Shown one piece after another: positions 1 through 64,000 of a stretch of DNA of 64,000 nucleotides. Each line of letters opens with the position of its first letter. Within the stretch, counting starts at the first letter, position 1. The notes under the pieces are model-generated. The model was not told the DNA's origin, made no database searches, and was given only the letters and a program-made list of their open reading frames with translations. This stretch comes from Olivibacter sitiensis DSM 17696 (GTDB taxonomy: Bacteria > Bacteroidota > Bacteroidia > Sphingobacteriales > Sphingobacteriaceae), in NCBI RefSeq assembly GCF_000427965.1, contig NZ_ATZA01000011.1:1-64000 (forward strand), in the 5' to 3' direction. A program made the translations under genes and the position numbers.

Positions 1-69
1 TTTCCCGTTTGAATCAAGGAAGTTCACATCGAACTTCTCCTTTGATAAATCTATTCCATATACTTGCAT
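1..69 (-). CDS. IS110-family transposase, N-terminal fragment cut by window edge
   Basis: The minus-strand frame from the ATG at 67-69 reads MQVYGIDLSKEKFDVNF and continues past the window edge. This matches the N-terminus of the transposase at 52896-53909, including the first Asp of the DEDD (RuvC-like) catalytic domain in YGIDLSKEKFD. An in-frame TAA lies at 82-84, five codons upstream of the ATG, so translation must begin at this Met. That also settles the start of the second copy, where an upstream Met would otherwise be possible. Only 23 codons are visible. Confidence 0.8.
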   Translation of the reverse strand, partial: MQVYGIDLSKEKFDVNFLDSNGK

Positions 70-299
70 AAACTTTACGTTTTATGCTCCGTATTGAGTG
101 GCTAACATCGTGATAATGGGTTCTGCCCTAAATACTCTCTGGCTTTGACTCAATGAATCTGCTGTCCTTAATATGAAGCTTGGGTTCTACCCATGGTTTA
201 AATAAAGTTAGGGCAGCAGATGGAGCTTTTTATCCAAAGATATACCTCACGATTTATTCTCATTGCTTGTCTTTATTCTTTAGAGTTCAAACTAACGAT
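1..299 (-). mobile_element. IS110-family element, left-edge partial copy
   Basis: These bases match the start of the transposase gene and the whole upstream noncoding end of the IS110 element at 52885-54138. Similarity stops abruptly after the shared end AGAGTTCAAACTAACGAT (282-299 here, 54121-54138 there), which sets one element boundary. The rest of the element lies outside the window to the left. The two copies differ at scattered bases, so they are not a very recent duplication. The noncoding part (70-299) can fold; see the ncRNA entry for the other copy. Same orientation as the second copy. Confidence 0.85.
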
Positions 300-430
300 G
301 ATCTATATTTCGTCTCTAATCGAATATGCGTATTAATAACACCATGCAATAATACTAAAAAAAGGGGAAATCAGCTGTGAAGACGCGTAATTCTGCCTTT
401 TAGAGAATATAAGGGATACTTTAGTCCGTA

Positions 431-480
431 AAAAAACAATAAAAACAGCCCTTGCTTTACGAATAAAGCAAGGGACTGTA
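431..480 (-). terminator. Rho-independent terminator of the first sigma/FecR/SusCD/thioredoxin locus
   Basis: On the minus strand an 11-bp stem (CCCTTGCTTTA pairing with TAAAGCAAGGG, extended by ACAG/CTGT) is followed by a T-rich run. It lies about 30 bp past the stop codon of the thioredoxin-like gene at 511, the last gene of the operon. The stretch between the IS110 end at 299 and this hairpin holds no recognisable gene. Confidence 0.8.
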
Positions 481-510
481 AACAAACACACATGAAAAAA
501 AATCGGCAGG

Positions 511-1854
511 TTAATCCGTCATCCTATCCGTCGATGCCGACAGGTAACCTGGCTCCTCAATGACCAAAAAATCCAATTCCCGCTCTACCAGTACGAGGTC
601 TAGCCCTTGCTTTTGAAAGCTCGCCCTGAACGCTTCTATGCTTGCATTGTCTTTCATGGGACGTCTGAGATCCACGTGTCCCTTGACGCCCGTTCCATCA
701 ACGATGATAGGACCGCCCTTATAGTTGAGGTTATTAATGATAATATCCAGCGGCATATTGCTGTAGACATACTCCTGGGCTTCGTTATCGACAGACATTC
801 TCCTCGTATTGCCTTTTGTAGAAATGACTATTGTGTCACGGCCAGTCAGGGGTACCAACGCATAACAACTGGTGCGTATCTTTTCCAAATGACCATTCAG
901 CCGCAAGTTGGTATTAATGGTTTGTAGAAAATAATGGGTCCAATCCTCTGTACTGGCATGCAAAGGAAGTGTTACCTCGATACAATATAAGTTTTTTTCT
1001 TCCCACCCCTTATCATAAACGGCTGGCCGCACATAATTTTCCATATCCTTTACCCGCCAAATAGTTCGGTTATCTGGATTGAAACGGAATGCGACCGCTC
1101 TTTGGTACAATTGTTCCACCGTGCTATAGGTGTAGTAAATGCGTTTGGTACCTAAAGTGGTATCCACTTCGTTACCAGCTACACCCGGCAAACCAGGAAT
1201 ATAGTGGGAGAAGCCCGTCTTGGCCATTAAAGGCTTCAGATCCCTCAGATTTCCGTTTTCGAATATCGGACGACTACGGTCAAATTGGATCTGGTCCTCC
1301 TTGTTCGTTAACGGCAGTAATCTTCCTTCGAGGACGCTTTTGATATTTGCGTAGGTGATATCTCTAAAATCGGTCGTATATAACAACTTCCCCTCAGGAC
1401 TAATCCACACCTCATGCGGAACCATTCTATGAGGAAAAAGCTGATTAGCTACATAGGTTGAGTCTTTGGCTAGTGCAAAAGGGATTTGCAGGTCTAAACC
1501 CGACCACTTTTGCTTGATGAACTTGTCAACCGTCTCTATATCCTTATCATGGCAGAGTACAATGACTTGGATCTGGTTGCCGAAAACTTTTTGCAAACTA
1601 TCCAATTTCGGAATACCTGGTATACAGCTTCCACACCAGGTTCCAAAGAAATCCAATATCACTAGCTTGCCTTTCAAATCCGACAAACTGACAGAAGTTT
1701 TCTCACTATTTACAAGGCCTTCCAACTTAAAATCAGGCACTTGTTCGCCAAATTTAACAGGCGCAAGACTTTGGTCTTGCGCGAGATTTATTTTTGGCAC
1801 CCCCATGCAAAGGGCTACGGCAAAGCAGCCATATACTATTTGAATGATCTTCAT
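511..1854 (-). CDS. Secreted TlpA/redoxin-type thioredoxin with C-terminal DUF3738-like domain
   Basis: Predicted 447-residue exported protein. Residues 1-26 look like a signal peptide ending in AQ. A redoxin/TlpA domain follows (about 32-175), with the active-site motif WCGSC (Cys74 and Cys77) in DFFGTWCGSC, so a thiol-disulfide exchange role outside the cytoplasm is likely. The C-terminal half, about 270 residues, has no thioredoxin features. Its end (VDGTGVKGHVDLRR, then FLVIEEPGYL) resembles the DUF3738/TIGR03435 family, an assignment from memory of the pattern. The start at 1854 was chosen because the longer frame back to 2034 runs through the SusD gene and lacks a signal peptide. The gene begins 17 bp after the SusD stop, so it is the last gene of the operon. 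Its substrate is unknown. Confidence 0.8.
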   Translation of the reverse strand: MKIIQIVYGCFAVALCMGVPKINLAQDQSLAPVKFGEQVPDFKLEGLVNSEKTSVSLSDLKGKLVILDFFGTWCGSCIPGIPKLDSLQKVFGNQIQVIVLCHDKDIETVDKFIKQKWSGLDLQIPFALAKDSTYVANQLFPHRMVPHEVWISPEGKLLYTTDFRDITYANIKSVLEGRLLPLTNKEDQIQFDRSRPIFENGNLRDLKPLMAKTGFSHYIPGLPGVAGNEVDTTLGTKRIYYTYSTVEQLYQRAVAFRFNPDNRTIWRVKDMENYVRPAVYDKGWEEKNLYCIEVTLPLHASTEDWTHYFLQTINTNLRLNGHLEKIRTSCYALVPLTGRDTIVISTKGNTRRMSVDNEAQEYVYSNMPLDIIINNLNYKGGPIIVDGTGVKGHVDLRRPMKDNASIEAFRASFQKQGLDLVLVERELDFLVIEEPGYLSASTDRMTD

Positions 1855-1871
1855 ATTGCTTTTCTTAATTA

Positions 1872-3239
1872 TCAACGGGGATTTTGTTCCATTCCAGTTA
1901 TTTCTACCACATCCTGCGGTAACAAAAGTGTCCAGCGCAGGTCGCCCGGAGGCAACGTATACTCCTGTCCATTGAGGAAACGCCTTAGGGTTATATTCCG
2001 ACCTTCTTCGTTCAAACGCCTTAAATCGTTCCATTGGGTACCCCGAAATACCAGCTCCTTACGTCGCTCCTCTAAAATCTTGTCCAGTACCGCTTGACCG
2101 TCATTGGATGAAAAGGGGCTATAGGTGCCTGTCCTCCACCTTGTCTTCAGTAAATGGTTCAAATCTGTCAGTGCAGCTTGCACATCATTTGTCCTTGCTG
2201 CACATTCTGCGCGTGTCAAGTATAATTCGTCCGTAGCTAAGCCTGTAAATAATGCGGGACCATTACTATAACTTCCCTTAAACTGAATGGTAAAAACATC
2301 TATTTTATTAAAATACAGCTTTTTACGCATGTCATCTCCATCGTAGGAGATATAAAGAAGAGTATCCAAATACATGACCGATGGCGAGGCAATCGGATTG
2401 GCATAAAATAACATTTCGGAATTAAAGGCCGGCAAGGGATAATTGGCTGTGCTATCCAACAAATTGTAGTCCATTAATTCACGATTTAATGCCAATGCTT
2501 TATCGGCAACATCTCGCGCAGCGGGATAATCCCGCATGGCTAGGTAAACTCGGGCTAACATCCCATACGTAGCCGCTTTGGAAGGCCGCATGACATGCGC
2601 TGCATAATCCGGCAGTAAGAGAAGTGCCTCCTGCAAATCCGCCAATACCTGGTCATAAACTTCCTTTAAAGATGCACGGGTAGAAAGTTCATTGAAATCT
2701 GTGCCCATACGGATAGGTACTCCCAAATCCGTAGCGGCAGTTTCCGCATGGTAAGGTTTTGCCCATATGCTTACCACTTCAAAGAGCGCCCTCGCCCGCT
2801 GGAAATGGGCGGTTCCCTTTACATTATCCCAAGCATCCTGATTGGATGGCGTACGCGCTATACCATCTATATTCTCCAAAACTGTATTTGCATAGTTGAC
2901 CAAGCGGTACGCAATGCCCCAGTCACCATTGTAGGCGTCCATGTCGTAGAGTTCCACATCGGATTTCCAATAATAAGTTTGCTTTTTCCACTCGCCATAA
3001 GTATTGACCCAATTCGCATCGGTCAGGTAATAATCGTCGCTTTGCCAAAGGCCTAGGATGGTAGATTGGTTCATCCACTGGTTCATATCCATCAAGGCCT
3101 GCAGCTGTTCCAAACCATTGGGTAATATCATAGAATCGCTCGGCTTAGCGTCCAAGTAATCGGAACAGGAGCTAAAACTTACCCCTGTCAAAGTCAGCAG
3201 ACCAATAAAGTATCTATATCTATATGTTCCTTTTCTCAT
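1872..3239 (-). CDS. SusD/RagB-family outer-membrane nutrient-binding lipoprotein
   Basis: A 455-residue protein with an N-terminal signal peptide and a lipobox ending at the Cys of FSSCSDYLD, so it should be a lipoprotein on the outer membrane. The SusD architecture is clear: an N-terminal helical (TPR-like) region with FQRARALFEV, the middle LYLTRAECAAR helix, and the usual C-terminal block ILEERRKELVFRG followed by WNDLRRLN. It ends in EITGMEQNPR, a tail shared with the paralogue at 11631-13013. It lies 11 bp after SusC and would cap that porin. Length is slightly short for the family (often 450-600). Confidence 0.95.
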   Translation of the reverse strand: MRKGTYRYRYFIGLLTLTGVSFSSCSDYLDAKPSDSMILPNGLEQLQALMDMNQWMNQSTILGLWQSDDYYLTDANWVNTYGEWKKQTYYWKSDVELYDMDAYNGDWGIAYRLVNYANTVLENIDGIARTPSNQDAWDNVKGTAHFQRARALFEVVSIWAKPYHAETAATDLGVPIRMGTDFNELSTRASLKEVYDQVLADLQEALLLLPDYAAHVMRPSKAATYGMLARVYLAMRDYPAARDVADKALALNRELMDYNLLDSTANYPLPAFNSEMLFYANPIASPSVMYLDTLLYISYDGDDMRKKLYFNKIDVFTIQFKGSYSNGPALFTGLATDELYLTRAECAARTNDVQAALTDLNHLLKTRWRTGTYSPFSSNDGQAVLDKILEERRKELVFRGTQWNDLRRLNEEGRNITLRRFLNGQEYTLPPGDLRWTLLLPQDVVEITGMEQNPR

Positions 3240-3250
3240 TTCTCAATTTA

Positions 3251-6200
3251 CTAGAGGTTAACATTTATTCCGAAAGTAAGGGTTCTTGGACTTGGCAGGT
3301 TACTACCAATCAGATCTGGATCCAAATCGTGTTCATTTGCTCGCCAAAGGATGCCCAAATTGGTGACATTCGCCCGTAATTGCAATGACTGAAACGGAAA
3401 TCTTTGTAGCTTGCTTTTTTGGATGGTATAACTGAGATCCATGTATTGCAAGCGAACATGGTCGCCCTTTTCCACCAGATCGGATGAACTGCCATAAAAT
3501 GAATCTGCACTACTGTCATAGGGATATACAAAGGCTGGAATACGAGTAGTCTGTTCATCACCAGGTTGCTGCCATCTTTCATAATAATCTGCATGACCAT
3601 ACAGGTTAGCAATAGTTGAATAATTATTAAAAGAACTGCGACTAAAATAATAGTTAAGCTTATAGGTCGCATTTATGGTCAATGCAAACTCTTTCCATAG
3701 GAACGTATTGGTCCAGCCGCCATACCATTGGGGAATAATGGGCCCGTTATATTCCAACCCCGATAAATCTGTACCATACATAATATCCGAATAAGCCGTG
3801 CTTGGTTGCCCGTTTAAGTAGCCCTGAGGTTTCCCTTCAGCGTTTAAACCTGCGGAACGATAGCTGTACATGGCATAGATGGGCTTTCCTTCAACTAAAG
3901 GCATCATGCTTATATAATAGGAAAGATAGGTGTGCTCATATAAATATTTAGTTACTTTCCCTTTATTAAAACTAAACAACAAATTGCTATTCCAAGAAAA
4001 ATCATGCGTATGGAAAACTTCTGAGGCCAAGTTTAAATCCACACCTTTAGTCGCCGTGTTGGCGACATTCCTTGTTACGTAATTCGTGCCTAATCCAGCT
4101 GTATAGTCTATCAAAGAATTACCAAAAAGGTCATCCCCTTTCTTGACATAATATTCCAGACTACCGCTAAGCAAATCATTTTTTAAGCGAAAATCCACCC
4201 CAAGGTTGGTAGTCCTGATGGTTTCCCATTTTAGTTGGGGATTGGCATATTGCGAGAAAGTAGCCGTGCGATAATTGGTATATTGCGCAATAGCCGAATA
4301 TCGCAAGGTAGTAACACCTGATTTTCGCGTATCCACATTGCCGCTGTAACCATAAGTGGCTCGCATCTTCAGATATGGCAACCAATCACTATGGTAAAAA
4401 GCTTCGTCCGACAAATTCCAACTTGCCCCCATCGACCACATGGGTTGCCACTTCTCGTTGGTGTTAACCCCGAATAGGTTGGAGGCATCGCGTCGCATGC
4501 TTCCCGAAAGTGTGTACCGTTTTTTGTAGGTATAGGCGGCATTGGCAAATAAAGACACATAACGGTTCAAGGTACCTCCTTCGGAGGTATTGGCTGGTAT
4601 ATACGCATTTGCACCTGTAATGAAGTTTTTATATGGATTGACCACATCTGCTTTTCCCACCGTTTTCACCTCGTCGTCATAACCATATACTCGGTATCCA
4701 TTGCTCCTGCCACGGATATCCCGCAGCTCCGCACCAGCCAAAGCATTGACATCGTGATCCCCAAACTGCTGATTGTAGTTCAATTGGCCGCGTACGTTGT
4801 GACTGAACAAGTTGGTATAGGAACGATCTACAATGCCTCCCAAAGGAACGTTTCTGGTTACATTGCCCGTATTGGAATCTATTTGGGTAAACTGGTTAAT
4901 GAGATTACGTGTATAATAGCTATCCTCGTCTTGCATATGGATACGCTCCTGACGTTGGCGTTCATATTGGTATTGTACTTGTGCGCTCAGGTGCAGGGGC
5001 AAATCATATTTCAATTGCATATAGGGTCTAATATTTTCAATGATCGTCTCGTAGTAATCGTGCTGATAATTTGACAATGGATAAAATTTCCAATCAAGCA
5101 ATTTGCCATTGCCTACCGTATCCAAATAGGATTGTCTATTTAGATAAAGTGGAGATTCATTCCCGTCCAAGTCTACAAAATGGGCATAATTGCTAAACCA
5201 AGCAGTTCCAGTGAGGCTACCCAAAGCGGTCCTACCCGTCTTGTCTTTTGAGCGGTTATAATTGAGCTGCAAATCTACCATGAGGTTTTTAATGGGGCGA
5301 AACGTATTGACCGATTTCAGGGTCAACCGTTGGTAACGTTCATCCAAATTGCCCACATTACGATCATAGCCGCCTGACAAAAGATAAGAAGCTTTATCCG
5401 TTCCCCCACTAGCTGTCAGGTAATGTTGCTGGTTGGTTCCTTTCTGCAAGTAATATCGGTCATACTGGTCTTTGATGTCGTATTGCGCCAGTTTATCCAG
5501 CTCAGCATCTACGTAACTTGCATCCACCTGGCCTAATTCCTGCTGTCGCAACAACTCATAGACGGGCGAGATATAAGGTTTTGAAACACTAGTGAAAAAG
5601 CTAGATTCAAAACCGTTGGCATACAATATTTTTTCGATATCGATGATGTCTTTGCTCTTTATCCACTTCAGGTAGTCTACATCCGGTTTGGACACCAATT
5701 GAACGTTGCTGCTGTAATTCAAATGGAAAGGAGTGTTTCTCTTGGCCCTTTTTGTTGTAATGACAATGACCCCATTGCCTGCGCGACTGCCCCAGATGGA
5801 TGCCGCTGCGGCATCTTTCAAAATGGTCACACTTTCCACATCATTGGGATTCAAGGTATTGATATTGCCTTCAAATGGGAAATTATCAACGACAACCAAA
5901 GGATCTTTAAGGCCATTGATAGAGCTTATGCCACGGATAGTGTGATTGGGTCTTATCGTATTGGTATAAGCCTCGTCAAAAAGCACGCTGCTCACGCCTT
6001 CCAGCCTACGCCAGATATCGGTACTTACGCGCTGGGAAAGCGCTTTTTGGCTGACGACCTCAAAACTCCCCGTTGCCCTTTCCTTGGGAATCTGCTGGTA
6101 ACCCGTGTTGACCATTACGGACACTTCCTCCAGTTCGCTGGATAGGGCCTTCAGCACGATGGTGCCTATATTTGCCACGGCAGATACCTTTTGAGAGATA

Positions 6201-6739
6201 TATCCCACGAACGTAATCTCCAGCGTGGCATCCTCGGGTACGTTGTGCAGCAGGAACTCGCCCTGCCTGTCCGTAGTGGTTTGCAAGGTGGTGCGCTTGC
6301 CCTCGGCATTGAGCACGCGGATGCTGGCACCTTCCAAAGGGTGGCCCACGCTGTCCCGCACACGACCGCGCACCTCTGGGTAAGCCAGGATGAGGGAATT
6401 GGGAATGACAAGAGGTGTGGATTTTCGAGATAGTATAATGGTTTTGTCCTCCACTTTCGCTTCCAGCGGCTGGTCGCGGAAAATGGTATTCAGGAAATCG
6501 GCCAAAGGCATTTGCCGTGCATCCACCGTAACGGGGTGGGTACCCACTAGGATACTGCCGGCACCGAATACGGTGTAATCTGTCTGCTGGCGGATGGCCT
6601 GAAGTACGGCTTCCAAAGGAAGCTTTTTCCCTTTTAGGGTGATTGTTTGTGCGTTGCCGGCGGCACTAACATGCAGGAAACCGGCGAGTAAAAAGAGTAT
6701 AAGTAGCCTCATTACTCTCAAAAAGTAACGTAATTTCAT
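3251..6739 (-). CDS. SusC/RagA-family TonB-dependent transporter with STN signalling domain
   Basis: Outer-membrane importer of about 1162 residues. After a signal peptide (about 1-30) come an STN (secretin/TonB N-terminal) domain (about 30-105), a carboxypeptidase-regulatory-like beta-sandwich (about 125-205, VRGRVRDSVG), a plug domain with DPLVVVDNFP and the typical VTILKDAAAASIWGSRAGNG, and a large barrel. The STN domain marks a receptor that signals to a FecR anti-sigma factor, and such a gene lies just upstream. Start at 6739 (MKLRYFLRVM) is preferred over a Met four codons earlier because the paralogue at 16555 begins at the equivalent position. DNA from about 6045 to 6355 is nearly identical to the paralogue. 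Confidence 0.93.
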   Translation of the reverse strand: MKLRYFLRVMRLLILFLLAGFLHVSAAGNAQTITLKGKKLPLEAVLQAIRQQTDYTVFGAGSILVGTHPVTVDARQMPLADFLNTIFRDQPLEAKVEDKTIILSRKSTPLVIPNSLILAYPEVRGRVRDSVGHPLEGASIRVLNAEGKRTTLQTTTDRQGEFLLHNVPEDATLEITFVGYISQKVSAVANIGTIVLKALSSELEEVSVMVNTGYQQIPKERATGSFEVVSQKALSQRVSTDIWRRLEGVSSVLFDEAYTNTIRPNHTIRGISSINGLKDPLVVVDNFPFEGNINTLNPNDVESVTILKDAAAASIWGSRAGNGVIVITTKRAKRNTPFHLNYSSNVQLVSKPDVDYLKWIKSKDIIDIEKILYANGFESSFFTSVSKPYISPVYELLRQQELGQVDASYVDAELDKLAQYDIKDQYDRYYLQKGTNQQHYLTASGGTDKASYLLSGGYDRNVGNLDERYQRLTLKSVNTFRPIKNLMVDLQLNYNRSKDKTGRTALGSLTGTAWFSNYAHFVDLDGNESPLYLNRQSYLDTVGNGKLLDWKFYPLSNYQHDYYETIIENIRPYMQLKYDLPLHLSAQVQYQYERQRQERIHMQDEDSYYTRNLINQFTQIDSNTGNVTRNVPLGGIVDRSYTNLFSHNVRGQLNYNQQFGDHDVNALAGAELRDIRGRSNGYRVYGYDDEVKTVGKADVVNPYKNFITGANAYIPANTSEGGTLNRYVSLFANAAYTYKKRYTLSGSMRRDASNLFGVNTNEKWQPMWSMGASWNLSDEAFYHSDWLPYLKMRATYGYSGNVDTRKSGVTTLRYSAIAQYTNYRTATFSQYANPQLKWETIRTTNLGVDFRLKNDLLSGSLEYYVKKGDDLFGNSLIDYTAGLGTNYVTRNVANTATKGVDLNLASEVFHTHDFSWNSNLLFSFNKGKVTKYLYEHTYLSYYISMMPLVEGKPIYAMYSYRSAGLNAEGKPQGYLNGQPSTAYSDIMYGTDLSGLEYNGPIIPQWYGGWTNTFLWKEFALTINATYKLNYYFSRSSFNNYSTIANLYGHADYYERWQQPGDEQTTRIPAFVYPYDSSADSFYGSSSDLVEKGDHVRLQYMDLSYTIQKSKLQRFPFQSLQLRANVTNLGILWRANEHDLDPDLIGSNLPSPRTLTFGINVNL

Positions 6740-6796
6740 TAAATTTGTCAAGGTTTGGATAATGATTACTTTAACGGGTAAAATCCAGGCTGTTTA

Positions 6797-6847
6797 GGAG
6801 GGGTGTTGGAGCACCCTTCTTTTTTTTGAGACGCCAGCGAGACGTCT
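6797..6847. promoter_or_regulatory. Paired hairpins in the fecR-susC gap, locus 1
   Basis: A 9-bp stem (6797-6805 with 6812-6820, one or two G-T pairs) encloses a 6-base loop and is followed on the plus strand by seven T. A second short stem (AGACG 6829-6833 with CGTCT 6843-6847) follows. The first hairpin has counterparts between fecR and susC at 16616-16648 and 56580-56611; the second has one at 16649-16667 with a compensating base pair. In the direction of the operon the T run is an A run before the hairpin, so it does not look like an operon terminator. It may stop antisense transcription or structure the susC leader. Confidence 0.5.
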
Positions 6848-6862
6848 ATGGCATTGCACTGT

Positions 6863-8068
6863 CTAGGGTGTACCTCCTTTCTTTCCAGTAATGATCAGTT
6901 TTTTACCTTTTTCAAGTCTGTATCCGATGTCGGCACTTTTTAGGGCACCTAGTACGATAGATAGGTTCGTATTTCGATAGGCATCCCCAAAGAAGGTTTC
7001 TCTGGGTACAGCTCCTTCGTAAACAAGCTCTAGGTCATACCAACGGGCCAGCTCTTTCATAACCTGTCCGAAAGATTTGCCCTCAAAGGAAAATTTGCCT
7101 TCTTTCCAAGCGGTAGCGGCGGCGACATCCACGGTTTTTACCTGAATCCCTGCTTCGCTAATGATGCTTTGCTGGCCGGGTTTTAACAGTTGTGGGTTGC
7201 CAGTTGTGAGTTGCGAGACTTTGACAGCGCCGCTCACCAGCGTGGTTTTGGTATCCTCCTCATCCGCATAGGCCGAGATGTTGAACTCCGTGCCCAACAC
7301 CTGCACCTGCTGACCTCGTGTATTCACGATAAACGGAGTTGTGCGTGTTTGCCGATTGCCGACAGCCGGCAGCCGGTGGCTGACATCAAAATAGGCTTCG
7401 CCTTCCAATTCGACTATTCGTTCTTTGCCATCGAAGCGAGAAGGATATCTTAGCTTACTGTCCGCATTGAGCCATACCCTGCTGCCGTCCGGCAAGGTCA
7501 CCTGATAGGTGCCGCCCTTGGGAGTATGCAGTTCCAGTACCATGCTGCCGTCCAACCTCCCCCTATCCCCTCCAGTGGGGGATAATGCTAACGAAGTGCC
7601 ATCTGTATAACGAATATCCCCATCACCCACCACGATTCCGCTCTGGGCTTCGCTCAGTTCCACCGTGCGGCCATCGGCCAGGGTGAGGGTGGCGCGGTTG
7701 CCGCCTGGCAAGATATCTGCTGCTGCGTAATGCATTACGCCTGTGCCACCGCTATTCCCGTCGGCAACATAGAGATAGATCCCGATGCCTAGGGCCAAAA
7801 AGATGATGGCGGCTGCTGCGATATACCGCCACAAGTAAACGGAACTTTTCCTTCCCACCACCTGTTGGATAATGTGATTGCGCCTTTCATGAGGCAGCCG
7901 AAATGCTTTTTCTGCGAGAAAAGCTTCCCCAAGCGCCTGCCGAACAAGCTCTTCCAGCGAAGGGTCGTCGAGGTAGTTGGCCAACTCCTCTTCTTCTAGC
8001 CCAGACAAGTTATCGCTAAGATAGCACTCCAAAAGAAATTTCAGTCGGCCGACCACGCCATTTTCCAT
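6863..8068 (-). CDS. FecR-family anti-sigma factor
   Basis: A 401-residue inner-membrane regulator. Residues 1-80 form the cytoplasmic sigma-binding part, a transmembrane helix spans about 82-101 (IAAAAIIFLALGIGIYLYV), and the periplasmic part holds the FecR domain (TPKGGTYQVTLPDG, then VWLNADSKLRYP) and a C-terminal DUF4974 domain (about 325-395, SFEGKSFGQVMKELARWYD). It should hold the ECF sigma at 8139-8729 until the STN domain of the downstream SusC signals. The loop SQLTTGNPQL (about residue 290) is encoded by a GTTGTRN heptamer array at 7189-7216, and LSPTGGDRGR (about 165) sits on a G/C-rich palindrome near 7560-7590. Confidence 0.93.
   Translation of the reverse strand: MENGVVGRLKFLLECYLSDNLSGLEEEELANYLDDPSLEELVRQALGEAFLAEKAFRLPHERRNHIIQQVVGRKSSVYLWRYIAAAAIIFLALGIGIYLYVADGNSGGTGVMHYAAADILPGGNRATLTLADGRTVELSEAQSGIVVGDGDIRYTDGTSLALSPTGGDRGRLDGSMVLELHTPKGGTYQVTLPDGSRVWLNADSKLRYPSRFDGKERIVELEGEAYFDVSHRLPAVGNRQTRTTPFIVNTRGQQVQVLGTEFNISAYADEEDTKTTLVSGAVKVSQLTTGNPQLLKPGQQSIISEAGIQVKTVDVAAATAWKEGKFSFEGKSFGQVMKELARWYDLELVYEGAVPRETFFGDAYRNTNLSIVLGALKSADIGYRLEKGKKLIITGKKGGTP
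7189..7216. repeat. Heptamer array GTTGYNN x4 inside fecR
   Basis: Four 7-bp units in register on the plus strand: GTTGTGG, GTTGCCA, GTTGTGA and GTTGCGA. They encode a loop of the FecR protein on the other strand. The same heptamer family occurs at 17400-17427 in the other fecR and at 23121-23169 in a glycosyltransferase gene. Because three heptamers equal seven codons, the array can grow without breaking the frame. Confidence 0.7.
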
Positions 8069-8138
8069 ACCGCCGTTTTAGAAGTACGACGTACGAGCGG
8101 CAAAAAAGGGTAGGTCTATTTGGAAAAAAAATTAAAAT

Positions 8139-8729
8139 TTATTGAAACATGCGAAAAATGATCCCCATATAGGCAAAACCATAGCGCACAAAATGATTTC
8201 TTATACTTTTCAGCGCCGCTTTCATATGGAAACGCACGGTATCTACCGAAATACCCAATTCGTTTGCCGCATCTTCGTACTTTAAGCCCTGTTGATGGCA
8301 CAAATGGTAAACACGCTGTTGCTGCGGACTTAGCCCCGCAACGGCTTCATCCAAGATACGCTGCGTCTCCCGGAAGTCGAGCTGCCTGTCCAAGTCAAGC
8401 TGCTTCTCGCCCGTTTGGTTGGACATGGATTCATATGCCTTCACTTGACGCATTTGTTTCCGCAACACAGTATAGGCCTGATTGCGCACTAGTTGGGTGA
8501 GATAAGCTGCAAAGTTATGTATTGCCGGCAACTGCGCCTTGTTGACCCAAATCTTGACGAAGATATCCTGTACGATCTCTTCCGCCTGTTCGTCAGAACG
8601 CGTCAGCTTGCGCGCAAAACCATAAACATAAGGATGGTAGTGGTCAAACAGTTGGCAGAAGGCACGGTGATTGCCCTCGGACACGTAGACCAATACGCTC
8701 AATTCGTCATCTAACAGTTTTAGCGCCAT
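8139..8729 (-). CDS. ECF RNA polymerase sigma factor (FecI-like)
   Basis: A 196-residue sigma-70 family protein of the extracytoplasmic function type. Region 2 is visible at about residues 25-90 (FDHYHPYVYGFARKL, then EEIVQDIFVKIWVNK), and region 4 at about 125-180 (LSPQQQRVYHLCHQQGLKYE, then the helix-turn-helix GISVDTVRFHM). It should direct transcription of the downstream SusCD genes when released by the FecR at 6863-8068, the next gene after 70 bp. The tail FVRYGFAYMGIIF is hydrophobic, which is common in this family. Confidence 0.93.
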   Translation of the reverse strand: MALKLLDDELSVLVYVSEGNHRAFCQLFDHYHPYVYGFARKLTRSDEQAEEIVQDIFVKIWVNKAQLPAIHNFAAYLTQLVRNQAYTVLRKQMRQVKAYESMSNQTGEKQLDLDRQLDFRETQRILDEAVAGLSPQQQRVYHLCHQQGLKYEDAANELGISVDTVRFHMKAALKSIRNHFVRYGFAYMGIIFRMFQ

Positions 8730-9282
8730 GTTGTTTAATGGCGCTAAAAGTACAATTTATTTTTATAAGAGGATCCAAAGACTCCCTGCACACCCACAAA
8801 TTAGCAGAGTAGCACAAATTGGGAAAAAACCATCCGGCTTCCTTGTAGCACAGACGTCAGATCCTGTACCCTATTAAGTACCGGCATGGCCCCACACCCT
8901 ATCAATATGAAAAGGAACGGAAATATACCGTGCACTTTTCTTGCACGGAAAAACATTTATCTCTATATTGCATTGCCTACCTAAAGAAAACCAAACATTG
9001 GGCACTCCTTAACGTATATAGCACGCCTGTTTTGACGAGCTAGGCTAATATCAACGGGGTATTCTCTTCGTATCTTCTTCGAATTGAGTCCAGGGTGAGT
9101 CCAGTATAAGTCCAAGGTAAATCCAGCTTTTTCTAATAAAGCCTGTATAATCATAGGACTATTAGAAGAAGTAAAGAACTGTGAAGCAGAAGAAAGTAGG
9201 TAGTTATCTCCTACTTAGTCTGAAGCAATAAAAATCGGTAATGGAAAAGAAGCGAATAATGGGTTATAATAAGCTCTAGGCT
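8730..9282. other. Divergent intergenic region between sigma gene and hypothetical gene
   Basis: This 553-bp stretch separates the minus-strand sigma gene from the plus-strand gene at 9283. It should carry promoters for both, but no full consensus promoter was found. No convincing coding frame or RNA gene was seen. Its one clear structure is the 11-bp period repeat at 9087-9126. Confidence 0.5.
9087..9126 (+). repeat. Four tandem 11-bp repeats (AGTCCAG-type)
   Basis: The word AGTCCA starts at 9087, 9098 and 9109, and a variant AATCCA at 9120, an exact 11-bp spacing. That is close to one helical turn, so a protein reading AGTCCA would meet all copies on one face of the DNA. It lies about 155-195 bp upstream of the gene at 9283. 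It may be an operator or a plain tandem repeat. Confidence 0.6.
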
Positions 9283-10203
9283 ATGGCGAAGATAAACAAA
9301 AAAGGGGATTTCAAAGGAAAAGTAGGCAATTTAGTCTATAGGGAAATCAACGGGAAAGCGATTGTGCAATCAGGACCCGGCAGGGTAAAACAGACTTTGG
9401 CATCCAAACTAGCCGCTCAGGAATTTGCCATGGCCAGCAATGCGGCTGCCATTTTGCGAAAGATAGGCATATTCCTGTACGAATACAGTGACGGTCAGGT
9501 CAGCGGCCGATTAAATGCTGTATTACGTCACTGCCTAAAAGAAGTAGATAGAGCGGTAGGTGAACGCACTGTGGCCGATATTGACCCGTCGCCACTGGCC
9601 GGCTTTCAGTTCAATATGGATGCTCCCTTCGAACGTTGTCTGAACAAAGCCATGCAGGTGAGCGTTTCCAAAGAGGGCAGCATAACGGTATCCATAACAA
9701 AACTCTCCCCCAATATGGATATCCCCTTTCTGGAGATTATGGCCAAAACCACGCTTACCGTAGCCTGTTCATTGCGGCTAGCAGCCATATCCGTAAACTA
9801 TCGTGCTGGCGAGTGGAACATGCTTCAGCTGGATGAAATGGAGCTAGCCACTCGTACAAACTGGAAGCTAGGGCCGCGGGACATACACTGGACCTGCCTG
9901 AAAAGGCTGGAGGAAAAAGATTTCGTACTGCTTTATGGCTCGCTGCACTATTATCGGGAAGATTTTCTTGGACAGAAGAAATATGTGGCCGAACGCCAAT
10001 ATAGCCCTGCCGCCATACTAACGGCTTTCCGTGTGGACGAGCAAATATATATGCTCAACAAGGCCCTTACCGCTGAGGACGAGCAATACCTTCCATTTCG
10101 AGCAAAGGAAAAGTTTTATGATATCACCGACGAAAAGCTACGCATAATGGCGGATATCCAGGCAAAAGAGGAAAAGAAAAAGAAGAGGAAAAAGACAAGG
10201 TAA
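9283..10203 (+). CDS. Hypothetical protein with lysine-rich tail, possibly DUF6266-like
   Basis: A 306-residue soluble protein without signal peptide or transmembrane segment. The N-terminus MAKINKKGDFKGKVGNLVYRE resembles in pattern the GKVGN start of DUF6266-type proteins that are common in Sphingobacteria, followed by a helical KLAAQEFAMASNAAAILRKIG. The middle is predicted mixed alpha/beta without known catalytic motifs. The last 15 residues are strongly basic (KAKEEKKKKRKKTR-like), which could bind nucleic acid or other polyanions. It stands alone on the plus strand between two minus-strand operons and starts with ATG at 9283, the first Met of the frame. No function can be given. Confidence 0.7.
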   Translation: MAKINKKGDFKGKVGNLVYREINGKAIVQSGPGRVKQTLASKLAAQEFAMASNAAAILRKIGIFLYEYSDGQVSGRLNAVLRHCLKEVDRAVGERTVADIDPSPLAGFQFNMDAPFERCLNKAMQVSVSKEGSITVSITKLSPNMDIPFLEIMAKTTLTVACSLRLAAISVNYRAGEWNMLQLDEMELATRTNWKLGPRDIHWTCLKRLEEKDFVLLYGSLHYYREDFLGQKKYVAERQYSPAAILTAFRVDEQIYMLNKALTAEDEQYLPFRAKEKFYDITDEKLRIMADIQAKEEKKKKRKKTR

Positions 10204-10357
10204 ATTAATCGATCCATGGATTTACCCCCTTGACACTGGCATTTACCCATCGCCTCTAAGATTGGGCTATGCACTGGGTTAAGACTGATTAGGCCCGACA
10301 GCTATTTCTCCACTTCCCTTAGTCCTTGAAGACTGGCTTGTTTTATTTATCAAAAAG

Positions 10358-10393
10358 GCAGCCCCTATACTTTTAAATAAGGACAGGGGCTGC
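10358..10393 (-). terminator. Rho-independent terminator of the second sigma/FecR/SusCD/thioredoxin locus
   Basis: On the minus strand GCAGCCCCT (10393-10385) pairs with AGGGGCTGC (10366-10358), and the stem is followed by a short T run (10356-10352). It lies about 30 bp after the stop of the thioredoxin-like gene at 10422, the same arrangement as at 431-480. It might also serve the plus-strand gene ending at 10203. Confidence 0.7.
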
Positions 10394-10421
10394 AGGGACA
10401 CATGAAAAAACATGTTGCTTT

Positions 10422-11609
10422 TCAGCGATAAATCTCTTCCAACTTTTCTTCTAAATACGGTCCTCTTAAATCCTTTGCGACGATTTTACCATCGGGATCA
10501 ATCAGGAAATTAGCGGGGATACTCCGAATATCGTAAAGTAATGCAGCATCACTTTTCCATCCCTTCATATCGGCAAGTTGAGCCCAAGAACCAGTACCAT
10601 CTTCTATAATAGCTTGTTTCCATCGTTGTTCATCCTTTCTGGTATCTAATGAGATACTTACTATATTAAATCCACTTTCGTGATATTTTTTATATGCTTT
10701 GGTCAAAAAGGGAGATTCAGCCCTACAAGGGCCGCACCATGAAGCCCAAAATTCCAAAAGCACATAATGCCCACGGAAAGATTCCAAACTAATTACTTTG
10801 CCTGATGTGTCAGGAATACTGAAATTTGGAGCTTCGCTATCAATACCCAATGCCGGTATTTTGTCTAAATATGTTTTAAACTCACGTCCATAATGGGAGT
10901 TTTTCAATGAGTCACTTAAATTTTCAAACAATAGTGCCGCGCTTGGAAGCATACCAAAAGAAGTATTGTTCATCCGAAAAACCAAAAAAAGGCTGATCCA
11001 TGAATCCGGATAGCTTCTGATAAAGCTCTCCCATATCGGTAATTTATTCCGATCATTTTCCTTAAATATGTTTAAACTGTAACGGTGATATTCATCACTC
11101 CTGCGGATGGAATCAGGCAAAGAACGAAATTCCTTGTTTAAAGCGGTTACACGTTCGTTACAAAGAGAGTCTACGGTGGACATCCTTCTCTCAAACAATA
11201 ATTGGTCAAAATTAATACGGGAATTGTACACATGGCTTTCAGCCAATGAAGAATCTGCCAACAACAAAATTGGTTGGCTATCTATATAGAGAGGACGCTC
11301 AGCATATCGCTCGCCAAATGACATATCCCCTTGCTTGTCCTTAAACGTAAATAGCTTGGCTTCGGTAGGTGATAAAGGTAATTTCCCTTTAAATGTGAAT
11401 TTTCCATCTATAATTGCTGTGGAATCCGTAAATTGGGGATTTCTAGCCAATGCGGTGGAATACACCGTCAGATAAACTTTATTTATCCCTTTTTGCACCG
11501 ATCTAAAATGTCCTTCTATAGAAAAATCCTGTGCACTCAAACAACTAAATGCGAATAAACTGAACACAGTCAATAAAAAACGTAAGTTGTAACTTTTTAT
11601 ATTTTTCAT
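10422..11609 (-). CDS. Secreted TlpA-family thiol-disulfide oxidoreductase with DUF4369-like N-terminus
   Basis: A 395-residue exported protein. Residues 1-26 form a signal peptide (LLTVFSLFAFSCLSAQ). Residues about 28-115 look like the DUF4369 beta-sandwich common before TlpA domains in Bacteroidota, then a helical linker, then a redoxin/TlpA domain (about 258-395) with the active site WCGPC (Cys292 and Cys295) in EFWASWCGPC and the cis-Pro region SIPANFLIDPDG. It probably reduces or rearranges disulfides in the periplasm. It is the last gene of the operon, 21 bp after SusD. It occupies the same slot as the gene at 511-1854, though the two share only the thioredoxin fold. Confidence 0.88.
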   Translation of the reverse strand: MKNIKSYNLRFLLTVFSLFAFSCLSAQDFSIEGHFRSVQKGINKVYLTVYSTALARNPQFTDSTAIIDGKFTFKGKLPLSPTEAKLFTFKDKQGDMSFGERYAERPLYIDSQPILLLADSSLAESHVYNSRINFDQLLFERRMSTVDSLCNERVTALNKEFRSLPDSIRRSDEYHRYSLNIFKENDRNKLPIWESFIRSYPDSWISLFLVFRMNNTSFGMLPSAALLFENLSDSLKNSHYGREFKTYLDKIPALGIDSEAPNFSIPDTSGKVISLESFRGHYVLLEFWASWCGPCRAESPFLTKAYKKYHESGFNIVSISLDTRKDEQRWKQAIIEDGTGSWAQLADMKGWKSDAALLYDIRSIPANFLIDPDGKIVAKDLRGPYLEEKLEEIYR

Positions 11610-11630
11610 TATCTCGATCTTAATATTTGA

Positions 11631-13013
11631 TTACAATGGATTTTGTTCCATACCTGTCAAGGCAATTACATCTTCGGGAATAGCCAAGGCGTATTTAGCA
11701 TCATTAGGATTTAGCGTATGTTTTATTCCACCTACTGTCCGCGATTGTGTAATACCATACCCTTCTTGGTTTAATCGGCGAATATCTATCCATCGCAATC
11801 CCCTAAACAACAATTCCTTACGTCTCTCCGTTAATACTTTCTCCAACAATTGATCTCTCTCGTCAACTGTTACCGGCACGAATGTTCCACTTCTAAACCG
11901 CTTTTCCAGCAATTGATTCAGGTATGCTCGTCCTGATTCTAAATCTCCCACCCTAACGCGACATTCTGCTTTAATCAAGTACAATTCATCCGTCATCAAA
12001 CCCACAGGGATTGTATAACTTCCTGTATACTCTCCCTTGAACATATAGCTGCCATCCGCATTTACTTTAAAATAGATAACTTTACGGAGATCAGAATCAT
12101 CATATAATGCAAGCAAATCGGGAACGACACATAAGTTCGCGGCGTATAATGCCTGATATACAGACATGGACGCCCAAACCAACATTTCGTTATTTAAGTC
12201 CTTGATGGGATAGCTATCTTCTGGATTCAGATCATTATAATCTATTAGACTGTTGCCATAAGCAAACGCAGAATCGGCATATAGATCTGCGTTGGAATAG
12301 TCACCCATGGATAGGCTTATACGGGCAGCAAGCGCATACGCCGCGGCACGTGAAGGACGCGCTTTTGTGCCCGTAGTTTCGGGCAACCGAGCAATGGCCT
12401 GATGTAGATCATCCCAAATAAGACGATAAGTATCAGCCATGCTACTCCTTTGACTCGGGAGATTAAAATCAGGGGCCGTCCGTAAGGGCAGTCCTAAACT
12501 AGATGTGGCCGAATTCACATCATAGGGCAAGCACCAAATCTGTGCCATATGAAAATACCTGAAGGCACGCCAGAAATATGCCTGACCTGCTATATTCATT
12601 AAACGATCTTCCATTCCAGATATCTGGCCGGAAAGCGCCTCCAAAATGGAATTACAATAATAAATAGCTTCATAGCCATATTGCCAGTCATTCTTTGTGG
12701 TGTTCGCAGGCACAAAGAGATTCTTTCCGGCCCATTGATACATGCTTTTGTCTTGGTCAAAGCTAAAGCTTTCATAGACTTCATCTTTTACGTAAAAATC
12801 CGTTGTACTGACTTCTCCAGCTCCAGAGAAATTCGTATTCATAAAGCTATAATTGTCAAGTAGTGCCTGCAAGTCGTCGGCCGACGACAGCGTGGACAAT
12901 GATAAGTCGGATTTTTCTTCCAGGTACTTGTCACATCCCATAGTAGATAACAAAATCCCTAGAAAAAACAAACGTATTCCCAGAAACCTGCGAGATATTA
13001 TTTTCATTTTCAT
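11631..13013 (-). CDS. SusD/RagB-family outer-membrane lipoprotein
   Basis: A 460-residue lipoprotein with signal peptide (RLFFLGILLSTMGC) and lipid-carrying Cys followed by DKYLEEK. SusD hallmarks are AYFWRAFRYFHMAQ in the N-terminal helical region, LYLIKAECRVR, and the C-terminal LTERRKELLFRGLRWIDIRRLN. The end ALTGMEQNPL matches the paralogue at 1872-3239. It follows SusC after 5 bp and should form a lidded SusCD pair with it. The ligand is unknown; the operon encodes no glycoside hydrolase. Confidence 0.95.
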   Translation of the reverse strand: MKMKIISRRFLGIRLFFLGILLSTMGCDKYLEEKSDLSLSTLSSADDLQALLDNYSFMNTNFSGAGEVSTTDFYVKDEVYESFSFDQDKSMYQWAGKNLFVPANTTKNDWQYGYEAIYYCNSILEALSGQISGMEDRLMNIAGQAYFWRAFRYFHMAQIWCLPYDVNSATSSLGLPLRTAPDFNLPSQRSSMADTYRLIWDDLHQAIARLPETTGTKARPSRAAAYALAARISLSMGDYSNADLYADSAFAYGNSLIDYNDLNPEDSYPIKDLNNEMLVWASMSVYQALYAANLCVVPDLLALYDDSDLRKVIYFKVNADGSYMFKGEYTGSYTIPVGLMTDELYLIKAECRVRVGDLESGRAYLNQLLEKRFRSGTFVPVTVDERDQLLEKVLTERRKELLFRGLRWIDIRRLNQEGYGITQSRTVGGIKHTLNPNDAKYALAIPEDVIALTGMEQNPL

Positions 13014-13018
13014 CTATT

Positions 13019-16000
13019 TTATAAGTTCAATTTAAGACCAAAAGACACCGTGAGAGGTGAAGGTGTGTCATATAAGCCAAAGGAATAATCTGGATCTATA
13101 TGTTGATCATTTTTTTGCCATAGGGTCCCTAAATTAGTCATGTTCATGTAGAATTGACATGACCTTACATAGTTGATTCTCCAAAGCGCAACAGGCATAT
13201 CGTAGCTCAACGTAATATATTGCAGGCGTACATGATCCCCGGGTTCTATCAACATTTCAGATCCCGTGTAAAATTTATCGCGCGAATAATTGGCAGGATA
13301 CACCAGTGCTGGAATATCTGTTACTTTCTCGTCGCCCGGCTGCTGCCACCTCTTTTCGAAGTCCGAGTGTCCCCTCCATTGAGAGAAGAGCTCATAGTAA
13401 TTTATTGATTGCCGTCTGAAGTAGTACCCCAGTTTATAGAGCAAACTGAAACTGACGGAAACACCTTTATATGAAAAGGTATTGAGTAGATTACCATATG
13501 CTGTGGGGATTGCCGATCCATAATAGACCAAGTCGTTTACTGTAGTCCCACTCCCCGTCAACGAAGAATAATCTTCACTCACTTCTCCCTGCAAATAGCC
13601 TCTGGGCTGACCTGTTTCCGGATTCAAGCCTGCCCATTTGTAACCATAAATAGCATAGACCGGTTTCCCTTCCAATCCAGAAATGGGGAAATAGGTACCA
13701 GAACCAATAAAGTTACTACCTTGTAAGTTATTGATATAGTATTCCGTTACCTTGTCGTTATAGAAACTTGCATTCAGCATCGTAGTCCAAGTCAGCGTCG
13801 GGATCTTCATATTTATCGATTGTATTTTTATGTCGATCCCGTTTCCTATCATAGAGGCTGCATTTTTGGTAACCCCACTTCCTATCCCATTAGTATAATC
13901 ATTCTGCACTGTACCAAAAAGATTATCGCCATTCTTACGATAATACTCGAAGCTACCACTGAATCGCTGCCCTTTCAACTTCCAGTCCAGCCCAATGTTG
14001 AACATTTTCGCTGTCTCCCACTTCAGATCAGGATTGAAATAATTGGAGATTCGAGCCATATTTTGTCCGTTAAACGGCGAAATGGAAGAATAATATGTGA
14101 TAGTACTTTGTGCCACCATCAATGGATTGATATTTCCACTGACACCGTAAGTTGCACGCAATTTTAAATAATCTACTTTGTCGGATTTCCAAAAATGTTC
14201 GTTACTCAGGATCCAAGCTCCCCCTACGGACCAAAAAGGATTCCATTGATCATTGGTATTCAGCCCGAAGAGGTTGGAAGCGTCACGTCTTGCGCTAGCA
14301 GATAAAATATATCTTTCATCAAAAGTATATGCGACATTGGCAAATACAGACAGGTAGTTTCTTCTAATATCAGAAAGGCTCGTATTATCGGGAATATACT
14401 GCATTGAACCCGTTACGTAATGCTGGTACTGACGTGTAAAGTCTACTTTTGCAAACGTCAAGTTATCGGCGTTGTAACCATAAAAAGAACTACTTTGTTC
14501 AGTAGTGTGTGCACGCCTAATCTCGCCGCCTGCAATGACCACAATATCATGCTTATTGATCTTCCTAGAGTAATCCAGTTGACCTCGAATATTTTTGCTT
14601 TCCATCAGGCTGTTTGCAGGAATATAAACGCCTCCTTTCGGGACTGCGTAACTAATTGCTCCGTCAGAGGCTACTTGGGTAAATTGATTAACCAAATTTC
14701 GCCCATAGTAGCTGGATGCATCGTATATAGTTTCATTTATTCCTGACTGTCGTTCATATTGGTAGAGCAACTGAGCTTGTAATCCTTTGATCAATTTTTG
14801 CTTGAGCCCTAGATTAACCAATATATCTGAGGTTCCTCCTTTCGTACGAGCATACTTATAATCTTCCAATGGATAATACGTCCAATCTTGGAGATAGCTA
14901 TTATCCAAAGAAGCGATATATGTTGCCGAATAATCCTTTATCATGGCTAATGCATTGCCCTTCTCATCGGCAAAACGCATATAAGGCTGGAAAAAACCAT
15001 TATAGGACCCAACATCTCCGTAACCTGGACGGCCAGACTTCGTAGTGCTGTTTGTATAATAAATCTGGGTGGTCAATTCTGTATGCTGAAATGGCAGAAA
15101 TGTGTTTTGTGCCCGGAGATTAATACGACGATAATTCATGTCAAGCTGGTCTCTGTTGTCATCCAGACCCGCAGATAAACTCCAATTTACTTTATCATTT
15201 CCTCCTCGAGACTGGAGTGCATATTGTTGATTAAAGGAATTTTGATACATGTATTGAGCATATTGATCTCTAACATCAATACCTTTTAGTACAGCAAGTT
15301 GCTCGTTGACTTGTATTGGAGAAAGTTGTCCATTACTTTGTTGCATCAACAACTCTACTACAGGAGATAGCGCTCTATGTGAAGAGGAGTTAATCCAACT
15401 ACTATAGTAACCTTTTTCATAAAGCATCTGCTCTACCCCTATGAAATCTGCCGAAGACATTTGTTTTATATAGTAAAGATCTGGCTTTTTTCCAACGGTA
15501 ATATTACTATTCAAATCAAGTGTATTTGACTGTTTATATTGTCCTTTTTTCGTATTTATGACGATTACTCCGTTACCTGCCTTCGCACCCCAAATAGATG
15601 TTGCGGAGGCATCCTTTAATATCGAAATGCTTTCTATATCATTGGGGTTGATATTGCCGACATCGCCATCATAAGGGAAATTATCCAAAATAACCAATGC
15701 ATCTTTAGGTCCCTGTATCGTACTGAGCCCTCGTATCATAATTCGTCCCGAGTAATTGGTTCCGCGGTCGACTACAATACTATTGGATACAGCTTCCAAC
15801 CTGCTCAGGACATCCGTCCCCGTCTGCTGGTTGAAAAGTTTGTTATCAACCTGCTCAAAACTCCCCGTCGCCCTTTCCTTGGGCAATTGCTGGTAACCCG
15901 TGTTGACCATTACGGACACTTCCTCCAGCTCGCTGGATAGGGCCTTCAGCACGATGGTGCCTATATTTGCCACGGCAGATACCTTTTGGGAAATATATCC

Positions 16001-16555
16001 CACGAACGTGATCTCCAGCGTGGCGTCCTCCGGTACGTTGTGCAGCAGGAACTCGCCCTGCCTATCCGTAGTGGTCTGCAGGGTGGTGCGCTTCCCTTCG
16101 GCATTGAGCACACGGATGTTGGCGCCCTGCAAGGGATTGCCCAGGCTGTCCACCACGCGGCCGCGCACCTCGGGGTAGGCCAGGATGAGATTCGACAGAT
16201 TGGATTCTCCCTGCCTCTGGATGATAGTGGGATTAGATTTGCGCGATAAGATAATGGTTTTGTCCTCCAGCTGTGCCTCTAGGGGTTGGTCACGTAGGAT
16301 AGCTTTTAAAAACACATCGATGGGCATGTTTTTCACGTCTATAGTGACGGGTTTGGTCAGTTTGAGCAGTGCTTTATTGCTCGTGATGGCATAGCCGCCT
16401 TGCTGTCGTATGACATCAAGAACCTGTTCAAAAGGGATGTTTCTCCCACTCAACGAGATGTTTTGCGAATAGCTAGCGGCAGATACGTGCATAAATCCCG
16501 CCAACAAAAAGAGCATAAGTAGCCTCATTACCCTCAATAAGTAAGGTATATTCAT
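13019..16555 (-). CDS. SusC/RagA-family TonB-dependent transporter with STN signalling domain
   Basis: An 1178-residue outer-membrane importer. Signal peptide about 1-27, STN domain about 30-105 (ISLSGRNIPFEQVLDVIRQQ), carboxypeptidase-regulatory-like domain about 128-205, plug with DALVILDNFPYDG and SISILKDASATSIWGAKAGNG, then a barrel ending in TVSFGLKLNL. The stretch at about residues 128-235 is nearly identical to that of the SusC at 3251-6739, also in DNA (about 15850-16160), while STN and barrel differ. The STN domain should pass ligand status to the FecR at 16682-17944, which is immediately upstream. Confidence 0.94.
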   Translation of the reverse strand: MNIPYLLRVMRLLMLFLLAGFMHVSAASYSQNISLSGRNIPFEQVLDVIRQQGGYAITSNKALLKLTKPVTIDVKNMPIDVFLKAILRDQPLEAQLEDKTIILSRKSNPTIIQRQGESNLSNLILAYPEVRGRVVDSLGNPLQGANIRVLNAEGKRTTLQTTTDRQGEFLLHNVPEDATLEITFVGYISQKVSAVANIGTIVLKALSSELEEVSVMVNTGYQQLPKERATGSFEQVDNKLFNQQTGTDVLSRLEAVSNSIVVDRGTNYSGRIMIRGLSTIQGPKDALVILDNFPYDGDVGNINPNDIESISILKDASATSIWGAKAGNGVIVINTKKGQYKQSNTLDLNSNITVGKKPDLYYIKQMSSADFIGVEQMLYEKGYYSSWINSSSHRALSPVVELLMQQSNGQLSPIQVNEQLAVLKGIDVRDQYAQYMYQNSFNQQYALQSRGGNDKVNWSLSAGLDDNRDQLDMNYRRINLRAQNTFLPFQHTELTTQIYYTNSTTKSGRPGYGDVGSYNGFFQPYMRFADEKGNALAMIKDYSATYIASLDNSYLQDWTYYPLEDYKYARTKGGTSDILVNLGLKQKLIKGLQAQLLYQYERQSGINETIYDASSYYGRNLVNQFTQVASDGAISYAVPKGGVYIPANSLMESKNIRGQLDYSRKINKHDIVVIAGGEIRRAHTTEQSSSFYGYNADNLTFAKVDFTRQYQHYVTGSMQYIPDNTSLSDIRRNYLSVFANVAYTFDERYILSASARRDASNLFGLNTNDQWNPFWSVGGAWILSNEHFWKSDKVDYLKLRATYGVSGNINPLMVAQSTITYYSSISPFNGQNMARISNYFNPDLKWETAKMFNIGLDWKLKGQRFSGSFEYYRKNGDNLFGTVQNDYTNGIGSGVTKNAASMIGNGIDIKIQSINMKIPTLTWTTMLNASFYNDKVTEYYINNLQGSNFIGSGTYFPISGLEGKPVYAIYGYKWAGLNPETGQPRGYLQGEVSEDYSSLTGSGTTVNDLVYYGSAIPTAYGNLLNTFSYKGVSVSFSLLYKLGYYFRRQSINYYELFSQWRGHSDFEKRWQQPGDEKVTDIPALVYPANYSRDKFYTGSEMLIEPGDHVRLQYITLSYDMPVALWRINYVRSCQFYMNMTNLGTLWQKNDQHIDPDYSFGLYDTPSPLTVSFGLKLNL

Positions 16556-16615
16556 TAACTTTGTTATGGTTTGGATAGTGATAAATTCGATAATATGTCT
16601 GATCCAAGCTGCTTG

Positions 16616-16667
16616 AGGGAGGTGTTGACAGCACTTCCCTTATTTTTTGGACGCCAGCCGCACGTCC
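16616..16667. promoter_or_regulatory. Paired hairpins in the fecR-susC gap, locus 2
   Basis: A 9-bp stem (16616-16624 with 16632-16640) with a 7-base loop is followed on the plus strand by a T-rich run, then by a second stem GGACG (16649-16653) with CGTCC (16663-16667). Both match the structures at 6797-6847. In the second stem the outer pair is G-C here and A-T in locus 1, a compensating change, which argues for a kept fold and not only kept sequence. Confidence 0.5.
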
Positions 16668-16681
16668 ATCTTATTTTGTCC

Positions 16682-17944
16682 TTACTTACTTGCCTCCTTT
16701 CCTTTTTGGACTATAACTAAGGTATTTCCCTCCACACGGTAATGCAATTCTGCGCTCTCCAACATGCGAAGTACAATGGAAAGGTTGCGATCCCGGAAGG
16801 CATCGCCGTAAAACTCCACCTGCGGTATAGTCCCTTCGTAACGCACGTCGATATTATACCAACGAGCCAGCTCGCGCATGACCTGTTCAAACGACTTGCC
16901 CTCAAAGCTAAAACGGCCGTTCTTCCAGGCCGTGGCGGTCGTGATATCCACAGTTTTTACCTGAATCCCTACTTCGCTAATGATGCTTTGCTGGCCGGGT
17001 TTTAGTATGCTATACCTCCCCCTTCCAACGCTATTCCCATCGCGCGCCCCTCCTAAGGGGGACAGTATTGGCGTACTACCTGCATAGCTGGCTACCTGTA
17101 TGGCGCCGCTCACTAGCGTGGTCTTGGTATCGGGTTCATCCGTATAGGCCGAGATGTTGAACTCCGTGCCCAGCACCTGCACCTTTTGCCTTGGTGTAGC
17201 CACAATAAATGGCATTGTGCGTGTTTGCCGATTGCCGACAGTCGGCAGCTGGTGGCTGACATCAAAATAGGCTTCGCCTTCCAATTCAACAATTCGCTCT
17301 TTGCCATCAAAGCGAGAGGGATATCTCAGCTTACTGTCCGCATTGAGCCATACCCTGCTGCCGTCTGGCAGGGTCACCTGGTAGGTGCCGCCTTTTGGTG
17401 TTGTAAGTTGTAGGTCGTAAGTGGTAAGTGGGTTATTAGCTTGCCCTTCGACAGGCTCTGGGTCCGCGATGACAAATCCCAGATCGGAGCCGTCGCTGTA
17501 GCGGATATCCCCATCATCCACCACGATGCCGCTCTGGGCTTCACTCAACTCCACCGTGCGGCCATCGGCCAGGGTGAGGGTGGCGCGGTTGCCGCCAGGA
17601 GCGATGTCTGCTGCGGCGTAATGCATTACGCCTTTGCCACCGCTATTCCCATCGGCAACATAGAAATAGATCCCGATGCCTAAGGCCAAAAAGATAATGG
17701 CGGCGGCATAACGGAGCCAGGGGCGGATACGTTTGGTCTTTGCGTCATTCTTGGCTAAGCCTGCGCGCCAAAGGGTTCCCTTCCATATCGCCTCTTTCAA
17801 GAAGAAGAAGTCCATCTCTGTCTCTGGCAGGCGCTGCCGAGCGAGTTCCAGATGGTACCAGCGTTCGAGCCTTAAGCGTTCATCGTCCGTAGCCAAGCCA
17901 TGCTCGTACTTTTCAAACAATGCAATTACTTCCTCTCTGTCCAT
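16682..17944 (-). CDS. FecR-family anti-sigma factor with repeat-derived insertions
   Basis: A 420-residue regulator with a cytoplasmic part (1-75), a transmembrane helix (about 79-96), a FecR domain (TPKGGTYQVTLPDG) and a C-terminal DUF4974 domain (SFEGKSFEQVMRELARWYN). The membrane and periplasmic parts are nearly the same as in the FecR at 6863-8068, while the cytoplasmic sigma-binding parts differ. Two insertions look repeat-derived. One is DPEPVEGQ plus the heptamer-coded NPLTTYDLQLTT (about residues 160-180). The other is SPLGGARDGNSVGRGR (about 298-313), encoded by a G/C-rich palindrome at 17011-17066. Both lie in loops and keep the frame. Confidence 0.93.
   Translation of the reverse strand: MDREEVIALFEKYEHGLATDDERLRLERWYHLELARQRLPETEMDFFFLKEAIWKGTLWRAGLAKNDAKTKRIRPWLRYAAAIIFLALGIGIYFYVADGNSGGKGVMHYAAADIAPGGNRATLTLADGRTVELSEAQSGIVVDDGDIRYSDGSDLGFVIADPEPVEGQANNPLTTYDLQLTTPKGGTYQVTLPDGSRVWLNADSKLRYPSRFDGKERIVELEGEAYFDVSHQLPTVGNRQTRTMPFIVATPRQKVQVLGTEFNISAYTDEPDTKTTLVSGAIQVASYAGSTPILSPLGGARDGNSVGRGRYSILKPGQQSIISEVGIQVKTVDITTATAWKNGRFSFEGKSFEQVMRELARWYNIDVRYEGTIPQVEFYGDAFRDRNLSIVLRMLESAELHYRVEGNTLVIVQKGKEASK
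17008..17066. repeat. G/C-rich palindromic insertion inside fecR
   Basis: CTCCCCCTT (17017-17023 region) and AAGGGGGA (17055-17062 region) are inverted copies around a G/C-rich centre. A related palindrome (ATCCCC/GGGGAT) lies in the other fecR near 7563-7585. The paralogous FecR proteins lack a shared sequence at this point, so these look like small mobile palindromes translated in frame. Confidence 0.5.
17400..17472. repeat. Heptamer array plus CTTCGACAGGCTC-type dispersed repeat inside fecR
   Basis: Four in-register heptamers (GTTGTAA, GTTGTAG, GTCGTAA, GTGGTAA) at 17400-17427 are followed at 17441-17460 by CCCTTCGACAGGCTCTGG. The latter resembles a dispersed REP-like word found in many bacterial genomes (recognised from memory). 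Together they encode an extra loop, PEPVEGQANNPLTTYDLQL, between two beta strands of the FecR domain. Confidence 0.6.
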
Positions 17945-18033
17945 GTATCTGATGGTCTTTTATTATAAAACAATTGAGGAAGTGGTATAGGGTAGATGAA
18001 TATGAGATTTTTTTTTAAAAGGAATGGTGCTTT

Positions 18034-18621
18034 TCAGCGTAAGCACATGAGTATAGTTATGCCTGCACCCAAGGCTTGGAGTCTAGGCTTCAATATGCGC
18101 AATGCGTTCTGTACCTGCTTGCGCACGGTTTGTTCGGAAATACCCAAAAGGGCTGCAATCTCTTTGTGACTTAGATTTTGCTTACGGCTCAGTTCAAAAA
18201 CTTGGCGCATCTTGGGCGGGAGTAGCGAAATCTCGGCTTCTATGGCAGCAGCCATATCCCGCTCGTCCAGCTGATCCAAGGTCTCTGTGGCTACCTCAGA
18301 CATATAGGTGGCCACCGCATCCAGATAATCGTTTCTTATTTTGTTCTGCTTTATCAGGTTGAAGACCCTGTTGCGTGCGGCGATATAAAGGTAGCCCGAA
18401 AGCTTGGTCTCCACATTGATGGAATCGGCACGAAGCCACAACGCGCTGAAGATATCCTGCAAGATATCCATAGTTTCTTCACGATTGCGTACCATTTTGT
18501 ACACCTGAGCATATATGGCAGACCAGTAACGATCGTATATCTCCGCAAAAGCCTCTTGATCTCCTGTTTTAAGCAAAACAAGCAGTTCACTATCCGAATA
18601 ATCCACATAAAGAGAGACCAT
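18034..18621 (-). CDS. ECF RNA polymerase sigma factor (FecI-like)
   Basis: A 195-residue ECF sigma factor. Region 2 lies at about 22-90 (FAEIYDRYWSAIYAQVYKM, then ETMDILQDIFSALWLRA). Region 4 lies at about 128-180 (LLPPKMRQVFELSRKQNLSH, then helix-turn-helix GISEQTVRKQVQNAL). It precedes the FecR gene by 89 bp and should be its partner. It is of the large Bacteroidota group that pairs with FecR and SusC, and is only distantly similar to the sigma at 8139-8729. Confidence 0.93.
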   Translation of the reverse strand: MVSLYVDYSDSELLVLLKTGDQEAFAEIYDRYWSAIYAQVYKMVRNREETMDILQDIFSALWLRADSINVETKLSGYLYIAARNRVFNLIKQNKIRNDYLDAVATYMSEVATETLDQLDERDMAAAIEAEISLLPPKMRQVFELSRKQNLSHKEIAALLGISEQTVRKQVQNALRILKPRLQALGAGITILMCLR

Positions 18622-18724
18622 TTGCCAAGATTAGGGTTTGACTAGCCCAAATTTCGGCAAATGTTCTCAATTCATTGGTATATTTTTAACAGAAAAAGAA
18701 AAAATCCAGTTGTTGACCTACCGA

Positions 18725-19465
18725 TTATTTTCCCTTTCCTTGCACCATGACCTTTAAAGTCCTAAAGATGATGTTGATATCTGAAAAGAAATTTACGCCT
18801 TTAAGGTAATGCAAATCAAGATTTGCCCTTTCACACATTTCATCTACGTTCTGAGCGTATCCATAACACACTTGACCCACTGAAGTAATACCTGGCTTGA
18901 TATTCAGAAGCCTTCTATAAACGGGCGACTTACTTTGCATCATCTGTACAAAGTGCGGTCTTTCTGGCCTTGGGCCTACCACGGACATGTCTCCTTTCAG
19001 CACATTCCAAAACTGAGGAAGCTCATCCAGCCTAGTCTTGCGCATAAACTTGCCCCATTTGGTGATGCGAGGATCGTCATCCGACGCCAGTTGTGGTCCG
19101 TTGGCTTCAGACTCCACCACCATACTTCTAAATTTGTATATATTAAATGCCTTGCCGTCTTTGCCCAATCGCTCTTGCTTGTAGAATATAGGGCCTTTGG
19201 AAGTAAACTTCGTTATAGCCATCAACAATAAATAGATAGGTGCTCCTACCAAAAGTGCGGTTGCCGAGAAAAGAACGTCAAAGCTTCTCTTAAAAAATTC
19301 CGTTTGAAAATCTATCGCTTGCTTCTTACTTACTTTGAGCAATTCCGCCAATTCGTGATAATGAATTGAAGAACCAGGGAAAGGCGCATTGATATCATAG
19401 TTGTATAGCAAGGCACTTTGATCTGTGTTTCTGTACTGTATGTTTTCTATCTGCTTATTTCTCAT
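18725..19465 (-). CDS. Undecaprenyl-phosphate sugar-1-phosphate transferase (initiating enzyme of polysaccharide synthesis)
   Basis: A 246-residue bacterial sugar transferase (PF02397 type). A hydrophobic reentrant segment lies at about 70-90 (VLFSATALLVGAPIYLLLM), preceded by FFKRSFD. The catalytic block has KQERLGKDGKAFNIYKFRSM, then KTRLDELPQFWNVLKGDMSVVG with PRPERP, all typical of the family. It should move a sugar phosphate from a nucleotide sugar to the lipid carrier, the first step of repeat-unit assembly. It is the last gene of the minus-strand polysaccharide cluster. The sugar cannot be told from the sequence. Confidence 0.93.
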   Translation of the reverse strand: MRNKQIENIQYRNTDQSALLYNYDINAPFPGSSIHYHELAELLKVSKKQAIDFQTEFFKRSFDVLFSATALLVGAPIYLLLMAITKFTSKGPIFYKQERLGKDGKAFNIYKFRSMVVESEANGPQLASDDDPRITKWGKFMRKTRLDELPQFWNVLKGDMSVVGPRPERPHFVQMMQSKSPVYRRLLNIKPGITSVGQVCYGYAQNVDEMCERANLDLHYLKGVNFFSDINIIFRTLKVMVQGKGK

Positions 19466-19652
19466 GGCACATATATTTTTGTTCTCGTTATTGTATTCTC
19501 AATATCTGATAGCCAATCGAGGCCAACACTGTACATCTAAAGCCAAGAAATATGCCAAAGGGACAAATAGCCTTTAAAAGGCCCCTGAGGTTAAAATGGA
19601 ATTAAAAAATGTGGATTTAGGAGAAATGAAGTATAATTATGTGGAATTTTCG

Positions 19653-20567
19653 CTACAATTTCCAATAGCGTGGTTGCATGGACAATGTGGGCAGCCACCT
19701 TTTAGGCAAACTGTGGTAGCGCAATCCCATTTTATAGCCAAGCCATTTTGCCAGGGTAGAGAAAAAAGACTGTGGCAATGACAAAACACGGTGATTCAGC
19801 ACATAAGTGACTTCCGATTTCAGGAAACGAAACCCTTCGCTATCGGCCTTGCCAAAATGTTCGAATATAAAGGGAGTATCGGCATGGAACACCCCGATAT
19901 CGAAATAGCGCTTAAATTCTTCGCTCACGGTGTAGTCGTGTGAATGCTTTGCTTGGGCTTCCGCCACATAGGCCATTTCCCAGCCTTGCAATAGCATCTT
20001 CCCCGCTATCACTACATCCTCGCCCAATATGATTTGCGTAGGGAAACCGCCCACTTGCTCATAGGCCTCTCTGCGATATGCCGCAAATGAATTGGAACAG
20101 CTGATGGTCTTGATTCCCATCTCGGCAATGTCGTTCATCGATTTCACCTTACTATGGGGCGGATAGTTGAACAACCGGGCATGTGCTCCCAGCACCTTGG
20201 CATCATCATGTGGCAACTGCCTCCCATAGGCCATGCCTATTTGCGGCGCGTCAAAAGCCTCTATAAGAGCAGCCAAAGCCTGCTCGTTGGCTAAGATGGC
20301 ATCGTGGGTCATGAATACATACACTTCGGCATTTGGGAAACACTGAATGCCATAATCGCGTGTGCCTCCATGGTCGAACGTTCCTTTTGCGATGGGGACA
20401 ATCTCAAATCCGGCGCTTTTTGCCAACTCGATCGTTCCATCGGTAGATCCGGAATCCAGCACGATTACCTTTTGTGGAACCAAGCTTTGTTCTTTGATGG
20501 AACGTATAAGTTCCGGCCATCTTTTGCCGGCATTGAGCGTGGGAATATATAAGTTGAATGTTTTCAT
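19653..20567 (-). CDS. GT2-family glycosyltransferase, rhamnosyltransferase-like
   Basis: A 304-residue cytosolic GT-A fold enzyme. The N-terminus NLYIPTLNAGKRWPELIRSI and VIVLDSGSTDGT form the nucleotide-binding part; FMTHDAIL holds the metal-binding acidic residue and GEDVVIAGKML the later acidic motif. The FDHGGTRDYG block (about 82-91) is typical of bacterial rhamnosyltransferases such as the RfbF/WbbL type, so dTDP-rhamnose is a reasonable donor (inference). The first ATG of the frame is used. A five-unit heptamer repeat lies just upstream (20574-20608). Confidence 0.85.
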   Translation of the reverse strand: MKTFNLYIPTLNAGKRWPELIRSIKEQSLVPQKVIVLDSGSTDGTIELAKSAGFEIVPIAKGTFDHGGTRDYGIQCFPNAEVYVFMTHDAILANEQALAALIEAFDAPQIGMAYGRQLPHDDAKVLGAHARLFNYPPHSKVKSMNDIAEMGIKTISCSNSFAAYRREAYEQVGGFPTQIILGEDVVIAGKMLLQGWEMAYVAEAQAKHSHDYTVSEEFKRYFDIGVFHADTPFIFEHFGKADSEGFRFLKSEVTYVLNHRVLSLPQSFFSTLAKWLGYKMGLRYHSLPKRWLPTLSMQPRYWKL

Positions 20568-20573
20568 TTTTTA

Positions 20574-20608
20574 GACGTGAGATATTAGATATGAGATGTG
20601 AGACCTCA
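20574..20608. repeat. Intergenic heptamer array GAYNTNA x5
   Basis: Five 7-bp units in register on the plus strand: GACGTGA, GATATTA, GATATGA, GATGTGA and GACCTCA. They fill most of the short gap between the glycosyltransferase start at 20567 and the stop of the beta-helix protein gene at 20613. The unit differs from the GTTGTRN family but has the same 7-bp period. Confidence 0.6.
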
Positions 20609-20612
20609 TACC

Positions 20613-22115
20613 TTACTTAATCAGCTGAAACCGGTTTGCTCGCAATACTAGCCCTTCAGCATTCTTGCTATATACGTCCGCTTTCACGGATTTGATGTCA
20701 TTGTCCTCTATGAGCACATTTCGTGCCGATGCTTCTACGCTAATTGCCGGAGCTTTGGTCGACTCTATTTGATTGCCCTTGATCGCTGCGCCGTCAACCT
20801 TAGTGAGCAGCAGCGCCCCTGCCGCAGACGGGCTATATAAAGTATTGCCCCTAAACAAAAAAACACCTTTCATATTCACGTTCACCACGCCTTTCAATGT
20901 ATTATTGTAGAGCAAGAGGCTATCCACTTGTATGCCATTGGGAAAAGAAAGCGTCCTGATATCGTTATTGGTCAAGACCAATTTCTTGGTTTGCACGTTT
21001 TGCAACAAGCGCACACCTGCCAGTTTATTCTTATCCAGCGTTACCGTTCCGTTTTCCCCCACCATTTCCATGACCTGATCTGCCTCATTGCCATGGGCAT
21101 ATATACTGTCGCAATGCTGCAAGTAGATAGCCGGCCTGTTGCTACGCGTTGACTTGTTTCCCTTTATGTGGACGGAACTCACTCCTACTAAAGTAGCAAT
21201 ACCCGATCCGTCCACCGTGCTTTCGCCCTTTACAAGGCCATTGTCATCCGCCACGTTATCCTGAATCCGTGCATCGATGGATGTTCGAAAGCTCTTGTCT
21301 GGCTGATTGATGTCTATGGCATCGGCGGCATTATGTTCTAGACGGTTGTGATTGATGGTATAATCGTTCTCTATTTTGTTTCTGCCAAATGCCACCTGCA
21401 CTCCGCTCATGCCGTTATACGAAATATTATTGCCCTCCACATAGGCCTGGGCACACTCGTGAAAGAATATTCCGTTCTCCCCATTGTGGTGTATATGACT
21501 ACCCGTTACCCTTATGGCGCGCGAGGCTAAAAAGCGTAGTCCCGTACCTGGTTGGTACTTTTTAGCATCTTTCCTTGCCATACCATAATAGGCTATTTCG
21601 CTGTTCTCTATCGTGATGCTATCGCAACCATAGAAGAGCATACCCGCAAATGAACGCAGTTTCGTAGAGTCGCCATACATCTTGGATTGTTTAATGGTAA
21701 TAGCCTGCGAATTGTGGCAGTAAATGGCCTCTTGTCTTGTTTCCGCCTCAAATTGCAGGTATATGTCCCTTACCCTGTCGCCCCGAAAAAGTGGTCGCCC
21801 GGAACTTTGCTTCTCTATGCTATATGCCAATTCCTCTGTATGGGGCAGTTGCTTGAGCAAACCTTCCGACACGATGCTTACTCCCGTACGGAGCCTCAAG
21901 GTACGTACATAATGGGTACCTTTCGGAAGATACACCGTATCGCCGACCTGTGCACTGTCTATCCAGCCTTGAAACAATTTGCTCTCGTCTTCTCCAAAAA
22001 AAGTGCTGTCCGACTTTTCACTGGCTGTTTGGCTAGAGGAGCAACCAAAGCCCCAAGAAAAACTACCAAGAATAAAGACGACTATAACAAAACGGTATAT
22101 TTTATTCATATTCAA
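20613..22115 (-). CDS. Right-handed parallel beta-helix lipoprotein
   Basis: A 500-residue protein with signal peptide and lipobox (SWGFGCSSSQ), so it is probably membrane-anchored outside the cytoplasm. From about residue 55 to the end it is built of short repeating strands rich in N, I and G (for example HIHHNGENGIFFHECAQAYVEGN, shown here only in part as HIHHNGENGIF), typical of PbH1 repeats and of NosD or pectate-lyase-like folds. YLPKGTHYV near the start is a common N-cap of such proteins. It lies inside the polysaccharide cluster, so a role in trimming, cleaving or binding the polymer is likely, but no catalytic residues can be assigned. Confidence 0.8.
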   Translation of the reverse strand: MNMNKIYRFVIVVFILGSFSWGFGCSSSQTASEKSDSTFFGEDESKLFQGWIDSAQVGDTVYLPKGTHYVRTLRLRTGVSIVSEGLLKQLPHTEELAYSIEKQSSGRPLFRGDRVRDIYLQFEAETRQEAIYCHNSQAITIKQSKMYGDSTKLRSFAGMLFYGCDSITIENSEIAYYGMARKDAKKYQPGTGLRFLASRAIRVTGSHIHHNGENGIFFHECAQAYVEGNNISYNGMSGVQVAFGRNKIENDYTINHNRLEHNAADAIDINQPDKSFRTSIDARIQDNVADDNGLVKGESTVDGSGIATLVGVSSVHIKGNKSTRSNRPAIYLQHCDSIYAHGNEADQVMEMVGENGTVTLDKNKLAGVRLLQNVQTKKLVLTNNDIRTLSFPNGIQVDSLLLYNNTLKGVVNVNMKGVFLFRGNTLYSPSAAGALLLTKVDGAAIKGNQIESTKAPAISVEASARNVLIEDNDIKSVKADVYSKNAEGLVLRANRFQLIK

Positions 22116-22133
22116 TATTTACAATCAAATTTC

Positions 22134-23180
22134 TTATAGACAACTTCTGATCAATTCCCATGTCTGGGCTGCCGTGTCCTCCCAATCGAATTCCCTGGCG
22201 CGTACTTTTCCTTTTGCAGTTAGTCTTTGCAACAGTCCATCGTCAGCCACCAATCTTTCCATAGCCTCTGAGATGGCCGCGGGCTTATGCGGGTCGACCT
22301 CCAATGCCGCTCCTGCGGCCACTTCGGGCAGTGAACTGACATTGCTGGTAATAACGGGTGTTCCGGCAGCCATGGATTCTAAAATGGGCAGACCAAACCC
22401 CTCCATCAGTGACACATAGCAGGTAGCAAATGCTCCTTTGTACACCGACGCCAAATCTTTCTCTTCCACAAAACCCAAAAACTTTACTCTATCAACGATG
22501 CCTAATCGGTGTATCAACTGATGGAGTTCGGCATCGGAATGGCCACTCAAGGCGAAAACAAAATCATTGGGAATGTTTGCCTTGGCAAAACCTTCGAGCA
22601 TATTTTGTATATTCTTGTTCTTTCGCCTGTTGCCAATATAGAGGAAATAAGGTCGACCGACTAAAGAAAACGTACTTTCCTCCTCAAAAAAACGCTTATC
22701 CACGCCATTGTAAATAACCTTAATGCGGTCAGCATCCAGGCCCAGCAATTCCACAAGTTGCTGCTTGCTGAAATGCGACACAGTAATTACGTATTTGGCT
22801 TTCTTTGCCAACCGAGATATGACTTGCTTGTAATATAACTTGTGGGCCCACGAATAGTAAAAAAGATGCATCAAATCGTGAATAGTAATAATATAGGGAA
22901 CGGAACTGCTTAGCGGTGGCATGAAGGAAGGGCTATAGAACAACCTGCAGTCCGTCGCTTTTTTTATCTCTTGAGCCAACTTTATAGGACTCCACAGGCT
23001 CCCGAGCGGAAATTGCTCTTGTACATGCTCTATTTCGATATCTGCAGGCTTCCTAGAAATAATCTCTTGGTACATACGCCCTATGCCAGTATCGCCCGCC
23101 CATCTACCATCTACCAATATGTTGTGTGTTGTGCGCTGTGCGTTGCGAGTTGTAAGTTGTGAGTTGTGCGTATCTTGCAT
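22134..23180 (-). CDS. GT4-family glycosyltransferase with repeat-coded N-terminus
   Basis: A 348-residue GT-B enzyme of family GT4. The C-terminal Rossmann domain has YFLYIGNRRKNKNIQNML, VKFLGFV and the retaining motif EGFGLPILES (E-x7-E) near residue 258, followed by AAGTPVI and PEVAG-like residues. The first 20 residues (MQDTHNSQLTTRNAQRTTHN) are coded by seven GTTGTGN heptamers at 23121-23169. The enzyme proper starts at about ILVDGRWAGD; no Met lies between, so the ATG at 23180 or a non-ATG start inside the repeat must be used. It transfers an unknown sugar during repeat-unit assembly. Confidence 0.88.
   Translation of the reverse strand: MQDTHNSQLTTRNAQRTTHNILVDGRWAGDTGIGRMYQEIISRKPADIEIEHVQEQFPLGSLWSPIKLAQEIKKATDCRLFYSPSFMPPLSSSVPYIITIHDLMHLFYYSWAHKLYYKQVISRLAKKAKYVITVSHFSKQQLVELLGLDADRIKVIYNGVDKRFFEEESTFSLVGRPYFLYIGNRRKNKNIQNMLEGFAKANIPNDFVFALSGHSDAELHQLIHRLGIVDRVKFLGFVEEKDLASVYKGAFATCYVSLMEGFGLPILESMAAGTPVITSNVSSLPEVAAGAALEVDPHKPAAISEAMERLVADDGLLQRLTAKGKVRAREFDWEDTAAQTWELIRSCL
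23121..23169. repeat. Heptamer array GTTGTGN x7 at the 5' end of a glycosyltransferase gene
   Basis: Seven units in exact register on the plus strand: GTTGTGT, GTTGTGC, GCTGTGC, GTTGCGA, GTTGTAA, GTTGTGA, GTTGTGC. On the minus strand they are translated into the first part of the GT4 protein. It belongs to the same family as the arrays in the two fecR genes. Confidence 0.75.
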
Positions 23181-23226
23181 GTGTCCTATTTGAGTTGTAA
23201 GCTGTACGTTTTAAATAGTCTAGTCG

Positions 23227-24414
23227 CTATGATGGTGAGAGGACATAACTTCGATATTGTGTAGTCAACAAAGTTGCCAAAGCCAAATAACATACCACAT
23301 CGTTATCATAGCCCGAATAGAGTATCATCATAATAGCCAATAACGGCGCGAGCACGAGCCACATCCATTTCATGGAAGAACTGACAAGGTAGATATCCCT
23401 GAAAAAAAGGATCAAAAACGCTAGGTAACTGCCCAGTCCAATCCATCCAAAATCCATGTAGCAGGTCATGAAGGTATTGTGTACATGCGGTTCGCCATGA
23501 TAGTATCGCGCATATTTCGCTAAAAAAGGCCCACCTGCATTCAGTCCGTTGCCCCAAATGGATATTTCGTTCCAGTGGGAGAAGAAAGCTCTCCAATAGG
23601 TGAGCCGCACCCCCATACCGTCGTTTGAGGCCGTTATGCTATCTACCCGCAGTAACTTCACGACCACAACTGGAACTGCCAAGGCCATTAGCACAATCAA
23701 TATCAACCTGGCCTTTTTGGGCAAGTAAAAGCATCCCAATAAAAACACACCAATCAGTAGCGCCACAATAGGTGTGCGCGATAGGGACAGAAAAGCCAGT
23801 AAGCCTATGGCAAGAATGCGCCATAGCACGATTTTCCTCTCCTTCACAAACGGTATCAGGATATAAGCAAAACCCAATAAGGCGATGCGCGCACCAAACA
23901 TATTTTTATCTGGCAAGCCCCAGAAAAAAAGTCGATAACGATAAAGCCTACTTGTTTCGCCCGAGGATGCCCCCCCAAAAACAAGCTTATAATCCCAAGC
24001 TTGATGATATATCCACAACTGCACGAAACATAATAGCAACACCACATGCAGACTACGATTTACCAATGTCAGCAACTCCCTGTTGTCCCTATTGTACAAC
24101 CAGTGCGTCGCGCTGGCGAGGAAAAACAAGTTGACAAGCAATTTGATTTCCCCTTCTAATAGCACTTTTTGCCCACCATAGTCCAAGGCAAAACGCACCA
24201 GCGTATACCCGGCAAATATGCCCAAAGGCCAATACCAATTGGTTTTCGACCAAATGCCCGTTTGCCACAGGAAAAACAATCCTGCCACTAGAAACACCAG
24301 GGGGTAGATTTTTAATGGAAGAAAAATCGTTACCAAACACAAGCAAAACAGCCATTCGCCGATCTTGTTGGCGGCAATGCTATGTTTCCATATAGTCTTT
24401 TCCCTGACCATCAA
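23227..24414 (-). CDS. O-antigen polymerase/ligase-type membrane protein (Wzy-like)
   Basis: A 395-residue polytopic inner-membrane protein with about ten hydrophobic segments, such as WLFCLCLVTIFLPLKIYPLVF, VVLLLCFVQLWIYH and RLILIVLMALAVPVVVV. A large periplasmic loop carries GNGLNAGGPFLAKYARYYHG and HVHNTFMTCYMDFGWIGL. The HNxF/L motif and Gly-rich loop are typical of the Wzy_C/O-antigen ligase superfamily. It probably polymerises lipid-linked repeat units in the periplasm. Its start codon overlaps the stop of the upstream GT4 gene by 4 bp (24411-24414), so the two are translationally coupled. Confidence 0.85.
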   Translation of the reverse strand: MMVREKTIWKHSIAANKIGEWLFCLCLVTIFLPLKIYPLVFLVAGLFFLWQTGIWSKTNWYWPLGIFAGYTLVRFALDYGGQKVLLEGEIKLLVNLFFLASATHWLYNRDNRELLTLVNRSLHVVLLLCFVQLWIYHQAWDYKLVFGGASSGETSRLYRYRLFFWGLPDKNMFGARIALLGFAYILIPFVKERKIVLWRILAIGLLAFLSLSRTPIVALLIGVFLLGCFYLPKKARLILIVLMALAVPVVVVKLLRVDSITASNDGMGVRLTYWRAFFSHWNEISIWGNGLNAGGPFLAKYARYYHGEPHVHNTFMTCYMDFGWIGLGSYLAFLILFFRDIYLVSSSMKWMWLVLAPLLAIMMILYSGYDNDVVCYLALATLLTTQYRSYVLSPS

Positions 24415-25622
24415 TCGTATACTTCTTTATTATCATTTACTACCTTGTTCAATAGCTGTTCATATTCCTGAGTCATACGCGGCACACTCAAAAAGTGCGC
24501 TACGGATTTTCTCGCATGGGATGCCAGCACTTCATATAAGGATGCATCTACAACCAATCGATTCATGGCGTCGCCCAGAGAGTTGGGGGCATCGCCGTGC
24601 ACGAGCAAGCCATTTTCTTGATGAATGACCGTCTCGGCAAGACCTCCCACTTCATTGGCTATGACGGGAATATGGTGCGCCAAAGCTTCAATAGCGACCA
24701 TCCCCAGAGGTTCCTCCCATAGCGAGGGGACAACCAATACATCTATCTCGGCATAGAACTGATCGGATGGCTGATGCCCAAGGAAATGAATGCGTTGATC
24801 TCCCAGAGCCAACTGATGCAACTCGCATACATAGTCATCCTGCCCGTTGCCCGCAATGAATAACTCGGCCTTTCTAGCGGGCTTTACCCGTTCTTTAAAT
24901 TGCGTAATTAACCAGTTCAGGCCCTTCTTGGGAGACAAGGTCCCAAGATAACCTATCCGAAAGGTCTCCGCCTTGGCGTGCCTGCCTTTATCGGCTATAA
25001 ACCGAGCATTGTATATCACTTCCTTCGGTACTTCCTGAAAATATCCAAAACGCTCAAAACGCCGAAGTACGGTGTGACTAATGCCTACCACGGCATCCAA
25101 TTGCCTAGATTTTCGAGCGTGGGACAATCGCAATACCTGACAGCTGAAGCAACGTCCTTTACAAGGCTTATCCCCCTTGAACATATCGCTATTGGCGCAC
25201 AATAGATACAGGTCATGCAATACCTGCACCACTGGTACGCCCTGCTCTTTGGCGGCATCCCATACAGCAATGGACCAGCCGGCCAAATTATGGCAGGAGA
25301 CTACATCCGGCCGTTCTCTTGAAATGATATCGGCCAGTTGTCTCTTCATCTCCTCATTGTACCGATCTTTCCAATGCCAGGCCAAGCGTATGGGCGCCTT
25401 GGGCCTTTGCGGGACATAAGGCCAATAGAGATTGCGCAAGCCACATCGATAAACGTGCACGCCGTCCACTACATCTTCTCCCTGCTGCCCCTCTGGCCGC
25501 AAGGCTGCCACCACTACCTCATGTCCCTGCACCTTCATTCCCTCCACCAATAGCTTGAGGCTAATCTCTGCTCCCCCTTTGATATCAGGGCTGTATAGGG
25601 TATTGACGTAGAGTATCTTCAT
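24411..25622 (-). CDS. GT4-family glycosyltransferase
   Basis: A 403-residue GT-B enzyme. The N-terminal domain begins MKILYVNTLYSPDIKGGAE, with the Gly-rich acceptor-side loop of the family. The C-terminal domain has FRIGYLGTLSPKKGLNWLI, HFLGHQPSDQFYAEIDVLVVPS and EEPLGMVAIEALAHHIPVIA, the retaining E-x7-E motif. A Cys cluster (CKGRCFSCQ, about 157-165) in the N-terminal domain resembles a metal-binding or structural knuckle known from some GT4 members. It overlaps its neighbours by 4 bp at both ends (24411-24414 and 25619-25622), so it belongs to a tight operon. Confidence 0.9.
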   Translation of the reverse strand: MKILYVNTLYSPDIKGGAEISLKLLVEGMKVQGHEVVVAALRPEGQQGEDVVDGVHVYRCGLRNLYWPYVPQRPKAPIRLAWHWKDRYNEEMKRQLADIISRERPDVVSCHNLAGWSIAVWDAAKEQGVPVVQVLHDLYLLCANSDMFKGDKPCKGRCFSCQVLRLSHARKSRQLDAVVGISHTVLRRFERFGYFQEVPKEVIYNARFIADKGRHAKAETFRIGYLGTLSPKKGLNWLITQFKERVKPARKAELFIAGNGQDDYVCELHQLALGDQRIHFLGHQPSDQFYAEIDVLVVPSLWEEPLGMVAIEALAHHIPVIANEVGGLAETVIHQENGLLVHGDAPNSLGDAMNRLVVDASLYEVLASHARKSVAHFLSVPRMTQEYEQLLNKVVNDNKEVYD

Positions 25623-26698
25623 TTCTTCTTGTCGGATTTAAGGAGTTTTTGATACAATTCGTCCAACAATTGGATACTGATATAGGGATCGTGCTTTTCC
25701 AGCATCTCGGCATACAGGAAAAGCCCCATTTCCTCTAGGTACAATGGACTTTCTTTCTTTAGCTGTATAGCCTGTCTGATATTGGTTTCCAGTTGCTGCT
25801 TGTGGATAGCGTCGTTCTTATAACTATAGGTCAGTACCTTGCTCTTGGCTTCTTCGCTCAAATCCATGATGGAACCTATGCTCGGGCATATCACGCTACG
25901 TTGGTAGGAAAAAGCGAGGTATACCGAACCTGAGTTGAGACTGCTCGCCAAATCATAGGGGAATACCAATAGGTCTGCCTCGGCCATAAGGTCTGGAATT
26001 TCCATATCGGGGATAAACCTGAAATCGAAGGTAATATTGAGGCTGTTGGCGGCTCTCTTCTTCAATTCATTGGCATAGTCCTTAGCACTGGGATTGCCGC
26101 ATATCTTCAGTTCCACATCCTTGCCTATGCGTGCACATACGGATAGCAGCATTTCTATATTCTTATAGGGCTTCACTGCTCCCAGAAACAACAGGCGCAA
26201 TGGCCCTTCGTGTATACGTTCCTGCTCCAATGAGGAGCCATAAGCATCCACAAAATTGGGATGTGGCACATATATTACCTTTTCTGCCAGTTTCTTGTTC
26301 TTGATAGCCAATATTTGCAATGAAAGGTGGCTGTGTATCACTATGGCATCCGACCACCTGCAGAGCAAGTTGGTGAGCCAATTGCTCCATTTTCCCGTAT
26401 CTTTCTCATGGCTCTCGCGGTTGTGCATGGTCCAAACAATTTTTTTGCCGAACAATTTCAGTACAATAAGCACAAAGAACTTGCGGAACAGGCTTTTATA
26501 CATCCGATCTTTGTGTAGGTTTTCAAACCAATTGAGGTGCACCAAATCGATGGATCGAAAATGCGCCCAACTGGAAAACAGATCGTCCAAGGCACTGACC
26601 TGATACCCTCGCTCCCGCAGGCCGCCCACGAGGGTCTCTATGTATTTGTTCTCGGGATTGCTATCTGGACTGAATATGATATTTCTTTTCTCTGGCAT
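25619..26698 (-). CDS. Glycosyltransferase, GT-B fold (GT4-like)
   Basis: A 359-residue protein with the two-domain GT-B layout. The N-terminal half has HLNWFENLHKDRMYKSLF and KIVWTMHNRESHEKDTG, resembling mannosyl- or GumH-type enzymes. The C-terminal half has LRLLFLGAVKPYKNIEMLL and DLLVFPYDLASSLNSGSV, in the place of the usual donor-binding site. The E-x7-E motif is less clear than in its neighbours. The stop overlaps the next gene by 4 bp. Upstream lies the repeat-bounded GxxExxY cassette. Confidence 0.82.
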   Translation of the reverse strand: MPEKRNIIFSPDSNPENKYIETLVGGLRERGYQVSALDDLFSSWAHFRSIDLVHLNWFENLHKDRMYKSLFRKFFVLIVLKLFGKKIVWTMHNRESHEKDTGKWSNWLTNLLCRWSDAIVIHSHLSLQILAIKNKKLAEKVIYVPHPNFVDAYGSSLEQERIHEGPLRLLFLGAVKPYKNIEMLLSVCARIGKDVELKICGNPSAKDYANELKKRAANSLNITFDFRFIPDMEIPDLMAEADLLVFPYDLASSLNSGSVYLAFSYQRSVICPSIGSIMDLSEEAKSKVLTYSYKNDAIHKQQLETNIRQAIQLKKESPLYLEEMGLFLYAEMLEKHDPYISIQLLDELYQKLLKSDKKK

Positions 26699-26734
26699 GT
26701 TTTAATTTTAACCGCTAAGATATTATGTATTTTT

Positions 26735-26832
26735 ACCGCTAAGATCGCAAAGCATGCGCTAAGGTCGCAATGATAAGTTCTCTGACGTCAACTTTTGCGT
26801 TCTTTGCGCTGTCCCTTTGCGTTCCTTGCGGT
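26735..26832. repeat. Large imperfect inverted repeat of the CGCAAAG / CTTTGCG family
   Basis: The left arm (26735-26770, starting ACCGCTAAGATCGCAAAG) is an imperfect reverse complement of the right arm (26795-26832, ending CTTGCGGT), with about 24 bp between. A third, shorter copy of the CTTTGCGG word lies on the other side of the GxxExxY gene at 27283-27307. Such CGCAAAG repeats are widely scattered in Bacteroidota genomes (general knowledge). Confidence 0.7.
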
Positions 26833-26850
26833 TTATCGCCAACGAGGCAG

Positions 26851-27228
26851 CTATAGATTATTCACTACTCTTTTTACCCCATTTTTAATCAATGTTACAT
26901 TAAAGTTTATTAACAAACCAAGTTTACAACCAGACAATTTCAAATAAGTCAATACCTGTGCTAAATGAACGTCATTTAAGGCGTCTACAGCTTTCACTTC
27001 AATGATTAGCTTGTTTTCTATCATTATATCCACTCTATATCCTATTTCTAGTCTTACATCCTCGTAAAATAATGGTAATGGTTTCTGCTTTTGAACCATA
27101 AGCCCCGTTTTACATAATTCATAAAAAAGGCATTCTTCATAAGCACTTTCCAAAAGACCTGGTCCTAAATGTTGGTGAACTTTTAGTGCTGCATTAAATA
27201 CTAATTTCGACAACTCATTCTCATGCAT
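26851..27228 (-). CDS. GxxExxY protein (PDDEXK-like small protein)
   Basis: A 125-residue protein with the family motif GLLESAY (G-x-x-E-x-x-Y) at about residues 23-29, preceded by AALKVHQHLGPG. Later DIMIENKLIIEVKAVD (about 68-83) fits the D...ExK part of a PD-(D/E)xK nuclease-like fold. The function of the family is not established. It interrupts an otherwise tight glycosyltransferase operon and is bounded by CTTTGCG-type repeats (26735-26832 and 27283-27307), so it may have come in as a small cassette. Confidence 0.88.
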   Translation of the reverse strand: MHENELSKLVFNAALKVHQHLGPGLLESAYEECLFYELCKTGLMVQKQKPLPLFYEDVRLEIGYRVDIMIENKLIIEVKAVDALNDVHLAQVLTYLKLSGCKLGLLINFNVTLIKNGVKRVVNNL

Positions 27229-27282
27229 TTATTTTCAATCCGTTTAATAAATCACATCTTATCTAATTTAATTTTCTTTTCA

Positions 27283-27307
27283 CTTTGCGGCCCTGCGGCT
27301 TTGCGAG
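27283..27307. repeat. CTTTGCGG-type repeat, right border of the GxxExxY cassette
   Basis: CTTTGCGGCCCTGCGG followed by CTTTGCGAG shares its core with the right arm of the inverted repeat at 26795-26832, in the same orientation. It ends 5 bp before the stop codon (27312) of the next glycosyltransferase gene. Confidence 0.6.
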
Positions 27308-27311
27308 ACAC

Positions 27312-28286
27312 TCATTGATTCCGTTTGATGGCCGTAAACAATGCTGTGAGCACTTCCTTTGCGGAGATGCCAAACTGCTTGCCGTGCTTCAACCAGAACA
27401 AGGTCTTTTTCCACGGTTGCTTTTGCATGGATACGGTCATGGTATAGATTCTTCGTTGCTGCATATAGAAAGACTGTCTGTCGACCAGATGGCGATATAC
27501 TACCCGGTCTGCTTCATCACTGGGCATCTGCGTGAGATAGGTACCCAACCAGGCGGCATAGCCCATTTGGGCTTCCATCTTCTTCAGGTCGTTCCCTGTT
27601 GAGGTGATGGACAGCTCATTGCTGCGGTAATGAAATACGGGCTTGTTGGTATGTGCTATCCCTTTATCCTTACTGGCTATGAATGCAGTAATATCGTCCG
27701 TACCCCATGCCAGGGGCAGGTCATAGAAGCCTCCTCTTTGCCGCAATGTATCTGTACGGTAGACGTAATCGGAAATATAGTTGGACCGCAATTGATGCAA
27801 GCGGTGCCAAATGCTGTCATACACTTGTTCGTAGCTGGGCAATGCGGGCGTGAGCATTACGGGCTCGCCCTTGGAATTGATAATCGTGCTTCGGCAATGG
27901 TATACATCCAAGGCAGGATAAGATTGGATAAGCTTTTCAAATTCGTCCAAATAATCGGAAGCCAGCATATCGTCATCTCCCATGATCATGATAAACTCTC
28001 CCTTTGCCATCTGCAGACATTTGTTCCAATTGTCTACCAAACGCACTGCACCCACGTTCTTATCGTTCTCCTCGTATCTAATGCGGCCATCCTTAAAATT
28101 GCTAGCGATGCGTTTTACCGGCTCGGGGGAACAGTCGTTCAAGATAATGAGCTCGAAATCGGTATAACGCTGCGCCAATATGCTTTGAATACATTCTCTT
28201 AGAAACCTACTTTTATAGGCAGGGATGCAAATGGAATACCTGGGAAAATTATCTTTAAGCATATTCTTTTTATTAGCAACTAGCAC
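27312..28286 (-). CDS. GT2-family glycosyltransferase
   Basis: A 324-residue GT-A enzyme. YSICIPAYKSRFLRECIQSI and FELIILNDCSPEP form the nucleotide-binding region, MIMGDDDML (about residues 105-113) is the DxD metal site, and LAWGTDDITAFIA carries the later acidic motif. A second Met at 28262 (MLKDNFPRYSI) is as likely a start as 28286. As the first gene of the minus-strand cluster it is expected to lie next to a promoter, but the upstream 300 bp is occupied by repeats and a toxin-antitoxin segment. Confidence 0.88.
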   Translation of the reverse strand: MLVANKKNMLKDNFPRYSICIPAYKSRFLRECIQSILAQRYTDFELIILNDCSPEPVKRIASNFKDGRIRYEENDKNVGAVRLVDNWNKCLQMAKGEFIMIMGDDDMLASDYLDEFEKLIQSYPALDVYHCRSTIINSKGEPVMLTPALPSYEQVYDSIWHRLHQLRSNYISDYVYRTDTLRQRGGFYDLPLAWGTDDITAFIASKDKGIAHTNKPVFHYRSNELSITSTGNDLKKMEAQMGYAAWLGTYLTQMPSDEADRVVYRHLVDRQSFYMQQRRIYTMTVSMQKQPWKKTLFWLKHGKQFGISAKEVLTALFTAIKRNQ

Positions 28287-28370
28287 AAATAACGCCGAAT
28301 TTAGGATTTTCTTTTACATTTGGTCTATTAGGCTATTTGCAAAAGCGGGTATAGCCTCCATGTTCCTTCC

Positions 28371-28439
28371 TTTTTCCTCAACATGGGTAAACTATGCTAC
28401 ATACAAACAAATGTAACCTAATGTTTGCTTTGACGGGGA
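28371..28439. repeat. 69-bp direct repeat, copy 1
   Basis: This stretch (starting TTTTTCCTCAACATGGG and ending TTTGACGGGGA) recurs at 29195-29263 with about five mismatches and the same orientation. The two copies bound a 755-bp segment that carries an intact toxin-antitoxin pair. Confidence 0.8.
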
Positions 28440-28590
28440 CAGGTAGGGAGCCGTTCATCCATGCCAAGCAGACCGCGGTTCAGTGGCTGGCCAACTGGCC
28501 TGGCAGGAGCTTTATGCGGTCACCGAGTGCACCATACGGGCTCTTCGTCCTCAATATGATGCGTTTTTAAAAGCGAAAACTCCGCCCCAA
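28440..28590. other. Unassigned G/C-rich stretch next to the direct repeat
   Basis: These bases are richer in G and C than their surroundings and have no recognisable product in any frame, although a plus-strand frame is open for part of it. It may be a remnant of an inserted gene. Together with the repeat at 28371-28439 it fills the gap between the glycosyltransferase start and the toxin gene. Confidence 0.3.
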
Positions 28591-28887
28591 TCACCGATCC
28601 TGAATAAAAGGCTCTCTGCTTGTATGAAAAACAGAAACAACAAAAACGGTGCTCAGATTATCATCGAACCAATAAATAATAACAAATGGGAATTTCTTCA
28701 ACGGAGAGAAGCGTAGGTTTCCATTTCCCCGTACTTGATACAGTTTAGGGTTTTTTGCAATCGTATTGAATCGAGCATAGACCTCTCTCAAAAAACGACG
28801 GGCTAATCCTTTTCGCTTTTCTTCATACCACTCACAAGCTTGATAAAGTTCGTTTTCTGCTCTTTTTAGCAGTTTAAGGGTATACAC
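28591..28887 (-). CDS. RelE/ParE-family toxin of a type II toxin-antitoxin system
   Basis: A 98-residue ParE/RelE-like protein. The N-terminus YTLKLLKRAENELYQACEWYEE, then GLARRFLREVYARFNTIAKNP and FPFVIIYWFDDN with VVSVFHTSREP at the end, follow the family pattern closely. Such toxins cleave mRNA or block gyrase; which one applies cannot be told. The start overlaps the stop of the antitoxin gene by 14 bp, the usual coupling. It lies inside the segment bounded by 69-bp direct repeats. Confidence 0.9.
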   Translation of the reverse strand: MYTLKLLKRAENELYQACEWYEEKRKGLARRFLREVYARFNTIAKNPKLYQVRGNGNLRFSPLKKFPFVIIYWFDDNLSTVFVVSVFHTSREPFIQDR

Positions 28888-29104
28888 GGTTTAGGCCTTT
28901 TTTAATATCTTCCCAATCACGGACACTGGTTTTGCCTGCAAAGAAGTCCTGTTGGGTACGCTCGAAATCCGCCATTTGAGTCTCTGAAAAAACATAGTCC
29001 TCCGCAGGTTCCTCAATGGTATAGTTTATGCCAAAACGCTCCAAAATCTCCTTAATCAACTTCACATCCTTTTTCTTAGAAACCGTTGCTGTGATCGTTG
29101 TCAT
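28874..29104 (-). CDS. Antitoxin partner of the RelE/ParE toxin
   Basis: A 76-residue acidic protein placed directly before and overlapping the toxin gene by 14 bp. It starts MTTITATVSKKKDVKLIKEI and ends in DWEDIKKGLNRVYP, like the short antitoxins that accompany Bacteroidota ParE-type toxins. It should bind and neutralise the toxin at 28591-28887 and probably repress the shared promoter, whose TATATTTG box is at 29130-29137. Confidence 0.85.
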   Translation of the reverse strand: MTTITATVSKKKDVKLIKEILERFGINYTIEEPAEDYVFSETQMADFERTQQDFFAGKTSVRDWEDIKKGLNRVYP

Positions 29105-29129
29105 ATATCAATAAGGTTATCAATCCACA

Positions 29130-29137
29130 CAAATATA
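29130..29137 (-). promoter_or_regulatory. Bacteroidota-type -7 box of the toxin-antitoxin operon
   Basis: TATATTTG on the minus strand matches the TAnnTTTG consensus of the primary sigma factor of Bacteroidota. It would give a leader of about 20 bases before the antitoxin ATG at 29104. A weak -33 element (TTTA, 29157-29160) lies 19 bp upstream. Confidence 0.5.
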
Positions 29138-29194
29138 ATACAAAATTGTCAGATTGTAAAAAAGCGATTAAGGTCCATCCATCTTGATCACCTC

Positions 29195-29263
29195 TTTTTC
29201 CTCAACATGGGCAAACTATGCTACATACAAACAAATACAAGCTAATGTTTGCTTTGACGGGGA
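29195..29263. repeat. 69-bp direct repeat, copy 2
   Basis: Direct copy of 28371-28439. Here it replaces the 3' end of a second toxin gene: the reading frame of the toxin runs into the repeat and ends in residues with no counterpart in the family. Confidence 0.8.
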
Positions 29264-29443
29264 ATGGCAACACTGGAAACGAACTTGAAATAGTTTAGGG
29301 TTTTTACTTATTGTAGTAAGATATTTATTTATTTCTTTGAGTAACCTAGAGCCTAATCCAGCTAATCGTTCTTCATACCATTCATAGGCTTTGTCCAGTT
29401 CCAGTGACGTCTTTGGCGAAAGTTCGATTTCATAGAAGCCCAT
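29216..29443 (-). pseudogene. Truncated RelE/ParE-family toxin gene
   Basis: From the Met at 29443 (MGFYEIELSPKTSLELDKAYEW) the protein follows the ParE-like toxin at 28591-28887 as far as SKNPKLFQVR. It then runs into the 69-bp repeat (FQCCHSPSKQT and on) and stops at 75 residues, about 25 short and lacking the C-terminal strands that form the active fold. It was probably broken by the event that placed the repeat here. A longer frame upstream overlaps the antitoxin gene and was not used. Confidence 0.75.
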
Positions 29444-29726
29444 AGCGCTTTTTAACGGTGTTCCAAGCGACGGGTTCGTCTTTGCCAGATTGATAATCGG
29501 CTTTACGTTGCCTAAACTCAGCGACATCAGCATCCGTTACCCCATATGAATTCATGAAATCAGTTGTCGGGATGTCCGGGGCATCTTCCTCCAATAGTAA
29601 ATCCACATTGTCCAATGTGATATCTTGGGAAGATACATCAGTGGTGACCTTAAAATTGAGCGCCTTAGCCATGGATAGTAGCCATTCGTAATCACGCTTA
29701 CTTACGTTATCTAGTATCAATTGCAT
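29430..29726 (-). CDS. Antitoxin-like protein of the broken second toxin-antitoxin pair
   Basis: A 98-residue acidic protein starting MQLILDNVSKRDYEWLLSMA, with an acidic middle (LLLEEDAPDIP) and a C-terminal AEFRQRKADYQSGKDE. Its stop overlaps the truncated toxin start by 14 bp, the same overlap as in the intact pair. The start at 29726 is favoured over an upstream Met at 29783 because a full promoter (29747-29778) lies between them. With the toxin broken, it may persist as a lone antitoxin. Confidence 0.75.
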   Translation of the reverse strand: MQLILDNVSKRDYEWLLSMAKALNFKVTTDVSSQDITLDNVDLLLEEDAPDIPTTDFMNSYGVTDADVAEFRQRKADYQSGKDEPVAWNTVKKRYGLL

Positions 29727-29746
29727 AATTGCTCCAATCTTTTTAA

Positions 29747-29778
29747 CAAAAATAAACCTTAACATACTTAGTTCCAAA
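29747..29778 (-). promoter_or_regulatory. Full Bacteroidota-type promoter of the second antitoxin gene
   Basis: On the minus strand TTTG (29778-29775) is followed after 20 bp by TATTTTTG (29754-29747), matching the TTTG/TAnnTTTG consensus in sequence and spacing. The predicted transcript starts near 29741 and leaves a leader of about 15 bases before the ATG at 29726. Confidence 0.6.
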
Positions 29779-29869
29779 TTCACGCATATTGCACAGCGAT
29801 CTTCAATAGACGGATAGCCTGCTTTGACATAAATTTTCCATCAAAACCCGAATAACCCACAAAAAGGCA

Positions 29870-29877
29870 TACTTTTG
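29870..29877 (+). promoter_or_regulatory. Bacteroidota-type -7 box before the flippase gene
   Basis: TACTTTTG matches TAnnTTTG and lies 26 bp before the ATG at 29904. No good -33 element is present at the usual distance, so the call is weak. Confidence 0.4.
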
Positions 29878-29903
29878 GCTAGCAGCAAGCATCATCTAAA
29901 AAT

Positions 29904-31436
29904 ATGACACCAGCAAATCGAGTTGCTTTAAATACCGCCATACTTTACGCACGCATGCTGCTTACCATGGGCATTTCGCTCTACGCGACACGTGTCACCC
30001 TGAAAGCCTTAGGCAGTACCGACTATGGCATTTTCAACCTGATTGCCGGCATCATATTGATGCTGTCCTTCCTCAATACCACTATGGCTACCTCCACCCA
30101 GCGCTATCTTTCTTACTATCAGGGCAAGGACGACCCCTCCATGCAAAAAAAGGTCTTCCAGAACAGTTTGTGGCTGCACATTGGTATTGGTTTGATCCTT
30201 TGTCTGCTATTGGAAGTTGCCGGGTTCTTTCTATTTGACGATTTCCTCAATATACCTATGAATCGGATGGGAGCGGCCAAAATCATCTACCACTTCATGG
30301 CCGCTACGGTATTTTTTAATGTGCTGGCCGTACCTTTTAATGGTACACTGGTGGCACATGAAAATATGCTTTGGGTGGCGATAGTAAATGTCTTGGAGGT
30401 AGTATTGAAATTGGCCATTGCCTTAGCGTTATTGGTATTCAGTGGCGACAAACTCATCCTTTACGGTTGTCTTACCGCTGGCATCAGCGTGGCGAGCTTT
30501 CTTCTGTATGCCGTTTATTGCTATTCCAAATATGCTGAATGCGGCAGACTAACCGTTCAGGCCATCAACAAAGATATGTTGAAAGAGCTGACCGGCTTTG
30601 CCGGTTGGAATTTGTTTGGCTCGCTCTGCTTCCTTGGCCGTACACAAGGATTGGCCGTTTTGCTCAATCTTTTTCTGGGCACCGTGGTTAATGCCGCTTA
30701 TGGTCTTGCCAATCAGGTATCGTCACAACTCAACTTCTTCTCCGCTACGCTGCTGAGGGCGCTCAATCCGCAAATCATGAAAAGCGAGGGAGCCGATGAT
30801 AGGGAACGCATGCTGCGCCTATCCATGATGGCCAGCAAGTTTGGCTTTTTCCTGCTGGCCATCTTTGCCGTCCCCTGTATTTTCGAAATGGATGCCATAT
30901 TGGGCGTATGGCTAGAGGAAGTCCCCCCTTACACGGTAATCTTTTGTCAATATATCGTCTTGGCTACATTGGCCAACCAGCTGACTATCGGCCTCCAGTC
31001 GGCCATACAGGCCATAGGCAATATCAAGGCCTATCAAATGGTGGTGGGCGGTTTGCTGCTGATCAATCTGCCCATTGCATACGTTTTGTTGAAGATGAAT
31101 TATCCAGCTCACTATATTCTGGGTAGCTATATCGCGGTAGAGCTTTTGGCCTGTCTGGCGAGACTTCTGCTCTTGAGGCATCTTGGCGGGCTGTCCATCA
31201 GGGTATACACCCAAAGGGTCTTCTTAAAAGAAGCTGCCCCAACTTTACTGGCTATTGCCGCCGCCTATCTTTGCACCCGATATTTGGACATGCCTTGGCG
31301 ATTTCTCATTACATCGGCCATAAGTGGCCTTATATTTGTCATCAGCATATTGCTTTTTGGGCTATGCGAAGATGAAAAAGTGCTGGTATGGGATGCCATT
31401 GGGAAGATAAAAAATAGACTAAAGCTGAAAGACTAG
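29904..31436 (+). CDS. Wzx-like polysaccharide flippase (MOP superfamily)
   Basis: A 510-residue inner-membrane protein with 12-14 hydrophobic helices, such as LLTMGISLYATRVTL, GIFNLIAGIILMLSFL and FLLYAVYCY. The N-terminal LKALGSTDYGIFNLIAGI pattern is typical of polysaccharide flippases of the oligosaccharide-lipid exporter type. It should turn the undecaprenyl-linked repeat unit to the periplasmic side, where the polymerase at 23227-24414 acts. It is transcribed away from the minus-strand glycosyltransferase genes. Confidence 0.92.
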   Translation: MTPANRVALNTAILYARMLLTMGISLYATRVTLKALGSTDYGIFNLIAGIILMLSFLNTTMATSTQRYLSYYQGKDDPSMQKKVFQNSLWLHIGIGLILCLLLEVAGFFLFDDFLNIPMNRMGAAKIIYHFMAATVFFNVLAVPFNGTLVAHENMLWVAIVNVLEVVLKLAIALALLVFSGDKLILYGCLTAGISVASFLLYAVYCYSKYAECGRLTVQAINKDMLKELTGFAGWNLFGSLCFLGRTQGLAVLLNLFLGTVVNAAYGLANQVSSQLNFFSATLLRALNPQIMKSEGADDRERMLRLSMMASKFGFFLLAIFAVPCIFEMDAILGVWLEEVPPYTVIFCQYIVLATLANQLTIGLQSAIQAIGNIKAYQMVVGGLLLINLPIAYVLLKMNYPAHYILGSYIAVELLACLARLLLLRHLGGLSIRVYTQRVFLKEAAPTLLAIAAAYLCTRYLDMPWRFLITSAISGLIFVISILLFGLCEDEKVLVWDAIGKIKNRLKLKD

Positions 31437-31493
31437 CGACTTTTAGTTATAAGGCATAGGGAAATAAGGCATGAGGGGGATACCTTACTCATT

Positions 31494-31525
31494 GTACGTC
31501 TTGATACTAGAATCTTGATACTATA
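31494..31525. repeat. Intergenic heptamer repeat before the pyruvyltransferase gene
   Basis: GTCTTGA, TACTAGA, ATCTTGA, TACTATA follow one another in a 7-bp register just before the ATG at 31530. The word CTTGATACTA occurs twice, 14 bp apart. Any ribosome binding site must lie inside it. Confidence 0.5.
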
Positions 31526-31529
31526 AAAC

Positions 31530-32726
31530 ATGAAAGAAATACTAATCATAGGTGCATTTGACCGCTACAATTACGGTGACCTGCTGTTTCCCATCATAAT
31601 TGAACAGCAATTGAAAAGTTATGGCGACGATATTACATTCAACTACTACGGCATAGTAAAAAGCGATTTAAGCGCATTGGGGGGCAAGCCTACGGAAAGT
31701 ATCCAAGACTTCTACCAGCGTTGCGACGACATTGCCGCCGGCAAGGCAAGCGTTATCGTAGCCGGGGGCGAAGCCGTGGCCGTGACATGGAATTCCCTCT
31801 TGGTGGCACTCAATAAATATTTCAGACTTACCAGACGCTATCAGCACCACATAAACCGCATCATAGATCTTAATAAGACCGCCAAAGCAATTTTGAAAGG
31901 CCGTACGGATTTCCCTTTTGTATTCAACAGCAACGATTTCAAAGCGGTTGACCATGTGCTGCTCAACTCTTTGGGGGGCTCTGAAATAGACCCTGCCTTG
32001 TTCACCAAGGAAAAGATATTGAAACAAAAACTACAACAGGTTGATTACTTCGCCGTGAGGGATAAGACTACACGGCAAAATCTTGGCAATGCAGGCATAA
32101 ATACACTATTGTTCCCCGATTCGGCGATTCTGATGTCTAAGTTCTTCCCTAGGGAGGTATTGGCAAAGCGGGTGTCCCCCGAGGTAAGGGACTTTGTCGC
32201 CGATCATGCACAAAATTATGTCTTCTTCCAGACCAACCGCAACCACGCCAAAGGGCAGGAGTCCTTGATAGCCAATGAGCTGAACGCGCTGCAGCAACAA
32301 CATGCCGTTAAGATATGCCTTTGCCCCATAGGTCGGGCACTCAACCATGACGATCATGAGGCATTGGAAAGCATCCGGCCATTATTGAAAGAAGATGCTG
32401 CCTATTTTGGCGATTCGCACATCTGGGATGTGATGTACCTCATTGCCAATGCCACATCCTATATTGGCACCAGCCTACACGGCGCCATCACAGCCATGAG
32501 CTTTGCCGTACCTTACGTGGGATTGAGGGTAAAAAAGCTGGACAGCTACCTCAAGACATGGGGCGTGGAAGCGCTCAATCATGTCGTGAACCTGAATGAA
32601 ATTGCGAGTCAATATGCCAAGGCCATAGCGGTCTCCAAAAGCGAATTGCAAAGAACGCTAGACATCCAAATAAGGGAAAGCGAAAGGTCATTTGATAGGA
32701 TGAGGGAGATAATTACCTCATCCTAG
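31530..32726 (+). CDS. Polysaccharide pyruvyltransferase family protein
   Basis: A 398-residue protein of the PF04230 family. The N-terminus IGAFDRYNYGDLLFPIIIEQQ has the typical NxGD-like loop, and the C-terminal half has YIGTSLHGAITAMSFAVPYVG, the conserved S-L-H-G motif of the donor site. Members transfer pyruvate from phosphoenolpyruvate to sugars as ketals, or in some cases act as glycosyltransferases. It follows the flippase after 93 bp and should decorate the same polymer. Its stop lies 3 bp from the convergent GH106 gene, and no terminator separates them. Confidence 0.88.
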   Translation: MKEILIIGAFDRYNYGDLLFPIIIEQQLKSYGDDITFNYYGIVKSDLSALGGKPTESIQDFYQRCDDIAAGKASVIVAGGEAVAVTWNSLLVALNKYFRLTRRYQHHINRIIDLNKTAKAILKGRTDFPFVFNSNDFKAVDHVLLNSLGGSEIDPALFTKEKILKQKLQQVDYFAVRDKTTRQNLGNAGINTLLFPDSAILMSKFFPREVLAKRVSPEVRDFVADHAQNYVFFQTNRNHAKGQESLIANELNALQQQHAVKICLCPIGRALNHDDHEALESIRPLLKEDAAYFGDSHIWDVMYLIANATSYIGTSLHGAITAMSFAVPYVGLRVKKLDSYLKTWGVEALNHVVNLNEIASQYAKAIAVSKSELQRTLDIQIRESERSFDRMREIITSS

Positions 32727-32729
32727 CTT

Positions 32730-35700
32730 TCAATCCATGGCTTCGTATTTTGTTCGTTTCAACACCACTGGTCCCAGCAATCCGGCTGGCACGGGCTTGC
32801 TATCCTTATGGTAGGGACTTGCAGTCAATAACCATGTGCCCCGTTCATTTTCTGGCAGGAAGCTATCGCCAATCAATCTGTTGATCCATGTATTGACCAC
32901 CCTCACTTCAACCTCGTTTTTCCCTTCCTTGATAAAATCCGTAATGTCCACACGGTAAGGATATGTCCACACTCCTCCAGCTTCCTGCCCATTGATCTTC
33001 ACTTTCGCTATGGCTACTACATTGCCCAGATCCAATGTCACCCGCTCTCCGGGATTTATCTTGTCTATCTGAAAAGAGTTGTGGTACCGTGCATGCCCCG
33101 AATAATATTTTATCTTCGGATTGTCGTGAAGCGACCAATCACCTAGTTGGCCAAACACCACAGGTTCAACCGGCCCTCTTGCCAAGGAATCGAAAACCAC
33201 TGTCCATGAACTGGCAATTTCCTTTTCTTCTATCAAATGTCCGTAATTGGAACCGGTTCCCTCGGGCAATTGCGTTGCCACCTTATTGCGGAAGACAATA
33301 AACGCACTCTCAAATGGCTCTAAACTCAATGGGATTTTCGTCGATCCTTCATCCTGAACAAACTGGGGCAATATCCTTATTTTTCCCGTTGTTGCGTCCC
33401 ATAATTCGGGTTGAAGATCACGCACCTTAAATTTGGGACTTATATCAATACGTTCATTCTTTTGATTCGATACGAAATAAATATCCCCATTTCCTACCTT
33501 TCTATGTATATACAAGGCTTCTTCACCCTGCGGCAAGCCGAAATCGGGTTGCATCTTCAATAGTTCAAAAACTTCCTCCAGGCGCATGCCATCCATGACC
33601 TTTCCCTTACCGTATGCGTTGACCTTGATGTTTTTACCATCGATTTTGCCCCAGAGTTTTGCTGCCAGCTCCTGCACTTGCCTATCGGCTGCTGGATAAT
33701 CCTGTAGGCTGGGGGACCGCAGGGGGCGAGGCCCAAGCACCACACCTCCTTGCGCTACCAATGCCGCTATCTTTTCCAGCAATTGGGGCCGCATGGTCTC
33801 TAGCTTTGGCAGAACCAGCACCTTGTAGCTCATGCCATCTGGCAATACAAACCTCCCGTCTTTTACGGTCAACCTATCCCTAATCACCTCGCCATTGATA
33901 TAATCGAAAGCGTATCCTTGAGGCAGCGCAGGTTCTTGAATGCCCGTCATTTTTGGTACGTCCTCTCCTATAAAGTAAGCGACGTCTGCCACGTATTTAC
34001 CCTGTTGCAGCATGAAATTGCATCGTTTGAGGTATTGCAAAAACAAATCCATATCGTAAAACCAGGTATTGAAGCGATTGAACTCGGCACCAAACCAAGC
34101 ATTGACACCTGGTTTTTTATCTTCATATGGTTGATGTATATATACGTGCAACAGCGTATTGTTGATACCCTCGGTAAAGAAACGATCTCCTCGTTGCTTC
34201 ATCACGGCGGGATAACGGCCAAAGTCATTTCCCGCGGCCGTAAAGGACTCTGCAGATACCTTTGTTTTACCATAGATATGCGCGGCAGACGATGCCGCCC
34301 TATTTTCTATGTTGCCCAAATCCCCTTCGCTCCAAAATTCACCGCCAATCTCGTCCGATTGCCCACCGTACTGCAAAAACTCACCGGGGAACCCCCAATG
34401 TCCATAGTTTTCCAACCAGGTCGTTAGACCATTTTTGTGGCTCACATCCCGTAAACCACCCACATAATCATAAGCTACCTTGTCTGCCACCAAACGTCGT
34501 ACATCCCATAGGAAGCGATCCGACTGTTCCTGATTCCCGACAACATCTCCTCTAAAAACCGGCAGGTACGGCAACGGATCATAATGATAGGCTTTCTTGA
34601 AATCTTCGATAAAACCATCGGTCCAATTCTGTCCCCCTGTTTCATAGCTATCTTCCACAACCACTTTCCAGGTTTTTCGATCTTCCTTAGGGATGCGCCT
34701 GATGATTTCGCCCAAAAAGCCGTCGAAATGCGAGGCAACGTGCTTTTTGCTCATTTTGTCTACTTCCAGTCCCGTACCTTCTGGCGAGGCAGGCGCATTG
34801 GTAACCAAGGTAGGCGTCATACCCGTACGCATAAGCGTCCAGGTACCTGTCGGAGCATTCCATTTCAGCGTCCCATCTGCCGTCATAAACGAAGTGACAT
34901 CGACTATTTCTTTAGGATCTATTGCGTAGCTTCTATCGCTTATTTCTTGCTGCATTGGCCATTGATATTCGTTCCAATAAGGCAGGGGAGAGTGGAACAT
35001 CTTGGCCAGCGTTTTTTCGATATAGCTTTCTACTTTGGGACTGCTAGAGAGGATAAGCTCCGTGATCCCACTATTGGATGTATAATTGTCGAATGTAAGA
35101 CGGAAAGAGCTTCCCTCTACCGAAGGAAACGAAACGGCAACTGGAGCATGAGGGTAAAATCCTACATTCAAAGCATCGTTGGAACGATTGATGTCAAATG
35201 CCTTGATCGTCTGATAGCCCGTATCGTTCTTGACCTCCAGCTTTGCCCTCGCAGTCATACGCATGGCAGCTGGATAAAGGGTCAGGCTTTGTGCGGCAAA
35301 ACCTGAGGAAAGATCAATATAAATCTCCTGTTTTCCTTTTTCGCTAAATCTAACCGTTTTTGTCGTGTCGCCATCCAAAAGTACACCAAGTTGTTCTACA
35401 TGGGGCATGGCACTAAGTTTTGGCGAAAGCTGTCCGACGTTGCTACCGTAATCTTTTGGCGTACGAAAGGCGATCACCCGCTCGTCCTGAAATTGATCGA
35501 TTGGCTTTTTCAATTTCACCTCTATCGGTTTTCCACCCTCGACAACTGTTTCCAAAGAAATAAAATAGCGCATGGACTCTTCGGGTTTCACCCAGGGACC
35601 TCCCGACTGGCTCCAACCCGGACTATTGAAAATACCAATTTCGATACCCAAATCGCCTGCTGTTTTCAATGCTGTATGCATGATGTCCCACCATTCATCG

Positions 35701-35990
35701 GAAAACAGCTTGACATTGCCATAGGGCGTTTCTGTTGGCCCCAGTCCGATGTTGCCGATAAAGGCACGGTTGATCCCGACTGCCTTCATGGCCTGCAAAT
35801 CTCTTATCACCCCTTCCTTTGATAAATTGTCGGAAATCCAATACCAATAGACGCTGGTCTGTATCGAGTCGGGCACCGACTGAAAGCCCTGTTCGATAGC
35901 CGAAAATGAAGTGTCAGACGGGCGACTACAGGAATGGAGCAATACGGTAATGAGTATTGCGGCCAAATAGCAAAGGAGATTTTTTGCCAT
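32730..35990 (-). CDS. GH106-type alpha-L-rhamnosidase, lipoprotein
   Basis: About 1086 residues. The start at 35990 gives a signal peptide with lipobox (ITVLLHSCSRP); an upstream Met at 36083 would add 31 residues with no signal character. The N-terminal domain has YWYWISDNLSKEGVIRDLQA and INRAFIGNIG, typical of GH106. WKVVVEDSYETGGQNW holds a conserved Glu of the catalytic centre, and VSAESFTAAGNDFGRYP another. A C-terminal jelly-roll region has KVKINGQEAGGVWTYPYRVD. It should cut terminal L-rhamnose from rhamnogalacturonan-like glycans at the cell surface or in the periplasm. It is the last gene of the utilisation locus. Confidence 0.85.
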   Translation of the reverse strand: MAKNLLCYLAAILITVLLHSCSRPSDTSFSAIEQGFQSVPDSIQTSVYWYWISDNLSKEGVIRDLQAMKAVGINRAFIGNIGLGPTETPYGNVKLFSDEWWDIMHTALKTAGDLGIEIGIFNSPGWSQSGGPWVKPEESMRYFISLETVVEGGKPIEVKLKKPIDQFQDERVIAFRTPKDYGSNVGQLSPKLSAMPHVEQLGVLLDGDTTKTVRFSEKGKQEIYIDLSSGFAAQSLTLYPAAMRMTARAKLEVKNDTGYQTIKAFDINRSNDALNVGFYPHAPVAVSFPSVEGSSFRLTFDNYTSNSGITELILSSSPKVESYIEKTLAKMFHSPLPYWNEYQWPMQQEISDRSYAIDPKEIVDVTSFMTADGTLKWNAPTGTWTLMRTGMTPTLVTNAPASPEGTGLEVDKMSKKHVASHFDGFLGEIIRRIPKEDRKTWKVVVEDSYETGGQNWTDGFIEDFKKAYHYDPLPYLPVFRGDVVGNQEQSDRFLWDVRRLVADKVAYDYVGGLRDVSHKNGLTTWLENYGHWGFPGEFLQYGGQSDEIGGEFWSEGDLGNIENRAASSAAHIYGKTKVSAESFTAAGNDFGRYPAVMKQRGDRFFTEGINNTLLHVYIHQPYEDKKPGVNAWFGAEFNRFNTWFYDMDLFLQYLKRCNFMLQQGKYVADVAYFIGEDVPKMTGIQEPALPQGYAFDYINGEVIRDRLTVKDGRFVLPDGMSYKVLVLPKLETMRPQLLEKIAALVAQGGVVLGPRPLRSPSLQDYPAADRQVQELAAKLWGKIDGKNIKVNAYGKGKVMDGMRLEEVFELLKMQPDFGLPQGEEALYIHRKVGNGDIYFVSNQKNERIDISPKFKVRDLQPELWDATTGKIRILPQFVQDEGSTKIPLSLEPFESAFIVFRNKVATQLPEGTGSNYGHLIEEKEIASSWTVVFDSLARGPVEPVVFGQLGDWSLHDNPKIKYYSGHARYHNSFQIDKINPGERVTLDLGNVVAIAKVKINGQEAGGVWTYPYRVDITDFIKEGKNEVEVRVVNTWINRLIGDSFLPENERGTWLLTASPYHKDSKPVPAGLLGPVVLKRTKYEAMD

Positions 35991-36179
35991 CGCTACTCTG
36001 CGGCAAACGTTGTCGCAATGATCGAAGGTCTTGAGCAAGGTTTTATAACTATTGGTTAGCATATCGGACTTAAAATAAAACAAAAAGAATTAGATAGGCG
36101 TCCTGTACTTACATGATTAAACAATAAACGGATGATGGTTTATAACGGTCCTCAAAAAAGCAAGCCATCCCATTGCCCA

Positions 36180-37217
36180 TTAGATTGATGCACGTACTTT
36201 GAGTGAAAACGGCACTGCAACCTGTTGTGTCGAATTGGTGAGTATCAATTCGGCGGCCATTTTTCCAAGTTGCTCAAAATCTGTTGAGATCGTCGTGATG
36301 CCGTTAAGAATATATTTTTTCATGGGAGTCTCATTATAGGAGATAACCCCTACATCTTTTCCTACCTCCAGACCGAGGTCTATGACCCGGTCCAACAAGG
36401 CTATCAAATCATCTTCCATGAGATTAATATAGACCTCTCCTTGCTGTATCTCCTCCTCCGTTACATCGGCCACCAGCCAATGTTCAAAGGCATACTGCTG
36501 ACAAAAGCGGTAAAAACCTTTAATGATATCTTTAGGGTAATAGCTCTTATCCGGAAATATCAGTTTCAACGTATGGTACTTTCCGAGTAATGGAAGCGCC
36601 TCTTCCAGAGCGGTATAAATATCCTTTGAAAAATCTTCATAGACAGCGGCGTACTCATCGGATATAACTGGCAGAAGCTTATCCAATATCAATAACTTGG
36701 CCTTCGGTATATCCCTGAGAATTTCACCTACCTTATCTCCTCCACCATCAACAAAATGAGGAATAATCACATAATTGTCGTAATCACGCTTCCTGTTTTG
36801 CAGGATACGTTTGAAGAGTATGAAATCATTGTTATAGACATATAGGTCTACCAATGTATCTGGCCCCATTGCCTTAACAAAAGCATCATAAATAATTTTT
36901 TTATGCCCGCTCAACTTGTTAAAGAGCAATATAATGTGCCTTTTATCTCGCAAGTCGCCACTGGCAATATAATAGCCTTTGCCGGGGAAGGAGCCAACTA
37001 GCCCGTTCTTTTTCAAATAACGATAACTTTTCTCCACTGTGTCCCTGGAGATTTCAAACATATAGTTCACCTCGTTGATAGAGGGCAACAAATCGTCTTT
37101 CACCAATACCCCCTTTTTCAACAAGTCAATAATGGCATTGGCCAGTTGCAGGTATTTTGGTGTAGAAGACAATTCGTCTATCTGAATCTGCTCAAAAAAT
37201 AGATGGGACTTTGTCAT
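36180..37217 (-). CDS. GntR-family regulator with periplasmic-binding-like sensor domain
   Basis: About 345 residues. A winged-helix GntR domain lies at about 5-75 (YLQLANAIIDLLKKG, LLPSINEVNYMFEISRDTVEKSY). A LacI-type sugar-binding domain follows (about 85-345), with VGVISYNETPMKKYI and FEQLGKMAAELIL. Start at 37217 (MTKSHLFFEQ) is preferred because a decayed homologue at 57940-58130 begins at the same point and a promoter-like box lies just upstream. It probably senses a sugar released from the target glycan, perhaps rhamnose, and controls the flanking glycosidase genes. Confidence 0.88.
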   Translation of the reverse strand: MTKSHLFFEQIQIDELSSTPKYLQLANAIIDLLKKGVLVKDDLLPSINEVNYMFEISRDTVEKSYRYLKKNGLVGSFPGKGYYIASGDLRDKRHIILLFNKLSGHKKIIYDAFVKAMGPDTLVDLYVYNNDFILFKRILQNRKRDYDNYVIIPHFVDGGGDKVGEILRDIPKAKLLILDKLLPVISDEYAAVYEDFSKDIYTALEEALPLLGKYHTLKLIFPDKSYYPKDIIKGFYRFCQQYAFEHWLVADVTEEEIQQGEVYINLMEDDLIALLDRVIDLGLEVGKDVGVISYNETPMKKYILNGITTISTDFEQLGKMAAELILTNSTQQVAVPFSLKVRASI

Positions 37218-37244
37218 AATCGGTAAATAGCCTGTGCGAATCCA

Positions 37245-37252
37245 CAAATTTA
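37245..37252 (-). promoter_or_regulatory. Bacteroidota-type -7 box before the GntR gene
   Basis: TAAATTTG on the minus strand matches TAnnTTTG and sits in the 56-bp gap after the GH127 gene. It predicts a leader of about 20 bases before the ATG at 37217, so the regulator may have its own promoter. Confidence 0.4.
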
Positions 37253-37273
37253 CGTTTTACTGAATGAGATTCC

Positions 37274-39184
37274 CTAAAAGTTTTGATTTAACTGCTGGGG
37301 CTCTATCAATTGAGAAAACCAAACGGAATAAAACGGTAAACCTGGCGCATGACCGGCAGATGCATAGTCGCACAGTTCTACTTCTACGGGTTCGGCGCCC
37401 GTTTCCGTATAAGATTCCGGCAAGAATTTGGCCTTAAATTTCAGCCAAATACCGTCAGTATTAGTTTCTACCGGTTCTATTTGGATGGTGCCCTCTGCAA
37501 GGTGTACCGGAGCCAGCGCTACTCCAACGGGTGGCCCTATCAATCGACTATCCCGAGCCAACAATATCGGGCCTCGGAACAAGGCCAATTGCTTTTCTGC
37601 TCCCCCTCGCTCTTCCAATCTCGCAGACATATCCAACTGGACGGTAATTTCGTCGCCCGATTTCCATTTCCTCTTGATCTTTACATAGCCCTGGCTAGGG
37701 AGTTCATTTAATAAATCTCCATTCAATTTCACTTTACTATCCTTGCTCCACGAGGGTATGCGGACAGATAGCGTCATATCTTCTTCTTTTTTCAGTCCTA
37801 CACGTATAGCAATCTGCCCCGACAAGGGATAACTGGTCTTTTGGGTCAGCAATACCTCTTGTCCAATGGGACTTTTCAGCTGATAAACACCATCCATGAA
37901 CAGGTTTACCGACAGGCCATCCTGTGATGCCGTAGACACGTACGGTGGAACGGCAAAAAGGCCGCGGGGACCGCTGGCTTCGCAACAGTTTAGGCCCATG
38001 CCGCACTGCTCACTACCGGGAAGACGCTGGCCCTTCAGTGGCGTGTATTTTGTCCAAGTGGCTCCATCGGCAGTCATCGAGCCCAGCAAGGCATTGTAGT
38101 ACGCGTTTTCAACGGCATCGGCATACTTCGCCTCTCCGGTAAGCCTGAATAATTGCAAACTTAATTTTATCCAGGTCACCGTGACACAGGTTTCCTGGTA
38201 ATGAGCTATCATATTTGTCTGCAAGGCCTTGCCCCCAAACCACATCTCTGCCGCCGCGCCAGAACCTGCCAAATTGATTTCTGTGTCCAAGATGTTTTGC
38301 CAAGTGTCTTCAACAGCCCTCTTATACTCGGTTCTACCCGTCAACCTGTAGAGCTCCAAGAGCCCCTCGTAGCAAGACATCATCTCATAAGCCTTTTGCC
38401 CTTGCTCCCAGCTATACCAATATTTAGGCTTGGGAAAACGTTTTCCTACATCGATGGATGCCTTGCTTATAAGCTGCGGCCCTGTAGCTGTCTCCCATTG
38501 GGAGGCAATCTGCTCGGCAAAGTCCAGGTATTTTTTATTTGCTGTTCTTGCATACAATAAACATATCGGTTCCAATATGGAAGAAGCCGCCATACCTCGA
38601 TAGTTTCCTTTCGTGACTATAATACCATCTGTTTTTTTGAGGTCACTCATCAAGTTGTCTGCCGCCCGTGATGCTGCCTGCAAGCTCTTTTTGTCGCCGG
38701 TCAAGTCATAGTAGGCAATCAACCCAAGCAAACAGTATTTCCGTCCCCATATATCCCATTGTTCCAACAAATGGTCTGGGGCATAGTTGCCGATATAACC
38801 GTCTTCCGTTTGCGTAGCCATCAAGTCTTTTGCGGCCTTATCGATGACCTTTTTGAGCGCCTCGCTGGGACGATACTCATAGGCCTGCACGGCAGACGTA
38901 AACCATTTGCCCCAGAATTCCGATTGCCACATGTGATCTTCCGTCCTGTTTTCCTTTCTGAACACCGCAATCAGCCGATCCACATCCTGGGCCAGGATAC
39001 GGTGCTGGTAGGACGCCATCAGCCTTTGCCCTATTTCTCCGTTAATTTCCAATTGGCTCGTTCCGGAAATAAAGTCTCCGACATGCCCTTTCTGCCTTGC
39101 AAAAGAGATGGCGCTACAGCAGCATAACACGCAAAAGGCTAAAAACCTACCGTATTTATTACATTTGAAAGCGATATAGATCAT
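37274..39184 (-). CDS. GH127-type beta-L-arabinofuranosidase-like protein (DUF1680)
   Basis: A 636-residue secreted protein with signal peptide (FLAFCVLCCCSAISFA). The (alpha/alpha)6-barrel is seen in QTEDGYIGNYAPDH, MMSCYEGLLELYRLTGRTEY and YADAVENAYYNALLGS. The Cys pair in GLNCCEASGPRGL together with the Cys of YQETCVTVTW fits the zinc-bound catalytic cysteine site of GH127. A C-terminal beta-sandwich has TLSVRIPSWSKDSKVKLNG. Members act on beta-L-arabinofuranosides; the close GH137/146 and DUF1680 proteins vary, so the exact linkage is uncertain. It lies 23 bp after the FAD protein gene in one operon. Confidence 0.85.
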   Translation of the reverse strand: MIYIAFKCNKYGRFLAFCVLCCCSAISFARQKGHVGDFISGTSQLEINGEIGQRLMASYQHRILAQDVDRLIAVFRKENRTEDHMWQSEFWGKWFTSAVQAYEYRPSEALKKVIDKAAKDLMATQTEDGYIGNYAPDHLLEQWDIWGRKYCLLGLIAYYDLTGDKKSLQAASRAADNLMSDLKKTDGIIVTKGNYRGMAASSILEPICLLYARTANKKYLDFAEQIASQWETATGPQLISKASIDVGKRFPKPKYWYSWEQGQKAYEMMSCYEGLLELYRLTGRTEYKRAVEDTWQNILDTEINLAGSGAAAEMWFGGKALQTNMIAHYQETCVTVTWIKLSLQLFRLTGEAKYADAVENAYYNALLGSMTADGATWTKYTPLKGQRLPGSEQCGMGLNCCEASGPRGLFAVPPYVSTASQDGLSVNLFMDGVYQLKSPIGQEVLLTQKTSYPLSGQIAIRVGLKKEEDMTLSVRIPSWSKDSKVKLNGDLLNELPSQGYVKIKRKWKSGDEITVQLDMSARLEERGGAEKQLALFRGPILLARDSRLIGPPVGVALAPVHLAEGTIQIEPVETNTDGIWLKFKAKFLPESYTETGAEPVEVELCDYASAGHAPGLPFYSVWFSQLIEPQQLNQNF

Positions 39185-39207
39185 GATTGTTAGTGGTTAT
39201 GATGACA

Positions 39208-40854
39208 TCAATTTATTGTTTCAGGAAGATGCAGCACCGCCTTTTCTTCCAGCAATATTTTTTGGAGCTGGACATATGGAACATCTTGGACTGGCTTCTT
39301 CCCGTCTATGGCGAGGCTTGCCGCCACCGCGCTGGCTTGTCCCAATGCCATGAAGGTAAATTCTATCCGGATGGCGCCATATGCCACATGGCTGGAAGAG
39401 GGACAGCTTGCCGTAATCAAATTGGTGCATTCGGAAGATTTTGGCACTATGGCCTCATAAGGAATGCCAAAAGGCCGCCACCAATCGCCACCAAAGACGA
39501 AACCTTCGTTGTATGCATAGCCATCTTTGACTATTCGCCGTACACTGTGCAGATCGGGCGGCCAAAAGGCCATGGCAACGGGATGCGGCAATAGTGCAGG
39601 TTCCAGCTGCCGGATATGATGTTCTGTGATCACAAAATCTGACACCATTCGCCGGCCGTCCCTGACATAAAACTGCCTCGGCCAGCCGCCGTTATCCAAG
39701 AACTCATCCTTGGCCAGTCCCCAGCTTGCCCATTCCTTTTGCAAGGCGCCATCCAGCTGCCCCACTTCCCGATCGTTTGCCAGAAAATAAAACAGACCTT
39801 GTGTGAAATTCCGATGGTAACGTAAAATGGAATCCCTCAAGGCATATCCTCCTTCGGGATAGCCCCTATTCATGCCATAGAGATTATGCGACAAGTCATG
39901 CCAAGCTCCCAAATCGGTCTTGCCATTGGGGATAGAAACTTGTGGAACATATAACTTTCCCCCAGCTCTTAAATACCTCAAATAGATCTCATAATCATTT
40001 CTGTCATAACTTTCAGGTTTGGAAAATGCTATTTGGTTTTCTTTGTCCTTCGTGAGGCACATCCTGAAACAATAGGCCTGAATATAGTTGTCCCCGTCGC
40101 CAGGTGTTCCCAATTCATCTGCCACTATGGTAGAAATAAGGCCACTATGTGGATCATTTGGCACTTTGTAAGGATCTACCTTGACCGCAAACTGTGCATG
40201 GGTGGTTTCTCCCCTGATGCCGTTATTGGTTTCTCCATATTGGCTATTGCTTTCACGGCCAACCGCCGTACTGACGCCGGCGTGGAAAAGCAAATCGCCC
40301 TCTATACTGGCATCTATGAACACTTTTGAGACAAACGATTGACCATCGTCCAAGTGTATTCGTTTTATTCTATTGCCCGCTTTTTCCACGCCTCGCTTTT
40401 CCTTAAGCCGCGCACCATAGAAAACCGCTATCGGATATTCTGCCACCCATTGATCAATTACCTGTTGCGCAATATGTGGTTCGAACCTCCACAGGTCAAA
40501 CCGTTTGGCTTTTTTGGAAACCATGTCTTCAAATTCATGCGCTCTGCCATAGGTCTTCGCTATCCGGCGGTAAAACTCCAGAGCAAGCCCCCCCACAGCC
40601 AAGCTATTTTGAAACTCGGCATGATTGTCTATGTCGGTACCGCCAAGCCCCTCTATGTTCATCCCCCCCAAGTGTTGAGATGGTTCTAACAAGGCGACCT
40701 GCTTCCCTAGCTTCGCTGCCTGGATGGCAGCAATGAAACCAGCAGAACCGCCTCCGTAGATGACGATATCATAAGACTTTTTGGGCACAGCGTAACCGCC
40801 AGTCCCAAAAAGCCCTACGGCAACAAACAAGAAAATAAGTTGGCGCCAGATCAT
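39208..40854 (-). CDS. FAD-dependent oxidoreductase, exported
   Basis: About 548 residues of the PF12831 (FAD_oxidored) type. After a signal peptide (IFLFVAVGLFGTGGYA) the Rossmann motif IVIYGGGSAGFIAAIQAAKLGK and LLEPSQHLGGMNIEG bind FAD. Start at 40854 (MIWRQL) is 13 bp past the SusD stop; an earlier Met at 40881 would overlap SusD. Proteins of this kind are frequent in plant-glycan utilisation loci, where their substrate is not established; an oxidised or dehydrated sugar is one idea (inference). Confidence 0.85.
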   Translation of the reverse strand: MIWRQLIFLFVAVGLFGTGGYAVPKKSYDIVIYGGGSAGFIAAIQAAKLGKQVALLEPSQHLGGMNIEGLGGTDIDNHAEFQNSLAVGGLALEFYRRIAKTYGRAHEFEDMVSKKAKRFDLWRFEPHIAQQVIDQWVAEYPIAVFYGARLKEKRGVEKAGNRIKRIHLDDGQSFVSKVFIDASIEGDLLFHAGVSTAVGRESNSQYGETNNGIRGETTHAQFAVKVDPYKVPNDPHSGLISTIVADELGTPGDGDNYIQAYCFRMCLTKDKENQIAFSKPESYDRNDYEIYLRYLRAGGKLYVPQVSIPNGKTDLGAWHDLSHNLYGMNRGYPEGGYALRDSILRYHRNFTQGLFYFLANDREVGQLDGALQKEWASWGLAKDEFLDNGGWPRQFYVRDGRRMVSDFVITEHHIRQLEPALLPHPVAMAFWPPDLHSVRRIVKDGYAYNEGFVFGGDWWRPFGIPYEAIVPKSSECTNLITASCPSSSHVAYGAIRIEFTFMALGQASAVAASLAIDGKKPVQDVPYVQLQKILLEEKAVLHLPETIN

Positions 40855-40867
40855 GGCATTGCTTTTT

Positions 40868-42355
40868 TTAATAACCTTCATTTTGAACTAATGATTCATT
40901 TATGTCCATTTCTCTTTGCGGTATAGGAAAACGAACGTTGATATTGCTGATTGCCGCATTTCTGGAGAAGCTATTTTCATTTTTCACCGCCTCCACCAGC
41001 TGCCCTGTCCTAACCAAATCGAACCACCTATTGCCTTCAAAACAAAGCTCCTTACGTCTCTCCGACAACACTGCTTCCTTGAACTGCTGTTTGCTTAAGC
41101 CAGCCAATGAGGTCAATTGTGCCCTATTGCGCACGCGGTTGATGGCCCAGTAAGCCTCCGCAGTGGGACCATTGTTTGCTTCATTTAACGCTTCGGCATA
41201 GATTAACAATATATCGGAATAGCGCAATACAGGGAAGCTCTTGCCACCGGCACCGCCTACTGTGGATGTCAGGTCTGCCAGTTTCCAAAAGGACACGGCC
41301 AGTGCAGGGTCGGTATTATCTGCCGACAGCTGCACGAGCGCCCCACTGGAGGGATTGGTGTAGGAGGTCAGAAAAGTGACCGCTTTTCTACTGTCGGTGT
41401 CCCCATAGCTGTCAAACAGGTCTTTGCTTACCCGCAATATGCCACTTCCGGTACCAGGAACGATAGGTGCTCCTCTCGGTGCATAGCCAGTAGTAAAATT
41501 ATTGCCAGAAAGATTGGTTATATAAAGTACCTCAAACAAGGATTCTTTGCCGCAGCGATTCTGCAAGCTAAAGACTTGAGCGTAGTCATCCCAAAGATCA
41601 TATATCCCCATATCAATAAGCGTCTTGGCCTGACTGGCAGCCTCTTGCCAATAAGGCGATGCCCCATCCGTGCCTGCCCTCGTGAGGTACACTTTGGCCA
41701 GTAAACCTCTTGCAGCCCCTTTAGTTGCCCTACCAATATCTGTGCCCGTGTACTGTGTAGGCAACGTGTTTATAGCTTCCTGCAAATCGGCTATGATCAC
41801 GTCATACACTGCATCTACACTGGAACGGGGCAAAGCTACGTTCTCCAAGGAGGTTACCTCATTCAGTTCGATCGGCACACCGCCATAAAATCGTACCAGA
41901 TTAAAATAATGCAGTGCGCGCAGAAATCGAGCCTCGCCCAAAAACTGATTCTTCAGGGTCTCGTCCATTGCAATTGGCGAAACCCGATTCAACACCACGT
42001 TTGACCTTTGAATGCCTGTATAGGAGCTAGCCCATATACTGCCAATAAAGGTATTGACGGAGGTAATGTTATAATTCCACAGGGCCACGCGGTCTGCATT
42101 TCCCGTGAGAAAAGGGATGCCGTCGTCCGCGGCTACTACGTTGGGTACATTGATGACCTCATCGCGATAGAGATCCCTGATGAGGCCGTATAAAGCAATT
42201 GTGGCAGCATTGGCATCATCCGCATTTTTGTAATATGAATTGACTGATTGTGCGTCCAAGCGATCCAAATCCAGGTTTGGCACACAGGAGGTGACCATTA
42301 TCACCCCCAATAAATAGGCAAAATATCTTGTTATTACCGTTCTCATTTCTTTCAT
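40868..42355 (-). CDS. SusD/RagB-family outer-membrane lipoprotein
   Basis: A 495-residue lipoprotein with signal peptide and lipobox (GVIMVTSCVPNLDLDR). SusD features are FLGEARFLRALHYFNLVRFYGG, VLRYSDILLIYAEALNEAN and SERRKELCFEGNRWFDLVRTG, ending in INESLVQNEGY. It follows the SusC C-terminal frame after 8 bp. The gene looks intact although its SusC partner is split, so uptake may be lost while glycan binding remains. Confidence 0.95.
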   Translation of the reverse strand: MKEMRTVITRYFAYLLGVIMVTSCVPNLDLDRLDAQSVNSYYKNADDANAATIALYGLIRDLYRDEVINVPNVVAADDGIPFLTGNADRVALWNYNITSVNTFIGSIWASSYTGIQRSNVVLNRVSPIAMDETLKNQFLGEARFLRALHYFNLVRFYGGVPIELNEVTSLENVALPRSSVDAVYDVIIADLQEAINTLPTQYTGTDIGRATKGAARGLLAKVYLTRAGTDGASPYWQEAASQAKTLIDMGIYDLWDDYAQVFSLQNRCGKESLFEVLYITNLSGNNFTTGYAPRGAPIVPGTGSGILRVSKDLFDSYGDTDSRKAVTFLTSYTNPSSGALVQLSADNTDPALAVSFWKLADLTSTVGGAGGKSFPVLRYSDILLIYAEALNEANNGPTAEAYWAINRVRNRAQLTSLAGLSKQQFKEAVLSERRKELCFEGNRWFDLVRTGQLVEAVKNENSFSRNAAISNINVRFPIPQREMDINESLVQNEGY

Positions 42356-42363
42356 GTCTAAAT

Positions 42364-44205
42364 TTATAACCCAATATTCACTCCCAATAAGAATGTCTTG
42401 GCCGCAGGATATCCACCATAGTCCATCCCTTGGCTGATAGATGACGTTCCGAAACGACTAACTTCCGGGTCATAGCCCTTGTAATTGGTGATGGTCATCA
42501 AGTTTTGCGAGGAGATGTAGACCTTGACGTTTCTTCCCCCTATCCTGTCCACAAATGCCCTTGGCAAATTGTAGGACAGTGACACATTCTTCAGCCGTAC
42601 ATAAGAACCGTCCTCTATATGAAAGGAGGAAAGGATTCGCTGTCCCCCCTGTGAGTTGGCTCTGGGGATCTCGTTGGATGGATTTGACGGAGTCCATCTA
42701 TTGAGCACATCTTTTGATTGGTTGTTATTGCCATTCAGGTTGTACAGATCAAACCGGCCATAGTTCAGGATATCATTGCCGAAACTACCCTGAAGGAACA
42801 AATTAAGTTCCAATCCTTTATAGGAAAATGTATTGTTGAACCCGGCAAAATAATTTGGGTATCCGTTGCCTATAATAGTTCGGTCGTTGTCATTGATTAC
42901 GCCATTGCCATCCAAATCCTTGTATTTGACATCTCCTGGCTTGGCATTTGGCTGTGCAGAAGCGGCCACTTCCTCTTCAGTCTGAAAAATGCCCTCGAAC
43001 ACACGTCCGTAGAAATTGCCCAATGGCTCGCCCACCTTCATCAAAATGGTATTGAAGACCTGAAGGTGCGATACGCCCGAACCGGTTAAAAACTCCGGTC
43101 TTCCGTCCAGTCTCAACACCTTATTTTTGTTGAAAGAGATATTAAAATCTGCATTCCACTGCAGGGATTCCTTATTACCCAGGTTTGTGGACAAGGTGAG
43201 TTCGACCCCTTTGTTTTGCACTTCTCCAATATTGCTAAGGGAAGAACTGTAGCCCGTAGTTTGGGGAACATTTACGGAAAACAAAAGGTCTGCCGTATTT
43301 TTCACGTAGTAATCTGCCGTAAAACGCAGTTTGTCGTTGGCAAAACTTAGATCGGCACCTATATCCAATTGCTTGTTACTTTCCCAACCGAGGTCTAGGT
43401 TGCTGATAATGTTGGGTACACCACCAATTCTCAAGCTTGGATTTGCCCCTCCCAGTATTGCCGTACTTCTGACAATGGTGGCCAAATAAGCGTAGTCGCT
43501 TATTGCCTGATTGCCTGTCAAGCCATAGCTTACGCGCAACTTGGCATCGTTAATCCAAGAAATTGCGCCTTTAAAGAACGGCTCGTTAGACAAACGCCAG
43601 GCGAAAGCACCGGATGGGAAAAATCCGTATTTGTTGTTCGGTCCAAATCTGGAGGAGCCGTCGCTCCTAGCGGTCAAGGTCAACAGGTAACGGCTATCAT
43701 AACTGTAATTGACCCTGGCCAGATATGAAATCAGGGACCATTCTACGGCTCCCGATGTGGGAGGAATCAACGTGGCGCCTGTACCGAGGTTATTAAACAG
43801 CGCAAAATCATTGTTGAAATTGGATGCCGAGGCACCAAAATCCTCATTATGATAGGCCTGTGCCGTATATCCGATAAGTGCCGTAAGATCGTGCTTATCG
43901 GCAAAGAGATGCCTATAGGTTAGCGTGTTTTCATTGAGCCAATTGACATTTTGCGAAGATGATATGCTGGCTGTACCGTTGGAATTAGCTCCAAGTGCAA
44001 TCAAACGGGTGGCGTAGTAATTCGACTTGGCATTCAACAAATCGGCGCCAAAGGTTGATCTCAACACCAGATCGTCCCAGAATTTAACCTCGGCATATGC
44101 ATTGGTCAACACGCGGATGGTCCTATAGTTATCGGTCACTTCCTTTGCAATCCCCAAGGGATTATCCACTAAATTACCATTCAACCCAAAATGTTCATTA
44201 GACAT
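42364..44205 (-). pseudogene. SusC-family transporter, C-terminal part of a split gene
   Basis: The frame encodes 613 residues of SusC barrel (NNLVDNPLG region onward, EVTDNYRTIRVL, LTLTARSDGSSRFG, to TFLLGVNIGL at the end). It lacks signal peptide, STN and plug domains, which are encoded by the frame at 44345-45967. Between them are about 139 bp of AT-rich, palindromic DNA with stop codons. Protein continuity across the gap (NPDYSL, then FGLNGNLVDNP) is typical of one SusC, so the gene was interrupted. The Met at 44205 is inside the inserted or junction sequence. Confidence 0.85.
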
Positions 44206-44344
44206 AATTCAACTTAAAAAACATAATTATTCTATATGAATATTCAATTTAAATAACTGATAATTAGTTCTTTAACTAATATGTTTTCTAATGACATTCA
44301 TTAGAAAACGAACAATAAACAATTCAGATAATCAAAGAGTTAAC
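44206..44344. repeat. AT-rich palindromic insertion splitting susC
   Basis: A 139-bp stretch with a perfect 12-bp stem and 3-base loop (GTTTTCTAATGA 44283-44294 with its complement 44298-44309) and a 7-bp stem (ATTAGTT 44263-44269 with AACTAAT 44274-44280). It carries stops in the susC frame and its length is not a multiple of three. It has the size and structure of a MITE-like element, but clear terminal repeats or a target duplication could not be fixed by eye. Confidence 0.5.
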
Positions 44345-45967
44345 TTATAATGAATAATCTGGGTTCAACGAACTTACATCTCGATAATACACTCCGTTAG
44401 CATCGTATATCGGGAAAACAGGTGCAAAATTCAATGCGGCATTTGTGACCCCGCCACTTGCACCTCCTTCCGTCTCGGTTCTGGAGTTGTTTGAATTGGT
44501 ATGTGCCCCTTGCATGGATATACCCACCTTCAACCACGATTTTACTTCACGGTCCACGTTTGCCCTCATGGCATATCTTTTGAATTCGGAATCAACAATG
44601 ATACCTTGTTGCCCATAATATCCCCCGGAAAGCGAATATTGGGTCTTACTATCGCCACCGTTAAAGTTGAGCTGATAGTTTTGTATCGGAGCATTTTGGA
44701 AAACCACATCTTGCCAATCCGTTCCCTCTCCCAGTTGCGACGGCAATGGCCTGTCTGCCGACGAACCATCGAAATAGGCCTGTCCACCGCCATTTATTCG
44801 CGCTTCATTGATAAATTCAGCATACTCACGCGCATTCAATAGTGGGATTTTGTGCCGCAAGGACTGAATACCATAATAGGCTTCCAGATTCATATTGGAT
44901 TGCCCTTTTGTACCCCGTTTTGTGGTAACAAGCACTACGCCATTGCTTCCCCTAGATCCGTATATAGCCGTTGCAGAGGCATCTTTCAAGATCTCAATAG
45001 ATTCGATATCTGCCGGATTGATGGAGTTCAGGTCTCCGGTAGGAAATCCATCAATGACATACAATGGGTCATTCGAAGCATTGATAGATCCTGTTCCACG
45101 GATACGAACGGAGGTGCTGCCTCCTGGTCGGGCAGAATTGGTCGTTACTTGTACACCCGCAATCCTACCCTGCAATGCCCTGTCCAAGGCCACAATGGGC
45201 ATGGACTTGATATCTTCTTCTTTTACCGTAGAGACGGCACCCGTAATATCCCTTTTCTTGACGGTGCCATATCCTACTACCACTACCTCTTCCAGGTTGT
45301 CCATGCCTGGCTCCATCAAGATGTCCAATGTGGCTGATTCGGTTCCCAGCTGAATCACCTTTTCAAGGTAACCCAGGCTTTTGAATACCAGGGAAGAATT
45401 GGGTAAGACTTTTATCGAGAAATTACCAGTACCATCTGTCGATGTTCCTTTATTGGTTCCTTTTACCAGTACGGAAACACCGGCCAGCGCTCCAGATGAG
45501 GCATGTACCACACCATTGATAGTGATCAACTCTTGCGCCGTTTGCTGCGCCGGGATGGAACTGATTTCCTTTCTTTTTATAGCGATGATCTTGCCCTGTA
45601 TTTCATACGCCAATGGCAGGGAACCAAACAGTTCGTCCAAGACCTGCACTAGGGTATATTTTTCGACATGGATGGAAATGGGCTTAACGGACTGGACGTC
45701 CTGTTTCTTGTAAAAAAAGCCATACCCGCTTTGCTTTTCTATATCATGGAGTATTTTTTCGATGGTCGCATTGTTTTCCGAAAGTGAAATCCCCTGTGCA
45801 CGCGCATATACATCACAAAAAGCAAAAGTGAGCGTAAATAACATCACGATGACGTTCAAAGACAGATATTTTCCTTTGAAAACGGAATCTCCGTTGTGAT
45901 GAAAAATGGAATGATTAAAAGTCCGACTCAAAAAAAATTTTAAGCGTACAAATTGATTTAAATACAT
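44345..45967 (-). pseudogene. SusC-family transporter, N-terminal part of a split gene
   Basis: The frame encodes 540 residues: a long N-terminus with signal segment (LNVIVMLFTLTFAFCDVYA, about 35-53), an STN domain (about 58-125), a carboxypeptidase-regulatory-like domain (about 145-220), and the plug with EVVVVGYGTVKKRDITGAV, DPLYVIDGFPTGD and ILKDASATAIYGSRGSNGV. It ends in YRDVSSLNPDYSL at a stop codon just inside the AT-rich insertion, early in the barrel. Alone it could not form a channel. The STN domain would have signalled to the FecR upstream at 46128-47300. Confidence 0.85.
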
Positions 45968-46127
45968 AATTTGGTTTTACTTAGTTTTATATCATAAAGT
46001 TGAATTGGTTTAAACGCAGACCATAAGATGGAAAATTGCCTCCTACGGTCAATGAAATATATTCATCCCTCAATGTTGTCCTCCTTTTTGAAGTTTATAC
46101 TGTTTTAAGTTTATCCTATTTTGTTTA

Positions 46128-47300
46128 TTAATTTATCTTCAACACGCTTCCTTCTATATTAAAAGAGACACCGGCAGTCTTGAGCACTCCTAAGACAATA
46201 GATAGATTGGAATCTTTCGGTATTTTCCCGGCAAATTTGTCCGGTATGTCCATGCGCTCGTACTGAACTTCTATGTCGTACCATCTGGCAAGCTGGCGCA
46301 TTACCCCATAAATATCTAGGTCATTGAAATAGAAATAACCGTCTTTCCAAGCAGTAAACTCCTCCACATCTGTTTTTGCCATTTGCAGAAAGACCTCATT
46401 GTTGCGAATGCCAACCTTGCTTTGATGGCCAGGAAGCAATATTTGCTCTTTTTCCTGACCTTTGGTTGTTACTTGTACCCGACCTTCGACCAAAGTTGTC
46501 GTCTCCGCCACTTCGTTGTCATAGGCATTAATGTTGAACTGCGTACCCAATACTTTCACATCTTGTCTATCGGTACTGACGATAAAGGGAGCCTTATTGT
46601 CCTGTTTGGCAACATCAAAATAGGCTTCGCCTTTCAGGTGCACCCTACGCACCTTTGGATCATATCTTGTAGGATAAGTGAGGGAAGAAGAGGAATTCAA
46701 CCACACGGTAGTTCCATCGACCAACACCACTTTATACTGTCCTCCCTTGGGCGTCATAATAGTGTGCTTACTTGTCAAGTTGCTTTTCTCCAACGCTTGA
46801 TCAGAAACCGTATAGGTGATTTGCCCATCGCTACCCTTTGAAATAATGAGACCATCATTTTGCGCGAACTCTCCGATATTGGCCGTTTCCAAGGCGATCT
46901 TTTTCCCATCACCCAATATAAGTATAGCTTGATCCTTGCCGGGAGGGACGTCATTTGCTAAACTGAGCATTTTTTCCTGCTGGAGATCATTTTTTCGGTT
47001 ATCTGTCCGAATCAGGAAGAAGATGGAAAATCCCGTAATTAAGATGACAGATGCGGCAAGGCTGACCCATCTCGCGACAAACTTCTTGGGCTTTTGCCGT
47101 CGGCCAATTTCATTCCTTATATTATTCAATAGCTTTTCCCTATGTTCTTCTTCACTTCCAGCGATATAAGGAGGTATGTCCAGGTCTTTATCTTGCTCCG
47201 TATTATACCAAGTTGAGAACTCTTCTTTTTCAGCTTGGCTGATTGTTCCTTTCAGCCACTTTTTGGCCAATTCTCTATATCTGTACCAATCTTTCATCAT
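46128..47300 (-). CDS. FecR-family anti-sigma factor
   Basis: A 390-residue regulator: cytoplasmic part 1-78 (YRELAKKWLKGTISQAEKEEF), transmembrane helix about 80-97 (VSLAASVILITGFSIFFLI), FecR domain (TPKGGQYKVVLVDGTTVWLN) and C-terminal DUF4974 domain (YFYFNDLDIYGVMRQLARWYD). It should restrain the sigma at 47483-48061. The 160-bp gap to susC lacks the hairpin found in the three other fecR-susC gaps. Confidence 0.93.
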   Translation of the reverse strand: MMKDWYRYRELAKKWLKGTISQAEKEEFSTWYNTEQDKDLDIPPYIAGSEEEHREKLLNNIRNEIGRRQKPKKFVARWVSLAASVILITGFSIFFLIRTDNRKNDLQQEKMLSLANDVPPGKDQAILILGDGKKIALETANIGEFAQNDGLIISKGSDGQITYTVSDQALEKSNLTSKHTIMTPKGGQYKVVLVDGTTVWLNSSSSLTYPTRYDPKVRRVHLKGEAYFDVAKQDNKAPFIVSTDRQDVKVLGTQFNINAYDNEVAETTTLVEGRVQVTTKGQEKEQILLPGHQSKVGIRNNEVFLQMAKTDVEEFTAWKDGYFYFNDLDIYGVMRQLARWYDIEVQYERMDIPDKFAGKIPKDSNLSIVLGVLKTAGVSFNIEGSVLKIN

Positions 47301-47482
47301 AAAGTCGGGTCTCTGGTTATATCCTTAAGTCCTTTCAGAAACGACAATCCCTTATAGGTCCCTCAAAAAAAATTTAATTTTCTTTTCTCGACCTAGGATC
47401 AACGACATCACATTTCCTTATCTTAAAAGGAATTAAGGGCTATATTGGACCCAACTTTCGTCTGTAAAGAAGATAAGATGAT

Positions 47483-48061
47483 TTAGGAAAGAAAAAACAA
47501 GAAGACGGACACCATTATGTGCGCTAGTTTTGCACGGAGTACTTTGGTGGCCTTGACGATATGCGCTTCTACGGTCTTTTCGGCTATATTTAGGTGCTGC
47601 GCTATCTCTTTTTGTGAAAAACCGACTTCGCGACTAAGTTGATAAACTATTCTACATTTTTCAGGTAGCTGACCGACCCAGAGAGACAATTGATTTTTTA
47701 ATTCTTCAAATTCCAACCATTCCCTCGTAGAATCGTCCACATAGCCGTTACTGCCTAGATAAGCTATGTATTTCTGTTTGTTGCTGTTCTTGTCAAGCGC
47801 TTTGATCACCTTATACTTAACGGCAACTGCGAGATAATGGTCGAGCGAAGACTTGATTTCAATGGCCTCCCGTCTGTTCCAAAGGCTAACGAATATATCT
47901 TGCACGATCTCTTCTGCATCTTCTATCCGTTCAACCTTATTTGCGGCGACCGAGAGCATTCTCTTCCAATACCTGTTGTATATTTCTTCAAAGGCCAGAT
48001 CATCGCTGCTTTTTACCAAAGCAATCAATTCATCATCAGACAAACCTTTATACTGTTGCAT
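47483..48061 (-). CDS. ECF RNA polymerase sigma factor (FecI-like)
   Basis: A 192-residue ECF sigma factor with region 2 at about 22-88 (FEEIYNRYWKRMLSVAANKVE, EEIVQDIFVSLWNRRE) and region 4 at about 125-175 (LPEKCRIVYQLSREVGFSQKE, NIAEKTVEAHIVKA). It stands first in the utilisation locus, 182 bp before fecR, and should drive susCD. A TAAGTTTG box at 48123-48130 gives a leader of about 55 bases. Confidence 0.93.
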   Translation of the reverse strand: MQQYKGLSDDELIALVKSSDDLAFEEIYNRYWKRMLSVAANKVERIEDAEEIVQDIFVSLWNRREAIEIKSSLDHYLAVAVKYKVIKALDKNSNKQKYIAYLGSNGYVDDSTREWLEFEELKNQLSLWVGQLPEKCRIVYQLSREVGFSQKEIAQHLNIAEKTVEAHIVKATKVLRAKLAHIMVSVFLFFLS

Positions 48062-48455
48062 TTCACAATCGGTTAGTGTTTCATAGAATATCTCACGGGA
48101 ACCAAGGCATCCTATTATTTTTCAAACTTATTAAGTTGGACAATCAATGCCATCCTGCACTGTGATGACCCAGTAAAAACCATCCATTGTCTATATCTTT
48201 TTTTCGTCGCCACAAGCCATTCTATTTTGATCGCATTCGGTAACCAATTAAAATACTCTCCCGAAATGTGGTCAATAGAATCGCAAGCCCTTACGTCTCC
48301 CATATCTATTTAAAACCCGTATCTTTACACCCTATTAAATAAGCAAGCCATCTCAATTTTGCATTATTTAATTTCTTCTTTTTATCATAAAATCAGCCAC
48401 ATAGGTTTATTGATATATTCGCAGACACACGAATACCACAAATTTTAACATAAAA
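48062..48455. other. Divergent intergenic region between sigma gene and sugar transporter gene
   Basis: A 394-bp stretch. It holds TAAGTTTG (48123-48130, minus strand), a match to the TAnnTTTG -7 box for the sigma gene. No equally good box was found for the plus-strand transporter. A 62-codon minus-strand frame at 48115-48303 shows no family resemblance and covers the sigma promoter, so it is not called a gene. Confidence 0.45.
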
Positions 48456-49796
48456 ATGGACAATAAAAACATCTACTTAATAACATTTATAGCTACTAAC
48501 GGCGGATTGTTGTACGGTCTTAATATGGCTGGGATTTCGGGATGTGTGGATACCATACAATCTATCTTTGGGTTGTCTAATAACAGCATAGGACTGACGG
48601 TAAGTGTCTTAATATTAGGCTGCTTAATCGGTTCCCTTTTCGTGGGAAAACTAGCCGATTTGATCAGTAGAAAAAATGTGTTCATTATAAGTGCCATCAT
48701 GATGGCACTGTCTTCCTTGGGACTGTTCTTTGCCAATCATATATTGTTAATTATCTTGTTCAGGTTTATCTCGGGGCTGGCCGTTGGAGCCGTATCGGTT
48801 GTATCGCCCATGTATATTTCGGAGATTGCCCCTTCTGACAAGAGGGGCACACTGGTATCTTTCAATCAGTTTGCCATTACAATAGGTATCCTAGTTGCCT
48901 ATTTGTTCAATTATTACTTCGAGAAATACCTCGATTCCTCTATCGCATGGCACTATATGCTGGGAGTACCTTTTATTTTCAGTGTTGTTTTCTTGCTTCT
49001 TACCATTGCCATTTTACCAAAAAGTCCTCGCTGGTTGATGGGGCAAGGACTTGAAGAACAAGCTCACAAGGTGTTAACATTTACGCTCGGTAAAAAGCTG
49101 GCAAAGCAGGAATTTGACAGTCTAGTCAACTCCTTTTCAGATAGTTCGAACAAAACCAAAGTCAAATTTGGAGATATTTTCAAGGAAAAAACGGGCAAAG
49201 TCGTCTTACTGGGCACTGTATTGGCCGTTTTGCAACAGGCCATGGGTATCAATGCGGTGGTCAACTATGCTCCCGTTATTTTTGCAGAGACAGGCTCGCA
49301 GTCCGATCCTTTTTTCCAATCCATCCTCGTAGGGCTGATAAATACTGTTTCCACTGTCATCGCATTGAAATTTGTCGATCGCTTGGGACGTAAGTTATTG
49401 CTGCTCATAGGTTCCGTTGGCTCTATGCTATCCTTGTTTTACCTGGTCTTTGCCATGCTATACCATTTGAGCCCAACGAGCATTCTAGTAGCCGTTTTGA
49501 TTTTCATTGGATTTTTCGCGGCAACTTGGTCGCCCATCATGTGGGTAGTCATTTCGGAGATATACCCCAATAGGATAAGAAGTACGGCCATGTCTTTTTC
49601 TACTGCCATGAGCTGGACTTCTTCTTTTCTTATTGTCCAGTTTTCTCCCAGTATTCTTGCGTCCCTTGGCAGTGAGTTTCTATTCGGACTGTTTGGTCTT
49701 TTTGCCTTGGCGTCCTTCTTTTTTGTATGGAAATACATTCCCGAAACCAAGAGCAAAACATTGGAGCAGATAGAAAAGGAATTGGGTTTGGATTAG
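48456..49796 (+). CDS. Sugar:proton symporter of the MFS sugar porter family
   Basis: A 446-residue inner-membrane protein with 12 predicted helices. Family motifs are GRLxDxxGR-like GKLADLISRKNVF, the loop PMYISEIAPSDKRGTLVS, PKSPRWLMGQG, the sugar-contacting QQAMGINAVVNYAP, VDRLGRKLLLLIG and PETKSKTLEQIE at the C-terminus. It resembles XylE and other porters for monosaccharides. Its place among rhamnosidase genes suggests it imports rhamnose, arabinose or galactose freed in the periplasm (inference). It is the only plus-strand gene of the right half. Confidence 0.92.
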   Translation: MDNKNIYLITFIATNGGLLYGLNMAGISGCVDTIQSIFGLSNNSIGLTVSVLILGCLIGSLFVGKLADLISRKNVFIISAIMMALSSLGLFFANHILLIILFRFISGLAVGAVSVVSPMYISEIAPSDKRGTLVSFNQFAITIGILVAYLFNYYFEKYLDSSIAWHYMLGVPFIFSVVFLLLTIAILPKSPRWLMGQGLEEQAHKVLTFTLGKKLAKQEFDSLVNSFSDSSNKTKVKFGDIFKEKTGKVVLLGTVLAVLQQAMGINAVVNYAPVIFAETGSQSDPFFQSILVGLINTVSTVIALKFVDRLGRKLLLLIGSVGSMLSLFYLVFAMLYHLSPTSILVAVLIFIGFFAATWSPIMWVVISEIYPNRIRSTAMSFSTAMSWTSSFLIVQFSPSILASLGSEFLFGLFGLFALASFFFVWKYIPETKSKTLEQIEKELGLD

Positions 49797-49885
49797 CTCT
49801 TAAATTGCCTAGCACTGCAATCAAATCAAAATTTTTGAATGTTTGATAGCAATATCATTCTTCGTAAAATGGATATCGTTGAGGG

Positions 49886-50536
49886 TTAATTTTCTGAAAC
49901 AACAACTTCCGGCACAGTACGAAGAATAGGGGACAAACGATTAAGAGGATTGGCAAAATGGATACCGGCAAACAAAATGCATAACAAAATAAAGCCTTTT
50001 ATAGTTCTTAATGTATTTAACGCATTATTCATTTGTTTTTTTACGGTATTCTCTGATATATTCAATTCACTTGAAATCTGTTTATATGAATAGTCAAAAA
50101 AACGGCTAAGCTCAAATACTTTACGCATCTTTGGCGGCAGCTTATTGATGCCATTTTCAATGATATTTTTCAGTTCTTTCTCACGCAAGGCCATTTCAGT
50201 CGATAATTCGCCTGCATTAATATAATCCTCCAACGATGACAAGTACTCGTTCCTGACCTTAGATTTTTCAATATTGTTTAACAGCTTGTTACGCAACATG
50301 GCATACAGGTAAGAAGACAGTGATTTAGAAATCACTATATCCTGGCTTTTGGTCCACAGGGCCACGAATACATCTTGCGTAATGTCTTTTGCTTCATCCT
50401 GGTCCTTCAAAAATTTAAAGGCCATTCGGAACAACTTTGGCCAATAGCGATCGTAAATTGCCTCAAATGCTTTGTAGTTGCTCTCTTTTAGCAATTGGAT
50501 TAATCTAAGATCATCAAATATCTTTTGATCAGACAT
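49886..50536 (-). CDS. ECF RNA polymerase sigma factor (FecI-like) at the distal end of a locus
   Basis: A 216-residue ECF sigma factor with region 2 at about 22-90 (FEAIYDRYWPKLFRMAFKFLK, AKDITQDVFVALWTKSQD) and region 4 at about 130-185 (LPPKMRKVFELSRFFDYSY, NISENTVKKQMNNAL), plus a hydrophobic tail (KGFILLCILFAGIHFA). No fecR follows it. It sits 170 bp downstream of the GH99-like gene, at the far end of the FecR-SusC-SusD block at 50707-57825, which otherwise has no sigma factor. It is probably the partner of the FecR at 56638-57825. Confidence 0.92.
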   Translation of the reverse strand: MSDQKIFDDLRLIQLLKESNYKAFEAIYDRYWPKLFRMAFKFLKDQDEAKDITQDVFVALWTKSQDIVISKSLSSYLYAMLRNKLLNNIEKSKVRNEYLSSLEDYINAGELSTEMALREKELKNIIENGINKLPPKMRKVFELSRFFDYSYKQISSELNISENTVKKQMNNALNTLRTIKGFILLCILFAGIHFANPLNRLSPILRTVPEVVVSEN

Positions 50537-50706
50537 ACAACCATTTTTAGGTATAAAATTGGATATACAAGTATATGTTTTTTTTTCTTAACTGCCATCA
50601 CCATCCCGTACTGTGCTGTTAGCGCCAGGTCTTTTTCCCGTGTTCAAGTTTTACTAATATTAAGCAATATGAATATTAAAATGAAGGACTGTACCCACAA
50701 ATACTC

Positions 50707-51897
50707 TTATTTTTCAAAGACCTCCTTTATCACCTCTAAATAGTCATATTTATGAATTGTATCTGGCTCTAAATAACTTCCTTCTCCCCATTCATTCCAA
50801 GCATTGAGCATGATAATTCGGTCTAAAGGAGATTTTTTCAGCGTTATTTCCTTTGCCTTTATCAAGGCCTTTTTATAGTTATATGGTGTATTGTTGACCA
50901 AAACGGCGCCAAATGGGTATCCTTCTTGTCTATTCATCCAATCAGCCGAGTTCCGGGTGCGGGGAGAGGCATCCCAACCCATGGTCACGTTTATATAATA
51001 ACTTACTGGGAAACTACTGACTGGATTTTCTAAGCCACTCAGTCCTCCACCATATGCCACACTTCGAAAATATCGATCTGCTTCTATATTATAATCAGAA
51101 GTGGGAAACCCCTGTAGCTTATTGTGTTGAACCCACACATACGATGCAGTGCTTTTCATTGGGAAGTATTCTATCAGATCGTTTAGTGACCTCCCCCTAA
51201 GTCCTGATATCACGAGATTAAGATGTAGGTCAGGGAAACCTGCTGCCTTTACTTTTGCTCGAAACCTCTGCAACGCTTCTCCTGCCTTCTTCACATCATC
51301 CCCATAAGATTGTATAAATGTTTCGGGTTCGTAGATAGAAAAATACGGACATCCCTCGATCTTCCAATAGGTATCTTCCTTAAAGTAATGTGCTATTATA
51401 TAATCTGTCATCTCTTCAAAAGTTTCTGGCATAATCGCTCCTTTCATAGCGTCTACGTCGTGATTGGCCCACATTAAGGCAAATTTCATATCCGATCGAT
51501 TGGCGGCTTTCAAAAAACCCTCCTCCAAAGCCTTATACAGATATTTCCCGCCAGGCTTTCCCAATGAGGCTGGATCAAAATAATACCAACAGAAAATAAA
51601 TGAATTAATGTGATGGTCTGCAGCTGCCTTAATTTTCCTAGTCATAACTATTGGATCCTCTTCATTCTCATATCCCCACAACGGGGTCTTGGGCTGTTGA
51701 TGACCCTCAAACCGTGGCAAGGCCCTTTGAATCAGTGGCCATTCCGATTGATCAAAAGGCCCCCAATTAGGGAAATAGTATGCCGCCACTTCTACTTTTC
51801 CCTTTGGAATTTTCAATGGGGCAGTCTGTGCTTCCGACGCTATATAACATCCGAGTACACCTATAATCGTTAACCCGATACCGATTAATTTCTTCAT
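50707..51897 (-). CDS. GH99-like (WbsX-type) glycosidase, exported
   Basis: A 396-residue protein with signal peptide (GLTIIGVLGCYIASEAQ). The body has VEVAAYYFPNWGPFD near the start, NSFIFCWYYFDP, KFALMWANHDVDAM, YFSIYEPETFIQ and the end block IIMLNAWNEWGEGSYLEPD. The AYYFPxW and NEWxEGxxLEP motifs are typical of the GH99-like/WbsX family, related to endo-mannanases. It lies 13 bp after the truncated SusD gene and would have been part of that operon. Substrate unknown. Confidence 0.88.
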   Translation of the reverse strand: MKKLIGIGLTIIGVLGCYIASEAQTAPLKIPKGKVEVAAYYFPNWGPFDQSEWPLIQRALPRFEGHQQPKTPLWGYENEEDPIVMTRKIKAAADHHINSFIFCWYYFDPASLGKPGGKYLYKALEEGFLKAANRSDMKFALMWANHDVDAMKGAIMPETFEEMTDYIIAHYFKEDTYWKIEGCPYFSIYEPETFIQSYGDDVKKAGEALQRFRAKVKAAGFPDLHLNLVISGLRGRSLNDLIEYFPMKSTASYVWVQHNKLQGFPTSDYNIEADRYFRSVAYGGGLSGLENPVSSFPVSYYINVTMGWDASPRTRNSADWMNRQEGYPFGAVLVNNTPYNYKKALIKAKEITLKKSPLDRIIMLNAWNEWGEGSYLEPDTIHKYDYLEVIKEVFEK

Positions 51898-51910
51898 CTA
51901 TTATAAAATT

Positions 51911-52885
51911 TTATTGATAACCTGGATTCTCTACTAAATTAGGATTGCTAGACGTCCTGCTCTGGCCAATGGGCAAATAATAATTTCTTTCCACAAAAAA
52001 TGGACTGTGCATACCAGCAACATTTTCTACAATATACAACCTGAATTTCTGATTTGACGGATCGTATTCTCCTTCTGTGAGTGAGGCCCCGTCGATGATG
52101 AAGCGCAGTCCCGAAAAGCTCCTAGTCAAATCGTCTACAGCAGTTCTCCATCGGCGTAGGTCAAAATACCGATTGCCTTCAAATGCTAATTCCACTTTCC
52201 TTTCATGACGTATTTTCTCCCTATCAATATTATCAAGAATTGGAATGCCGGCCCTACTTCTTATGGCATTTATTGCCGTAAGTGCTTCATCCATAAATCC
52301 CAACTCGAAGGATGCCTCCGCCAAATTCAAATAAATCTCGCCCAATCTGAAGATAATATAATCTGTATCTGAATAATATCGTTCTTGGATAATCCCTTTG
52401 GATTCATCCAAATACTTCAATATACCAAAGGGTGTAGGCCTACCGTAACTTCTTGATCGGCTGTTTACTCCTTTATAAGCTCCCACGGTTTGTAAAGTAC
52501 CGTTTGGCAGCAAAATAGCATCGTGATAATCCAATATACCTTCTAGCCAAGGCGTTCCATGTGTATAAATAGATGCCCTGAAACGTGGGTCTTTTTTGCC
52601 CCATAGTTCATCCAACGTCCAAAGATGATCGGCACTGATTTTCTCCCTGTCTATTTTTGGTGAGGAACCATCCATGTTTTCAAATGCTTCTACCATTTCG
52701 AGATAAACCGTTGATTGCTGTCCCCCAGCCCATACGTTATAACTAAATGGATTCTCCCACATATCCCAGGAATGCCCTTTTCCAGTGATTCCCGTATATT
52801 TTTCGGCAAAAATGACCTCACTATTATCTTTTTCCAGAAAAAGGCCACGGAAATTCTGAGTTTTGTTTTCATATACTCTAATAAA
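51911..52885 (-). pseudogene. SusD-family gene truncated at its 5' end by IS110
   Basis: The frame is open from about 52885 (FIRVYENKTQNFRGLFLEKD) through the Met at 52762 to the stop at 51911, about 324 residues. It carries the SusD C-terminal half: IIFRLGEIYLNLAEASFELG, RHERKVELAFEGNRYFDLRRW and YLPIGQSRTSSNPNLVENPGYQ. The first 150-200 residues, including signal peptide and lipobox, are missing and the frame meets the IS110 element directly. It cannot be exported as it stands. Confidence 0.88.
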
Positions 52886-52895
52886 TTACAAGTTT

Positions 52896-53909
52896 CTAGG
52901 CCACTATTTTTTCGGAGCCGTTTACATTTTTGTTAATTTCTCTTGGGTCTAGGCATACATAATCCTTATCATAAGGTTTTTTGCTGTTTACTACACTGTA
53001 GACCGTTCTTAATAATTTATTCATAACATTGTTCATGATCAGGTAATGAGGTTTACCCTCCTGTTGCTTTTTCTGATAATATAACCTGTATTCCTTATTA
53101 TGCTTCACTGCGGATTTTGCGCCCATGTACAGCAGGGATTTAAGTTCTTTATCTGCAAATGGGCTTGTCCTGGGCTTGCCGACCATATTTCCCGAAGCAT
53201 TGGGGAAGGGACATACGCCGGCGTATGAAGCCGCTTTTCTGGCCGTTCCGATTGTCTTGAAGTTGCCCGTCTTGATAATCAGATCAGTAGCTATGACCGG
53301 TCCTACGCCCTTTACCGAAACCGCCAGCCCATAATTCCCGGCCAGTTCCCTATCATTCTTTATGATCAGTTCCATTTCTTCATCTACGGCTTCTATCTGC
53401 TGGTCAAGGGCGTTGAGGGAAGCTTTTAGGATGAGGTTCACCTTGATGCTCTGCATGGGCATCTGCTCCCGGGCATGCTCACCTGTCCTTAATTTTTTAC
53501 GGGATTTAACCAACTGTGAACGAAGCGAATAAAGTTGACGTAATTCAGAGCCGCTTTCGCTCTGATACGTTTTGAAAGATAGCTTGTCAAAGAATCTCTC
53601 CCCGTATTCCCGTAACCGCGAGGCATCTATTGGGTCTGACTTGCCTTTAAGGATACCCAGGCTATGTTTTACCGTATAGCCCGGAACAAGTGCTATCGAG
53701 ACTCCGCACCGGTTACACAGAAAGACTAACAGATCTCCATAGCTACCGGTATTCTCCGCACATAGCACAGAACCCTCGGGTACTTTCGATAGAAATTTCG
53801 ATATGGAGTCCAATCTGTTTTTCACTGTCCTGTTTTTTTCTTTACCGTCTGTATCAAAGAAGTTTACGTCAAACTTTTCTTTTGATAAATCTATTCCATA
53901 TACTTGCAT
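52896..53909 (-). CDS. IS110-family transposase (DEDD/serine recombinase)
   Basis: A 337-residue recombinase. The N-terminal RuvC-like DEDD domain shows Asp in YGIDLSKEKFD, Glu in LCAENTGSYG, and Asp residues in KSDPIDASRLREYG. The C-terminal domain has VKGVGPVIATDLIIKTG and AASYAGVCPFPNASG, where the Ser near NASG is the expected nucleophile. The start at 53909 (MQVYGID) is set by the left-edge copy, which has a stop codon just upstream. IS110 enzymes cut and join DNA under guidance of a bridge RNA from the element end (established for IS621). The noncoding end lies upstream of the gene, as in the IS110 subgroup and unlike IS1111. Confidence 0.92.
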   Translation of the reverse strand: MQVYGIDLSKEKFDVNFFDTDGKEKNRTVKNRLDSISKFLSKVPEGSVLCAENTGSYGDLLVFLCNRCGVSIALVPGYTVKHSLGILKGKSDPIDASRLREYGERFFDKLSFKTYQSESGSELRQLYSLRSQLVKSRKKLRTGEHAREQMPMQSIKVNLILKASLNALDQQIEAVDEEMELIIKNDRELAGNYGLAVSVKGVGPVIATDLIIKTGNFKTIGTARKAASYAGVCPFPNASGNMVGKPRTSPFADKELKSLLYMGAKSAVKHNKEYRLYYQKKQQEGKPHYLIMNNVMNKLLRTVYSVVNSKKPYDKDYVCLDPREINKNVNGSEKIVA

Positions 53910-54138
53910 AAATATTTTATTTATGCTCCGCATTGAGTGGCTAACATCGTGATAATGGGTTCTTCCCTAAATACTCTCTGGCTTTGACTCAATAGATCTG
54001 CTGTCCTTAATATGAAACTTAGGTTCTACCTATTATTATTTTAAAGTTAGGGCAGCAGATGGAGCTTTTTATCCAAAGATATATTTCACGATCTATTCTC
54101 ATTTCTTGTATTTATCCTTCAGAGTTCAAACTAACGAT
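53910..54138 (-). ncRNA. Candidate IS110 bridge RNA region
   Basis: The 229-bp noncoding end is largely kept between the two copies (70-299 and here). TCTGCTGTCC (53997-54006) can pair with GGGCAGCAGA (54050-54059) over 10 bp with one G-T pair; the same stem exists at 158-167/211-220. Inside it lies a small hairpin, TAGG-ttcta-CCTA here and TGGG-ttcta-CCCA in the left copy, a compensating base-pair change. Next to it a block of about 14 bases (54031-54044 and 192-205) is quite different between copies, as a guide loop might be. IS621 bridge RNAs come from this position; no transcript has been shown here. Confidence 0.5.
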
Positions 54139-56511
54139 AATACTCTGTTTTACCGCATTGCCAAAGACATAGCCCGTACCAAAATTGTACCCAGACAGAT
54201 ACGGAAAATTCCCTACTGCTGCATCGTTCCCCGTCTGACTATAACTCAGTCTCAATTTCAAATCGTTTACAAATGGCAACCCCGTTTTGATAAATTCTTC
54301 TTCACTGAGTCGCCAACCAGCAGAGATACTCGGGAAAATACCCCTTCTGGAATCTTTATTAAACTTTGCAGATTCGTCAATCCGTATTGTACTTTCTAGC
54401 AAATACTTTCCCAAGAAGCTATAATTCAGCCTGCCAACGTAACTGGCTCTTCCCATTTCAGCGGCGCTTCCGTCTGCCCGCTGAACGGCCACACCGCCCG
54501 CAAACAGGTAATCTACTGTGGATGTAAGGTAATTTTCCCTTCCTGCCAATATATTGTCTGAATAATAATCTATAACTTCATATAAAGCCATAGCTGAAAG
54601 GTGGTGATCGACCGCTATTTCGCGATCAAAATTTACGTAAAATTGCCCCGTCAACACACGACTCCTATTATCCCTATGTGTCAGTTTGGGGCTATTACCC
54701 GATCCTGCAAGAGTATAAATGTCACTCTCGTGATTATAAGTCCAAGTATCAACCAATCTTTCGAATACCTTTTGGAAAGTATAGTCCTGCCGATAATTGC
54801 CCAACGCTTTTAGGGAAAGTCCTTTGACATATGGCACCTGATATTGAAGGGACACATTGCCAGTCAAGTACTGCGTATTCGTTTTGCGGTAACCTGAGAT
54901 TTCACTGTTTGACGTGACGTGTACGCCTCCCGTACCACTGCCATTTGCATATGGAATCTTGGTGGGATCGGGCAAACTTGATGGATAATAGGGCTCAGTA
55001 TTCCAAAAATCCTGCCACACAGAGCTTTCACGTTCATCGCTTCTCCAAGGAAAATCACGGTCACTAATGATAGAGGCTAAATCGATCTGCAGTTTCAGTC
55101 CGTTAGAAATATTCGCATCTACATTGGAACGTATATTATATCGCTTATATTCACCTCCATTATGTTTAAACATAGATTCTTGATCCAAGAAACCCAAGAA
55201 TCCATAATAATTCACTTTTCCACTGCCGCCTTTCACCGACAGGTTATATTGCTGCTGAGGAGCATATTTACGAGCTACTTCTTTCAACCAATTTGTATTT
55301 GCATAATCTGGATTAGTTCCAGCGTAAAATAATTCCACTTCCTCTTGGGTAAAACGAGCGGTTTCTTCCGGTTTACCAGACTGCAAATGCTCTTCGCGAA
55401 TTAATTCCGCATTCTGACCAGAGCTCGCTGGTTTCAACATATTTGTTACAGACTGAAAAGTTGCTCCTTGATTGAACATAATAGTAGGAGCAGTTTCGCT
55501 GCCTCGCTTTGTAGTAACCAAGATGACGCCATTTCCAGCCCTCGATCCATATACAGCTGCCGAAGCATCCTTTAAAAAGGTAATGCTCTCGATTTCGTTT
55601 TGGTCCAAGGCATTCATATTCCCTTCCACATTGTCAATCAAGATCAGCGGGGCACCAAATCCTCTGATATTCAATGAAGAAGCATCACCACCAGGTAAGC
55701 CCGAACTTTGAACAGCGACGAGACCAGGTACACGACCGGCTAACATATTTGAAACTTGAGCTATGGGAGTTTTAGTAAGCTCATCACTGTTTACCATAGC
55801 TACGGAACCAGTTACAGAAGCCTTTTTCTGCGTTCCATAGCCTACTACCACTACTTCGTCCAACCCTGCATTGACTTTTTCCATTTGGATATCCATAGTC
55901 GATTGCGTAATTCGAATTCGAAGTTCTTTATACCCTATATTTCTGAAAATCAAAGTATCGCCATTATTTGCCGCTATGCTATACTTTCCCTCGGTATCAG
56001 TAGAAGTGCCTCTTGAAGTTCCTTCAACCAAGACTGAAACACCTGGGAGGGGACCCTCCAAATCTTTTACCACACCAAACACTATATCCTGTATCATTGG
56101 CTTAGCCATCACGTCCTTATTCAGCTGGTGCTGATACTGAATGATAATAGCTTTATCCTTTAACACATACTTAAATGGTTGTCCCGAAAATATAATGGGC
56201 AAGGCCTCCTTTATAGGTACATTCCTTAAATCGACTGTTATGGGCTTTGCTTGTTTCATATAATCTGCCTTGTAGAAAAAAGAGTAATTGGTTTGCTTAC
56301 GCAATTGTTGGATAACATCCTCAAGGTGCCCGTCCCTCATGGATATAGATATTTCTTGAGAAAGGGCCGCAGCGTACATCTGTATGAAAAATATACAGAC
56401 CAAAATAGTTGTCAGATTCATGGTTAGGAAAAATCGCTGTATAGGTTTATTCCAAGAAAAATAAGGCAGACAATACACCCTACTTTTTCCTATTGGAAAA
56501 AATACTTTCAT
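54112..56511 (-). pseudogene. SusC-family transporter truncated at its 3' end by IS110
   Basis: The frame encodes about 790 SusC residues and then a few from the IS end (VSLNSEG) before stopping. It has an N-terminal signal segment (MNLTTILVCIFFIQMYAAALS), STN domain (about 55-120), carboxypeptidase-regulatory-like domain (about 140-215), plug (EVVVVGYGTQKKASVTGSV, APLILIDNVEGN, ITFLKDASAAVYGSRAGNG) and most of the barrel, to FGTGYVFGNAVKQS. About 200-250 C-terminal residues, including the terminal barrel strand, are missing, so it is unlikely to insert in the outer membrane. Gene remainder ends near 54138. Confidence 0.9.
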
Positions 56512-56579
56512 ATATTTGTATAATTAGGTTATTAGATAATATTGGCTATTTAATTGGTATTTTTTAAGACCTAATGTTT

Positions 56580-56611
56580 CCGAAGTGTTCGTAGCACTTC
56601 GGTTTTCTTTT
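56580..56611. promoter_or_regulatory. Hairpin with T run in the fecR-susC gap, locus 4
   Basis: CCGAAGTG (56580-56587) pairs perfectly with CACTTCGG (56595-56602) around a 7-base loop and is followed on the plus strand by TTTTCTTTT. It has the same place, loop size, GTG/CAC closing pairs and direction as the structures at 6797 and 16616, although the stem sequence differs. Confidence 0.55.
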
Positions 56612-56637
56612 ATGTAAGTCTTCTTATATGATCTGTG

Positions 56638-57825
56638 TCAGTCTATCCTTATCAACCTCCTTTCTTTTCTATTTTTCTCTTCCACTAATTTGAACTTGAT
56701 ATTACCGGCTATTTCTATCATTTCCAATAACTGCGACAATTTAACGTCTCTTGACATCTCACCGCTGAACTCATCGTTTGGCAGGCCTTTTGTATCTATC
56801 TCCACGTCATACCACCTTCCTATTTGTCTCATTAAGATGGGAAGGCTTAAATTATCAAAAACGAACATTCCGTTTTTCCAAGCTGTCACTTGATGTAGGT
56901 TGGCAGACGAAACGTTAAACATCTCTTTCTCCGCTGGTGATGTTTTATGTAAAACAGCCTGTTGCCCTGGTTTCAGTTCCTTAGCAATACCCGCTTCGGG
57001 ACGAGAGACTTTCACCTTTCCCTCAATCAATGTGGTATGAACAAAAGCCTCTTCATCATAAGCATTTACATTAAATTCCGTACCAAGAACCTCTATATTT
57101 TGATAGGGCGTATTCACAATAAAAGGGACAGGTGTTCCCATATGCCTGTGTTTTTTCACGTCAAAATAAGCCTCTCCCCTCAATTCCACAGACCTAGCTT
57201 CTTTCCCAGAAAAATAGGAAGAAAATTTTATGGACGACCCTGCGTTCAACCATACCAACGTTCCGTCTGGTAGCGTTACCTGATATTGCCCTCCTTTGGG
57301 CGTTCTGATTTCATTTTTAAGGTTTTGTTCAACATTGTTTTCTTTTAACTTATCGTTGCTTACAGCGTAATATAATTGTCCACTTGTTTTTTTCTCTATT
57401 GTTGAAGTACCTTGTTTAATCACAGCACCTTTCGCTAAACTATCTAATGAGATTATACTTCCGTCAGCCAGAATAAGCTCTGCCGTATTACCTCCCGGCT
57501 CGACATCCAGCACATCACTCATAGCTATTTTGTCATCCTGTCTTACAATTATCGAGAACAGCGAGCCTATTACCAATACCAACAAAATAACTGCGGCAAG
57601 GCCGTACCAAATCTTATGCACAGCATGACTCTTCCTCTTTACGTTCAGTTTCAGCTCTTTTTTAGCATCTTGCATTATAGATTGTACGTCTATATCGTGA
57701 TATAGTTCGTTATCTTTTTGATTCAAATAGGAATCAATCCAACTTTCGAGCAAGGCAATTTCATCCTTAGTACATTCTCCTTTTTTATACTTGTCAAGTA
57801 ATTCTTGTGCTTTTTTGTAATGCAT
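56638..57825 (-). CDS. FecR-family anti-sigma factor
   Basis: A 395-residue regulator: cytoplasmic part 1-70, transmembrane helix about 73-93 (WYGLAAVILLVLVIGSLFSII), FecR domain (TPKGGQYQVTLPDGTLVWLN) and DUF4974 C-terminus (FVFDNLSLPILMRQIGRWYD). Upstream, where a sigma gene is usual, there is only a decayed GntR gene. The likely sigma partner is the distal gene at 49886-50536. Its SusC target is truncated, so signalling may be lost. Confidence 0.92.
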   Translation of the reverse strand: MHYKKAQELLDKYKKGECTKDEIALLESWIDSYLNQKDNELYHDIDVQSIMQDAKKELKLNVKRKSHAVHKIWYGLAAVILLVLVIGSLFSIIVRQDDKIAMSDVLDVEPGGNTAELILADGSIISLDSLAKGAVIKQGTSTIEKKTSGQLYYAVSNDKLKENNVEQNLKNEIRTPKGGQYQVTLPDGTLVWLNAGSSIKFSSYFSGKEARSVELRGEAYFDVKKHRHMGTPVPFIVNTPYQNIEVLGTEFNVNAYDEEAFVHTTLIEGKVKVSRPEAGIAKELKPGQQAVLHKTSPAEKEMFNVSSANLHQVTAWKNGMFVFDNLSLPILMRQIGRWYDVEIDTKGLPNDEFSGEMSRDVKLSQLLEMIEIAGNIKFKLVEEKNRKERRLIRID

Positions 57826-57939
57826 CGCCCTTTTTGCCTAATATCTCATCAACGTTCTTAAAATTAAGACAGTTAAATCATTCCTTTGTGTAATACGAAT
57901 AAAAAAAATAAATAATATGAATATAACGAGCGGGAATCT

Positions 57940-58130
57940 GCAGCTTTTCTCTACAGTGCCTCTAGAAATTTCAAACACATAACTAACTTCAGTGATGGAA
58001 GGAAGCATGCCCTGTTTACCTAAAAAATCTTTCCTCATCTAATCAACAATTGCATTGACCAATTGAAGATACCTAGGGATGGAGAAAGTTCATCTATCAA
58101 AATTTGATCAAAAAAATGAGGCTTTATCAT
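57940..58130 (-). pseudogene. Decayed GntR-family regulator gene
   Basis: From the ATG at 58128-58130 the frame reads MIKPHFFDQILIDELSPS, matching MTKSHLFFEQIQIDELSST of the regulator at 36180-37217. A frameshift follows; in the next frame come YLQLVNAIVD, a stop, and then LPSITEVSYVFEISRGTVEKS, again matching the intact gene. Homology ends near 57940, so the sugar-binding domain is gone. It stands upstream of the FecR gene and downstream of the rhamnose mutarotase gene. Confidence 0.75.
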
Positions 58131-58219
58131 AAGCGAAGTAATTTTTTGGCCTTCAGACAAATGTATATTTTTATTGCTATTTTCTAGATGAGATTAATTC
58201 ACATAATACCTGAGCGGTA

Positions 58220-58534
58220 TCAATCGAGATGAAACATCAGACGAAGCGGGATCGTAACAGGAGAGCCATCTACATTCGTTTCCATAATATCAGCCATATA
58301 GGCCCACCATTTCTTTACAATTGGACTCTCTCCTAAATCCTGGGATGATTTGCCTAAATTTTGTTCCTGTACAGCGAATAAAGTACCGCTTTCTTCATCC
58401 AAGAAAATAGAATAGTCACTTATTCCGCTATCTTTAAGAAGCCTACATAGTTCTGGCCAGATTTCATTGTGCCTTTTTTTGTATTCCGCCTCAAATCCTG
58501 AAACTAATTTCATTTTAAATGCGATTCTTGCCAT
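58220..58534 (-). CDS. rhaM: L-rhamnose mutarotase
   Basis: A 104-residue cytosolic protein of the RhaM/RhaU (DUF718) family. RIAFKMKLVSGFEAEYKKRHNEIWPEL at the start (of which KRHNEIWPEL carries the conserved His), then SDYSIFLDEESGTLFAVQE and a tail WWAYMADIMETN with Trp and Met typical of the family. It interconverts the alpha and beta anomers of L-rhamnose for the next catabolic step. It lies 6 bp after the GH78 gene and so shares its operon, which ties the glycosidases to rhamnose. Confidence 0.92.
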   Translation of the reverse strand: MARIAFKMKLVSGFEAEYKKRHNEIWPELCRLLKDSGISDYSIFLDEESGTLFAVQEQNLGKSSQDLGESPIVKKWWAYMADIMETNVDGSPVTIPLRLMFHLD

Positions 58535-58540
58535 AATTGC

Positions 58541-60277
58541 TTACAGTATAATTTTAATTCCCTCAGGTGCACGAAATTCAGTTTTTACTTTTCCATTCTG
58601 CTTGCTGTGTTTTACCCACAGTACACCAAGTGGCGTAGGAAAAGTACCTTCTACATATTGAAGATCCCCTAAATGTGGTTGCAATCGAATTTCTTTACAG
58701 CCAGCCGCTGTAACCTGTATTCCCAAGACATGCTCCGTCAACCAGGCAGTTGGTCCAGAAGCCCATCCGTGACAGAGGCTATGTCTATACCCTTCATAAC
58801 AATAGGCACCATAATCCCTATGAATATCTTTTTTTCCTACAGGAACCAATTCGTCTATCCTCGAAGCATTAGCTACCCAATCGAGATTAAAATCTTCCCA
58901 AAACGTAGTCGCCCCTAGGTCAAGCATGGCTCCCCAATAGCTACGAATATTATCCAAGGCCTGCTGGTAATCACCAGACTTTGCCATAGCCTGTAACATA
59001 TAATATCCGTAAAATGTCGAAAAACCATTTACACCACCAATATCTAACACCTGGTTCGTTGCCATTTTTGCAGGAATCAAGTCGGCCAATGCCATTAATG
59101 CCGCAGCTTGCTTTGAACCATTGGGATCTGGAACATATTGCTTGAGTCGATTTACAGCTTCTTCACATAACTTCGCCGTTTCCGAATCTTCTAATATTTT
59201 GGATAATTCAATCCCAGTGTTTAAGGATAGAATCATCATAGCATGTAAACCAGCGTGTACTCCCTGTTCATTTTCACTTGATGGCCAATCCAGAAATCTT
59301 GTGCCGTCGAGATGCTCCTTGTTTCCATCCACTTTAGAAACGATTAACCTAAGTAGATGTGATAGATAATGATGTTGTTCTTTGAGATAACCAAAATCTC
59401 CATGATGCATATACCAATCTCTTTGAGAGATAATCCACCACATAGAATAGGTGCTTATACCGTTCATCCAATTCGGCAAAGGCGTATTTTTTCGAGAGAA
59501 GTCCAAACTTTTAGGAACTACTTCATTGAAACCAAACACACTGTTTATAGTAGCAATCTCGGGATGCATGTCACCCACCCATACTAGTCTATCTCGCTTT
59601 ATACCATCCCAGAGATACTCCTGCATATTCAAATGCACTGTATACGCCCCTGTCTCCCAAATTCTGTTAAGCCTGTCGTCGTTACTTTTAAAGGAGCCTA
59701 AGTACGGAAGATCTCTATATGTAAAGATAGCACTGATTTCCTTTAAATGAAGTTCGGCACCTTCCTCTAAATCAATTCTAACAAACCGAAAACCTGTCTC
59801 TCCGATTTGGATCTTCCCCAACCAAGGCAACAATACGTTGAAATCTCTAATGGCATGGTCATTGGTCGCCCCTTTCTGTCCTATTTCACTCATAGCTTCA
59901 TTTGCAGACTCTCCGAAGCGTATTCTTACTTGTATGGGCTTATTTCCAGGAAACATACCTGTCACAATTTCAATTCCACCATGCAGTTCTTTACCGAAAT
60001 CAAGTAATATTGCGGCCTTTTCTCCAGCACTTTCATTTTTCAGAACACAAACCTCCGTCTGATGTAATACTGCTTGGCCGTTGCCAGGTAGAAGCAATGC
60101 ATCTTCATTTTTCACTTGTCCGACCTTAAATAATATTCGGGATGGGGTGACGAACTTTCGAGTTAAGACATCGGAGCGATTGCTGGCTTCGATTCTGAGG
60201 CCATTTCGATCCCCTTGTGCAAAAACAACGAAGATGCTTAATAACAATAGTACGCAGTTGGCAAGAATTGGTTTCAT
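58541..60277 (-). CDS. GH78-type alpha-L-rhamnosidase
   Basis: About 578 residues. Start at 60277 (MKPILANCVLLLLSIFVVFAQ) gives a signal peptide; an upstream Met at 60343 does not. An N-terminal beta-sandwich (IQVRIRFGESANEAMS) is followed by an (alpha/alpha)6 barrel with EYLWDGIKRDRLVWVGDMHPE, the place of the GH78 acid residues, and TTFWEDFNLDW and HGWASGPTAWLTEHVLGI. It is shorter than many GH78 enzymes (700-1100), lacking extra N-terminal beta domains. It should remove alpha-L-rhamnose in the periplasm. Confidence 0.88.
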   Translation of the reverse strand: MKPILANCVLLLLSIFVVFAQGDRNGLRIEASNRSDVLTRKFVTPSRILFKVGQVKNEDALLLPGNGQAVLHQTEVCVLKNESAGEKAAILLDFGKELHGGIEIVTGMFPGNKPIQVRIRFGESANEAMSEIGQKGATNDHAIRDFNVLLPWLGKIQIGETGFRFVRIDLEEGAELHLKEISAIFTYRDLPYLGSFKSNDDRLNRIWETGAYTVHLNMQEYLWDGIKRDRLVWVGDMHPEIATINSVFGFNEVVPKSLDFSRKNTPLPNWMNGISTYSMWWIISQRDWYMHHGDFGYLKEQHHYLSHLLRLIVSKVDGNKEHLDGTRFLDWPSSENEQGVHAGLHAMMILSLNTGIELSKILEDSETAKLCEEAVNRLKQYVPDPNGSKQAAALMALADLIPAKMATNQVLDIGGVNGFSTFYGYYMLQAMAKSGDYQQALDNIRSYWGAMLDLGATTFWEDFNLDWVANASRIDELVPVGKKDIHRDYGAYCYEGYRHSLCHGWASGPTAWLTEHVLGIQVTAAGCKEIRLQPHLGDLQYVEGTFPTPLGVLWVKHSKQNGKVKTEFRAPEGIKIIL

Positions 60278-60641
60278 ACATTTATAGCAATTGGTTATTA
60301 TACTACTTGAATATTGAGATGTAATACACTCAGCACCAACCAAACATATTATAATTTCATTTCAAAACCGTCATGTTCTTTCATGGACAGCATTAGATAA
60401 GGGATATGATTGCATATCATAACAGTCAAAAAGACCAACAAACAATCCATAATTGGAACCAAATTCAAAACACCAAGGCAGGCAGAGGCTAAATTAAAGC
60501 TTAGTTAGTCTTCAACATTCAGTAACAAGAAATGGGTTAACGTTGTAGTGTACTTATCGCTTTCATCATTGAACACTGCAACTCGAAATACTTATTTCAA
60601 ATTCTCAACTTCAATCTAGCATCCAATAAATTATAATGTGG
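60278..60641. other. Intergenic region between two rhamnosidase genes
   Basis: A 364-bp AT-rich stretch without a recognisable gene. TATGTTTG on the minus strand (60341-60348) matches the TAnnTTTG -7 box and would give a leader of about 58 bases for the GH78 gene at 60277. No -33 element at proper distance and no clear terminator for the upstream gene were seen. Confidence 0.45.
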
Positions 60642-62297
60642 CTAATCTTGAAATATCTCGGGATATTTTCTTATAAAATAGACTGGAGTACAGCTCCAGG
60701 CATGGCAATAACTGTTTATTGGATAAAAGTTGTATGGGGACCTATATTCATCCGCTGGGTCATAAACCTCCCAAAAAGTGTCAGCACCTTTTTCCACCAT
60801 AGCTCCCCAGTAATTTAGCATTGTTTCCTTAGCTTCATCTTTCATACCGCAATCGATCATTGCCTGCAAAAGGTAATGATATAGATAAGGTCCCCCTGGC
60901 TTTAGCGCTTCTTTATGGGCTATAAGTGTATTTACTATTTTTGCTCCCTCTTGTTTACTAACCACACCGCCCAAAATCATCCAAATTTGCGAGGCGTAAG
61001 AAATCTGCTTGTCCACACCGCTTAGAAATAGCTTGGTCTTCTTATCAAACAAGTGTTGTTTTGCTGCGGCTGACATCTTTCTTATCATCTCGGGCACTTC
61101 TGCAAGTTCATGTTCTTTTCCCAATGACTTTGCCAATTCGTAAGTTTGCTTTAATGCATAGATAGCGAGTCCTTGTATGGCTACATCTTTATGTAAACCG
61201 TCTTTCCAATCAATAAATATCCAAATTTCTTTTGCTGCTCGATCATAATCTATCAGACCTGAATGCATCAAGTATGATTTCACCAGTTCCAATTGCCTCT
61301 TGGCAACGGGCCATAGATCCAAAGCTGTTTCACGATCATTCGTATTTTTATAATAATTTCTTAAAGCCACGTTATACAGTAAGGCGTAATCAAACAGCAG
61401 CTGCCCTTCCTGGGGGTGCGGTTCTGGTCTTTCAAAGACGGTACCATGCAGGTAGCCTTCCTTATTGCTTAATGCAGCAAGTAGGTACAAACAGCGTTTT
61501 GTCAGGTTATGGTTCTTAAAAGAAAGGTCATTGGCCAAGGCTTCCAGGTATAGATCACCTATCCACAATCGCCTGTCTCGTTTGGGCCCGTCTTCATAAA
61601 CTGTTTGCATGCATTCCCTCAGGGTACGCAGACCTACACGGTCTATCTCCTTGACCAAAGGAGATGTGTTTGGGAGTAAAGAGGCCACATTTTCCGTCGC
61701 CGATGTCGTGGCCTTTATTTGCAAATCCGTTAACTTAAAGTCATAGCCAATGGATGGACTCAAAAGTTCTACTTTTACATAGCGAAAGGCTAAGCGGCGC
61801 GGGATAGTCAACGTAGAGGGAACCTCGCTGACCGTTACAATTTCGTCCTGTAGCCAGGCCCTACTTAGGCTGCCTGAATAAGGTTCAAAAGGAACTGCTA
61901 ACTCCGAGGGCACTTCTCCGAAAGTAAATTTTAGCCGCAAGGGGGCATCCGGAGTGCGGCCCCATGCGGCTAAAGAAAAAGACACATACCCTGTAAAATG
62001 CTCGCCAAAATCTACAATTACGCCCGACTGACTCTTAAATCCTCGTTGATATAGGCTGTCTACGGCTACTGATGTTTCTACCTTCCACCCTTGAAAAGCA
62101 TTTGTATCTTTTTTTAATATACCCAGTCTCACAGGCTTTATAAGGCGCTCATGGAGAACTGGCTTATTGACCCTTGCCTGATCCAACCACTTTTTTCTGG
62201 CAACAGCACCATAATCTTGTGCCAGATTAAATAACGGCAGGAAAGACAGTATTAACGAAATTGTCGTGACAACCGATATAGAAGATCCATGGTTCAT
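60642..62297 (-). CDS. GH78-related alpha-L-rhamnosidase-like protein
   Basis: A 551-residue protein with signal peptide (TISLILSFLPLFNLAQ). It has an N-terminal beta domain (LRLKFTFGEVPSEL, RRLAFRYVKVELL) and an (alpha/alpha)6 domain with QTVYEDGPKRDRRLWIGDLYLEA, which aligns with the GH78 acid-residue segment, and ADTFWEVYDPADEY with NSYCHAWSCTPVYFI near the end. The catalytic segment is reduced against the classic CPQRDERLGWTGD pattern but keeps the acidic residues. It starts 5 bp after the next upstream GH78 gene and is in the same operon. Confidence 0.82.
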   Translation of the reverse strand: MNHGSSISVVTTISLILSFLPLFNLAQDYGAVARKKWLDQARVNKPVLHERLIKPVRLGILKKDTNAFQGWKVETSVAVDSLYQRGFKSQSGVIVDFGEHFTGYVSFSLAAWGRTPDAPLRLKFTFGEVPSELAVPFEPYSGSLSRAWLQDEIVTVSEVPSTLTIPRRLAFRYVKVELLSPSIGYDFKLTDLQIKATTSATENVASLLPNTSPLVKEIDRVGLRTLRECMQTVYEDGPKRDRRLWIGDLYLEALANDLSFKNHNLTKRCLYLLAALSNKEGYLHGTVFERPEPHPQEGQLLFDYALLYNVALRNYYKNTNDRETALDLWPVAKRQLELVKSYLMHSGLIDYDRAAKEIWIFIDWKDGLHKDVAIQGLAIYALKQTYELAKSLGKEHELAEVPEMIRKMSAAAKQHLFDKKTKLFLSGVDKQISYASQIWMILGGVVSKQEGAKIVNTLIAHKEALKPGGPYLYHYLLQAMIDCGMKDEAKETMLNYWGAMVEKGADTFWEVYDPADEYRSPYNFYPINSYCHAWSCTPVYFIRKYPEIFQD

Positions 62298-62301
62298 GAG
62301 G

Positions 62302-64000
62302 TCACTCCTTTACTTTGAACGTAAACTGATATTTGCCGGAGCCAACCCAAAGAGCCTTATCTGTTATGGACTGCCCTCCTTCGTTTTTTACCGTGCCGGT
62401 TAGCAAATCCGGAAAGACAATCTGTGCGCGGGTATTGGGGGGCACTTCCACATCCATTTGCATATTATCTCCTGTTATTTCCCATGAAGAGACTATTTTG
62501 CCATAGACAGTCTCCAAACTGGCACTTGCCTTTGTCAATCCCCCTCCAGGTTTAGGAGCGATGATAAAGTTTTTATAGGCAGGAGCACTTTCTATACCGC
62601 GAATACCGGCAATATTCTTGTACATCCAATCACCTATGGCACCATAGGCATAATGGTTAAAGGAGTTCATTTCCTTGCTCTGAAAAGAACCGTCAGGTTT
62701 GAGGCCGTCCCAACGTTCCCAGATTGTGGTTGCCCCCATTTTTACGGGATAAAGCCAAGATGGATACGTTTCCTGCAACAGTAAGGTATAAGCGACGTCA
62801 TCATACCCAAATCTGCTGAGTACATGACAAAGATAGGGTGTGCCAAGAAAACCCGTAGTAAGGTGATTGTCATAGCTTTTGATGTTTTCGACCAAGCGTT
62901 CCGCCGCCTGTGCCCGCTTATTTTCCGGCAGCATGTCAAAATGTAGTGCCAATACATACGCCGTTTGAGAACTTGACACCAGTCGTCCAGAATTTGTGAC
63001 AAATTCATTCACGAATGCCGCTTTTACGTTTTTAAGTAAGGTTTCGTATTTTGCTACGTCCTCCTGTTTATCCAGCACCTTTGCCGCATTGATCATAAGC
63101 TGCACAGAATGGGCATAGAAAGCTTGGGCTATCAAATACTTATCGGTAATAGCAGCCCTTCCATCTCGATCATCGTTAGGAATATAAAAAAGCCAATCGC
63201 CAAAATGCCAACCTTTGCTCCAGAGATAATCGGTGCTGTTGTCTGTCATAAATTGCACCCACTTCACCATTGATCCGTATTGATCTTCAAGAATTTTTCT
63301 ATCGCCAAAAGCTTGATAAAAGTCCCAGGGGATAATGGTTGCCGCATCCGCCCATCCCGCGGAACCTCCTTGTTCTCTTTCCCAGAAATAGGGAATTACG
63401 TGAGGTACGGAACCGCTCGCAAATTGATCGGCTTTCAAGTCCTTTAACCATTTTATAAAAAACCCGGCGACATCCATATTGTAGGCTGCCGTATTGAAGA
63501 AGGCCTGTGCATCGCCTGTCCATCCAAGACGTTCGTCACGCTGCGGGCAATCTGTCGGTACATCCAGAAAATTGCCTTTCTGTCCCCATTGTATATTGTG
63601 CTGAAGCTGGTTTATCAGTGCATTAGATGTTTCAAAAGTACCTGTTGGTCTCATGTTCGAATGTAGAACAACGGCTTCTATATTGTCTTCGGTGATTTTT
63701 TCTTTTGCACCTTCAATCTTTACGTAACGGAAACCCTGAAAAGAGAAGTGGGGGTGATAAGTTTCTTCCCCAGTTCCTTTTAGCGTATAGGAGATTTTCT
63801 GTTTGGCCGCACGCAGGTTTTCGGTGTAAAAGTTTCCTTCTTTATCCAAGACCTCGGCATGGCTTATTTGAATGTTTTCGCCTCCCTTACCATTAACGGT
63901 GAATTGCACCCATCCCACCAGGTTTTGTCCAAAATCGATCACCTTTTCGCCTTTGGGGGTGGTGATCATACGGATGGGCTGAATTCGCTCATGACTGGTA
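62302..64000 (-). CDS. GH78-type alpha-L-rhamnosidase, 5' part outside the window
   Basis: The frame is open to the right window edge (TSHERIQPIRMITTPKGEK), so the N-terminus is missing; at least 565 residues are visible. The rhamnosidase signature VPTDCPQRDERLGWTGDAQA is complete, with the acidic residues of the catalytic centre, followed by barrel motifs such as SAGWADAATIIPWDFYQAFGD and GATTIWERWDGLKPDGSF, and the C-terminal beta domain AKASASLETVYGKIVSSWEI. This is the most canonical GH78 of the three. It leads the operon that continues with the genes at 60642 and 58541. Confidence 0.93.
   Translation of the reverse strand, partial: TSHERIQPIRMITTPKGEKVIDFGQNLVGWVQFTVNGKGGENIQISHAEVLDKEGNFYTENLRAAKQKISYTLKGTGEETYHPHFSFQGFRYVKIEGAKEKITEDNIEAVVLHSNMRPTGTFETSNALINQLQHNIQWGQKGNFLDVPTDCPQRDERLGWTGDAQAFFNTAAYNMDVAGFFIKWLKDLKADQFASGSVPHVIPYFWEREQGGSAGWADAATIIPWDFYQAFGDRKILEDQYGSMVKWVQFMTDNSTDYLWSKGWHFGDWLFYIPNDDRDGRAAITDKYLIAQAFYAHSVQLMINAAKVLDKQEDVAKYETLLKNVKAAFVNEFVTNSGRLVSSSQTAYVLALHFDMLPENKRAQAAERLVENIKSYDNHLTTGFLGTPYLCHVLSRFGYDDVAYTLLLQETYPSWLYPVKMGATTIWERWDGLKPDGSFQSKEMNSFNHYAYGAIGDWMYKNIAGIRGIESAPAYKNFIIAPKPGGGLTKASASLETVYGKIVSSWEITGDNMQMDVEVPPNTRAQIVFPDLLTGTVKNEGGQSITDKALWVGSGKYQFTFKVKE

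Follow-up and report, generated by a model that had tools for sequence, protein, structure and literature searches.

Does the 229-base stretch at positions 53910 to 54138 encode a guide RNA for a mobile element, and if so, from which strand is it read and which DNA does it choose? The stretch lies in the window, by which we mean the 64,000 nucleotides of contig NZ_ATZA01000011.1 of Olivibacter sitiensis DSM 17696 that were analysed. A sequence-only reading had proposed a candidate bridge RNA of an IS621-type IS110 element, and this proposal is supported both by covariation and by pairing between guides and insertion-site DNA. Very probably, an insertion sequence of the IS110 group has its left end at this locus, where it encodes a bridge RNA on the minus strand, and we infer bridge-RNA function from the sequence.

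The 229-base stretch is the long left end (LE) of a 1,264-bp IS110-group element (Table 1). Element boundaries were set from the flanks of left and right ends (LE and RE) in the same genome, in the genus and in other genomes. Junction comparison placed the LE (CGTTAGTTTG...) at 54136 and the RE (...TTAGAGTAT) at 52873; position 54138, which had been given as the end of the feature, is part of the core dinucleotide and lies outside the element end. Left ends begin with CGTTAGTTTG immediately after the core, which is usually AT, and right ends finish with AGAGTAT, followed by AT and then the target, with AC instead in one relative (L049). Most elements have the arrangement LT-AT-element-AT-RT, where LT and RT are the left and right flanks, without target duplication. 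The LE measures 227 nt and the RE 23 nt, with the RNA inside the LE, which fits the IS110 group. The IS1111 group shares the recombinase family and the RNA-guided principle, but there the RNA lies downstream and the subterminal inverted repeats measure 7 to 17 bp; here the RNA lies upstream, the longest inverted match between the first and last 60 nt of the element is 6 bp, and the long subterminal inverted repeats that are the hallmark of IS1111 were not found within these 60-nt ends.

Table 1. Coordinates of the element and of its predicted RNA, guide and promoter features in the window
Feature	Coordinates	Strand	Basis
Whole IS110-group element, 1264 bp	52873..54136	-	LE/RE flank comparison; size and ends checked
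Left core dinucleotide AT	54137..54138	-	Junction comparison, checked
Right core dinucleotide AT, then target GAAAAC in susD	52871..52872	-	Junction comparison, checked
IS110 recombinase, 337 aa, likely start MQVYGID	52896..53909	-	Pfam and phmmer
Predicted bridge RNA, structured part, 147 nt	53922..54068	- (recombinase sense)	Covariance model and covariation
Outer closing stem, 5' arm GCTCC, partner GGAGC 53925-53929	54061..54065	-	97.5% of cells paired, 16 elements
TBL stem, 5' arm ATCTGCTG, partner CAGCAGAT 53996-54003	54053..54060	-	100% paired
Left target guide (LTG) AAAATAATA	54034..54042	-	Resembles G003 left-flank consensus; family-wide match
Hairpin TAGGTAGAACCTA between LTG and RTG	54020..54032	-	2 pairs with double changes
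Right target guide (RTG) GTTTCATAT	54010..54018	-	Complementary to ATATGAAA, right junction 52867-52874; family-wide match
DBL stem, 5' arm ATTGAGT, partner ACTCAAT 53932-53938	53987..53993	-	98% paired, mostly invariant
Left donor guide (LDG) AGAGTATTT	53969..53977	-	Same as right end AGAGTAT(AT) 52871-52879
DBL hairpin GGGAAGAACCC	53957..53967	-	GGG/CCC invariant
Right donor guide (RDG) CACGAT	53946..53951	-	ACGAT complements core and LE start ATCGT, 54134-54138
-7-like box TTAGTTTG	54127..54134	-	In circle joins right-end TTG, 20-bp spacer
AGAGTAT in left flank (susC), donor-end-like, at deletion junction	54140..54146	-	Chance about 2e-4 within +/-1 nt
LE of diverged second copy, subtype B, truncated at contig start	70..299	-	88% identical

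Pfam analysis of the recombinase returned DEDD_Tnp_IS110 (E = 3e-15) and Transposase_20 (E = 1e-18), both above the cut-off, and phmmer aligned the protein nearly end to end with the recombinases of IS621 (8wt6, E = 2e-16) and ISCro4 (9t56, E = 1e-16). The motifs GID, AENT, SDPID and ASG align to the DEDD and Ser positions of IS621 and ISCro4, and the residues are kept (D14, E60, D100, D103 and S247 in P0001 numbering). The open reading frame list also offered a longer start at 53933; this ATG falls inside the RNA and is not likely to be the recombinase start.

Turning to the RNA, the sequence-only reading had drawn its structure from the two copies of the left end in the window, and each of the features it described is real. 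A 10-bp stem joins 53997-54006 (TCTGCTGTCC) to 54050-54059 (GGGCAGCAGA) and, likewise, 158-167 to 211-220; on the plus strand it comprises nine Watson-Crick pairs and one G.U, and on the minus strand the last pair is a conserved C.A mismatch. The inner hairpin reads TAGGTTCTACCTA here and TGGGTTCTACCCA in the copy at the contig start, with a compensating change that makes the pair 54021-54031 A-T where 182-192 is G-C. Two copies by themselves prove little; the structure stands with 16 elements.

These 16 distinct elements, from Parapedobacter, Olivibacter, Albibacterium, Pedobacter, Salegentibacter, Sunxiuqinia, Carboxylicivirga and others, formed the LE alignment. The named structure has 29 pairs, in an outer stem and two stem-loops, of which the first contains an inner hairpin and the other a GGG/CCC hairpin, and its layout is that of IS621: a closing stem, a target-binding loop (TBL) and a donor-binding loop (DBL). 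Of the 464 pair cells, 98.1% were paired, compared with 25 to 46% when partners were slid by 1 to 3 columns, a percentage that is inflated because the structure was partly derived from the same 16 sequences; the independent part is the double changes. Compensatory double changes were found in 7 of the 29 pairs, a number reached by 0 of 500 shuffles (mean, 1.2), and the covariation noted between two copies thereby holds in the larger alignment. Four of the pairs with double changes are in the TBL stem, for example in L047 (ATCTACCG/CGGTAGAT) and L049 (GTATGCTG/CAGCATAC). The covariance model matched the window RNA with 181 bits (E = 5e-42), this sequence itself being part of the model, and matched the RNA of the second copy, at 83-229, with 179 bits. 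Single-sequence folding gave no support for the structure, the minus strand folding no better than shuffles (z = -1.23; plus strand, z = -2.76), and covariation was used instead. An Rfam search gave no family reaching its gathering score anywhere in the window, and none with E <= 1 in the interval 53900-54140. A phylum-wide search of 395 genomes with the covariance model gave no match outside the genome of origin, so the RNA scaffold is narrow.

The block beside the hairpin, which had been read as a guide loop, does vary between the two copies (TATTATTTTAAAG versus ATGGTTTAAATAAAG) while its flanks are conserved. We can refine this: it is one of four guides (LTG, RTG, LDG and RDG), namely, the LTG. 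As a guide, it agrees throughout the family with the DNA at the insertion sites; in the window copy itself, agreement with the left flank is at chance level (6/11). In transposase orientation the LTG reproduces the top-strand sequence on the left side of the element, as in the guide/flank pairs GTTGTTGTTAT/CTTGTTGTTAT (L044), TTTAACTTACT/CTTAACTTACT (L047), TAGCTAACAAT/TGGCTAACAAT (L043) and TCGCCAAATAT/TAGCCAAATAT (L041). The RTG is the complement of the top-strand sequence on the right side (ATTAAGC in L043, ATGTCCT in L047, ATATAAA in L075 and ATGAATG in L010), and the right flank of the window copy, ATGAAAAC, fits it. Across 15 elements, the LTG scored 8.4 of 11 against its own left flank versus 5.4 against those of others, and the RTG scored 6.4 of 7 against its own right flank versus 4.6. 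None of 200,000 permutations reached the left or the right value (p < 1e-5 each); relatedness could inflate these tests, but the signal comes from positions at which related elements differ. Relative to the hairpin, the LTG shifts in register by 1 to 2 nt, and three offsets were allowed for own and foreign pairs alike.

Individual insertions followed the same pattern. In subtype B of the same genome the RTG is GCTTCAT versus GTTTCAT, and both B right ends were found at ATGAAG versus ATGAAA; the assembly breaks inside these copies, and we infer that their left and right ends belong together. Two insertions in genome G002 with one common guide share the target TGATGAACGAT. One element, L105, was found by the covariance model and not by protein; its recombinase gene is mostly lost through an internal deletion, its RNA is intact, and its right guide fits the right flank ATATGGATA. 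This element (1250-1800) is a non-autonomous relative. The misfits were the left flank of L002 and the right flank of L040, which do not match their guides. L002 (contig C28; 1440-1520 and 2760-2790) also differs from most elements in that a stretch of about 17 bp (TATGAAAAAACTGATAT) occurs at each of its two flanks, which is unusual for IS110; its right junction fits the guide and its left junction does not. In L040 the right end is followed by ATCGTTA, which resembles the start of another left end and diverges after it; a tandem copy may have left this remnant. Many right flanks begin with ATGAAA, and a preference for start codons was considered and rejected: open reading frames were no commoner there than after other ATATGAA sites, of which 17/28 had an open frame of at least 60 codons.

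Another species of the genus (G003) holds at least nine to ten copies (L011-L037) with ends identical over 56 to 81 bp to those of the window element, which suggests a recent transfer. From these identical ends the G003 copies would be expected to carry the guide of the window element, their internal part being absent from the assembly; the LTG of the window copy resembles AAATAATAT, the left-flank consensus of these copies.

The donor guides match the element ends, are nearly invariant and hardly covary, which leaves little covariation power. One relative provided a natural change. In L049 (1-200) the core is AC, not AT; its donor loop has ACGGT, which pairs with ACCGT, and its target loop has GTGTAT, which pairs with ATACAC. 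The RTG and RDG have thus both changed along with the core.

TTG is the -33 box of Bacteroidota promoters. When the element ends were joined, TTG-N19/20-TTAGTTTG was present in 13/13 reconstructed circle junctions, with N20 in 12 and N19 in one. The box TTAGTTTG is one position off the Bacteroidota -7 consensus, TAnnTTTG at -12 to -5 (PMC9723704). As judged from sequence, the circle junction would recreate a Bacteroidota-type promoter pointing into the minus-strand RNA, with an RNA start probably near 54122. The promoters of IS621 and ISEc21 form at the same place, the joined circle ends (PMC11208160, PMC11187229).

Strand was a point on which the sequence-only reading was silent, and the evidence favours an RNA read from the minus strand, with the TBL ahead of the DBL. 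The plus strand does fold better, and the invariant C.A mismatch would become G.U on it. We nevertheless regard a plus-strand RNA, running antisense to the recombinase, as very improbable: the C-G to U-G exchanges at columns 20/66 (7/16) fit the minus strand and would give A.C on the plus strand, the conserved circle-junction promoter is directed into the minus strand, and the order TBL then DBL upstream of the gene agrees with IS621 on the minus strand only. Reversing the strand leaves the guide logic unchanged, so it is uninformative here. We likewise give hardly any credence to the structured left end being a DNA feature only, that is, recombinase sites or an mRNA regulatory hairpin with no guide role. 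Such a feature would be in keeping with the unremarkable single-sequence fold and with the position of the RNA directly upstream of the recombinase start, but a DNA-only site would not be expected to match its own flanks through both target guides or to have core, RTG and RDG changing together, as they do in L049, and the loops vary whereas the stems covary. For ISEc21, RNA supplied in trans restores transposition of an LE-deleted element (PMC11187229).

The mismatch between LTG and left flank in the window copy apparently arose because a deletion replaced the flank. The intervals 51911-52876 and 54112-56511, on either side of the element, hold a susD gene without its first part and a susC gene truncated near residue 793. 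In four homologous loci the matching susC and susD points are 1.92 to 1.97 kb apart, and here they are joined by the element, so that about 1.9 kb of the susC-susD pair is missing. The new left flank, CAGAGTATTAT, holds AGAGTAT, the donor heptamer, with its register shifted by one base, an observation made after the fact; it suggests an excision-like deletion, which is unproven. In such an event the donor loop would have taken the susC AGAGTAT site for the RE, and the element's LE would have reacted with this pseudo right end as in excision, leaving a hybrid donor-like left junction; exactly the observed product would result. A natural deletion directed by the bridge RNA is a tentative reading and, on balance, a doubtful one. 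The main alternative is that susC and susD each carried a copy in the same orientation and that these two copies recombined by homology. Homologous recombination between IS copies is common, and the many copies with identical ends in G003 agree with it; yet an insertion in susC should have left an LTG-matching left flank, and the flank instead bears the heptamer. We consider recombination between copies a serious possibility that falls short of probable. In G003, the left flank of L022 (contig C53), ACAGTATAT, resembles the donor end AGAGTATAT and misfits the target guide, as in the window copy.

Taken with what is known of IS621, a guided insertion would proceed as follows. The element would circularise, and its joined ends would form the Bacteroidota-type promoter, giving the RNA and then the recombinase mRNA. 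The first loop would pair with both strands of the target DNA around the AT core, the LTG with the left bottom strand and the RTG with the right top strand, and the second loop with the element's own joined ends, the LDG with the RE and the RDG with the LE. By homology, the recombinase would exchange strands at the core as in IS621.

All features tested fit an element of the IS110 group that carries a bridge RNA (PMC11208160, PMC11208158) or seekRNA (PMC11187229), and the locus is most likely a well-supported new example of the mechanism described in 2024, not a new mechanism. Like IS621 of Escherichia coli (PMC11208160, PMC11208158), it has the RNA in a long left end upstream of a DEDD and Ser recombinase, a target loop followed by a donor loop, each with a 5' guide for the bottom strand and a 3' guide for the top strand, the core in both guides and a predicted junction promoter. 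Unlike IS621, its core is AT (AC in one relative) rather than CT, its junction promoter is Bacteroidota-type rather than sigma70-like, its recombinase is only distantly related, its targets are AT-rich and its RNA has no Rfam match. With the IS110-type ISEc21 (PMC11187229) it shares an RNA from the noncoding region upstream of tnp, a presumed circle intermediate and a match to the bottom strand that precedes the match to the top strand; sequence and targets differ, and association with the transposase was shown for ISEc21, whereas the present RNA is known from sequence.

Structural modelling of IS621 suggested that a contact would be lost if the core began with A, which was therefore disfavoured (PMC11208158), and the AT cores (one AC) with natural guide/target pairs described here are useful data on that point. 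If the deletion reading is true, it would be a natural off-target use of the donor loop and a safety question for bridge-RNA genome editing. The locus extends the IS110 bridge RNAs by a Bacteroidota subfamily, in which the scaffold is fixed, the natural guides are almost free to vary and copies 88% identical within one genome already differ in their target guides.
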